Made by a program: the position numbers and the translations under genes
Assembly: GCA_001793865.1 (NCBI GenBank)
Contig: MGIS01000012.1
Location: forward strand, 27,237-60,325
Source of the DNA: Candidatus Wolfebacteria bacterium RIFCSPLOWO2_01_FULL_47_17b
GTDB lineage: Bacteria > Patescibacteriota > Minisyncoccia > UBA6257 > JAGOQP01
Reading direction: 5' to 3'
DNA: 33,089 bases
The notes under the pieces: model-generated
The model's input: only the letters and a program-made list of their open reading frames with translations
Told to the model about the DNA's origin: nothing
The model's database searches: none
In this document: positions 1 through 33,089 of the stretch, in pieces
How the letters are laid out: each line of letters opens with the position of its first letter
How positions within the stretch are numbered: position 1 is the stretch's first letter

Positions 1-828
1 GCCGTTGAACTTTTCGATGAGCGTGCGCAGAAGGCGCCTGTCATGATCTTCCAGCCCCAAGTCATCTATTTCAAACATTTCCAATGCTTCTTTCGCGACC
101 TCTTCGGTTACATTGTCCACATTCAGCACCTGCGCGACATCGCGCACCCTGCGGAGCAGGCGATTTGCGGTGCGGGGTGTGTAGCGCGCGGCGTGGGCAA
201 TTACGTCAATCGATTTCTCATCAAGATCAACGTCCAGAAGCTGTGCTGATCGGTCAACTATTTTTTTAATGTCATCCACTGTGTAGTAGTCAATCCTGAA
301 TGTGGCGCCAAACCGCGAACGCAACGGTGAGGACAAAAGATTTACGCGCGTCGTTGCCGCAATGAGCGTGAACGGTGGCAGATCAAGCGTGAGCATGCGT
401 GCCGCGGGGCCTTTGCCAATCACCAGATGCAGCATCCGCGACTCCATTGCCGGGTAGAGCATTTCTTCTATTGTACGATTTAGGCGGTGTACTTCGTCTA
501 TAAAGAGCACGTCCCCCGACTCCAGCGAGGAAAGAATTGCCGCGAGGTCCGCGGTTTTATCTATAACCGTGCCAGACGTAATCTTAAGCTGCGATCCGAG
601 TTCGGACGCAATAATGGTCGCAAGAGTAGTCTTGCCGAGTCCTGCCTGTCCATAGAGTAACAAATGCTCGATCGGCTCGTTTCTCTTCTTGGCTGCGGTA
701 AGAATCGTGTGCAGGTTTTTTTTCACGCGATCCTGCCCGACGTATTCATCAAATGATGACGGGCGAAGAATGGTTTCGATCGTGCGGTCGTCTACTGTTT
801 TTTTGTCCACAGCTTTTCCCCTTGACAT
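1..828 (-). CDS. ruvB: Holliday junction branch migration helicase RuvB (partial, C-terminus beyond window)
   Basis: RuvB is the hexameric AAA+ motor that, with RuvA, drives branch migration of Holliday junctions. The reading frame is open from the ATG at 828 to the window edge and gives 276 residues of the usual 330-345, so the last part of the winged-helix domain is missing. Visible motifs are Walker A GQAGLGKT at residues 60-67 (more often GPPGLGKT), Walker B DVLFIDEVH at 106-114, the sensor stretch with TTR, an SRFG arginine-finger region, and the C-terminal signature TPRTANRLLRRVRD (usually TPRIANRLLRRVRD). A TATAAT box lies 16 nt upstream of the start on the minus strand. No ruvA or ruvC is seen in the window. 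The identification is firm. Confidence 0.96.
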   Translation of the reverse strand, partial: MSRGKAVDKKTVDDRTIETILRPSSFDEYVGQDRVKKNLHTILTAAKKRNEPIEHLLLYGQAGLGKTTLATIIASELGSQLKITSGTVIDKTADLAAILSSLESGDVLFIDEVHRLNRTIEEMLYPAMESRMLHLVIGKGPAARMLTLDLPPFTLIAATTRVNLLSSPLRSRFGATFRIDYYTVDDIKKIVDRSAQLLDVDLDEKSIDVIAHAARYTPRTANRLLRRVRDVAQVLNVDNVTEEVAKEALEMFEIDDLGLEDHDRRLLRTLIEKFNG

Positions 829-844
829 ATTATGGTGTGGCAGT

Positions 845-850
845 ATTATA
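845..850 (-). promoter_or_regulatory. ruvB -10 box
   Basis: On the minus strand this reads TATAAT, 16 nt upstream of the ruvB ATG. No good -35 is seen at the expected spacing. The mRNA leader would be only about 10 nt. Confidence 0.5.
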
Positions 851-874
851 GCCCACTGTGGCACATTTTAGAAG

Positions 875-900
875 TTAGAGGTTGGAGATTAGAGGTTAGA
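875..900 (+). repeat. G-rich telomere-like degenerate repeat
   Basis: The stretch holds repeated TTAGAGG-type units (two copies of TTAGAGGTT and a related GGAGA spacer). Similar TTAGGG-like units occur at 6221-6253, 19630-19650, 31582-31614 and 32032-32069, so this looks like one copy of a dispersed repeat family. Confidence 0.4.
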
Positions 901-909
901 CGGAACCAC

Positions 910-938
910 TTGACGTATTGGGCGAAGTATGCTATACT
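910..938 (+). promoter_or_regulatory. Strong sigma70-type promoter of the ncRNA
   Basis: TTGACG at 910-915, a 17-bp spacer, and TATACT at 933-938. It points away from ruvB into a segment with no convincing protein gene but strong RNA structure, so it is read as the promoter of the RNA at about 945-1190. Confidence 0.75.
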
Positions 939-1107
939 GTTCACGCAGTCAAGATTCAAAATTAAAAATTCGAAATTGCATCCTTTGCGGATGCTTCCCT
1001 GGCCCTGTGGACAAACATTGGAATACTTCTACGCTCAGGACGTTGCGGTTTCGGCTACGACGCTCCTCTGAATTATTCTATCTGTTTTCCGGAGTTTTCC
1101 GGAGGGC

Positions 1108-1143
1108 AACATCCACACAGTTGTCCACAGAGTCAGGGTATTT
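1108..1143 (+). repeat. 36-bp direct repeat R1, copy 1
   Basis: This segment begins AACATCCACACAG and ends AGTCAGGGTATTT. It is identical over 36 bp to 2721-2756. It carries the 3' arm of the ncRNA closing stem, and it marks the left border of tandem unit 1. Confidence 0.9.
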
Positions 1144-1214
1144 ACCCCCACACCAAACAGAGAAGCGACATGAAAAGTGTCGCTTTTTGTAAAACTCTCG
1201 TTTGGTGTGGGGGT
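1144..1214 (+). mobile_element. 71-bp MITE-like palindromic insertion carrying a terminator
   Basis: Perfect 15-bp terminal inverted repeats (ACCCCCACACCAAAC at 1144-1158 and GTTTGGTGTGGGGGT at 1200-1214) enclose a further AGAG/CTCT pair and a central hairpin with a U-run. The 6-bp sequence GTATTT flanks both ends (1138-1143 and 1215-1220) like a target-site duplication. The paralogous repeat at 2751-2756 has a single GTATTT and no insertion, which serves as an empty site. No coding capacity is present. Any transposase would have to be supplied in trans. Confidence 0.75.
1164..1190 (+). terminator. Rho-independent terminator of the ncRNA
   Basis: Stem AGCGACA/TGTCGCT with a 7-nt loop, followed by TTTTTGT. 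It lies inside the MITE-like insertion, so the insertion seems to have given the ncRNA a new 3' end. Confidence 0.8.
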
Positions 1215-1225
1215 GTATTTGAGAA

Positions 1226-1248
1226 GTGAGTAGTGGGTTGTGAGAAAG
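1226..1248 (+). repeat. Direct repeat R2, copy 1
   Basis: 23 bp beginning GTGAGTAGTGGGTTGTG, matching 2767-2789 at 21 of 23 positions. It sits next to the terminator of the membrane-anchored gene in both tandem units. Confidence 0.75.
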
Positions 1249-1272
1249 AAAATACGCCGTGAGGCGTATTTT
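1249..1272 (-). terminator. Bidirectional terminator after the first membrane-anchored protein gene
   Basis: Stem AAAATACGCC/GGCGTATTTT with a GTGA loop. The A-run and T-run make it usable from both strands: for the minus-strand gene ending at 1276, and as a back-up terminator for the plus-strand ncRNA. Confidence 0.85.
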
Positions 1273-1275
1273 AAT

Positions 1276-1962
1276 TTATCCTTCGTATGGAGTAGTTTTG
1301 TACCGAAAGGTTTTCACGATATTCAGCATTTCATCCATAACTTCTTGCTCTTCAGCCATCTGCTTTTCTGGTCCTTCATTCCTCCCTGATCTAAAACTTA
1401 TCACGTAATCAGACCATGCGGCCGGCGAGAATTGAATAAGGTATGATTTACTAAATGAGCCCGCATCTCCAAATGTAACTTCATAAATATCTGACCCGCC
1501 AATACTCTTTCCAATCCTATAATCTTCTCTGGTAATAGGGCACCACTCTGGACGCGATTCGAACATATCATTACTAAATGAAAAATTGCAACTATCTACA
1601 CCATAAAATCTGTAGTCACCCGCAAAAATAACCGTTATCTGAATCGTTCCCGCTCCTTTACTCAAAATCACATTTGTCTGATACGAAGATCGTCCTCTGT
1701 TATAGAACGGACTGCTATTTGGGAGTGTGGTTATTGCAAAATCACTTGGGTAATCAAAAGAATAACCGTAATTTTTATCAGTATACGTTTTAATTGTTCT
1801 TTCAAGCGTTAAAGAAGAAGTATTAGATACAGGAGAAACTTCCGGCGATGGAGAATATTGAACGCTCAATACAGTATCATTTTGACCTTTTGGAATAAGC
1901 ACGACAGCTGCGAGGGCGATGACCACGACCACTAACGCTCCAATGAGTATGTTTTTTGCCAT
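1276..1962 (-). CDS. Membrane-anchored extracytoplasmic protein (unit 1), function unknown
   Basis: This 228-residue protein has a single N-terminal hydrophobic helix (about residues 4-23), then a Ser/Pro-rich linker (about 30-50), then a folded domain that begins near residue 60 with TDKNYGYSFDYPSDF. Related short domains are common in Patescibacteria surface proteins, and I infer an extracytoplasmic location; no enzymatic motif is seen. The first 27 residues are almost identical to those of the gene at 2840-3532, while the rest is unrelated in sequence, so the two genes share an anchor but not a payload. A minus-strand promoter TTGCTT-16-TAGAAT (2040-2067) leaves a leader of about 70 nt. 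The terminator at 1249-1272 follows directly. Confidence 0.8.
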   Translation of the reverse strand: MAKNILIGALVVVVIALAAVVLIPKGQNDTVLSVQYSPSPEVSPVSNTSSLTLERTIKTYTDKNYGYSFDYPSDFAITTLPNSSPFYNRGRSSYQTNVILSKGAGTIQITVIFAGDYRFYGVDSCNFSFSNDMFESRPEWCPITREDYRIGKSIGGSDIYEVTFGDAGSFSKSYLIQFSPAAWSDYVISFRSGRNEGPEKQMAEEQEVMDEMLNIVKTFRYKTTPYEG

Positions 1963-2039
1963 ATTTATTTAAATTTATTTTAAGTATAAATATGAGTATC
2001 ACGCCGTAGCTTTATGCGTAGGAGGATAGACATAGTTTT

Positions 2040-2067
2040 ATTCTACCTCTCCCCTCAAAATAAGCAA
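2040..2067 (-). promoter_or_regulatory. Promoter of the unit 1 membrane-anchored gene
   Basis: On the minus strand: TTGCTT (2067-2062), 16-bp spacer, TAGAAT (2045-2040). The -35 and adjoining CCCCTCAAAATAAGCAA block is conserved at 3550-3566 in unit 2, where the -10 is TACAAT at the same spacing. Confidence 0.65.
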
Positions 2068-2093
2068 CTTATTGATTATCCACATATGCGCTA

Positions 2094-2121
2094 TTGACTT
2101 ATAGATACACAAGAGTATATT
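2094..2121 (+). promoter_or_regulatory. Promoter of small RNA 1 (plus strand, divergent from the membrane gene)
   Basis: TTGACT (2094-2099), 16-bp spacer, TATATT (2116-2121), then AAC. The matching element in unit 2 (3574-3601) has TTGACT, a 16-bp spacer, TATACT and AAC. Conservation between the two units supports it as a real promoter. Confidence 0.65.
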
Positions 2122-2127
2122 AACTAT

Positions 2128-2187
2128 ACTTTGCTTCAGAAATGAAGTTCCGAGACCCCGCCACTTGTTGGCGGGGATCGCTTTTTA
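2128..2187 (+). ncRNA. Putative small RNA 1, converging on the mazF-like gene
   Basis: About 60 nt between the promoter at 2094-2121 and a terminator at 2156-2187. It contains a perfect CTTCA-GAAA-TGAAG tetraloop hairpin (2134-2147), then the terminator stem. It ends at the stop codon of the convergent mazF-like gene, so it is antisense to that gene's 3' untranslated region. The unit 2 counterpart is at 3608-3660. Its existence as a transcript is inferred from the promoter and terminator only. Confidence 0.5.
2156..2187 (+). terminator. Terminator of small RNA 1
   Basis: Stem CCCCGCC/GGCGGGG with a 7-nt loop, followed by ATCGCTTTTTA. The T-run is on the plus strand only, so it acts on plus-strand transcription rather than on the mazF-like gene. 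Confidence 0.75.
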
Positions 2188-2604
2188 TCACAGCATCCCA
2201 CATAATTTCTTGATTACAATGGAAAAATCCGCTTCTCCTAATTTCTCCACTTTCCTTAAAAATCTTTTATGGCTTGCAACGCGTGCCTGTGAAAGGTTTA
2301 TGGTTCTTTTCTCTCCAGATTTGTTCGTGAACATATAAAAATATTTTCCAAACTTGATACGACTCGTTACTGGAACAATAAATGAAGATTCGTCATTGAA
2401 TCGTTTCACAACAAGCACTGGCCGTTCAAACCTTTCGTTTTTGCCGTTTATCTCAACACCAATATTTTTGCCTACACTTATCCACCAAATTTCACGCTTG
2501 TGCGGGAATACTTTTGTCGGCGAAGCGTGTAATTTTATTTTTATGCGCGTCCAGTCAACGAATTCCCGGAGTTCTTGCCTTGTTAATTGATAATTCTGTT
2601 TCAT
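2188..2604 (-). CDS. PemK/MazF-family toxin-like protein (ribonuclease)
   Basis: This 138-residue protein resembles MazF/PemK mRNA interferases, which cut mRNA at short sequences. The middle shows KREIWWISVG, ERPVLVVKRF, the FIVPVTS strand and the INLSQARVASHKRFLRKVEKL helix region typical of the family. The N-terminal ~35 residues form an extra helical segment. The frame is open 22 codons further upstream, but that part lies over the promoter element shared with the NYN gene at 3660-4154; the ATG at 2604 matches that gene's ATGAAACA start, so I chose it. A 36-nt palindrome abuts the start codon. No canonical antitoxin gene is adjacent. The neighbour downstream is small RNA 1. Confidence 0.75.
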   Translation of the reverse strand: MKQNYQLTRQELREFVDWTRIKIKLHASPTKVFPHKREIWWISVGKNIGVEINGKNERFERPVLVVKRFNDESSFIVPVTSRIKFGKYFYMFTNKSGEKRTINLSQARVASHKRFLRKVEKLGEADFSIVIKKLCGML

Positions 2605-2640
2605 CCCGATTAGAAGGCTACCATTCGTCCTTCTAACGGG
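2605..2640 (-). promoter_or_regulatory. Palindrome against the mazF-like start codon
   Basis: Arms CCCGATTAGAAGG (2605-2617) and CCTTCTAACGGG (2629-2640) form a 12-bp hairpin with an 11-nt loop in the 5' leader, ending at the base before ATG. The NYN gene has the same upstream element but no palindrome, so this looks like an insertion. It could hide the ribosome entry site. Confidence 0.55.
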
Positions 2641-2645
2641 ACTCG

Positions 2646-2698
2646 TGACAGCCGAGTAGATTATACGCAAAGTATACCATGGTTATGGTATAAAACAA
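2646..2698 (-). promoter_or_regulatory. Promoter element of the mazF-like gene (shared with the NYN gene)
   Basis: On the minus strand: TTGTTT (2698-2693), 16-bp spacer, TATACT (2676-2671), then GTATAATCTACTCGGCTGTCA to 2646. The 32 bp at 2646-2677 match 4154-4185 at 28 positions, including the -10 and the GGCTGTCA block. Confidence 0.65.
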
Positions 2699-2720
2699 CC
2701 ATAGGTGGTGCAAAAAGAAT

Positions 2721-2756
2721 AACATCCACACAGTTGTCCACAGAGTCAGGGTATTT
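2721..2756 (+). repeat. 36-bp direct repeat R1, copy 2
   Basis: Identical to 1108-1143. This copy has one GTATTT (2751-2756) and no 71-bp insertion. The pairing 5' arm of the ncRNA is absent here, so this is a truncated or ancestral form of that region. It marks the left border of unit 2. Confidence 0.9.
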
Positions 2757-2766
2757 TAATTGAGTT

Positions 2767-2789
2767 GTGAGTGGTGGGTTGTGGGAAAG
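2767..2789 (+). repeat. Direct repeat R2, copy 2
   Basis: 23 bp beginning GTGAGTGGTGGGTTGTG, paralogous to 1226-1248. Confidence 0.75.
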
Positions 2790-2818
2790 AAAAACAGAAG
2801 CGATGAGCTTCTGTTTTT
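2790..2818 (-). terminator. Bidirectional terminator after the second membrane-anchored protein gene
   Basis: Stem AAAAACAGAAGC/GCTTCTGTTTTT with a 5-nt loop. It occupies the same place as 1249-1272 in unit 1, but with a different stem sequence. Confidence 0.85.
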
Positions 2819-2839
2819 AGAATCTTATTATTAATTTTA

Positions 2840-3532
2840 TTAGAAAAATTCTACACTCGCTAATATTTGTGTATTTGTTGGAACTTCTACTTTTTCAGAA
2901 TTTGCATCATAGTCATATGTAAAAATAAAGAATGAGCTTGCGGTATACAAGTCATTTCCAAATCTTGGGAGATAGTAGGTTTTCACAATTAAACCATTCT
3001 TCCATTTTCGTGTAGTTTCCACCCCTTTTTTTCCTCCTATCACAACATCTCTTACTGTATTTACCCATGATGGAGACTCACTATTTATTATCTCACTAAT
3101 TGTCCGATTTCGTCCAAGGCTCGGTTGATAAAAAGCATCTATAGATTGTATGGTTAAATCGATGACGAGGTGTGTGATCCTTACGATATTTCCATCTTCA
3201 TATACTTCTAATGATGGCTCTGGTGGGTTAATTTTTATATAAGCTGGATAGCGAAGCCTGATTTTATATTCATTATTGACATAAGTTTTCCAATCTTTTG
3301 TTTCTCCATTATTAATTGAAAAAGTATTTTTTAATTGAGCGTTTGGAGTTATTGCAGATAGTGTTGATTTAGCTGTCGGGGAAAGCATTGGAGGCGAAAC
3401 CTCCGGAGACGATGAAACTGCAGGCGAATACACAACCTGCGGATTGGTTTCCTGACCTTTAGGAATGAGCACGAAAGCCGCTAGGGCGATAACCACAACC
3501 ACCAGCGCCCCGATGAGTATGTTTTTTAACAT
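2840..3532 (-). CDS. Membrane-anchored extracytoplasmic protein (unit 2), function unknown
   Basis: This 230-residue paralogue of the gene at 1276-1962 has the same N-terminal transmembrane anchor (about residues 4-23), then a Ser/Pro-rich stretch (about 35-65). The following domain starts with WKTYVNNEYKIRLRYP and is of the same general short-domain type, but otherwise is not alignable to its paralogue by eye. No catalytic motif is recognised. The promoter TTGCTT-16-TACAAT ends 6 nt before the ATG, so the mRNA is probably leaderless, unlike the unit 1 gene. The terminator at 2790-2818 follows. A role at the cell surface is inference only. Confidence 0.8.
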   Translation of the reverse strand: MLKNILIGALVVVVIALAAFVLIPKGQETNPQVVYSPAVSSSPEVSPPMLSPTAKSTLSAITPNAQLKNTFSINNGETKDWKTYVNNEYKIRLRYPAYIKINPPEPSLEVYEDGNIVRITHLVIDLTIQSIDAFYQPSLGRNRTISEIINSESPSWVNTVRDVVIGGKKGVETTRKWKNGLIVKTYYLPRFGNDLYTASSFFIFTYDYDANSEKVEVPTNTQILASVEFF

Positions 3533-3538
3533 AGGTTC

Positions 3539-3566
3539 ATTGTAATCTCCCCCTCAAAATAAGCAA
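3539..3566 (-). promoter_or_regulatory. Promoter of the unit 2 membrane-anchored gene (leaderless)
   Basis: On the minus strand: TTGCTT (3566-3561), 16-bp spacer, TACAAT (3544-3539), ending 6 nt before the start codon. The -35 region is shared with 2062-2067. Confidence 0.65.
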
Positions 3567-3573
3567 GCTGGGG

Positions 3574-3601
3574 TTGACTTTTGAAATGGCGGGGGTATAC
3601 T
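3574..3601 (+). promoter_or_regulatory. Promoter of small RNA 2
   Basis: TTGACT (3574-3579), 16-bp spacer, TATACT (3596-3601). Only 7 bp separate its -35 from the -35 of the divergent membrane-protein promoter, so the two promoters probably compete for polymerase. Confidence 0.7.
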
Positions 3602-3607
3602 AACGTC

Positions 3608-3660
3608 ATATCCATACGAAAAGGCACCTCTCTGGGTTTTGTCCCTTGGTGGTGCCTTTT
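3608..3660 (+). ncRNA. Putative small RNA 2, converging on the NYN gene
   Basis: A transcript of about 53 nt is predicted between the promoter at 3574-3601 and the hairpin at 3619-3660. It is almost all hairpin and is antisense to the 3' end of the NYN gene. It corresponds to small RNA 1 in unit 1 by position and promoter, not by sequence. Confidence 0.45.
3619..3660 (+). terminator. Bidirectional terminator between small RNA 2 and the NYN gene
   Basis: Arms AAAAGGCACC and GGTGCCTTTT with an inner GGG/CCC pair. A- and T-runs on both sides let it stop the minus-strand NYN mRNA and the plus-strand small RNA. It overlaps the first base of the NYN stop codon. Confidence 0.75.
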
Positions 3661-4154
3661 CATTTTGAACGATATTCTAGCTTAGTTCCTAAATTATCCA
3701 TAAACACAATCTTCTCTTTTGCTGTCTTTTTGAGAAGCGTTGAACATGTCTTCTTATATGGACTCATCACAATTCTGAGTTTTTGATTCTGATACAGATG
3801 TCTGACTAAACTATAAAAGTCTCCGTCACTTGTCACAATAACCGCTTTATCATATTTCTCATAATCAAGCATTGCTTGTAACACTAGATCAGCATCGATG
3901 TTTCCCTTTATCCTTCCGTCTTTGTCGGGAACAACTGGTTTAAAAACAATGATATACCCTGCTTTCTGCAAGAATGAATACATATCCTTATTTTGCGGAA
4001 TGTAGCCGATAAAAAGATACGCGGTTGAAACTGAGTATTTTTCAAGCAGATATTTTCGAAAACGGACGAGATCTAATTTCCATCCGAGTCGCTGAATACC
4101 CAAATGTAAATTTTGACTATCTATAAAAGCGAAGTTGTTTTCTTCTTGTTTCAT
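3660..4154 (-). CDS. NYN/PIN-like domain protein (predicted ribonuclease)
   Basis: A 164-residue NYN-domain (PIN-like fold) protein of the LabA/DUF88 type, whose members are metal-dependent RNases. Acidic residues typical of the fold are visible: Asp12 in FIDSQNLH, the GNIDADLVLQAM block with two Asp residues, and VTSDGDFYSLV. Nearly the whole protein is this domain. The ATG at 4154 sits in GGCTGTCATGAA; upstream is TTGTAT-16-TATACT (4206-4179) with a further TATAAT at 4173-4168. The gene shares its promoter with the mazF-like gene, and both start ATGAAACA. Substrate and role, including whether it is a toxin, are not shown by the sequence. Confidence 0.8.
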   Translation of the reverse strand: MKQEENNFAFIDSQNLHLGIQRLGWKLDLVRFRKYLLEKYSVSTAYLFIGYIPQNKDMYSFLQKAGYIIVFKPVVPDKDGRIKGNIDADLVLQAMLDYEKYDKAVIVTSDGDFYSLVRHLYQNQKLRIVMSPYKKTCSTLLKKTAKEKIVFMDNLGTKLEYRSK

Positions 4155-4206
4155 GACAGCCGAGTAAATTATATAGAAAGTATACGCCTTTCCTGCAAAG
4201 ATACAA
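4154..4206 (-). promoter_or_regulatory. Promoter of the NYN gene
   Basis: On the minus strand: TTGTAT (4206-4201), 16-bp spacer, TATACT (4184-4179), then TATAAT (4173-4168) and GGCTGTCATGAA over the start. 4154-4185 matches 2646-2677 at 28 of 32 positions. Confidence 0.6.
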
Positions 4207-4216
4207 CATCGCGCAC

Positions 4217-4274
4217 GAAGTTCGTGAGACCAAGGTTCGGCCTTTGCAGACCAAGGCCGAACCTTACGAACTTC
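4217..4274 (+). repeat. 58-bp palindromic repeat element, full-length intergenic copy
   Basis: Nested arms: outer GAAGTTCGT/ACGAACTTC and inner AAGGTTCGGCCTT/AAGGCCGAACCTT with an 8-nt loop. A close copy lies at about 30064-30111. Core versions lie inside coding regions at 11641-11675 and 21217-21251, and a diverged one at 16607-16640. It has no U-run, so it is not a standard terminator, though it lies just downstream of the pilB-like stop codon. Confidence 0.8.
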
Positions 4275-4279
4275 CCGCT

Positions 4280-5974
4280 CTATTTCAGCTCTTCAACGTT
4301 CCCTGTCACGTCTTCCACTTCGCTTAATGACGTGATACCAGTGGCGTATTTGAGCACCCCGTCCTGCTGCATAGATACAAATCCCGTGTCCTGCACGGCT
4401 TTTTTGATGGCAATTTGTCCCGCGTCTTTTCCAATGAGCTCGCGTATTTCATCATTCACCACAAGCAATTCAAATACTGCTATCCGCCCCTTGTAGCCGA
4501 TATTGTTGCACGCGGGGCATCCGACTGGCTCGAATAATTTTATATCCTTCATGTATTTCTCCTTATCAACCCTCTCCGGCAGCCCTTGTATGTATGTTTC
4601 AATCTTTTTTCGTTCCTCTGCGGTGACTTGTTTTTCCTTTTTACATACCGCGCAGAGCTTTCGCACCAGCCGTTGGGCAATAAGTAGGTTGATAGCAGGC
4701 GCTATGCTATTCGGTTTCGCTCCTAAGTCCAGCAAACGCGCAATGCCTCCCGCCGCTTCGTTGGCGTGCACGGTAGAAAACACCAGGTGTCCCGTCAGGG
4801 CCGCCTGAATGGCGATTTCGGCCGTTTCTTTGTCGCGAATTTCTCCCACGAGTATAACGTCCGGATCCTGGCGCATAAGCGATCGCAATCCTCCTGAAAA
4901 CGTATAGTCGGCCGATTCATCTACCTGCGTTTGTTCGATACCGTCCAAATGGTATTCTATCGGGTCTTCGATAGTAATGATTTTGATGCTCGGATCAAGG
5001 CGCTTTTTCAAGAACGCATAGAGCGTGGTGGTTTTACCCGATCCGGTTGGTCCGGTGTTGAGCGCCATGCCGTTTGGCTTGTGGAGCTGCTCTTCTATTA
5101 TTGCAAGATCATCGTTACGAAGCCCCAGCTGGTCCAGCGATACTTGTATCGCCTCGGGATCCAAAAGGCGCATAACCACCACTTCGCCGAATTCCGACGG
5201 CGCGACCGCCACACGAACTTCAATATCCTGTTTAACGGGTAAATCAATAGTAAAGCGGCCGTCTTGTGTTTCGTCTTTCACATTCAACTTGAGACCGGAA
5301 AGCAGTTTGATGCGGGATATTATCGGCCGGTGCGTGCCTTTTGCAAATTCAGTAAATATATCCTGCAGCATACCGTCGATTCGGTAACGGAGTCGCAACT
5401 TCTGATTTTGCGGTTCGATATGAATGTCGGACGCGCGATTTTCCACCGCTCCAATAAGAATGGTCTGTATCAGGGCGGATATATTTCCCGGATTGTTGAG
5501 TTTTCGTATCGCTTCTTTAACGGCGTCCAGAGTCTTGAGATTTTGTTTTTTTGCCTCTTCCTCCGTCTGCTCGGCTATCTGCACCGATCCCGTTATTTTT
5601 TCGTGTTGTTTTGCGGCAAAGCGATAGTAGGTGAGTATATGCTCCAACGAGCTGAGCGATACTACATGGACGGTTGGCTTATATCCCTTGTTTTTCAAAT
5701 CGTCCAAAATCTTCCGTGTAGCCGGAGACATAGGATCAAACGCCGCAACGGCTATTTTTCTGTCGGCTACAGCAATAACCGCGCAGTGGCCTTCGTGCGC
5801 GGATGGTTCGTCCAGGAGCGCGAGCGCTTCCAAATTTACCGAGATTTTAGCCGGTTCAAGGTACGCCGCGTGCGCGTGTTGGCCACGCCTTTGCGCGTCG
5901 CGTTCTTCCGCGTCGCGCCGCATCTTGGAAAGCTGGTCCACTACATCATCGGATAGCATGGATCCAGTATACAC
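4280..5974 (-). CDS. pilB: Type IV pilus assembly / type II secretion ATPase (PilB/GspE family)
   Basis: PilB/GspE hexameric ATPases drive pilus extension or type II secretion from the cytoplasmic side of the membrane. In this 564-residue product the N-terminal ~130 residues are a divergent GspE-N-like part, followed by the ATPase core with Walker A GPTGSGKT (308-315), a Walker B region RQDPDVILVGEIRD, a His-box HLVFSTVHAN, and a zinc-type tetracysteine motif (Cys441, Cys444, Cys486, Cys489). The frame opens with GTG right after the tsaE stop; an ATG at 5959 is at least as likely a start. The gene is last in a packed run after iscS, htrA, clpB and tsaE. No other pilus genes are in the window. 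Confidence 0.93.
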   Translation of the reverse strand: MYTGSMLSDDVVDQLSKMRRDAEERDAQRRGQHAHAAYLEPAKISVNLEALALLDEPSAHEGHCAVIAVADRKIAVAAFDPMSPATRKILDDLKNKGYKPTVHVVSLSSLEHILTYYRFAAKQHEKITGSVQIAEQTEEEAKKQNLKTLDAVKEAIRKLNNPGNISALIQTILIGAVENRASDIHIEPQNQKLRLRYRIDGMLQDIFTEFAKGTHRPIISRIKLLSGLKLNVKDETQDGRFTIDLPVKQDIEVRVAVAPSEFGEVVVMRLLDPEAIQVSLDQLGLRNDDLAIIEEQLHKPNGMALNTGPTGSGKTTTLYAFLKKRLDPSIKIITIEDPIEYHLDGIEQTQVDESADYTFSGGLRSLMRQDPDVILVGEIRDKETAEIAIQAALTGHLVFSTVHANEAAGGIARLLDLGAKPNSIAPAINLLIAQRLVRKLCAVCKKEKQVTAEERKKIETYIQGLPERVDKEKYMKDIKLFEPVGCPACNNIGYKGRIAVFELLVVNDEIRELIGKDAGQIAIKKAVQDTGFVSMQQDGVLKYATGITSLSEVEDVTGNVEELK

Positions 5975-6478
5975 CTATTTTCTGCTGATTTCGATAATGC
6001 GTTTGCTTATATGCGAGCCGTGACTGAATTTTATGATAAATGCGCCTTTCGGGGCTCTGAACTTCACCTGTTCGGGCCATTCGATGAAAACGATTTGTCT
6101 ATTGAGGCCGGGCCTTGATATTGAGGCCGGGCCTTGATAAAGCCCTGGGACATGCAACTCATTAAAGTCTTTTTTAGATCTCAGCCGGTAGGCATCTACG
6201 TGATAAATATCCGAGTTTTTACCCCTAACCCCTAATCCCTTGCCCCTTGTCCCTGTTTTGTAGTGCTTCATTAAAACGAACGTGGGGCTGGCGGCCTTAG
6301 GACGGATGCCGAAATGAGAAAGCGCACCGAGCACGAATGCGGTTTTGCCGCTCCCTAAGTCTCCTTTTAGCAGAAACATATGTGGACCTTTTTTCTTTTT
6401 CAAAACATCCGCAATGAATGTTTTTGCGATTTTTTTCGTTAACACAGCCGAATCCGAAACAATTTTAATGTCAGACAT
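5975..6478 (-). CDS. tsaE: tRNA t6A biosynthesis ATPase TsaE
   Basis: TsaE is a P-loop protein that works with TsaB and TsaD to make t6A37 in tRNA. Walker A GDLGSGKT is at residues 39-46, the SPTFVLM strand at 64-70, YHVDAYRL at 92-99 and FIEWPEQ at 131-137. At 167 residues it is a little long for the family because of two low-complexity inserts: about residues 75-88, rich in Gly/Arg/Lys and encoded by a G-tract repeat, and about 112-127, encoded by a 19-bp tandem repeat. Both fall in loops between conserved blocks. It overlaps the upstream membrane-protein gene by 8 bp and touches pilB downstream. Confidence 0.92.
   Translation of the reverse strand: MSDIKIVSDSAVLTKKIAKTFIADVLKKKKGPHMFLLKGDLGSGKTAFVLGALSHFGIRPKAASPTFVLMKHYKTGTRGKGLGVRGKNSDIYHVDAYRLRSKKDFNELHVPGLYQGPASISRPGLNRQIVFIEWPEQVKFRAPKGAFIIKFSHGSHISKRIIEISRK
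6101..6138 (-). repeat. Two tandem copies of a 19-bp repeat inside tsaE
   Basis: ATTGAGGCCGGGCCTTGAT occurs twice head to tail (6101-6119 and 6120-6138). Each copy contains the near-palindrome AGGCCGGGCCT. The 19-bp unit is not a multiple of three, so the two copies are read in different frames. Confidence 0.9.
6221..6253 (-). repeat. G-tract repeat inside tsaE with quadruplex potential
   Basis: The coding (minus) strand carries five runs of 3-4 G separated by 3-4 nt, with TTAGGGGTTAGGGG in the middle. It encodes a Gly/Arg/Lys-rich loop. Sequence alone meets the usual pattern for a G-quadruplex. Confidence 0.7.
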
Positions 6479-7208
6479 ATCCTGAAATTATAAAAATGAC
6501 GACTGAAAAGATGCCGAAGAAAAACATATCTTTTACAAGTATTTTGGGTGTCAGCACTCCTTGAAAGTGGTTGACTACGATTGTCATACTCACCATATAC
6601 AGCACCAATATGAGCGTCGCGACATTCAAAAACCCGATGGACAAAAGCGACAGTATCCAAAGCACTTCCGCGGTTATCAGTACGATTGCCGCAAGGTAGG
6701 TGCGAATGCGGGAATTCCACATGCTTATTTCCGCACGGAGGTATTCCCTGCCCGTTAGGTACAGGAATACGAGCATCACGAGTATCGTTCCCACCACATG
6801 CTCAACCGGTCCCTGCAGGGCAAAGAGCGCCGCCGCCGCGCACACGAGCAAGAAATAAAACAGCGACAATTGTTTGAATGGCTCATGGAAACGCACGTGC
6901 GCCACACCGAGAATTACAAACAACAGTGCCCCAAAAAACGCCGCTAATGCAATTACGAGCGCCGGTTCGGCGGCTTGCGCGAGCGCAAGCAGCGCAATCA
7001 CCCACAGCGAGTTATACATCCACTTATATACCCGTAGAGCAGACTCGTTCCAAAACGCGGTCATGACTGCGAACAGAACGGTTATGGCGAGCCATACAAC
7101 GGAGCCTGTGACCCGCCACGCCGAAAGCAACGCGACGGCGGAAATGGCATTAGCCGACCACGATACTATCGGGGCTTTTAAGAGTAATCTTAACTTTTTT
7201 TCTGCCAT
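6471..7208 (-). CDS. Polytopic membrane protein of unknown function
   Basis: A 245-residue, strongly hydrophobic protein with about seven or eight predicted membrane helices spread over its whole length and short charged loops (for example RVYKWMYNS and GREYLRAEISMWNSRIRTY). I do not recognise a family. The ATG at 7208 overlaps the 3' end of clpB by 59 bp. No good alternative ATG exists until codon 49 (within the first hydrophobic region), so the overlap is accepted with caution. It overlaps tsaE by 8 bp and probably belongs to the same operon. Confidence 0.7.
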   Translation of the reverse strand: MAEKKLRLLLKAPIVSWSANAISAVALLSAWRVTGSVVWLAITVLFAVMTAFWNESALRVYKWMYNSLWVIALLALAQAAEPALVIALAAFFGALLFVILGVAHVRFHEPFKQLSLFYFLLVCAAAALFALQGPVEHVVGTILVMLVFLYLTGREYLRAEISMWNSRIRTYLAAIVLITAEVLWILSLLSIGFLNVATLILVLYMVSMTIVVNHFQGVLTPKILVKDMFFFGIFSVVIFIISGYV

Positions 7209-9777
7209 GCAATTGATCCTTGATTATCTTATCTGCGAGTGTATCAAGGATATGCTTCTGAATAAAGCGCTTAATGGGACGCGCGCCAAACTGAGGATCG
7301 AATCCTTCGCGTGCGATGTATTTTTTTACCGTTTCATCCACGTCTATTTTTATCCCTTTATGAGCGAGTTTTTGGGATACCATCTGCTGGAGCTGGATGT
7401 CCACGATAAGCGTAATGTCTTTTTCCGTAAGCTGGTTGAAGATAATAATCTCATCAAGCCGATTTAGGAATTCCGGACGGAAGAATTCCTTCAGTGATTC
7501 GCGTATCTTGTCCTCTATGTCCTGCGTCTGAGCATCATTTTTCTCCTGCACTGTTTCGGCCGCCGAAAATCCCAGCGACCCTCCCGACTGACTGAACAGT
7601 TCGCTGCCGATATTGGATGTCAGAATAACGATTGTATTTTTGAAATTAGCGGTTTTCCCCTTCGCGTCGGTGAGCCGGCCATTATCGAGCATCTGTAGAA
7701 GCACATTGAAAACGTCCGGATGGGCTTTTTCAATCTCGTCGAATAGTATCAAGCTGTATGGCCGATGGCGAATCATCTCTGTCAGATGTCCCCCTTCCTC
7801 GTAACCCACGTATCCGGGAGGTGAGCCGATAAGCTTGGACACCGCGTGCTTTTCCATATATTCGGACATATCAACGCGCACAAGCGCTTTTTCGTCGTTA
7901 AACATAAATTCCGCGAGCGCACGCGCGAGTTCCGTTTTGCCTACTCCCGTTGGACCCAAGAACATAAACGATCCAAGGGGTTTTTGTTCGTCCGAAAGCC
8001 CTGCGCGAGCTCGCCGCAATGCTCGAGCTATTTCTTGCACCGCGTGATCTTGTCCGATCACACGTTTTTTCAAAATATCCTCCACTTTTGACAATTTTTC
8101 GCTTTCCGACTCGAGTATCTTGGATACCGGTATGCCTGTCCAACGAGCAACCACCGCGCCTATATCCTCTTCGTTTACCTTTTCGTTCTTTGCCTTGTTT
8201 TTCCGTTCGAGTATGCGCAGCTCTTTTTCCAAAGCGGGTAGTTCCCCATAGAGAATCTTAGCGACTCGGTCCAAATTACCGGCACGTTCTTCGGACTCCG
8301 CCTCACGCTTTAGCTCCTCAATCTTACGTTGAGTTTCGCTCACCCGAGAAGAAGCGTCTCGTTCGGATTTCCAAGATTTAAACGAGTCATCGCTCTTTTT
8401 CTTAAGATCATCAATTTCTTTTTTTAATTTGGTGATGCGATCCTTATTTTTTGTATTTTTTTCGGATGCGAGCGCTTTTTCTTCTATTTCAAGCCGAGTG
8501 AGCTCGCGGCGCATATGCTCGATGTTATTTGGCATGCTGTCTGTTTCCAGACGACGTGTTGCCGCCGCTTCGTCTATCAGGTCGATGGCTTTGTCGGGTA
8601 GGAATCGATCGGAGATGTAGCGCGCCGACAAACTCACCGCCGCCACGATCGCTTCGTCCGCGATGCGGATGCCATGGTGGACTTCGTATTTTTCTTTGAG
8701 TCCTCGCAGGATCGCAATGCTGTCTTCCACGCTCGGTTCTTCCACGTATACCGGCGCGAACCGCCGTTCAAGAGCCGCATCTTTTTCGATGTACCGCTGG
8801 TACTCTTTTGTGGTCGTCGCCCCGATCGCGCGCAGTTCGCCTCGTGCGAGAGCGGGCTTGAGAATGTTAGCCGCGTCTATTGCGCCTTCCGCAGCTCCCG
8901 CTCCAACTATCGTATGAATCTCATCAATAAACAGAACGAATTTCCCCACTGAACTTTGAATCTCCTTTATGAATGCTTTCAGACGATCTTCAAAATCTCC
9001 CCTGAATTTCGTGCCGGCGACGAGCGACCCCATATCCAGCGAAAGCACTTCTTTGTCTCGCAAGCTTTCGGGAATTTCTCCCGATACGATTCGCTGCGCG
9101 AGCCCTTCAACAATTGCGGTTTTTCCGACTCCCGGTTCTCCGATAAGAACCGGATTATTCTTGGTACGTCGGGATAACACTTGTATGACGCGGCGCAGCT
9201 CCTCATCGCGTCCGATGACCGGATCCAGCATTCCTTCGCGTGCTTTTTGTGTAAGATTAACCGAATACTTTTCGAGCACTTGGAATTTATTTTCGGGCAT
9301 CTCATCGGTGACGCGGGTAGATCCGCGAACGTCTTCCAACACGCGCAGAGCGGTGTCTTTGTAAAATCCAAAGCTTTCCAAAAGGGTTCCCGCCGATGTT
9401 GAAGAATCCGCTATCGCGACGAGGAGGTGTTCACATGAGATAAATTCATCTTTTTTAAACATTGCCGCTTTGCTTGCCCGGTCCAGTACGCGAAGCAGTT
9501 CATGCGACAAATAGAGCTGGTTGATCGGTGCCCGTCCTGCGGCGAATATCTTCGGCTGGCGCGCCAGGTCATCGTCTATCTGTTTTTCGAGTTCCTGTAT
9601 ATGCACGCCTGCCTTCGCAAGCATCGGCCGCACGAGCGATTGTTCGTCGTCCACAAGCGCCGAAAGTAAATGGATTGCCTTAAGCTCGCTGTGATTGTGT
9701 TCAGCCGCGATCTCCTGCGCGGCCTGCAGGGCTTCCTGCGCCTTTATGGTGAATTTGTTGAAATTATTGTTTTGCAT
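7150..9777 (-). CDS. clpB: ATP-dependent chaperone ClpB
   Basis: ClpB is a hexameric AAA+ disaggregase that threads aggregated proteins through its pore together with DnaK. The 875-residue product has the full domain order: Clp-N repeats (1-150), AAA-1 with Walker A GEPGVGKT (213-220), a coiled-coil middle domain rich in Lys/Glu (about 415-535), and AAA-2 with Walker A GPTGVGKT (608-615) and Walker [12 protein letters not shown]. The middle domain distinguishes it from ClpA, and there is no ClpP-binding loop to suggest ClpC/A. It starts 6 nt after the htrA stop and overlaps the membrane-protein gene downstream. Pairing with HtrA suggests an envelope/cytoplasm stress operon. Confidence 0.97.
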
Positions 9778-9783
9778 AGTGTA

Positions 9784-11007
9784 TTAGCTTCGTTCTCCGA
9801 GAACTGCCTGGAGCTTTATGGTTTCGTTCCCGCGGAGAATTTCCAATTCGACTGAGTCTCCCGGGTTCTTTTGTGAAATGACATACGCGGGGGTATGCTG
9901 GGCATCTATTTTTTGCCCGTCCACTGCTATCAGTATATCACCTTCCTTGATTCCCGCACGGTCCGCTGGCGATCCCGCTTCAACCGCGCGCCCACTTTCA
10001 TCTCCTTCTATACGCGCACCTTCTTCTGTTAAGGCGTATCGTACCCCCAGATAGCCTACCAAAATTTTTCCCGATGCGCTGACCGTTTCAATGGATCGCT
10101 TCACAGCGTTTATAGGTATGGCGAATCCAATATTTTCCGCTCCCGATACCATCGCCGTATTAATGCCGATCACTTCGCCAGCGCTGTTTAAAAGCGGCCC
10201 GCCTGAGTTTCCCGGATTGATGGCCGCATCCGTTTGAATGACGTTCTCGATCATCTCCACTTCACCTTGCCGAGTGGAGGCGGTTACGCTCCGGGCAAGG
10301 CCCGAAACGATGCCGACCGAGACCGTATTATTGAATTCTCCGAGCGAATTGCCTAGCGCGATCGCGGTCTGGCCGAGGCGCAGACCGCTTGAATCGCCGA
10401 GCCGTACGGCGGGCAGATGTGCCGCCTCTACCTTGAGTATAGCGACGTCCAGTGAGGGATGGCGGGCGAGTATTTGCGCTTCATATTTTTTGCCATCAGC
10501 GGTAAATACCGTGTATTCCGCTTGGGCATCACTTACGACATGTTTGTTGGTCGCGATAAGCCCCTGTGGGGACACAATAAAGCCCGAGCCACCTCCTACT
10601 TCGCGCCGCTCGGTTCCCGTTTCGCACGGCACGCTGAAATCAAACCGCTGCCCGAAAAATTGCCTAAATTCTTCGGGAAGATCCGAAAACGCGTCTGACT
10701 GGCATCGTTCGATAATCGGCACGTCTTTTGAAATTACAATCGAAACGACCGACGGAGAAGCCGACTCAACCGCGCGTATGATTGCCTCCTCCTGGCTCGT
10801 GCCGTTGAATATGGGCGCGGGCGAAACAGTTGCGTTTCCCTGCAAGAGGTTTTGTATGTCGTCCAGAATGTTTGCGTTGCTCACGGGCTGCGAAAAGACG
10901 AACGGTCCGGTTAGTATGCCGATCAAAAGTCCGGCTCCTACAAGCGCAGTAGCGGGCACATGCCGTTTGATGTTTTTTTGCAGTTTTTTAATCGTGTGGT
11001 GATACAT
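9784..11007 (-). CDS. HtrA/DegP-type serine protease with PDZ domain
   Basis: A trypsin-fold protease for damaged extracytoplasmic proteins. Residues 17-40 form an N-terminal membrane anchor. The catalytic triad is visible: His156 in ATNKHVVSD, Asp187 in SLDVAILKV, Ser268 in GNSGGP. One PDZ domain covers about 310-400 (GYLGVRY, AGIKEGDILIAVDG). The 407 residues and single PDZ fit the DegS/HtrA-like class common in Gram-positive-type and CPR genomes. The insert around 96-130 with two Cys residues before the protease core is notable. The ATG at 11007 follows the cysteine desulfurase stop without any gap, and clpB starts 6 nt after this gene, so co-transcription is likely. Confidence 0.95.
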   Translation of the reverse strand: MYHHTIKKLQKNIKRHVPATALVGAGLLIGILTGPFVFSQPVSNANILDDIQNLLQGNATVSPAPIFNGTSQEEAIIRAVESASPSVVSIVISKDVPIIERCQSDAFSDLPEEFRQFFGQRFDFSVPCETGTERREVGGGSGFIVSPQGLIATNKHVVSDAQAEYTVFTADGKKYEAQILARHPSLDVAILKVEAAHLPAVRLGDSSGLRLGQTAIALGNSLGEFNNTVSVGIVSGLARSVTASTRQGEVEMIENVIQTDAAINPGNSGGPLLNSAGEVIGINTAMVSGAENIGFAIPINAVKRSIETVSASGKILVGYLGVRYALTEEGARIEGDESGRAVEAGSPADRAGIKEGDILIAVDGQKIDAQHTPAYVISQKNPGDSVELEILRGNETIKLQAVLGERS

Positions 11008-12195
11008 CTATAATTTCCGATAGGATAGTATAATCCTACGTACTGCTTCGTCAATATCTTCTTTTGTAGTATAGCGGCCCAGGCTGAATCGTATGGAACC
11101 CTCCGGCACTATGGTTGATTTTTCCGCCGTGCGCTGGAGGCATGCGCTTCCCGCCGACGCCGCCACGCCCGCCATATCGAGAGCCTTGTCGAAATTCTCC
11201 GAGTCCGGAAAGAACAGATTTATAATGTGCGGGGACCTGCTTGCGCTGGCAGGATAGGGTTCTCCTCCCTGTAGTACTACGTTTGGAACCCCTTTTTTGA
11301 CTCCTTCAATAAACTGAGACGACAGCTCCGCAAGCCGATTGCACTCTTCGTTCCTGTGCATTCCCAGTAACTCCATTGCTTTGGCAAAACCCATAATAGC
11401 AGGAATATTCTGCGTGCCGCCGCGCATACTTTTCTCCTGACTTCCTCCGGTCATAAGCGGCATCACGATATCGCGTACATCGGTATGTTCCCCACGTATG
11501 TATAACGCCGCCGCTCCTTTTGGTCCGTAGACCTTATAACTTGCAATGGTCATTAGATCCACACCCAACTTCTGTACATCGTATGAGAGCAGGTATCCTT
11601 GCGCCGCATCGGTATGCAAAAGTGGGCATATCTGACGCGGAGGTTTGGCCTTGGTCTGCGAAGGCCGAACCTCGGTATTCCTAAGCCGAGCTTCCGTATC
11701 AATAATCTCCCTAATCCTTTTCAAATCCTGCACCGTTCCTGTCTCATTCTGCACATATATAACGGATACGAGCGCGGTGTTTTCTTTGATCGATTCACCT
11801 ACTTTCCCAGGGGGCACAACGCTCACTTCCGCGTCTCCCCATACTTCCATATCTTGTACAGTCTCCGACACGGATGGATGTTCTATGTTTGAAATAATGA
11901 TATGAGGAGTTTTCCCGGTTGTTTGCTTATATTTTTTAGCAACTGCGCGCAATGCGAAGTTGTTCGCCTCGGTCGCGGACGAAAAAAACAGCATTTCCGA
12001 GTGGTGCGCGTTGAGTTCTTTGGCGATTGTTGTTCGCGCGTTCTCAAGCGCCCTATGCGCCGCCTGCCCGAACGAATGGAGCGAACCGGGGTTGCCGAAT
12101 AGCCCGTCTTCCTGCGAGAAATACTTTAGTATCTCGGCTTTTGCCCGTTCATCTATGGGAGTCGCCGCCGCGTAATCTAAATAGATTCGTTCCAT
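11008..12195 (-). CDS. iscS: Cysteine desulfurase (NifS/IscS family)
   Basis: A PLP enzyme that takes sulfur from cysteine for Fe-S clusters or tRNA thiolation. Starting at the ATG at 12195 (ERIYLDYAAATP) gives 395 residues of normal architecture; the frame opens 26 codons earlier, but a TATACT box at 12203-12208 lies within that part. The PLP lysine is Lys221 (ASYKVYGPKG) and the catalytic loop Cys is Cys352 (AGSACLQ). The residue before the lysine is Tyr instead of the usual His. Residues about 174-185 (EVRPSQTKAKP) come from a palindromic repeat inserted just before the HTDAAQ strand. No IscU or SufU gene follows; htrA starts directly after the stop. Assignment to IscS versus another NifS-like group is not certain. 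Confidence 0.93.
   Translation of the reverse strand: MERIYLDYAAATPIDERAKAEILKYFSQEDGLFGNPGSLHSFGQAAHRALENARTTIAKELNAHHSEMLFFSSATEANNFALRAVAKKYKQTTGKTPHIIISNIEHPSVSETVQDMEVWGDAEVSVVPPGKVGESIKENTALVSVIYVQNETGTVQDLKRIREIIDTEARLRNTEVRPSQTKAKPPRQICPLLHTDAAQGYLLSYDVQKLGVDLMTIASYKVYGPKGAAALYIRGEHTDVRDIVMPLMTGGSQEKSMRGGTQNIPAIMGFAKAMELLGMHRNEECNRLAELSSQFIEGVKKGVPNVVLQGGEPYPASASRSPHIINLFFPDSENFDKALDMAGVAASAGSACLQRTAEKSTIVPEGSIRFSLGRYTTKEDIDEAVRRIILSYRKL
11641..11675 (-). repeat. In-frame palindromic repeat core inside the cysteine desulfurase gene
   Basis: AGGTTTGGCCTT ... AAGGCCGAACCT arms around an 8- to 10-nt loop. It is related to 4217-4274 and read as EVRPSQTKAKP. The FolD gene carries the same element in the same frame (21217-21251). 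Confidence 0.8.
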
Positions 12196-12202
12196 ACATA
12201 CC

Positions 12203-12208
12203 AGTATA
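12203..12208 (-). promoter_or_regulatory. Cysteine desulfurase -10 box (leaderless arrangement)
   Basis: On the minus strand TATACT ends 7 nt before the ATG at 12195. This both supports that start and predicts a leaderless mRNA. The perfect hairpin GTGCAAG/CTTGCAC lies just upstream (about 12216-12237). Confidence 0.6.
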
Positions 12209-12249
12209 ACACAAGCGTGCAAGGTTAAATCTTGCACAACTATTTTCAT

Positions 12250-12273
12250 GTGGCCGAGGTTAACCTCGGCCAC
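12250..12273. repeat. Perfect 24-bp palindrome
   Basis: GTGGCCGAGGTT is followed at once by its exact reverse complement. It lies immediately after the stop of the exonuclease gene. It has no U-run. The GGCCGAGGTT core is related to the palindromic repeat family found at 4217 and in iscS. Confidence 0.85.
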
Positions 12274-12836
12274 TAAAACAGGCGCTGGTAGAGGAGACGT
12301 TCTTTCCAGTCGAATGGCGATTTTATGGGTTGCGGTTCATTTCGCTGTGGAACCATCAGATGTCCTTGCGCTTTTGCAAGATCATACAGCTCCTTGGTCA
12401 CTTTCACGTCCTGCAAGCAGTATTTTTTGAGCTCGTCCAGTTTCCCCTGCTCGTAGAGATTCGGCGCTTCTAGTCCGGTGCCGGATTTCCCGTAGCCAAG
12501 ATTCTGCTTTGCCAGAAGGTCTAAGCTGATCCGCTTGCCTATGGAAAGCTCGATTTCGTCCAGAAGGTCGATTCGCGGAATCGTAAAAAGATCAAAGTCA
12601 AAGTGTTTTGCCATAACCGGCAGATCGAAGCGTGTGATGGAGAAGCCCACCATGAGTTCGGCTGTTTTTAAAAGCTCGGCAAGCTTGTCCATTTCGTGCT
12701 CTTCGTACGCGTAATACTCGTCTTTGTTGTACGAATACACCCCCACTACCGATATCAAAAGTTCGCCGAAGTTATCTCTGCCGACATCCGCGAATGTATT
12801 TTTTGTTTCGATGTCGATAACGATAGTATCTTTCAT
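12273..12836 (-). CDS. DEDD-type 3'-5' exonuclease-like protein (RNase H-like fold)
   Basis: This 187-residue protein fits the YprB/predicted 3'-5' exonuclease group. Exo I is VIDIETK near the N-terminus (Asp8, Glu10), Exo II is around VGFSITRFDLPVMAKH, and Exo III is YCLQDVKVTKELY with Asp. These give the acidic metal-binding set of the DEDD superfamily. It is a stand-alone nuclease with no polymerase or helicase domain. Its ATG overlaps the stop of the YkuK-like gene by 4 bp, so the two are translationally coupled. Its substrate, DNA or RNA, is not clear. Confidence 0.85.
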   Translation of the reverse strand: MKDTIVIDIETKNTFADVGRDNFGELLISVVGVYSYNKDEYYAYEEHEMDKLAELLKTAELMVGFSITRFDLPVMAKHFDFDLFTIPRIDLLDEIELSIGKRISLDLLAKQNLGYGKSGTGLEAPNLYEQGKLDELKKYCLQDVKVTKELYDLAKAQGHLMVPQRNEPQPIKSPFDWKERLLYQRLF

Positions 12837-13309
12837 ACGTGTTTGTCCGCCACACTGCTTGCCGCGTAGCTTTCTGGTTTTGTTTTGAACGGGAAGTTGT
12901 AGCCGCGGATCATACCGGTGACTTCGGAAATGAGCGCGCTTGTGCGGCCGTTGGAGCCCACATCCACGTGCACTTCAAATTCAAAATCAAATCCGGCATC
13001 TTTTAATATATGGAGTACCTCCGTCGCGGCAGAAAGCGACAGTAGAACCTCTTTTATAATGCGGTCCCGGAAGTTAAAAATCGGTTCATGCTTGAGCCGG
13101 CGCCAGAAATATTTGCCTCCGTTGCCCACGCGCTGCACGACAAGCGCCGTCACGAAGTCCGAAGAGCCGGTATTGGCGCCGAGGGAATCGGTCCCGATGA
13201 TTATTTTATACACCGCATCCTTTTTTACTCCTACAAATTCCCGAACTCGATCGAGCATATCCTGTGGGCTTATTTTTTCTCCGGTGCTTGTGAAAAAGTG
13301 GTTATCCAT
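12833..13309 (-). CDS. YkuK-like RNase H-fold protein (DUF458)
   Basis: A 158-residue protein with the features of the YkuK/DUF458 family: IIIGTDSLG near residue 38, the conserved core VTALVVQRVGNGGKYFWRR, then a helix and the VHVDVGSNGRTSALI strand. The family has an RNase H-like fold, but its biochemical role is not established. It is placed with a DEDD exonuclease (4-bp overlap), suggesting a nucleic-acid processing pair. A promoter TTGACA-16-GATACC lies upstream on the minus strand (13355-13328). Confidence 0.82.
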   Translation of the reverse strand: MDNHFFTSTGEKISPQDMLDRVREFVGVKKDAVYKIIIGTDSLGANTGSSDFVTALVVQRVGNGGKYFWRRLKHEPIFNFRDRIIKEVLLSLSAATEVLHILKDAGFDFEFEVHVDVGSNGRTSALISEVTGMIRGYNFPFKTKPESYAASSVADKHV

Positions 13310-13327
13310 ACCAACGTATGGATGCAG

Positions 13328-13355
13328 GGTATCACGGCTTATTTTTGGATGTCAA
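13328..13355 (-). promoter_or_regulatory. Promoter of the YkuK-like / exonuclease pair
   Basis: On the minus strand: TTGACA (13355-13350), 16-bp spacer, GATACC (13333-13328). The -35 is perfect; the -10 is weak. Confidence 0.45.
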
Positions 13356-13378
13356 CCAGAAGGAAAGGGGTTGCCTCT

Positions 13379-14758
13379 TTACTCGCGCCATTTACCCATT
13401 TCTTTCACCAGTTTTACTATACGAGGCAAAAGCGTCTTTGTTTTTTTCACGTCTTCTCCTTCCACGTTTATGCGAATTTCGGATTCGGTATTGGAGGCCC
13501 GCACGTTTACAAATATGCCGCCTATATACATGCTCACCCCTTCAAAAAAAGATATCTTCTCCGCCTTGTGCTCCATCATATCGGCGAGTGTGTGGTACAA
13601 AGCGGATGTCGCGTGCCGCGCGGGAATATTATATTCTGGCAAGCGAACCGTGTGAGGCAAAAAGCCAATAAAATCTGAAAGCGTGTATGGAAGCGTGCGA
13701 ACCGCTTGCAGCACTTTTATGAGCGTCAGGATGCCGCAATCGCTGTAAAAAAAATCTTTGAAATAGTAGTGCCCAGAATTTTCAAATCCGAAATCCGCAT
13801 TACGGGCCTTCATCTTCTCTAGAAACGATTTACGGCCGACGCGGGAAGGAAATACGCGGACATTTTTAAGTTGGTGATTTTCCGCAAGCCTCTTTATAAG
13901 AAATCCGTTCAGCTCCGTCACCACGGTCTTTTTATATTTTTCATGTCCTACTACCAGCCGCCAGATATATTCGGGGCGCACGCGCTTGCCGGTGTTGTCT
14001 ACGAATACAATCCGGTCCCCGTCTCCGTCCAGCACCGCGCCGAAATCCGCTTTGTGTTTTTTGATTGCCTTTTTGACGTCTGTAACCGAACTCTGCAAAA
14101 GCGGATTGGGGGCGTGGGCGGGGAAATTTCCATCCGGCTTTTGATTTAAGAGTATCACTTGGACATAGGAAGGAAACTTGACCTTCTGGAGAATCGGCCC
14201 CGCGGAACCGTTTGAACAATCAACCACCACGTACAACTTCCTCTTTTTGTTTCCCCCTTTGAAGAATTTTTCAAGAAACCGTATGTATGCCCTGCGCGTT
14301 TCTGCTATCTTGTTGCGTGATGGCGCTTTTTTGATGCGCGGCGTGATTTCCTCCCGTCCCAGAAATGAATGCGTAATGCGTCCGAGCAGATCTCTTCCTC
14401 CTACCACCTGCAGATGCTCGTCTATGATCTTAATGCCGTTTTGATCTTTTGGGTTGTGCGAAGCGGTGATCATGATTCCTATGTCTTTTTTAAATTTAAA
14501 ATGATCCGCCAGAAACATCAGCATAGGAGTTGTAATCATTCCAACCTCAATTACTGTGTATTGCAGTTCCTGGAGCGTTTTGATCGCCGTTTTATACAGC
14601 GATGGGGAGCTATGACGGGCGTCGTGGCCTATAATGACGCGTGCTTTCTTGCTGAATACCATGGGAAATTTGTGGATGAGATCAAAGATCACCACTTCAT
14701 TTATCTGGGACGGGTACTTGCCCCGTATGTCATAAAGCTTGAATATTGTAGATAACAT
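13379..14758 (-). CDS. manB: Phosphomannomutase/phosphoglucomutase
   Basis: An alpha-D-phosphohexomutase, 459 residues, interconverting hexose 6- and 1-phosphates for glycan precursors. The phosphoserine loop ITASHNP puts the active Ser at residue 100. The metal loop is DGDGDR with Asp244, Asp246 and Asp248. The sugar-binding loop is GFENSGHYYFKDFFYSDCG, where the usual second Asp of SDDG is Cys. The C-terminal phosphate-binding domain shows VRASNTESEIRINVEGED. On the minus strand TATACT ends 6 nt before ATG, so the mRNA is probably leaderless. The gene is divergent from ftsK, with only 22 bp between start codons. Confidence 0.94.
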   Translation of the reverse strand: MLSTIFKLYDIRGKYPSQINEVVIFDLIHKFPMVFSKKARVIIGHDARHSSPSLYKTAIKTLQELQYTVIEVGMITTPMLMFLADHFKFKKDIGIMITASHNPKDQNGIKIIDEHLQVVGGRDLLGRITHSFLGREEITPRIKKAPSRNKIAETRRAYIRFLEKFFKGGNKKRKLYVVVDCSNGSAGPILQKVKFPSYVQVILLNQKPDGNFPAHAPNPLLQSSVTDVKKAIKKHKADFGAVLDGDGDRIVFVDNTGKRVRPEYIWRLVVGHEKYKKTVVTELNGFLIKRLAENHQLKNVRVFPSRVGRKSFLEKMKARNADFGFENSGHYYFKDFFYSDCGILTLIKVLQAVRTLPYTLSDFIGFLPHTVRLPEYNIPARHATSALYHTLADMMEHKAEKISFFEGVSMYIGGIFVNVRASNTESEIRINVEGEDVKKTKTLLPRIVKLVKEMGKWRE

Positions 14759-14764
14759 ATCAGT

Positions 14765-14774
14765 AGTATATCAT
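14765..14774. promoter_or_regulatory. Overlapping divergent -10 boxes of manB and ftsK
   Basis: Minus strand TATACT (14770-14765) lies 6 nt from the manB ATG. Plus strand TATCAT (14769-14774) lies 6 nt from the ftsK GTG at 14781, with TTGTAG (14746-14751) at 17-bp spacing. The two -10 boxes share two base pairs, so both genes are probably leaderless and cannot fire at once. Confidence 0.55.
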
Positions 14775-14780
14775 ACTAAC

Positions 14781-16877
14781 GTGACGAAGCGCTCCAAAAA
14801 AAATAACAAACGCGGCGCGTCCGCCAAAGAAGAACCCATGCATCCTCCCCTCGGCAGGGAAACGCTACATTCCGTGTGGGCGCTCATATGCATCGGCCTT
14901 GGCGTTGTTTTGACGCTCGCGGGATTCTCACAGGCGGGCGTTGCGGGCGACGTAGTGTATTCTTTTTTTGATATGCTGTTCGGCTGGGGATACGCGCTCA
15001 TACCGGGCGGATTTTTTCTGATCGCCATAATGTTTCTTTTGCATAAAGAAGAGCGGCATCTGGTGGGACCGGTATTGTGGGGTATCGGGCTTTTTGTGCT
15101 GGCGTCGCTTGGGCTTTTGGATATCCTATCCGGCGGAGAAGCGGGAGTGATCGGCGGCGGCATCAGCTATATCCAAAACTGGCTTGGCACGGTCGCCAGC
15201 TCGATTATATTTCTTATCATCGCCATCATCGGCATTGTGCTGTACTTGGATCGGCCGTTGCGGATTCCGCGCAGACAACTCAAGGAAGAAACGCCCAATT
15301 ATGAAATACCAAAAATAGAGGAGCCCGCACCCGCTGTCATTCCCACGGAGGCGGGAATCCAAGAGCAAGAGGATGGATTCCGTGTCAAGCACGGAATGAC
15401 AAAAAAGACTGGAATAGCAAGAGTGAAGCCCGTCGGCTATAACGCACCGCCGTTTGATCTGCTTACCCGGTCGGTCGAAAAACCGAGCGCCGGAGATTTG
15501 AAGGCAAGCGCGAATATTATTAAACGGACGCTTGATAGCTTCGGCATACCGGTAGACATCGCCGATATGGTTGTGGGGCCGAAAGTAACGCGTTTTTCGA
15601 TACGGCCCGCGGAGGGTGTGAAGCTTTCGCGCATCACCGCGCTGAACCAGGATTTGGCGCTTGCGCTTTCGGCTCACCCGATTCGCATCGAAGCGCCGAT
15701 TCCCGGTAAGCCCTTTGTCGGTATTGAGGTCCCGAACAGAAGCGCAGCTATCGTGCATTTGGGCACGCTTATTTCCTATCCTGAATTTATGGACAGCGGC
15801 GCGATGGGATTTTGCCTCGGCAAGGACGTGACCGGCGAGCCCATATTCACGAATATAGAAAAGATGCCGCACTTGCTTATCGCCGGCGCCACCGGTTCGG
15901 GAAAATCGATCATGCTTCATTCCGTGCTTATTTCGCTTTTATACAAGAATTCTCCGCATATGCTTAAATTCATACTCATCGATCCCAAGCGCGTGGAGCT
16001 TTCGGCATACAATGGCCTACCGCACCTCATCGCTCCGGTTGTCACACAGGGCAAAAAAGCTCTCAGCGTATTCCGATGGGCGATCAGCGAAATGGACCGC
16101 CGGTATGAAGAGCTTTTACAGGGCGGCGCGCGTGATATACAGAGCTACAACAAGAAACACCCGGATACCGCAATACCAAATATTGTGATCGTGGTGGATG
16201 AAATGGCTGACCTGATGGCCGCGTATGGACGGGATGTGGAAAACGCTATCGTGCGTCTGGCGCAAATGGCGCGCGCGACCGGCATACATCTTATCCTTTC
16301 TACCCAGCGGCCTTCGGTGGAAGTCATAACCGGTCTTATTAAGGCAAACATTACCTCGCGCGTTGCCCTGCAGGTAGCGAGTCAGATAGACTCAAGAACC
16401 ATTTTAGATACTTCGGGGGCCGAGAAGCTGCTTGGCGGCGGAGACCTGTTGTTTATCAGTGCGCAACTTTCCAAGCCAAAGCGCATACAGGGAGCGTACA
16501 TAACGGAAGAAGAGATAAAGTCCGTCACCGATTATATCAAGGAGCACAATGAAGCGGACGAGGTTACCGATGAAGAACTTTCGTTTGAGCAGACGACCGG
16601 TGATGGAGGTTTGACCTCGGTCTTGGGAGGTCGAGCCTCGGATTCTTCGGATGTATTTGATGAATTTGCCGAAACCGCGGAGGATGATGAGCTTTTGCAG
16701 GACGCGATTGAAACCGTGCGAGAAGCGCAGAAAGCATCCGCGTCTCTTTTACAGCGCCGGCTAAAGGTAGGGTATGCCCGTGCGGCACGCCTGCTTGACT
16801 TAATGGAAGCAAAGCAAATTATCGGCCCCGGAGATGGGGCAAAACCAAGAGAAGTATTTATTTCCAAAGAGCAATGA
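14781..16877 (+). CDS. ftsK: DNA translocase FtsK/SpoIIIE
   Basis: FtsK pumps chromosomal DNA at the division septum. From the GTG at 14781 it has 698 residues: four N-terminal membrane helices (about 35-165), a short linker, then the RecA-like motor with Walker A GATGSGKS (369-376), Walker B IVIVVDEMADLM and the RPSVEVITGLIKANI block, and a C-terminal winged-helix gamma domain (LLQRRLKVGYARAARLLDLME). The frame is open to an ATG at 14739, but that lies inside manB; the -10 box 6 nt upstream of GTG favours 14781. Two repeat-derived inserts fall in linkers: residues about 185-207 and 609-620. The stop overlaps the next start (ATGA). Confidence 0.95.
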   Translation: MTKRSKKNNKRGASAKEEPMHPPLGRETLHSVWALICIGLGVVLTLAGFSQAGVAGDVVYSFFDMLFGWGYALIPGGFFLIAIMFLLHKEERHLVGPVLWGIGLFVLASLGLLDILSGGEAGVIGGGISYIQNWLGTVASSIIFLIIAIIGIVLYLDRPLRIPRRQLKEETPNYEIPKIEEPAPAVIPTEAGIQEQEDGFRVKHGMTKKTGIARVKPVGYNAPPFDLLTRSVEKPSAGDLKASANIIKRTLDSFGIPVDIADMVVGPKVTRFSIRPAEGVKLSRITALNQDLALALSAHPIRIEAPIPGKPFVGIEVPNRSAAIVHLGTLISYPEFMDSGAMGFCLGKDVTGEPIFTNIEKMPHLLIAGATGSGKSIMLHSVLISLLYKNSPHMLKFILIDPKRVELSAYNGLPHLIAPVVTQGKKALSVFRWAISEMDRRYEELLQGGARDIQSYNKKHPDTAIPNIVIVVDEMADLMAAYGRDVENAIVRLAQMARATGIHLILSTQRPSVEVITGLIKANITSRVALQVASQIDSRTILDTSGAEKLLGGGDLLFISAQLSKPKRIQGAYITEEEIKSVTDYIKEHNEADEVTDEELSFEQTTGDGGLTSVLGGRASDSSDVFDEFAETAEDDELLQDAIETVREAQKASASLLQRRLKVGYARAARLLDLMEAKQIIGPGDGAKPREVFISKEQ
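15335..15401 (+). repeat. In-frame palindromic element in the ftsK linker
   Basis: TGTCATTCC (15335-15343) and GGAATGACA (15393-15401) are perfect 9-bp ends. Inside is ATTCCGTG-TCAAG-CACGGAAT, with another GGGAAT/ATTCCC pair. It is translated as VIPTEAGIQ...GFRVKHGMT, a peptide signature I recognise from dispersed repeats in many bacterial genomes. Confidence 0.85.
16607..16640 (+). repeat. Second palindromic repeat in ftsK, before the gamma domain
   Basis: AGGTTTGACCTCGG and AGGTCGAGCCTCGG flank a short loop; a diverged member of the 4217-4274 family. Here it is read from the other strand than in iscS and folD, giving GGLTSVLGGRAS. Confidence 0.65.
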
Positions 16878-17593
16878 CTGACTTCACTTCATTCAAAGAC
16901 ATACTAAAAAACGAGATGAAAGAGCGGGGTGTGACGCTTGCGCAGCTTTCTGCCGCAACCGAAATTTCTTCCCGCTACCTGCAGGCGCTTATAGACGGCG
17001 ACACCGACAACTTGCCGCCCGCGCCGTATATTCGGGGATATCTGCAGAAGATTGCAGAAGTGCTCGATGTGGATTTTTCCGTATTGTGGAAATACTACGA
17101 AAGCGACCTCAGTATACGGAAGTCCGGCGGCCATGACACGCTCCCGCAAAACAGGTTTGCGGTTCGTCCCGTTCGCAAAGGACCGATTCTTATTACCGGA
17201 ATTATTATTGTTCTATTGGCGATCGCCCTCCCGTATCTTGCGGATTTTTTTGGAAAGCCCTCTCTAGAAATATCATTTCCGCAGGAAGAATCATTCTTTT
17301 CGCAGTCGGAACAGATTACGATTACCGGACGCGTCGGGCGAGCGCAAGATGTGGTTAGTATAAACGGCACGGAGGTGGCGGTACTGCAAGACGGTACGTT
17401 TTCCAAAGAAGTGCCGCTTTCCGATGGAGCCAATTCATTTGAAATTATCGCGAAACGATTCCTGGGCCAGGAGACGCGTATCGTCCGCAATGTATTCTAC
17501 CGCACGGAGCCTTTTGCAAGCCCTTCACCGCAACCATCTACAGTACTTGAAATATCACCAAGTGTTTCCCGAGAGCCCTTTTTTACAGAATAA
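16874..17593 (+). CDS. RodZ-like protein: HTH domain, membrane helix, Ig-like extracytoplasmic domain
   Basis: A 239-residue protein with a cytoplasmic HTH of the RodZ type (about residues 7-72, including TLAQLSAATEISSRYLQALI and the PYIRGYLQKIAEVL helix), one membrane helix at 104-122, and a C-terminal domain with SFFSQSEQITITGRV, INGTEV and DGANSFEIIAKR, which resembles a small Ig-like fold. RodZ links MreB to cell-shape control, but no MreB is in the window, so only the architecture is claimed. It overlaps ftsK by 4 bp (ATGA) and is probably translated with it. The tail is Ser/Pro-rich. Confidence 0.85.
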   Translation: MTDFTSFKDILKNEMKERGVTLAQLSAATEISSRYLQALIDGDTDNLPPAPYIRGYLQKIAEVLDVDFSVLWKYYESDLSIRKSGGHDTLPQNRFAVRPVRKGPILITGIIIVLLAIALPYLADFFGKPSLEISFPQEESFFSQSEQITITGRVGRAQDVVSINGTEVAVLQDGTFSKEVPLSDGANSFEIIAKRFLGQETRIVRNVFYRTEPFASPSPQPSTVLEISPSVSREPFFTE

Positions 17594-17612
17594 AACGGGT
17601 GATTGTATTTAA

Positions 17613-17712
17613 TTTCGAGTTCCGAATTTCGAATCAAATCCTAATGTATTAATTTTAAAACTTCAGTCATTCAAAATTGAATCGAAATTAGAAATTAAAA
17701 ATTAGAAATTTA
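17613..17712 (+). repeat. AT-rich dispersed repeat between the RodZ-like gene and recA
   Basis: Repeated TCGAAATTAGAAATT-like units and AATTTCGA palindromes. A similar block lies at 21640-21720, and shorter matches lie near 951-976 and 31610-31640. No gene is seen. The recA -10 box abuts its right end. Confidence 0.6.
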
Positions 17713-17713
17713 T

Positions 17714-17721
17714 GTTATACT
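17714..17721 (+). promoter_or_regulatory. recA extended -10 promoter
   Basis: TGT directly before TATACT (17716-17721) makes an extended -10; no -35 is seen at the right spacing. It ends 7 nt before the ATG at 17729, so the mRNA is predicted leaderless. No copy of the inverted repeat found upstream of the LexA-like gene is present here. Confidence 0.55.
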
Positions 17722-17728
17722 GACATCT

Positions 17729-18754
17729 ATGGCTAAAAATAAGGAAACCAAAAGCGAACCGAAGGACGACAAAGTATCGAAAGAGTTCGAGAATTTGATA
17801 TCCAGCCTGCAAGACAAATTCGGCGAAGGGTCCATTATGACCCTTGGAGAACAGAAAACAATGCAGGTAGAAACGATCCCCACCGGCTCGTTCACGCTTG
17901 ATCGCGCGCTGGGCGTGGGAGGATTGCCGAAGGGGCGTATTGTGGAAATATTCGGACCTGAATCTTCAGGAAAAACGACTCTCGCGCTATCTGCTATCGC
18001 GCAGGCGCAGAAACAAGGCGGACGATGCGCGTTTATAGATGCCGAGCACGCGCTTGACCCTGAGTACGCCAAGCGAATCGGCGTGAAAGTAAAGGAATTG
18101 CTCATATCCCAGCCGGACAGCGGTGAAGAGGCTCTGCAAATTCTGGAAAACCTTGTGCGCTCGGGATTGCTGTCGGTTGTCGTCGTGGACTCGGTCGCGG
18201 CGCTTACGCCGCGCGCGGAGATTGAGGGAGAGATCGGAGACCAGCAGATCGGCTTGCAGGCACGGCTTATGTCACAGGCACTCCGTAAGCTCACGGCGGT
18301 GGCATCCAAATCTCATACGATTATCGTATTCATCAACCAAATCCGTTCGCAGATCGGCACGGTTATGTGGGGCAACCCCGAAACCACGCCTGGCGGACGA
18401 GCACTGAAATTTTACGCGTCTGTCCGTTTGGATATCCGCCGTATCGCGCAAATAAAGAAAGGAGAAGAAGTGATCGGAAATCGCACTCGCGTTAAAGTGG
18501 TCAAAAATAAAGTCGCTCCCCCCTTCAAAATGACGGAATTCGACATTCTCTACGGACAGGGTATTTCGTACGAGAATGACATTATTACAGCCGCGCTCAA
18601 ATACGGCGTGATAACAAAAACCGGCAATACGTTCACGTTCGAAGGCGAAAAATTAGGCGTGGGACAGGACGCGGCGCGTGTGCGGCTGGTGGAAGATAAA
18701 AAGCTCCTTCGGGAGGTTGAGAAGAAGGTCGAAACCGCCGCGAGTGCAGCGTAG
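17729..18754 (+). CDS. recA: Recombinase RecA
   Basis: RecA forms filaments on single-stranded DNA for strand exchange and SOS signalling. The 341 residues carry the Walker A GPESSGKT, the catalytic Glu in [13 protein letters not shown], Walker [13 protein letters not shown], loop L1 ([26 protein letters not shown]), and loop L2 around [24 protein letters not shown]2 is unusual: most RecA proteins have IRMKIGVMFGNPETTTGG, so Lys is replaced by Gln and Phe by Trp. The C-terminal domain is complete. It lies alone between AT-rich repeats. Confidence 0.97.
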
Positions 18755-18769
18755 CGTAATACGAATCTA

Positions 18770-18830
18770 CAAATTCGCACGAATGCCACGAATAGAACTG
18801 TCATTCTGAACTTGATTCAGAATCCATTTT
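18770..18830 (+). repeat. Intergenic repeat region after recA
   Basis: ACGAAT units are followed by a perfect hairpin ATTCTGAA-CTTGA-TTCAGAAT (18803-18823). The layout resembles 29625-29720 (ACGAATGCG units followed by a TCATTGC palindrome). There is no U-run. It may act as a weak terminator for recA. Confidence 0.5.
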
Positions 18831-18868
18831 ATAGTATTATTACTAAAGTAAATAAAAAAAATAATATT

Positions 18869-19096
18869 ATGTTTGAAAAACTAAACCTATTCAAAAAAAA
18901 TAAACGGGAGGATAACTTGGGTAAATATTATAAAGAAGAGTTTCCTGAAGGGAAACCGAAGACCGAAGAAGATCCGTATGTTAAGACCATCATAAATGAA
19001 CTTGGAGGCGAGGAAATTTTTGATGAGGATATTTCTCCGGAAGAAAAGGGAGTTCGAATAAAGGAAGTTGAAAGATACAAAAAAGAAAGAAATTGA
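18869..19096 (+). CDS. Small charged hypothetical protein
   Basis: A 75-residue, Lys/Glu-rich soluble protein. The frame extends 19 codons upstream, but only across the repeat region, so the ATG at 18869 (MFEKLNLF) is preferred. The middle is Asp/Glu-rich (IINELGGEEIFDEDISPEEKG). I do not recognise a family. It is followed 10 nt later by a good terminator, which supports a real transcript. Alone, or at the end of a recA transcript. Confidence 0.55.
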   Translation: MFEKLNLFKKNKREDNLGKYYKEEFPEGKPKTEEDPYVKTIINELGGEEIFDEDISPEEKGVRIKEVERYKKERN

Positions 19097-19105
19097 ATGA
19101 ACACA

Positions 19106-19132
19106 AAGAGATCCGCAAGGGTCTCTTTTTTT
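19106..19132 (+). terminator. Terminator after the small protein gene
   Basis: Stem AGAGATCC/GGGTCTCT (one G-U pair) with a GCAA loop, then seven T residues. Confidence 0.85.
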
Positions 19133-19160
19133 ATCGCTGTATACGGTATACGATATTCGG

Positions 19161-19166
19161 TATACT
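19161..19166 (+). promoter_or_regulatory. -10 box of the SpoU methyltransferase gene (leaderless)
   Basis: TATACT ends 6 nt before the ATG at 19173. The region has three GTATAC-like units (19139-19166). The -35 is weak. Confidence 0.5.
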
Positions 19167-19172
19167 GTTTCT

Positions 19173-19643
19173 ATGGTCGCAATCCTCTACAACATCCGCA
19201 GTGTGCATAATGTGGGTTCCATATTCCGCACCGCGGACGCGGCTGGCGTGGAAAAATTATACCTCTGCGGCGTGACGCCAACGCCGTTGGATCGCTTCGG
19301 CAAGAAGCGACAAGATTTTACAAAAGTATCTCTCGGCTCCGAGAATTCCGTTCCATGGGAACAGGCGAACGCGATTTCTCTTATCCATGATTTGCGAAAG
19401 AAAGGGTATACAATAATTTCTCTTGAGCAGCACGAAACATCCGTTCCTTATTCCAGCAAAATTAAATTCAAACAAAATATCGCCCTTGTAGTTGGGAATG
19501 AACTACAAGGACTTCCGAAAGAAATACTACATGCATCCGATCATATTATTGAAATTCCTATGCGAGGTAATAAGGAATCGCTCAATGTGTCCGTTTCCTT
19601 CGGCATCGCCGCGTATGAATTACAGAGAGAGTTTAGAGGTTAG
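19173..19643 (+). CDS. SpoU/TrmH-family RNA 2'-O-methyltransferase
   Basis: A 156-residue SPOUT methyltransferase using S-adenosylmethionine to methylate a ribose in tRNA or rRNA. All three SpoU motifs are seen: motif 1 NIRSVHNVGSIFRTADA (7-23), motif 2 IALVVGNELQGLP and motif 3 IEIPMRGNKESLNVSVSFGIAAYEL. It consists of the catalytic domain alone, similar in size to TrmL, but the target (tRNA position 34, 18 or rRNA) cannot be told from the sequence. The start is set by the nearby TATACT. A G-rich TTAGGGGTTAG repeat begins at the stop codon. Confidence 0.9.
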   Translation: MVAILYNIRSVHNVGSIFRTADAAGVEKLYLCGVTPTPLDRFGKKRQDFTKVSLGSENSVPWEQANAISLIHDLRKKGYTIISLEQHETSVPYSSKIKFKQNIALVVGNELQGLPKEILHASDHIIEIPMRGNKESLNVSVSFGIAAYELQREFRG

Positions 19644-19651
19644 GGGTTAGA

Positions 19652-19672
19652 AAAAAACAGGGGACATACGCC
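19652..19672 (-). terminator. Terminator after the folD-LCP-small ORF run
   Basis: On the minus strand: GGGG, a short loop, CCCC, then TGTTTTTTT. The stem is short, but the T-run is long. Confidence 0.6.
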
Positions 19673-19676
19673 CCCG

Positions 19677-19919
19677 CTAAACTTTCACGAAGTTCAACTT
19701 CATGAACCATTCGCCTCCTTTAGTTTTAATCTCTTCCTGTCTCGCTCTCTTCTGTAGCGTGATACCCCAAATGGGATTGATACCGCTACTCCGAGCGGTA
19801 CATATATCAATGTGCACGCTTTGAAAATGATCCCAATGAGTTCCCAAAATTCCAAATTTGGATCCAAGTTCGGCTCCTTTCTTCTTTTTAAATATTTCTA
19901 TCCTGCATTGTTGCACCAA
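19677..19919 (-). CDS. Small hypothetical protein downstream of the LCP gene
   Basis: An 80-residue frame that begins with GTG two bases after the LCP stop and ends just before a minus-strand terminator. This placement suggests a coupled third gene of the folD-LCP run. The sequence has a basic start (FKKKKGAELGS), a central GTHWDHFQSVHIDIC segment and a Lys/Glu-rich tail. I recognise no family. Without homologues it remains possible that this is a non-coding stretch. Confidence 0.45.
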   Translation of the reverse strand: MVQQCRIEIFKKKKGAELGSKFGILGTHWDHFQSVHIDICTARSSGINPIWGITLQKRARQEEIKTKGGEWFMKLNFVKV

Positions 19920-19921
19920 TA

Positions 19922-20875
19922 CTATTTTTCGTCAATGTTCTGTCCGATAAACTCTTTAATCTGTGTATAGTTCTCAAACCCCGCCGTGGGCACAAGCACC
20001 GAAATGTAGGTGGTGGTCGCGACACCGGGTAGCGGTAGCGACATGGTGGTGAACAATTTGGTCGTAAAGTCCAGCACAATGCTTTCAAACTTAATGGACG
20101 CTACGTCCGTACCAAACAGGTATGGAGTCAGTTTTGAAAAATCTATTTGGGCATTGTTGAGAAACGAACCTTTGAAAACAAACGATTTGAGAAATAAATT
20201 CTTTTCTTCGGCGGTAAGCTCTTGAAACTTGTCTAGCATCGCCTCCACCACCTGGTGTTGGTTTGATTCGCGGAAAAAGTCACCTTGTTGGTTGTGTCTG
20301 TTGCGCACGAGCCATACGGCATCCTCGCCGTTCAGATGGTGCGAGCCCGGATCCAATCTGAAGCTACTCACCCAGTCGATAGCCGGCTCATGCAACACGA
20401 CATCGACCCCTCCCAGCCAATCAACCGCTGCGGCAAGTGTTTGTAGGTCTATTACCACATATCCATTCGTGGAAAATCCCGTGATTTTCTCAATTTTATC
20501 CATCACCGCAGGCACTTTGTTTTTGTTAAACGCTTCGTTAATTTTGAACTGTTCGCTTCCGTCCGATATCCAAAGATCCCGCGGGAGCGAGACGAGATAG
20601 GCGGTATTCGTATCGGGATTAAATCGTACGACCAGAATCGCATCGGCAAGCGCTCCGCCGCCGTATCCCGCTCCCGGCCTTCCGAATACGACAATGGTTA
20701 TATCGCTTTTGGTGAATAGGTTTTTGAAAAAGTCGCCAATGTTTCCGCTCTGCGTCTCCTCTCCATTTGCCCACGATACCGATCTGGCGGGGAGTTTATA
20801 CGCGATTCCGTACACTGCAAAGGCAGCGATTCCCAGTCCTATGATGATCAATATAGTAATTCGGACCTTTTTCAT
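19922..20875 (-). CDS. LytR-CpsA-Psr (LCP) family protein
   Basis: LCP proteins attach undecaprenyl-linked glycopolymers to peptidoglycan or proteins at the cell surface. The 317-residue product has an N-terminal membrane anchor (about 6-24). The extracytoplasmic LCP domain shows ALADAILVVRFNPDTNTAYLVSLPRDLWI, INEAF, and the Arg-rich VRNRHNQQGDFFRESNQHQVVEAML that binds the pyrophosphate. The ATG overlaps the folD stop by 4 bp, an unexpected pairing with a folate enzyme. No glycosyltransferase is near. Confidence 0.92.
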   Translation of the reverse strand: MKKVRITILIIIGLGIAAFAVYGIAYKLPARSVSWANGEETQSGNIGDFFKNLFTKSDITIVVFGRPGAGYGGGALADAILVVRFNPDTNTAYLVSLPRDLWISDGSEQFKINEAFNKNKVPAVMDKIEKITGFSTNGYVVIDLQTLAAAVDWLGGVDVVLHEPAIDWVSSFRLDPGSHHLNGEDAVWLVRNRHNQQGDFFRESNQHQVVEAMLDKFQELTAEEKNLFLKSFVFKGSFLNNAQIDFSKLTPYLFGTDVASIKFESIVLDFTTKLFTTMSLPLPGVATTTYISVLVPTAGFENYTQIKEFIGQNIDEK

Positions 20876-21621
20876 ATCCTGTTCAAATCACAAAAATTTC
20901 TCATCAAGCATGCTACGAGTATCGGCCCTGTTCCTCCGGGTGTCGGCGTATATGCAATATTTTTATCTTCCGCTCCGGTTGCGTCAAAATCTCCCGGATA
21001 TCCGAAGTCTATCACAATCGCGCCGACCTTGAGATGCTCTGCCGAAAATATATGTGTCGCTCCCGCCCCGGACACGACGAGATCGGCTGTTTTTAGATCA
21101 TTTGGATTAAATCCGATGTTATACACGCTCACCTTCTCAGCTCCCGCGCCCTGTGCCCACTTTGCGACCGGCCTTCCCACCAATCTTCCTTGACCTATAA
21201 TTGCCACATCTTTCAGAGGTTTGGCCTCGGTTTGAGGAGGCCGAACCTCGGAAAGGATTGCTTCCACCACCGCAACTGCCGGAGCGGGCACGGATGCTTT
21301 TGTGGTTAGATTATCCACGTCTTTTCGGGGAGGAATCTTTTGGACTATTTCATCCGCATCAATTCCCGCCGCGAGAGGCAATTGCAGTACCATTCCCCCA
21401 CACATAGTATCCACTGAAAATCGTTTAAATGTATCGGAGCTGTACGCCGATTCCCGGATCTCTACACCCAACCGGCTGGCGGCTTTCTTTTTTTGCGCAA
21501 TAAAACTTTGTGAGGCGGGGTCTTCCAGATTGCTCACGATAGCAAGATACCGGCCATATCTATGTATACCATGATTTTCTTTGTATATTTTTTCAGCAAT
21601 CTTTTTTCCGTCTATGATCAT
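20872..21621 (-). CDS. folD: Bifunctional methylene-THF dehydrogenase/cyclohydrolase FolD
   Basis: FolD interconverts 5,10-methylene-, methenyl- and 10-formyl-tetrahydrofolate. At 249 residues it is shorter than the usual 280-300 and diverged. Conserved parts seen: QSFIAQKKKAA (the Tyr/Lys catalytic helix region; the usual YxxxK is degenerate, with Phe in place of Tyr), GMVLQLPLA, PPRKDVDNLT, the NADP site IIGQGRLVGRPVA and PTPGGTGPILVACLM. The peptide EVRPPQTEAKP (about 124-135) comes from a palindromic repeat inserted between the two domains. GlyA lies just upstream on the same strand, giving a one-carbon pair. The missing Tyr may matter for cyclohydrolase activity. Confidence 0.9.
   Translation of the reverse strand: MIIDGKKIAEKIYKENHGIHRYGRYLAIVSNLEDPASQSFIAQKKKAASRLGVEIRESAYSSDTFKRFSVDTMCGGMVLQLPLAAGIDADEIVQKIPPRKDVDNLTTKASVPAPAVAVVEAILSEVRPPQTEAKPLKDVAIIGQGRLVGRPVAKWAQGAGAEKVSVYNIGFNPNDLKTADLVVSGAGATHIFSAEHLKVGAIVIDFGYPGDFDATGAEDKNIAYTPTPGGTGPILVACLMRNFCDLNRI
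21217..21251 (-). repeat. In-frame palindromic repeat core inside folD
   Basis: AGGTTTGGCCTCGG and GGAGGCCGAACCTCGG flank a short loop. The element is read as EVRPPQTEAKP, the same frame as in the cysteine desulfurase gene. Confidence 0.8.
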
Positions 21622-21639
21622 CGGATGATGAATTTTGAA

Positions 21640-21719
21640 TTATGAGTTTTGAATTTTGAGTCAATTCTATAATTAAGAATTTCGAAATTGATTCGAAATT
21701 AGAAATTCGAAATTAGAAA
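21640..21719 (-). repeat. AT-rich dispersed repeat between folD and glyA
   Basis: Many AATTTCGAAATT and GAAATTAGAAATT units, like those at 17613-17712. No gene or clear promoter is seen in the 98 bp between folD and glyA. Confidence 0.6.
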
Positions 21720-22946
21720 TTAATTTTCCGGTACGGGAAACTCGCGAGTCAATTCCTTTACGCGCTTTTGGATATTCGCGTAGAAATTGCCTTTCCCAAG
21801 CGCCTGGTCGATACATTCGGCTATACGTTTCATCTCTTTTTCTTTCATCCCGCGGTAGCTTGTCGCATATGTGCCGAGCCGTATCGCCGATGGTTTTTGT
21901 ACCGATGCGTCTCCTTGCACCGCGTTGCGGTTTGCGTAGATGCCACATGTTTCAAGCTTTCGTTCCGCTTGTGAGCCGTCTATGCCTTTTTTAGTCACAT
22001 CTATGAGCACCAGGTGCGAATCGGTGCCGCCGCCAATGATACGATGCCCCTTTTTCTTCAGTGCGAATGCGAGTGCTTTCGCGTTTTTTATCACTTGCCT
22101 GTAGTATTCTTTGTTTTCCCTTGCGAACTCCAATCCCATCGCTATACCCGCTATCGTGTGCATGTGCGGCCCACCCTGCATTCCCGGAAATACCGATGTA
22201 TCCAATGTCTGCGCGAATTCCTTTTTAACATAGAGAAGCGCTCCCCGCGGCCCGAATAGTGATTTATGTGTGGTCGTCATAACCATATCCGCGTACCCAA
22301 ACGGGCTCAGATATACTCCCGCGCTTATGAGGCCCGCGTAGTGCGATATGTCCGCGAGGTGCAGTGCCCCAATGCTTTTTGCTATGGCTCCTATTTTTTT
22401 GAAATCTATTTTCTTAGGAAACGCGGACGCGCCTGACACGATCAGTTTCGGTTTGTAGCGCACCGCTTTCTTTTTTAGTTCGGCATAATCAATATCGTAT
22501 TTTTCGGTGACGCCGTAGTGTTCGATGTGAAAGAGTTTTCCCGTGTGGCTCACGGACGATCCATGCGACAGGTGCCCACCGCTTTTCAATGCCATAGAGA
22601 GAATCGTGTCCCCCTGTTTGAGAAACGCGAGATATAGTTCCATATTCGCCACTGCCCCCGAGTACGGCTGCGCATTCACATGCCACTGTTTTTTGGAAAG
22701 ATTAAAAAGCTTCAGCGCCCGCTCAGTAGCCTTTTTTTCGATATGGTCGTAATGCATGGTGCCAGGATAGTAGCGTTTGCCGGGGTAGCCCTCGGCGTAT
22801 TTATGCATTAAAACACTGCCCGAAGCGGCACGGATGTATGCGGGAATATGGTTTTCAGACGCTATCAAATTCAGCGACTCCTCCTGCCGCTTTTCCTCGC
22901 GCTTGATAATGCCTTCTATAATGTCCTTTTCTTTCGGAAATTTCAT
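21720..22946 (-). CDS. glyA: Serine hydroxymethyltransferase
   Basis: GlyA converts serine and tetrahydrofolate to glycine and methylene-THF, using PLP. The 408 residues are of family length. The N-terminal block has LNLIASEN and YAEGYPGKRYYPG; the PLP lysine is Lys228 in TTTHKSLFGPRGA (the usual sequence has TLRGPRGG, so Phe replaces Arg and Ala replaces the second Gly). The C-terminal RLGTYATSYRGMKEKEM is also typical. A good promoter, TTGCAT-17-TATGAT, lies at 22986-22958 on the minus strand. FolD, the next enzyme of the pathway, is directly downstream past an AT-rich repeat. Confidence 0.96.
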   Translation of the reverse strand: MKFPKEKDIIEGIIKREEKRQEESLNLIASENHIPAYIRAASGSVLMHKYAEGYPGKRYYPGTMHYDHIEKKATERALKLFNLSKKQWHVNAQPYSGAVANMELYLAFLKQGDTILSMALKSGGHLSHGSSVSHTGKLFHIEHYGVTEKYDIDYAELKKKAVRYKPKLIVSGASAFPKKIDFKKIGAIAKSIGALHLADISHYAGLISAGVYLSPFGYADMVMTTTHKSLFGPRGALLYVKKEFAQTLDTSVFPGMQGGPHMHTIAGIAMGLEFARENKEYYRQVIKNAKALAFALKKKGHRIIGGGTDSHLVLIDVTKKGIDGSQAERKLETCGIYANRNAVQGDASVQKPSAIRLGTYATSYRGMKEKEMKRIAECIDQALGKGNFYANIQKRVKELTREFPVPEN

Positions 22947-22957
22947 ACGGTGGCTTT

Positions 22958-22986
22958 ATCATATAGAAAAGATTGTGTATATGCAA
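22958..22986 (-). promoter_or_regulatory. glyA promoter
   Basis: On the minus strand: TTGCAT (22986-22981), 17-bp spacer, TATGAT (22963-22958), about 11 nt before the ATG. Confidence 0.6.
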
Positions 22987-23010
22987 AACAATTATATTGT
23001 AGAAAATTAT

Positions 23011-23032
23011 AACTTGTCTATTTTGTCAAGTT
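23011..23032. promoter_or_regulatory. Candidate operator upstream of the LexA-like gene
   Basis: An inverted repeat AACTTG-N10-CAAGTT lies 49 bp before the LexA-like start. Its length and symmetry fit a dimeric repressor site, possibly autoregulatory. No second copy was found upstream of recA or ruvB. Confidence 0.4.
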
Positions 23033-23080
23033 TTAAGTTATCCACAGGACAAAGTTGACACGCTATGCTAGTATATAAGC

Positions 23081-23713
23081 ATGCATAAAATACAGGAGCA
23101 GATATTACATATTTTAAGTCGAAAAAATCTTTCCGGGCAAACATTGCGGGAAATAGGATCTCTTATAGGAGAATCGTCTCCTCAGAAAGTTAAGCACCAC
23201 CTCCTGCAGCTCACCAAGAAGAGGTTTATTAGATTTGATGGAAAAAACAGAATTATAGAGCGGGCTTTGGATATGGAGAAAAACAGAGAACCGTTGATAT
23301 CACTTCCGGTTGTCGGAGCGGCAAATTGCGGACCCGCAACTATATTTGCGGATACAAATATTGAGCGCTATCTGAAGATTTCTCGAAAACTAATCCCTTC
23401 GGGAGGAAGATTGTTTGTTTTGCGAGCCGAGGGAAATTCCATGAACAAGGCGCGCGTCAAAGGTAAGAATATTGAAGACGGAGACTTTGTGCTCATAGAC
23501 GCAAACCGGAAGAGTCCGAAAGACAAGGATTACATCGTCTCTGTCATAGATGGTACGGCAAATATAAAAAGATTTTATATGGACAAGAAAAACAAGCGTA
23601 TTATCCTCAAGTCAGAATCAACGCATGATCACTTGCCTATCTTTATTCATCCCGACGACGATTATCAAATCAGCGGCACGGTCGTAGACATTGTCAAAAA
23701 TCCGGAGAAATAA
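23081..23713 (+). CDS. lexA: LexA-like S24-family repressor with self-cleavage domain
   Basis: A 210-residue protein with an N-terminal winged-helix-like DNA-binding part (residues 3-62, TLREIGSLIGESSPQKVKHHL) and a C-terminal S24 peptidase domain. The catalytic dyad is Ser120 (EGNSMNK) and Lys163 (ANIKRFY). The likely cleavage site is Cys83-Gly84 in ANCGPA, where classical LexA has Ala-Gly; UmuD is cut at Cys-Gly. The sequence upstream has TTGACA at 23055-23060 but no -10 at proper spacing. It sits next to a small gene and a restriction-modification system. It may be the cell's SOS regulator or a local repressor. Confidence 0.85.
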   Translation: MHKIQEQILHILSRKNLSGQTLREIGSLIGESSPQKVKHHLLQLTKKRFIRFDGKNRIIERALDMEKNREPLISLPVVGAANCGPATIFADTNIERYLKISRKLIPSGGRLFVLRAEGNSMNKARVKGKNIEDGDFVLIDANRKSPKDKDYIVSVIDGTANIKRFYMDKKNKRIILKSESTHDHLPIFIHPDDDYQISGTVVDIVKNPEK

Positions 23714-23730
23714 GATCAAGTGATAAAAAT

Positions 23731-23943
23731 ATGAAAAATTATCAAGTTATGTTAACGAAGTCGTACGTTGTAACGGTCGAAGCCCAAAATGCAACGAGGG
23801 CGAGGTATTGTGCTGAATTTTATACAGGCGACATTTCAGACATTTCAATAGACGAAGACAAAAAACAGCACGGCTTCAAAATCAAGGAAATAGAATGTGT
23901 CGTCAACGATGGATTTGAGGCGAAAGAGATTATTGATGATTAG
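23731..23943 (+). CDS. Small hypothetical protein
   Basis: A 70-residue acidic protein: a YQVMLTKSYVVTVEAQNATRA strand-strand-helix start followed by an acidic stretch DISIDEDKKQHGFKIKEIECVV. The pattern is like short proteins with a single beta-beta-alpha unit, but I do not name a family. It is 17 nt downstream of the LexA-like gene and before the restriction-modification promoter, so it may be co-transcribed with lexA. Confidence 0.6.
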   Translation: MKNYQVMLTKSYVVTVEAQNATRARYCAEFYTGDISDISIDEDKKQHGFKIKEIECVVNDGFEAKEIIDD

Positions 23944-23953
23944 GAATTTGAAT

Positions 23954-23982
23954 TTAATATATATAGAAAAGACTGCTATAAT
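23954..23982 (+). promoter_or_regulatory. Promoter of the restriction-modification operon
   Basis: TTAATA (23954-23959), 17-bp spacer, TATAAT (23977-23982). The leader before the ATG at 24002 is about 13 nt with no Shine-Dalgarno sequence. Confidence 0.6.
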
Positions 23983-24001
23983 TTTTAAATATCTCTTCTA
24001 G

Positions 24002-24928
24002 ATGACCACGCCACTTAATTATACCGGTAACAAATCAAGATTGATGAGTCAATTCGCAGAATATTTTCCGAAAAATATCGGGGTTTTTGTAGATTTATTT
24101 TGTGGAGGAGCAACGGTCGGATTAAATGTAGATGCTAGGGAGATAATTTTTCTAGACAACAATCACAACGTAATTAATCTATTAAAACACTTATCATTAT
24201 CTGATTTTGATGTTCTACTAAGCAGATTGGAAAAACTGATATCGAAGTATGGATTATCTTATTCTGCAAAATTTGGATATCGACAATATAGGCTAGGAGT
24301 GCCTAGGGAAGATAATAATGGTCTTAAAAAATATAATTTTCTAGGTTACTACAAACTTCGCTCCGATTATAATTCTTTAAAAGATAAGGCCTCAGCATAT
24401 GCGCTTGACCTTCTTTATCTTTTGATCGTTTATTCATTTAATAACGACATGCGGTTTAATAGGAAGGGGGAATTCAATCTACCAGTTGGAAAAACCGATT
24501 TAAACAAAAATAATCTAAAGAAACTAATTCAGTACATTGATAAGATTAAAAAAACGAACCACACCTTTATCTGTGCTGATTTTCGGGAAGAAAAAGTACA
24601 AAAGATTTTGTTGAATGCGGATTTTATATATGCAGATCCTCCCTATTTAATAGGGGATGCGGTTTATAACGAAATGAGTAATTGGACAGAAAAAACAGAA
24701 CAAGAACTCATAGGCCTACTTGAAAAATTAAACAGACAAGGAAAAAAATTTGCCCTTTCGAATATTTTGGATAAAGTTGGCGCCTCTAACAAGCCTCTTT
24801 CTGATTGGATTTTTAATCGTACCGACTTACATATATTTGACATTAAATATCATTATAAAAGTGCTAGTTATAACAAAATCAATAGGAACGCCCGGGAGAG
24901 AGAAGTTTTGATTACAAATTACAATTAA
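24002..24928 (+). CDS. D12-class (Dam-like) DNA adenine N6-methyltransferase 1
   Basis: A 308-residue adenine methyltransferase of the D12 (alpha) class. Order: NYTGNKSRL near the N-terminus, the SAM-binding motif VFVDLFCGGATVG, NNDMRFNRKGEFNLPVGK, then the catalytic DPPY at 212-215. This order is that of Dam and DpnM-like enzymes. It is the first gene of a three-gene set with a second, unrelated-looking adenine methyltransferase 2 nt downstream and an HNH protein. Codon and base use is clearly more AT-rich than in genes on either side, a sign of transfer. The recognition sequence cannot be told from the sequence. Confidence 0.9.
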   Translation: MTTPLNYTGNKSRLMSQFAEYFPKNIGVFVDLFCGGATVGLNVDAREIIFLDNNHNVINLLKHLSLSDFDVLLSRLEKLISKYGLSYSAKFGYRQYRLGVPREDNNGLKKYNFLGYYKLRSDYNSLKDKASAYALDLLYLLIVYSFNNDMRFNRKGEFNLPVGKTDLNKNNLKKLIQYIDKIKKTNHTFICADFREEKVQKILLNADFIYADPPYLIGDAVYNEMSNWTEKTEQELIGLLEKLNRQGKKFALSNILDKVGASNKPLSDWIFNRTDLHIFDIKYHYKSASYNKINRNAREREVLITNYN

Positions 24929-24930
24929 TT

Positions 24931-25944
24931 ATGGATTATCTAGAGATTAGTAATCGAAGATATACGGGCAGTAAGAAAGCCTTGTTGAACGACATATACG
25001 AAAGCATTGCTCCGTATTGTAAACAAGGCTCTATTTTTGCTGATTTGTTCGCTGGGACGGGAATTGTGTCCCACTTTATGCTTAAAAAGGGAATGAATGT
25101 CATAACAAATGACATTTTGCGATCAAATTATATAGCACATCAAGCGTGGTTTGGCCATGGAAATTTTGACATCAAGAAGTTAGAGGTCCTTATTTCTGAA
25201 TTTAATCTAATACATAGTGATGATCTTAGTGATAATTATTTTTCTGACATATATGGGGGAAAATATTTTTCCATATCTGATGCAAAAAAGATAGGTTATA
25301 TAAGAGAGCGCATAGCAAATATCCGTCTAACTGAGCACGAGAGATACATACTTTTGGCTTCACTTATGTACGCAGCCGATAAAATTGCCAATACCGTTGG
25401 TCATTTTGAACATTTTTTATCTACTCCCCCAATAAAAAAAGGGGTTTTTCTTAAATTGCCACTGACAGAAGATTTCGCGGGGAAAGCTGTAGTTTACAAC
25501 ATGGATACCAATAAACTCGCGCCTAATATCACTTGCGATGTCGCATATATTGATCCTCCTTATAACGCAAGACAATACATCAACTTTTATCACGTCTTGG
25601 AGAATCTCGTGCGATGGAATAAACCAACTGAGTTTGAAGGAATTTCCATGAAGTTTAAGCGGAATGAGTTGAAAAGCGATTATTCAAGATCAAAAGCACC
25701 AACCGTTTTCAAGGATTTAATTGATAATCTTCGAGCCAAATTGATTGTGGTTTCTTACAACAATACTTATTCTGCTAGGAGTAGTGCATCAAACAATAAG
25801 ATTTCTGAAAATCAGTTGATGAACATCCTATCCTCTAAGGGCTCGGTTAAAATAAAAGAAATAGATCATAAATTTTTCAACAGTGGGAAAACTAGCTTTA
25901 AAAACCACAAGGAGTTTCTGTATATTTGCAAACCAATTACATGA
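24931..25944 (+). CDS. D12-class DNA adenine methyltransferase 2
   Basis: A 337-residue second adenine methyltransferase with the same motif order: RRYTGSKKALL at the N-terminus, SAM motif FADLFAGTGIVSHFM, and catalytic DPPY at 208-211 followed by NARQYINFYHVLENL, a pattern typical of the subgroup often found in type II systems with asymmetric sites. It shares little sequence with the preceding methyltransferase. Two adenine methyltransferases beside one nuclease usually means each modifies one strand of a non-palindromic site. It starts 2 nt after the first gene's stop and overlaps the HNH gene by 4 bp. Confidence 0.9.
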   Translation: MDYLEISNRRYTGSKKALLNDIYESIAPYCKQGSIFADLFAGTGIVSHFMLKKGMNVITNDILRSNYIAHQAWFGHGNFDIKKLEVLISEFNLIHSDDLSDNYFSDIYGGKYFSISDAKKIGYIRERIANIRLTEHERYILLASLMYAADKIANTVGHFEHFLSTPPIKKGVFLKLPLTEDFAGKAVVYNMDTNKLAPNITCDVAYIDPPYNARQYINFYHVLENLVRWNKPTEFEGISMKFKRNELKSDYSRSKAPTVFKDLIDNLRAKLIVVSYNNTYSARSSASNNKISENQLMNILSSKGSVKIKEIDHKFFNSGKTSFKNHKEFLYICKPIT

Positions 25945-27347
25945 ACTTGTTGCAAATCTATAAAAAGAAAAATGAAGATAAGGGATGGTTTCTTGACCAT
26001 TCTACTCTTGCCAAAGGAATGGCAGGGAAAATGTTTGAATACACAAATACTAACTTCAGAACGCAGTCTTCGTTCACGAATGCTTTTTTAGAGTTTTTAA
26101 AAATTGAAAATAAACCAAGAGAATTGTGGCCTAAACAAAAAGATCATAAGCAAGAGGTTCATAAGCAGTACGTTATGAACATGATTCAGTCAAAGCTTTT
26201 TAAAAAAAATAAGAACGACCTATATAGCAGGACGGCAAAAGGTCATCTTTACGGAGATTTTGTAAAAATAAAGGATTTTACTGAGAACGATCAGTGGTTT
26301 GCAAACTACTTATTTCTCCTAAATGGATATTATTTAAACCGAAAAAATTACATTATTCACAGGGTAAAAGAAGACCTATTGGGCTATTTATTAAGCGTAG
26401 AGGGTATCACCGAAAGATCCCTCATTGAAGATGCTGGTGCTTTATTAGATGCCGACTCTCTTGATACAACTCTCAAAAATAAATTCTTCTACATCCATTC
26501 TTTCTATAATGATCCCGATTTCTTAACGAGCTATCTTAGATCAACAGAGATGGAGCGCCTTGAGTTGGCTAGTTATATAGCAAAAAATCTACGGAATAAA
26601 GATTTCCAATGTTGCATATCAACAAAATATCAGCCCAGTGGAAATTTTAACAGGAGCATGCTAATCGATGAGACTCGGGTATTCTTAATGACTTTATCTT
26701 TTATTCAATCCAAAAGCGCAAGTTTAGATAACACTTATAATATATTTGCCACTGCTTTTATAGAAAATATAGGAGACCTCAGTGAAAAACAGATGTTGGC
26801 TTATTTATATGCAAACAAAGATATTTTTGAGCCAATTTTTGTTGAAATCCTGGAATCGGAGGATGTCGAAGTGTCTGTTTCGGAAGATGCTTTTGCTGAA
26901 ATAATAAAGATTGAAGAAATAGACAAAACAGATAGACCAGAGGAGTATATCGATGAAACAAGCGAGGGTGGGAGGTTAAAAATTAAATCAATTCATAACA
27001 TTCGGAAAAAACAGGCGCGTATGCTAAGTGGCTATACTTGTGCATTGGAAAAAATAAATAATTGTAAACCGATATATTTTACAGCGAAGAAAAAAGGAAA
27101 GAATTATCTAGAGCTACATCATCTCATTCCTAGAGAATTTAGAAATGATTTTTCTTACTCAATTGAAGTACTCGCAAACTACATAACCCTATGTCCGCGA
27201 TGTCACAGACAGATACATCTGGCGATTGATAGAGAAAGAAAACACCTAATCAACTCCTTATATGCGGAACGTAAAGATAGATTAACGGTAGTCAAATTAG
27301 AACTAGACCTAAACACTTTGTACGATTACTATCGAATAGAATCATAG
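25941..27347 (+). CDS. HNH-type restriction endonuclease (predicted, type II)
   Basis: A 468-residue protein starting at the ATG in the ATGA overlap with the second methyltransferase (the frame is open for five more codons). A C-terminal HNH domain is clear: HHLIP with His393-His394, Asn in ANYITLCPRCH, a zinc CxxC pair Cys418 and Cys421, and His422 and His426. The N-terminal ~370 residues are helical, without motifs that I recognise, and are probably the DNA-recognition part. Gene order methyltransferase-methyltransferase-nuclease supports its role as restriction enzyme. It is AT-rich like its partners. It converges on tatD with a 6-bp overlap. Confidence 0.82.
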   Translation: MNLLQIYKKKNEDKGWFLDHSTLAKGMAGKMFEYTNTNFRTQSSFTNAFLEFLKIENKPRELWPKQKDHKQEVHKQYVMNMIQSKLFKKNKNDLYSRTAKGHLYGDFVKIKDFTENDQWFANYLFLLNGYYLNRKNYIIHRVKEDLLGYLLSVEGITERSLIEDAGALLDADSLDTTLKNKFFYIHSFYNDPDFLTSYLRSTEMERLELASYIAKNLRNKDFQCCISTKYQPSGNFNRSMLIDETRVFLMTLSFIQSKSASLDNTYNIFATAFIENIGDLSEKQMLAYLYANKDIFEPIFVEILESEDVEVSVSEDAFAEIIKIEEIDKTDRPEEYIDETSEGGRLKIKSIHNIRKKQARMLSGYTCALEKINNCKPIYFTAKKKGKNYLELHHLIPREFRNDFSYSIEVLANYITLCPRCHRQIHLAIDRERKHLINSLYAERKDRLTVVKLELDLNTLYDYYRIES

Positions 27348-28244
27348 CAATAATTTAAATACATGCTTTGTATTCTCCAAAAACATTTTCTGCGGGATCT
27401 TTTTGAAATCGCCTAGAAATTCAGCTACTTCAGCGACGTATGCGGGCTCGTTTCTGTGTCCTCTGTGTGATTTCGGAGCCACAAATGGGGCGTCTGTTTC
27501 CACGAGTAGGTGATCGGCAGAGATGCATTCTAATACCTCATCGAATTCCCTGTTGTAGGTGATAAGCCCGCCGAATGTGAATGAAAAGTTAAGATCTAGA
27601 AACTTTTCGGCTATTTCTTTCGTACCAGTAAAAAAATGGCAGATCCCCGGTAATACAACATCGGCATCTTCAGCCTTTGGCTGAAATCCGCAGGATTGAG
27701 CCGATGATGATATACCGGGTATGCCCGGATTTTTTCTGGTAAGTAGTTCCTTGTGATTATTTAGAATATCCAAAACATCTTCAAATGCATCTGTACTTCC
27801 CGCGGATGGACGCACGTGCAGCACAAGCGGCTTCCCCACTCGATGTGCGAGTTCAATCTGTGCGGTAAACAGCTCCTTTTGTTTTCTACGAGGATCAGCC
27901 TCGTGGAGATTTTCTAACCTAAAGTAATCCAACCCGCATTCGCCTATACCCACCACCTTTTTATCTAATGCCAATAATTCTAATTTTTTTATATCCGCGT
28001 TCATCTGCGTGTCATCTGCGTATATCTGCGCATCCGTAGGATGGATTCCGATGGTCGCCCACACACCTTCTTCATACCGATGCGCGAGCTCTACTGCTTT
28101 ACGAGACATTTCCGCATCCGTGCCAACGTTGACCATGCCTATGCCGGCATCCAACGCGCGGCGAATAACTTCGTCCCGATCCGTATCGTATTCGGGAAAC
28201 TGAGTATGCGTGTGAGCGTCAATTATACGAAAAGTCATAGTCAT
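27342..28244 (-). CDS. tatD: TatD-family metal-dependent hydrolase/DNase
   Basis: A 300-residue TIM-barrel hydrolase of the TatD family (3'-5' DNase/RNase activities are known in the family). Metal ligands visible: DAHTH near residue 9, GECGLDYF with the bridging Glu, LHVRPS, CHFFTGT and VETDAPF. The family usually has about 255-265 residues; the surplus is an insert at about 160-200, including GIPGISS and SCGFQPKAEDAD, encoded by palindromic repeats. The insert sits between the helix after LHVRPS and the CHFFTGT strand. Its 3' end overlaps the HNH gene by 6 bp. Confidence 0.93.
   Translation of the reverse strand: MTMTFRIIDAHTHTQFPEYDTDRDEVIRRALDAGIGMVNVGTDAEMSRKAVELAHRYEEGVWATIGIHPTDAQIYADDTQMNADIKKLELLALDKKVVGIGECGLDYFRLENLHEADPRRKQKELFTAQIELAHRVGKPLVLHVRPSAGSTDAFEDVLDILNNHKELLTRKNPGIPGISSSAQSCGFQPKAEDADVVLPGICHFFTGTKEIAEKFLDLNFSFTFGGLITYNREFDEVLECISADHLLVETDAPFVAPKSHRGHRNEPAYVAEVAEFLGDFKKIPQKMFLENTKHVFKLLL
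27659..27706 (-). repeat. Cloverleaf-like palindromic element inside tatD
   Basis: Outer arms CATCGGC (27659-27665) and GCCGATG (27700-27706) enclose two hairpins: TTCAGCC-TTT-GGCTGAA (27669-27685) and ATCC-GCA-GGAT (27686-27696). The 48 bp (a multiple of three) are read in frame. A CCGGG-TATG-CCCGG hairpin follows at about 27714-27727. Confidence 0.8.
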
Positions 28245-28333
28245 CGTTGTGGGTGTGGCAACCCGTGTCGTTTTAGGTTTGGTTGTACGTAATACTTTGG
28301 ACGTTATACGATACGGGTCGCGATACCTACTCC

Positions 28334-29611
28334 TTACGCCCAGTTTTTACGGTACAGCTCCTCGTATTTCTTTTCCTCGGCCTTTTCGTACGGGCCGACG
28401 AGCGAGAAGTGAAAGTTTTCTTTCGTAAGATATTTTCGCGCTATTCGCTTGATGTCGTCTTGGGTTACGGCGCGCATATGCTTCGCCGCCTCCTGCGGCG
28501 GAAGGGTCTTACCCATAGTCGCCTCTTGGTAACCATAATACGTCCCCAGCTCGCTTGGCGATTCCAGCGACAGGAGGAAGTTTCCGACCGTATATTCCTT
28601 TGCGCGTGTGAGCTCGTCTTTGGCGGCTCCTTCATGGATTTTTTGCAGTTCTTCGCACAGCGCGCTGAATACATCGCGCAATTTGCCGTGATTGATGCCT
28701 CCTTTGACGTACGCCACGCCGTGGTTGGCGTTAAACGACGTACCCATGCCGATGAAATACGCCGCTCCCATTTCCTCCCGGATCTTCTGAAATAGCCGCG
28801 ACCCCATGCCGCCGCCGAGTATTGCCGCGAGAATCGCCACTTTGAACCGTTCGTCCGATTTCATAGGCACTGCGTGGAATCCAGCCATAAAAGTGGACTG
28901 GTCTAATTTCTTATGCACGATGGATATGTGCCTGCCCGTATGCTTTTTGTACGGTACCCGATCATACACCTTTCCCTTTCGCGCCGCCGCGAAGTGCTTT
29001 TTGGCTTCCGCGTACGCGTACGCGGGATCGAAATTCCCCGCTACCACAATAATTGTTTTTTCGGCAATGTAATGCTTTGCAATGTAGTCCTGGAAGTTTT
29101 TGCGATTAAACGAGGTGACCGTTTTTTCGGTACCCACGATGCTCCAGCCCGACGGTTGGTCGCCATGCATAAGCGCGTCGAGCGTTTCACTTGCTTTGTA
29201 CTGCGGCAGATCTTCGTACATACGGATCTCCTCCACGATTACACCTTTTTCTTTTTCGATTTCTTTTGGATCAAGCAGTGGATGTAGATACATATCGGCA
29301 ACCACGTCGAATGCCTTATCGAAATTCCGTGGAGCGACCGTGGCGTAGTAGCCGGTGAGGTCAAAGTCCGTGAATGCGTTATACGACGCGCCGAGGTTTT
29401 CAAGCTCGGTGGAAATGGCGCGTGCAGTCGGACGCCGCGTCGTGCCCTTGAACATCATATGTTCAAGAAAATGCGATAGTCCGCTTATTTTTTTCTGCTC
29501 GTACGCTGAACCCGCTTCCACAAATACGGCTGTAGTTACCGACAAGCTGTCTTTGAGCGGCACGAGTATGAGCCGGATGCTGTTGGGGAGTTTTTTTTGA
29601 ATAACTTTCAT
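28334..29611 (-). CDS. M16-family zinc metalloprotease
   Basis: A 425-residue peptidase of the M16 (pitrilysin / processing peptidase-like) family. The inverted zinc motif is HFLEH with His47, Glu50 and His51. The third ligand Glu lies about 75 residues later in VEEIRMYEDLP. Two M16 domains of about 200 residues are present; the second holds the GMGSRLFQKIREEMGAAYFIG stretch, with a typical R-Y region. No signal peptide is seen, so it is likely cytoplasmic. It is a single protein, not the two-subunit form. No partner gene is adjacent; tatD follows after 89 bp. Confidence 0.94.
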   Translation of the reverse strand: MKVIQKKLPNSIRLILVPLKDSLSVTTAVFVEAGSAYEQKKISGLSHFLEHMMFKGTTRRPTARAISTELENLGASYNAFTDFDLTGYYATVAPRNFDKAFDVVADMYLHPLLDPKEIEKEKGVIVEEIRMYEDLPQYKASETLDALMHGDQPSGWSIVGTEKTVTSFNRKNFQDYIAKHYIAEKTIIVVAGNFDPAYAYAEAKKHFAAARKGKVYDRVPYKKHTGRHISIVHKKLDQSTFMAGFHAVPMKSDERFKVAILAAILGGGMGSRLFQKIREEMGAAYFIGMGTSFNANHGVAYVKGGINHGKLRDVFSALCEELQKIHEGAAKDELTRAKEYTVGNFLLSLESPSELGTYYGYQEATMGKTLPPQEAAKHMRAVTQDDIKRIARKYLTKENFHFSLVGPYEKAEEKKYEELYRKNWA

Positions 29612-29624
29612 AGAAAGTCTAATG

Positions 29625-29720
29625 CGAATGATACGAATGCGAAATGCGAATATTGCGAAAATGGAATGTCATTGCGAGTGGAGTGAAGCAATCTTTCTGC
29701 CATTCCGTACTTGATTCGAA
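29625..29720 (-). repeat. Intergenic repeat region upstream of the M16 peptidase gene
   Basis: ATGCGAAT units (29621-29655) followed by a palindromic block: GGAATG/CATTCC (29663-29668 and 29701-29706) around ATTGC/GCAAT (29671-29675 and 29688-29692). The TCATTGCGAG...GAAGCAATC core is a widely dispersed bacterial repeat type. Compare 18770-18830. Confidence 0.55.
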
Positions 29721-29754
29721 ATCTACTATATCAGAAAGTTTGTTTTATAAAAAC

Positions 29755-29785
29755 TTGACTTTTCATAGGTTATTATTATTATATA
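29755..29785 (+). promoter_or_regulatory. Promoter of the small membrane protein gene
   Basis: TTGACT (29755-29760) is followed by a TA-rich stretch with TATTAT (29777-29782, 16-bp spacing) or TATATA (29780-29785, 19-bp spacing). Which -10 is used is unclear. Confidence 0.45.
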
Positions 29786-29821
29786 TTATAGGTATTTTAA
29801 AAATTAAACAAGGTGATTGAA

Positions 29822-30031
29822 ATGACAGTGAAGTCGGCTGAAAAATTTTTCTTTATTTTTATCTGGTTAAGTATTATTTTTCTCTTTGGTTTTCTTATAC
29901 TTCATGGGCTTAATAATATTTTCGGTTCATACATAATGGGAGTTGGTCTGTCTGTATCTGCTATTGCAACATCAGTTTTTCTTGCCATATACGAAAAGAA
30001 AGGTGGAAAATCAAAAAATGGAACGGCGTAA
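29822..30031 (+). CDS. Small two-helix membrane protein
   Basis: A 69-residue protein with two hydrophobic helices (about residues 9-32 and 38-58) and a basic C-terminal tail (KKGGKSKNG). A GTG at 29813 is possible, but the AAGGTG Shine-Dalgarno-like sequence at 29810-29815 is 6 nt before the ATG at 29822 and decides the start; that is one of the few clear ribosome binding sites in the window. A terminator overlaps the last codons. No family is recognised. Confidence 0.6.
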   Translation: MTVKSAEKFFFIFIWLSIIFLFGFLILHGLNNIFGSYIMGVGLSVSAIATSVFLAIYEKKGGKSKNGTA

Positions 30032-30050
30032 AAACCGCTCCTTTTTTTTA
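30019..30050 (+). terminator. Terminator after the small membrane protein gene
   Basis: GGAACGG/CCGCTCC stem with one mismatch and a loop holding the stop codon, followed by eight T residues. Confidence 0.75.
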
Positions 30051-30063
30051 TTCCACAAATTCG

Positions 30064-30111
30064 TGAAACCAAGGTTCGGCCTTCCCAGACCAAGGCCAAA
30101 CCTTACAAACT
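30064..30111 (+). repeat. Palindromic repeat element, second intergenic copy
   Basis: AAGGTTCGGCCTT and AAGGCCAAACCTT arms around CCCAGACC, with flanks TTCGTGA and TTACAAACTT. It matches 4217-4274 with few changes and ends at the GlyRS stop codon, as the first copy does at the pilB stop. Confidence 0.75.
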
Positions 30112-31572
30112 TTTAAGAGATTTTCGGATGAAGTTGTGCACGAGTTTTGAAGCAATGCGCTCCTGTTTCATGGTGTCGCGGTTGCGGACTGTGACCGTGT
30201 CATCTTCTAATGTTTGAAAATCCACCGTAATGCAGTACGGTGTGCCTATTTCGTCCTGCTTTCTATACCGCTTTCCTATATTCCCTCCCGCGTCGAACGC
30301 GACCGGTACAAAATCAGTTCCTTTGCCTTGCGTTTCTTTTCGTATCTCCTGTGCCTTTTTCACCAGGTCCGACTTATTCGCCAACAGCGGAAATACCGCT
30401 GCTTTATACGGAGCCATATACGGTTCTAACGAGAGGTACGTGCGAATTTCGCCTTTTTCATCTTCCTCTTCACGATACGCGGAACAAAGAATCGCCAAAA
30501 GCGTCCTGTCCACTCCCAAACTCGGCTCAATAACGTGAGGCAGGAATTTTTCTTTTGTTTCCTCGTCGAAATACTTCAAATCCTGCTTACTTGCTTTCTC
30601 GTGGCTCTCAAGATCGAAATCCGTACGGTACGCGAGTCCGTACAATTCTTTTCTGCCGAACGGAAAATCAAATTCGAAATCAATAGTCCGCTTGGAGTAA
30701 TGCGCGCGTTCGTCGTCGGGCACTTCCAGCTCGTGGATCTTTTTCATATCAAGACCGATATGCTTCACCCAGCGATGCATTTCTTTTTGCCATTCAGTGA
30801 ATGCTTTCTCCCACTCCTTTTCCCGCACGAAATACTCTATTTCCATCTGTTCGAATTCGCGCGTGCGGAATATGAAGTTTCCGGGCGTAATTTCATTTCG
30901 GAATGCTTTTCCTATCTGCGCGATGCCAAACGGCAATTTTGGTGAAAACGAATCCAGAATATGCTTGTAGTCCACAAATATTGCCTGCGCGGTTTCGGGG
31001 CGGAGATATATTTTAGAATCTTCAATTTCTGCTCGAAGAAGTTTTTTCTTTTCATGATCAGCATATGAGGTGCTTGGCATCTCCCATTCACCGAATATTC
31101 TATCAATCGGATCAATCGCTCCAAGGAATGTTTGGAACATTAGATTGAATTGCTTAGGAACTGTCCAACTTTTCCCTCCACACTCTGGACATTTTGGATA
31201 ATTAAATACCTCGCTCATTCCTTCTTCCTTTATATTTGGAAATCCAACCTCATCAGATCTAAATCTATTTCCACACTTTTTGCATTCCACCATCGGATCG
31301 GAAAACGTCTGTTCATGCCCGCTCGCTTGCCACACTTTGCGATTCATAATAATCGCTCCATCCAATCCATATACATCGTCTCGCTCCTCCACGAACATCC
31401 GCCACCATTCTTTTTTGATGTTATTTTTAAGCGCGGTGCCAAGCGGTCCATAATCCCATGAATTAGCAAGACCACCGTACATCTCCGATCCCGGGTACAC
31501 AAAGCCCCTCCTCTTGGCGAGAGAGACGATTTTATCCATACTTGCATCGGTGTTTTTCTGTTGTTTGGGCAT
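30103..31572 (-). CDS. glyS: Glycyl-tRNA synthetase (single-chain, class II)
   Basis: A 489-residue class II synthetase of the alpha2 (eukaryote/archaea-like) type. Motifs: GFVYPGSEMYGGLANSWDYGPLG at the N-terminus, two zinc-type pairs CKKCG and CPECGG (about residues 98-135), class II motif 2 around FRNEITPGNFIFRTREFEQMEIEYF, motif 3 around PSLGVDRTLLAIL, and an HGTP anticodon-binding domain (about 390-480). No alpha/beta GlyQ-GlyS pair is seen. The gene stands alone between two repeat regions. Expected role: charging tRNA-Gly, linking to the nearby GlyA only by substrate. Confidence 0.96.
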   Translation of the reverse strand: MPKQQKNTDASMDKIVSLAKRRGFVYPGSEMYGGLANSWDYGPLGTALKNNIKKEWWRMFVEERDDVYGLDGAIIMNRKVWQASGHEQTFSDPMVECKKCGNRFRSDEVGFPNIKEEGMSEVFNYPKCPECGGKSWTVPKQFNLMFQTFLGAIDPIDRIFGEWEMPSTSYADHEKKKLLRAEIEDSKIYLRPETAQAIFVDYKHILDSFSPKLPFGIAQIGKAFRNEITPGNFIFRTREFEQMEIEYFVREKEWEKAFTEWQKEMHRWVKHIGLDMKKIHELEVPDDERAHYSKRTIDFEFDFPFGRKELYGLAYRTDFDLESHEKASKQDLKYFDEETKEKFLPHVIEPSLGVDRTLLAILCSAYREEEDEKGEIRTYLSLEPYMAPYKAAVFPLLANKSDLVKKAQEIRKETQGKGTDFVPVAFDAGGNIGKRYRKQDEIGTPYCITVDFQTLEDDTVTVRNRDTMKQERIASKLVHNFIRKSLKSL

Positions 31573-31581
31573 ATTAAGTGG

Positions 31582-31614
31582 TAAATCCTAAGCACTAAAT
31601 CCTAAACCCTAAAG
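31582..31614 (+). repeat. Telomere-like CCTAAA repeat, left border of the four-helix-bundle gene
   Basis: TAAATCCTAAGC, ACTAAATCC, TAAACCCTAAAG units. The right border at 32032-32069 has the opposite orientation. Confidence 0.65.
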
Positions 31615-31651
31615 AAATTCCAATTCCAAAACATCAATTTCTAAAGGAAGA

Positions 31652-32017
31652 TTAGCACATATTTTTGGACTTCTCTAGGATGGAGCCGAATATTCTACCG
31701 AGTTCAACTGCCTCTTGGATAAATTGCCTTCTTTCCCGTTCTAAAAATTCAGATCCTCCGACGTCCAGAAGACGAAGCCAGTAAAGACTCTCTTTTGCCT
31801 CTTTTTTACTTATTTTTATTCGCAAAAGGAAATCTTTTCTACTCAACGATTCGTTTGCTTCTATATAATTTGCACCTATGGACCCCGAAGACCGGATTAG
31901 CTGCTTGGAATCTTCGATGTTTCCAATGGTTTTTGGAATTTTCTTGATAAAGGAGCGGATGTTCTTCGCAAACTCAAGTGTTCGTTCTTCAAGGTCAAAT
32001 TTTGGTTTTGAGTTCAT
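31652..32017 (-). CDS. Four-helix bundle protein (S23/IVS-type)
   Basis: A 121-residue helical protein of the four-helix-bundle (S23, rRNA intervening sequence) family: FDLEERTLEFAKNIRSFIKKIP, an IRSSGSIGANYIEANESLSRKDFLLRIKISKKEAKESLYWLRLL core and a final helix. The family is common in CPR genomes; it is coded in 23S rRNA intervening sequences and in diversity-generating loci, and its function is not firmly known. I chose the ATG at 32017 over the one three codons upstream because GGCTGTCATGAA over this start is identical to the NYN gene start. Inverted telomere-like repeats border it. No 23S rRNA is present. Confidence 0.85.
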   Translation of the reverse strand: MNSKPKFDLEERTLEFAKNIRSFIKKIPKTIGNIEDSKQLIRSSGSIGANYIEANESLSRKDFLLRIKISKKEAKESLYWLRLLDVGGSEFLERERRQFIQEAVELGRIFGSILEKSKNMC

Positions 32018-32031
32018 GACAGCCATTGGAG

Positions 32032-32069
32032 TTTATTTAGGATTTAGGGATTATGATTTAGCATTTGAG
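32032..32069 (+). repeat. Telomere-like TTTAGG repeat, right border of the four-helix-bundle gene
   Basis: TTATTTAGGATTTAGGG and ATTTAGCATTTGAGG units, inverted relative to 31582-31614. The segment between the two borders is about 450 bp and holds only this gene. Confidence 0.65.
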
Positions 32070-32090
32070 GTGTGTCCTATGGACGCACCT
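32067..32090 (-). terminator. Hairpin over the stop codon of the surface protein gene
   Basis: Arms AGGTGTGTCC and GGACGCACCT with a 3-nt loop (10 bp including one G-U). There is no T-run, so it is a weak or Rho-dependent terminator candidate. Confidence 0.45.
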
Positions 32091-33089
32091 TGTCATATCC
32101 GTTCTGCAACGCATTCGCATCCGCCATATCGCGCGAGTCGAGTGTTCTGAATTCCTGCGAGAGTTTTGTGCCGGTAAATGCGTCGGTTCCAGTAAACCGA
32201 ATATCTTCAAGGAACGTGTATTGGCTGCCCGCCATATTGGACGCGGGGGTGAATATGATTTGGAATATCGCTTCCGGCGCGGCGGATCCGGCCGTTATAT
32301 TCGGGATTTCCCATATCACTTCCTGCGTCTGTGAGTTGTATCGCGGAGCCGATTCGGTGTTAAGCACACTCAGCTTCCCCGTCCATTCCATTCCTCGTCC
32401 AAGGGATGCGCGAATTTGGATATTTTGCGCGTCCGTCCCCTGCGCGCTTAGCTTCCAATGTATCGTAAACTGCGTTTCCTGCCCGACACGCGGCGGAACC
32501 GGTCCAATATTTCGTATTTCTTCACTTGGTTCGGCGTAGAATACCAGCGGCAGAAGATTCAACACGCCCCCCAATTTTAGCGTATAGGTGTGCGTACCAA
32601 TTGTCTGCTGTGCGGTAAGCTCGGGTGGAACGGTCGCGGACGCGGCCATGCCCACCACCTGCAATTCTATATCCTTTTGCACAACCCCCTGAGGAGCGTA
32701 TCCGTTGCGAAGCGAGATGCTGAATGGAATCTCTACCGATCGTCCCGGCTCCAGCCGTTCGAGTTCGGATATGCGGGCTGCGGTCCAGGTATAGGTGCGA
32801 GTCGCGTCGTTGAGCGATCCAGATCCCTCAAGACTCGACAGGTCGAAGTGTGCTCCGTTAAACTTCGCGCTTGCCACCACTTCCCGCAGAGGGATTGAGG
32901 CGTTGTTTTGTATCCGCATGGTAAATTTCACGTCATCGCCGGGGTGGGCAACATCTTCCTTTTTGTCCGATAGCACGATCACTTCAAGCGGTGACGCTCC
33001 TACCGAAATTGAGTTGTTCTTGGATGCTATCTCGTATTCCGATCCGGACACGCTCAGAACCGCTTTGGCCCCGAACGGCACAAACGTAT
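32077..33089 (-). CDS. Cell-surface protein with DUF11-like repeats (partial, N-terminus beyond window)
   Basis: An open frame from the window edge to a TAG at 32077, giving about 337 C-terminal residues. It has two or three beta-sandwich-like units: VIVLSDKKEDVAHPGDDVKFTMRIQNNA, with the typical DUF11 'PGD..TYTI...N.G' pattern, then VPPRVGQETQFTIHWKL, and YNSQTQEVIWEIPNI with ASNMAG. Such repeats occur in surface and stalk proteins; no sortase or anchoring motif is at the C-terminus. Any start codon within the window is internal. Its full length and N-terminal signal are unknown. Confidence 0.75.
   Translation of the reverse strand, partial: TFVPFGAKAVLSVSGSEYEIASKNNSISVGASPLEVIVLSDKKEDVAHPGDDVKFTMRIQNNASIPLREVVASAKFNGAHFDLSSLEGSGSLNDATRTYTWTAARISELERLEPGRSVEIPFSISLRNGYAPQGVVQKDIELQVVGMAASATVPPELTAQQTIGTHTYTLKLGGVLNLLPLVFYAEPSEEIRNIGPVPPRVGQETQFTIHWKLSAQGTDAQNIQIRASLGRGMEWTGKLSVLNTESAPRYNSQTQEVIWEIPNITAGSAAPEAIFQIIFTPASNMAGSQYTFLEDIRFTGTDAFTGTKLSQEFRTLDSRDMADANALQNGYDKVRP

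Follow-up and report, generated by a model that had tools for sequence, protein, structure and literature searches.

A 69-bp hairpin at positions 1145 to 1213 of the window (the whole 33,089-nucleotide stretch of DNA that was analyzed) almost certainly belongs to a family of mobile palindromes. Related copies are dispersed through the window's own genome (G000; 729,804 bp; Patescibacteria-like, and placed toward Parcubacteria by its relatives and hits) and through other genomes, the family makes a 4-bp target duplication, the site of the window copy is empty in relatives, and other members lie within genes and RNAs. Mobility itself is well supported by these observations, and a small GIY-YIG nuclease may be responsible for it. 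Our explanation as a whole, that the window holds a non-autonomous palindrome copy whose family is moved by a cognate GIY-YIG nuclease, seems to us slightly better than an even bet. The features concerned are as follows.

1145 to 1213, no strand: palindromic mobile element, CCCCCACACC...GGTGTGGGGG, 69 bp, in the register of the family.
1145 to 1154, plus strand: left conserved arm CCCCCACACC; the search pattern demanded this arm in all 165 pooled elements.
1204 to 1213, plus strand: right conserved arm GGTGTGGGGG; from the paired arms in the own genome.
1141 to 1144, plus strand: left target-duplication remnant TTTA, in the 4-bp register of the family.
1214 to 1217, plus strand: right target-duplication remnant TGTA, one mismatch versus TTTA, in the same 4-bp register.
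1163 to 1185, no strand: inner hairpin AAGCGACA...TGTCGCTT, from fold computation.
997 to 1138, plus strand: conserved RNA-like region whose 3′ U-tract is interrupted by the element; kept in relatives without the element.
2721 to 2763, plus strand: paralogous copy of the insertion site lacking the element (GGGTATTTTAATTGAG), from repeat comparison.

The original prediction of a mobile miniature inverted-repeat element is borne out by the further copies in this genome and elsewhere and by the empty site in ten relatives and a paralog, although the 71-bp bounds it gave have to be shifted to 1145 to 1213. The perfect 15-bp terminal inverted repeats it described are present (ACCCCCACACCAAAC at 1144 to 1158 and GTTTGGTGTGGGGGT at 1200 to 1214; 15 of 15 positions complementary), and the inverted-end pattern has a single match in the window and none in 100 shuffles. 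The fold (z-score, −9.0 as RNA and −9.7 as DNA) is a two-armed cloverleaf, formed by the inner hairpin and a minor TTT/AAA hairpin atop a stem in which one base is bulged, and the same layout recurs in elements of three other loci (L120, L135, and L145). The window copy itself carries no gene, an Rfam search found no family near it, and its right half resembles positions 98645 to 98678 of contig C23 in the same genome (85% alike). A terminator had also been attributed to the element; this did not hold as a property of the element, since the inner hairpin is a borderline 8 bp, the terminator scan lists it on the minus strand only, and most copies have no such hairpin.

A genome-wide search for further paired copies, proposed earlier as a check, found about 10 elements of 27 to 111 bp in the own genome, all intergenic or at gene edges, and more elsewhere. 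The arm CCCCCACACC occurs there 11 times forward and 9 times in reverse (reversed-pattern control, 3/0), almost always as one arm of an inverted pair. Exact duplications flank the copies at C23:40183 (TCAA/TCAA), C23:167081 (CGAG/CGAG), and C23:168139 (TTTA/TTTA), the last of which has two mismatches in its arms. When 84,980 species genomes were scanned for exact paired arms, at least 115 paired stretches came up; among the matches listed, most are from Patescibacteria, with others from Omnitrophota, Elusimicrobia, groundwater Deltaproteobacteria, one WOR-1 genome, and one Brocadiaceae genome, and as nearly all of these genomes are MAGs, some phylum placements may be binning errors. Distribution is patchy, since just 14 of 380 genomes in an even sample of the phylum have a strict match (reversed pattern, 0). 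The highest copy number, about 80 copies (86/87 arms), was found in one 2-Mb genome, and viral contigs yielded no exact paired-arm match.

Elements across the family range from 25 to 303 bp. The outer 10 bp are constant, and the interiors vary yet remain base-paired; all four Watson-Crick types are used at interior pairs 13 to 18, which argues that pairing rather than sequence is preserved there (position 11 was fixed as A/T by the collection pattern, so a bias at that position is not interpretable). Some members are composites of about 77 to 165 bp, in which a palindrome or GC-rich hairpin occupies a constant position within another to give a cloverleaf-like arrangement (loci L202 to L208; G104:C4:3530-3694; G331:C17).

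The target duplication of the family is exactly 4 bp, and that of the window copy, TTTA/TGTA, has one mismatch. The GTATTT repeat put forward originally as a 6-bp duplication is indeed present on both sides (1138 to 1143 and 1215 to 1220), but it differs from the duplication that the family makes. With the ends set as originally proposed (A...T inside the element), none of 122 distinct elements shows even a 4-bp non-palindromic repeat, compared with 36 of 122 in the register abutting CCCCC/GGGGG; in this second register the direct repeat is exactly 4 bp, with no 5-bp excess. A 6-bp target duplication was rejected, as no other element shows one in the register proposed for it, and the GTATTT match probably combines the duplicated TTTA, a ATTTATTT micro-repeat, and one T-to-G change. 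Exact 4-bp duplications abut CCCCCACACC...GGTGTGGGGG in 61 of 165 distinct elements (2,000 shuffles: mean, 9.0; maximum, 20), and the reconstructed empty sites of these 165 pooled elements give a symmetric target, G-TWWA-C, the central four bases being those duplicated. Of the 104 imperfect duplications, 75 retain YNNR at both flanks (background, 24% per site); the two members of a pair are also more alike than when shuffled.

Empty versions of the window site are found both within the window and in relatives. The paralogous empty site that had been predicted is there: the 36-bp repeat 1108 to 1143/2721 to 2756 is exact, and the copy at 2721 to 2756 has no insert. This paralogous site (GTATTTTAATTGAG) is one indel and one substitution away from the inferred target GTATTTATTTGAG. 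The duplication behind the comparison comprises paralogous ORFs of about 230 amino acids at 1276 to 1962 and 2840 to 3532, together with their 3′ flank. The window copy lies in the T-rich tract following the RNA-like region, which has an 18-bp closing stem in a 6S-like layout (997 to 1014/1121 to 1138) and a sigma-70-like promoter match upstream (910 to 938), and for which no significant Rfam match was found. Promoter-like site and RNA-like region (910 to 1140) lie upstream of a ruvB-like gene, and the last 36 nucleotides of the region are those duplicated at 2721 to 2756. Ten loci from relatives in the same family have the RNA-like region, in whole or at least at its 3′ end (71 to 100% identity over the matched parts), and their sequence continues beyond it, in most cases as a T-rich tract; the element is in none of them. 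The outcome that would have spoken against mobility, the same site filled in all relatives, was thus looked for among ten relatives with the RNA and was not found. Alignment with these relatives supports insertion into the U-tract of the neighboring RNA's terminator, and the insertion may have altered the RNA's 3′ end.

Other members of the family have inserted within genes, with lengths that spare the reading frame. In 72 of 117 elements with long flanks, the length leaves a remainder of 2 on division by 3, and the 4-bp duplication brings the total to a multiple of 3. Frames are open over 150 bp on both sides of 31 elements, of which 28 have this length, a figure that is partly forced, given that no frame would stay open after a frame-breaking insert; the remaining 86 elements are free of this effect and still show the excess (44, versus 22 and 20 in the other two length classes). 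In the Nealsonbacterium genome G104, many copies lie within real genes, two of them in uvrA, and nearly all of these copies have a length that, with 4 added, is divisible by 3. A TatD-like protein has exactly 24 extra residues [(68 + 4)/3] relative to the homologue in the window's own genome, the first uvrA site has 28 residues facing 2 in a solved homologue and hence 26 extra [(74 + 4)/3], and in endonuclease V the match is about 11 of 13, again against homologues without the insert. The inserts in TruB (L196) and at the second UvrA site align over native loops in solved homologues and are less clean evidence of insertion than those in endonuclease V, the TatD-like protein, and the first UvrA site. 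Two prepilin-like genes (L150:3308-3916 and 3921-5204) contain in-frame elements near their N-terminal GF(T) motif (GFTPTPERA...LVWGFTILEM), and a cobalamin riboswitch in a “Deltaproteobacteria” MAG (L207:340-546) has palindromic elements in its stems.

A candidate for the mobilizing enzyme came from longer family members, which were sought in G000 and G104. One 303-bp member (G104:C15:29994-30296; arms CCCCCACACCAAACGAACTT...AAGTTCGTTATGGTGTGGGGG; exact duplication TTCA/TTCA) encodes a GIY-YIG domain within the element, like a GIY-YIG homing element, as a complete 85-amino-acid protein on the minus strand (Pfam PF01541; E = 8.7e-14). It is the single GIY-YIG-bearing CCCCCACACC member found, and the own genome has no GIY-YIG gene between CCCCCACACC arms. 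Inverted arms closely bracket two further GIY-YIG genes, at G104:C13 (ACCCAGAAAGCTT) and G000:C4 (TCCCGTTAGAGAAAG), and in all three different arm families flank such genes. Of 9 GIY-YIG ORFs, 3 lie between perfect inverted arms of 12 bp or more, versus 1 of 4,000 random segments; the other 6 ORFs have none. The gene in the window's own genome (G000:C4:68892-69169) has arms of a second palindrome family, CCCGTTAGA, and no exact 4-bp duplication; of 29 copies of that family in G000 and G104, 20 have an exact 4-bp duplication. The CCCCCACACC and CCCGTTAGA families thus share the 4-bp duplication and make two arm families, each with a GIY-YIG-bearing member. A plasmid search gave no GIY-YIG match. 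The second family (TCCCGTTAGA...TCTAACGGGA) has 30/34 arms in the own genome, versus 2/3 for the reversed control, and one of its copies, with a bulged base, lies inside the window at 2604 to 2641.

Under the explanation we favor, the window copy is a non-autonomous member of a family with 10 invariant outer base pairs and a lineage-specific, self-folding interior, which inserts at G-TWWA-C with a 4-bp duplication. The putative mobilizer is a small GIY-YIG endonuclease supplied by rare full-length members that share the arms of the palindromes; it would recognize the hairpin arms and cut GTWWAC-like sites with a 4-nucleotide stagger. The duplicated TWWA and the element's terminal C/G would rebuild the target site at both junctions, and because the junctions recreate the target pattern, one such staggered cutter could both release the element and cleave new targets. 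The element, released with TWWA ends, would then be ligated into another cut site, which for the window copy would have lain in the U-tract of the conserved RNA that precedes ruvB. The retention of YNNR and the likeness of the imperfect duplications fit the joining of nearly matching or mismatched sticky ends; a further contribution to these imperfections could come from recombination or gene conversion among the copies. Characterized GIY-YIG enzymes such as I-TevI leave 2-nucleotide 3′ overhangs and are not known for a 4-nucleotide stagger, which makes the stagger the main weakness of the mechanism. We regard the case for the GIY-YIG protein as mobilizer of the palindromic family as evenly balanced; the nuclease could be a passenger. 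More tentatively, and at somewhat less than an even chance, this may be a new transposition system that combines a 4-nucleotide staggered cut with sticky-end joining, uses no DDE, tyrosine, or serine recombinase, pairs each nuclease with cognate arms, and leaves reading frames open, since each insertion adds a multiple of three bases (element length plus 4).

The elements could also be conventional MITEs, moved by the DDE transposase of an insertion sequence with CCCCCACACC ends that has since been lost, the GIY-YIG gene being a passenger or a coincidental capture. Such elements classically show an exact 4-bp duplication, a symmetric target, and inverted ends, and their terminal repeats need hardly exceed 10 bp; both the terminal inverted repeats and the target site duplication are present here, with one mismatch in the duplication of the window copy. 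This account nevertheless appears rather unlikely, because the interiors are unrelated in sequence and still palindromic, because the arms around GIY-YIG genes belong to three different families, and because the three DDE families searched (PF01609, PF13546, and PF13701) are absent from 11 of 11 copy-bearing genomes, including the one with about 80 copies. The transposase with matching ends that the original prediction led one to expect was therefore not recovered: IS4/IS5-like, IS701-like, and IS1380-like transposases were rejected as mobilizers in these genomes, the Y1 transposases present are not flanked by the arms, and what lies between shared ends is a GIY-YIG gene instead. Among the fetched loci, the only two distant pairs with matching duplications proved to be separate short elements flanking ordinary genes, and a kilobase-scale composite with CCCCCACACC ends was rejected.

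A REP/REPIN-like route, in which a Y1 (RAYT-like) tyrosine transposase moves the element as a single-stranded hairpin, is less probable still. The imperfect hairpins with a bulged base would suit it, Y1_Tnp was detected in all 11 genomes examined, every one of them copy-bearing, and REPINs fold as a hairpin or clover (PMC3116915). However, none of 29 Y1 loci has CCCCCACACC arms paired within 1.5 kb, and on these grounds a Y1/RAYT mobilizer was rejected; near 3 of the 4 own-genome Y1 loci there are other palindromes. The clear 4-bp duplication also argues against it, whereas Y1 transposition of the IS200/IS605 type leaves no target duplication. Three Y1 (RAYT-like) loci (L080, L081, and L082) have palindromes of their own in their flanks, e.g., CTTACGAGGT...ACCTCGTAAG, and in L080 and L082 similar palindromes also occur within the Y1 gene. 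That the hairpin is immobile, a functional terminator, operator, or RNA structure conserved by selection, accords with its strong folding and with the intergenic position of several own-genome copies but is extremely improbable given the frame-neutral insertions within genes and the insertion in a stem of a cobalamin riboswitch, and for the family it is already refuted by the 4-bp duplications and by the empty sites in relatives and the paralog.

The nearest known phenomenon is the Rickettsia palindromic elements (RPE), which, like the protein-coding palindromes of Wolbachia, occur between genes, in frame in conserved proteins, and in RNA genes (PMC10969869, PMC2229807). The present family shares this dispersal, with in-frame insertion in protein genes seen in other members and not in the window copy. 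RPE are about 100 to 150 bp and fall into several families, and their target duplication is entered as “?” (PMC2229807); the present elements are 25 to 303 bp with a fixed outer 10 bp and a free interior and, unlike RPE, have a 4-bp duplication at GTWWAC, occur in other phyla, and include a nuclease-bearing member. Bacterial MITEs (NEMIS, RUP, ERIC, and similar) are likewise short and non-autonomous with inverted ends and a target duplication, but their copies normally share an interior and the ends of a known insertion sequence, whereas here interiors differ with pairing kept and no matching insertion sequence was found. REPINs and their RAYT (Y1) genes offer a parallel in which small hairpin repeats are tied to a single-gene mobilizer flanked by cognate palindromes (PMC3116915); here the gene enclosed by the arms encodes a GIY-YIG protein instead, insertion duplicates 4 bp, and the Y1 loci lack these arms. 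In a 2024 study of rRNA inserts in CPR bacteria, GIY-YIG genes were confined to inserts that do not resemble known introns; most inserts were short (<200 bp), unclassified, and ORF-less, and most lay at the top or base of stem-loops (PMC11270868). Those inserts, described for rRNA only, come from the same broad host group and would fit the GIY-YIG idea; a term search of that text for palindromes and inverted repeats gave no hits. In the literature, mainly the freely accessible part, we found nothing on palindromic elements in Patescibacteria, nor the arm sequence in a relevant context.

If the proposed explanation is true, it would provide a concrete, testable mobilizer for RPE-like in-frame “selfish” palindromes and would help explain solo GIY-YIG genes and short unexplained protein and RNA inserts in the streamlined Patescibacteria. 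It would also describe a system in which a mobile element lengthens conserved proteins without breaking them.
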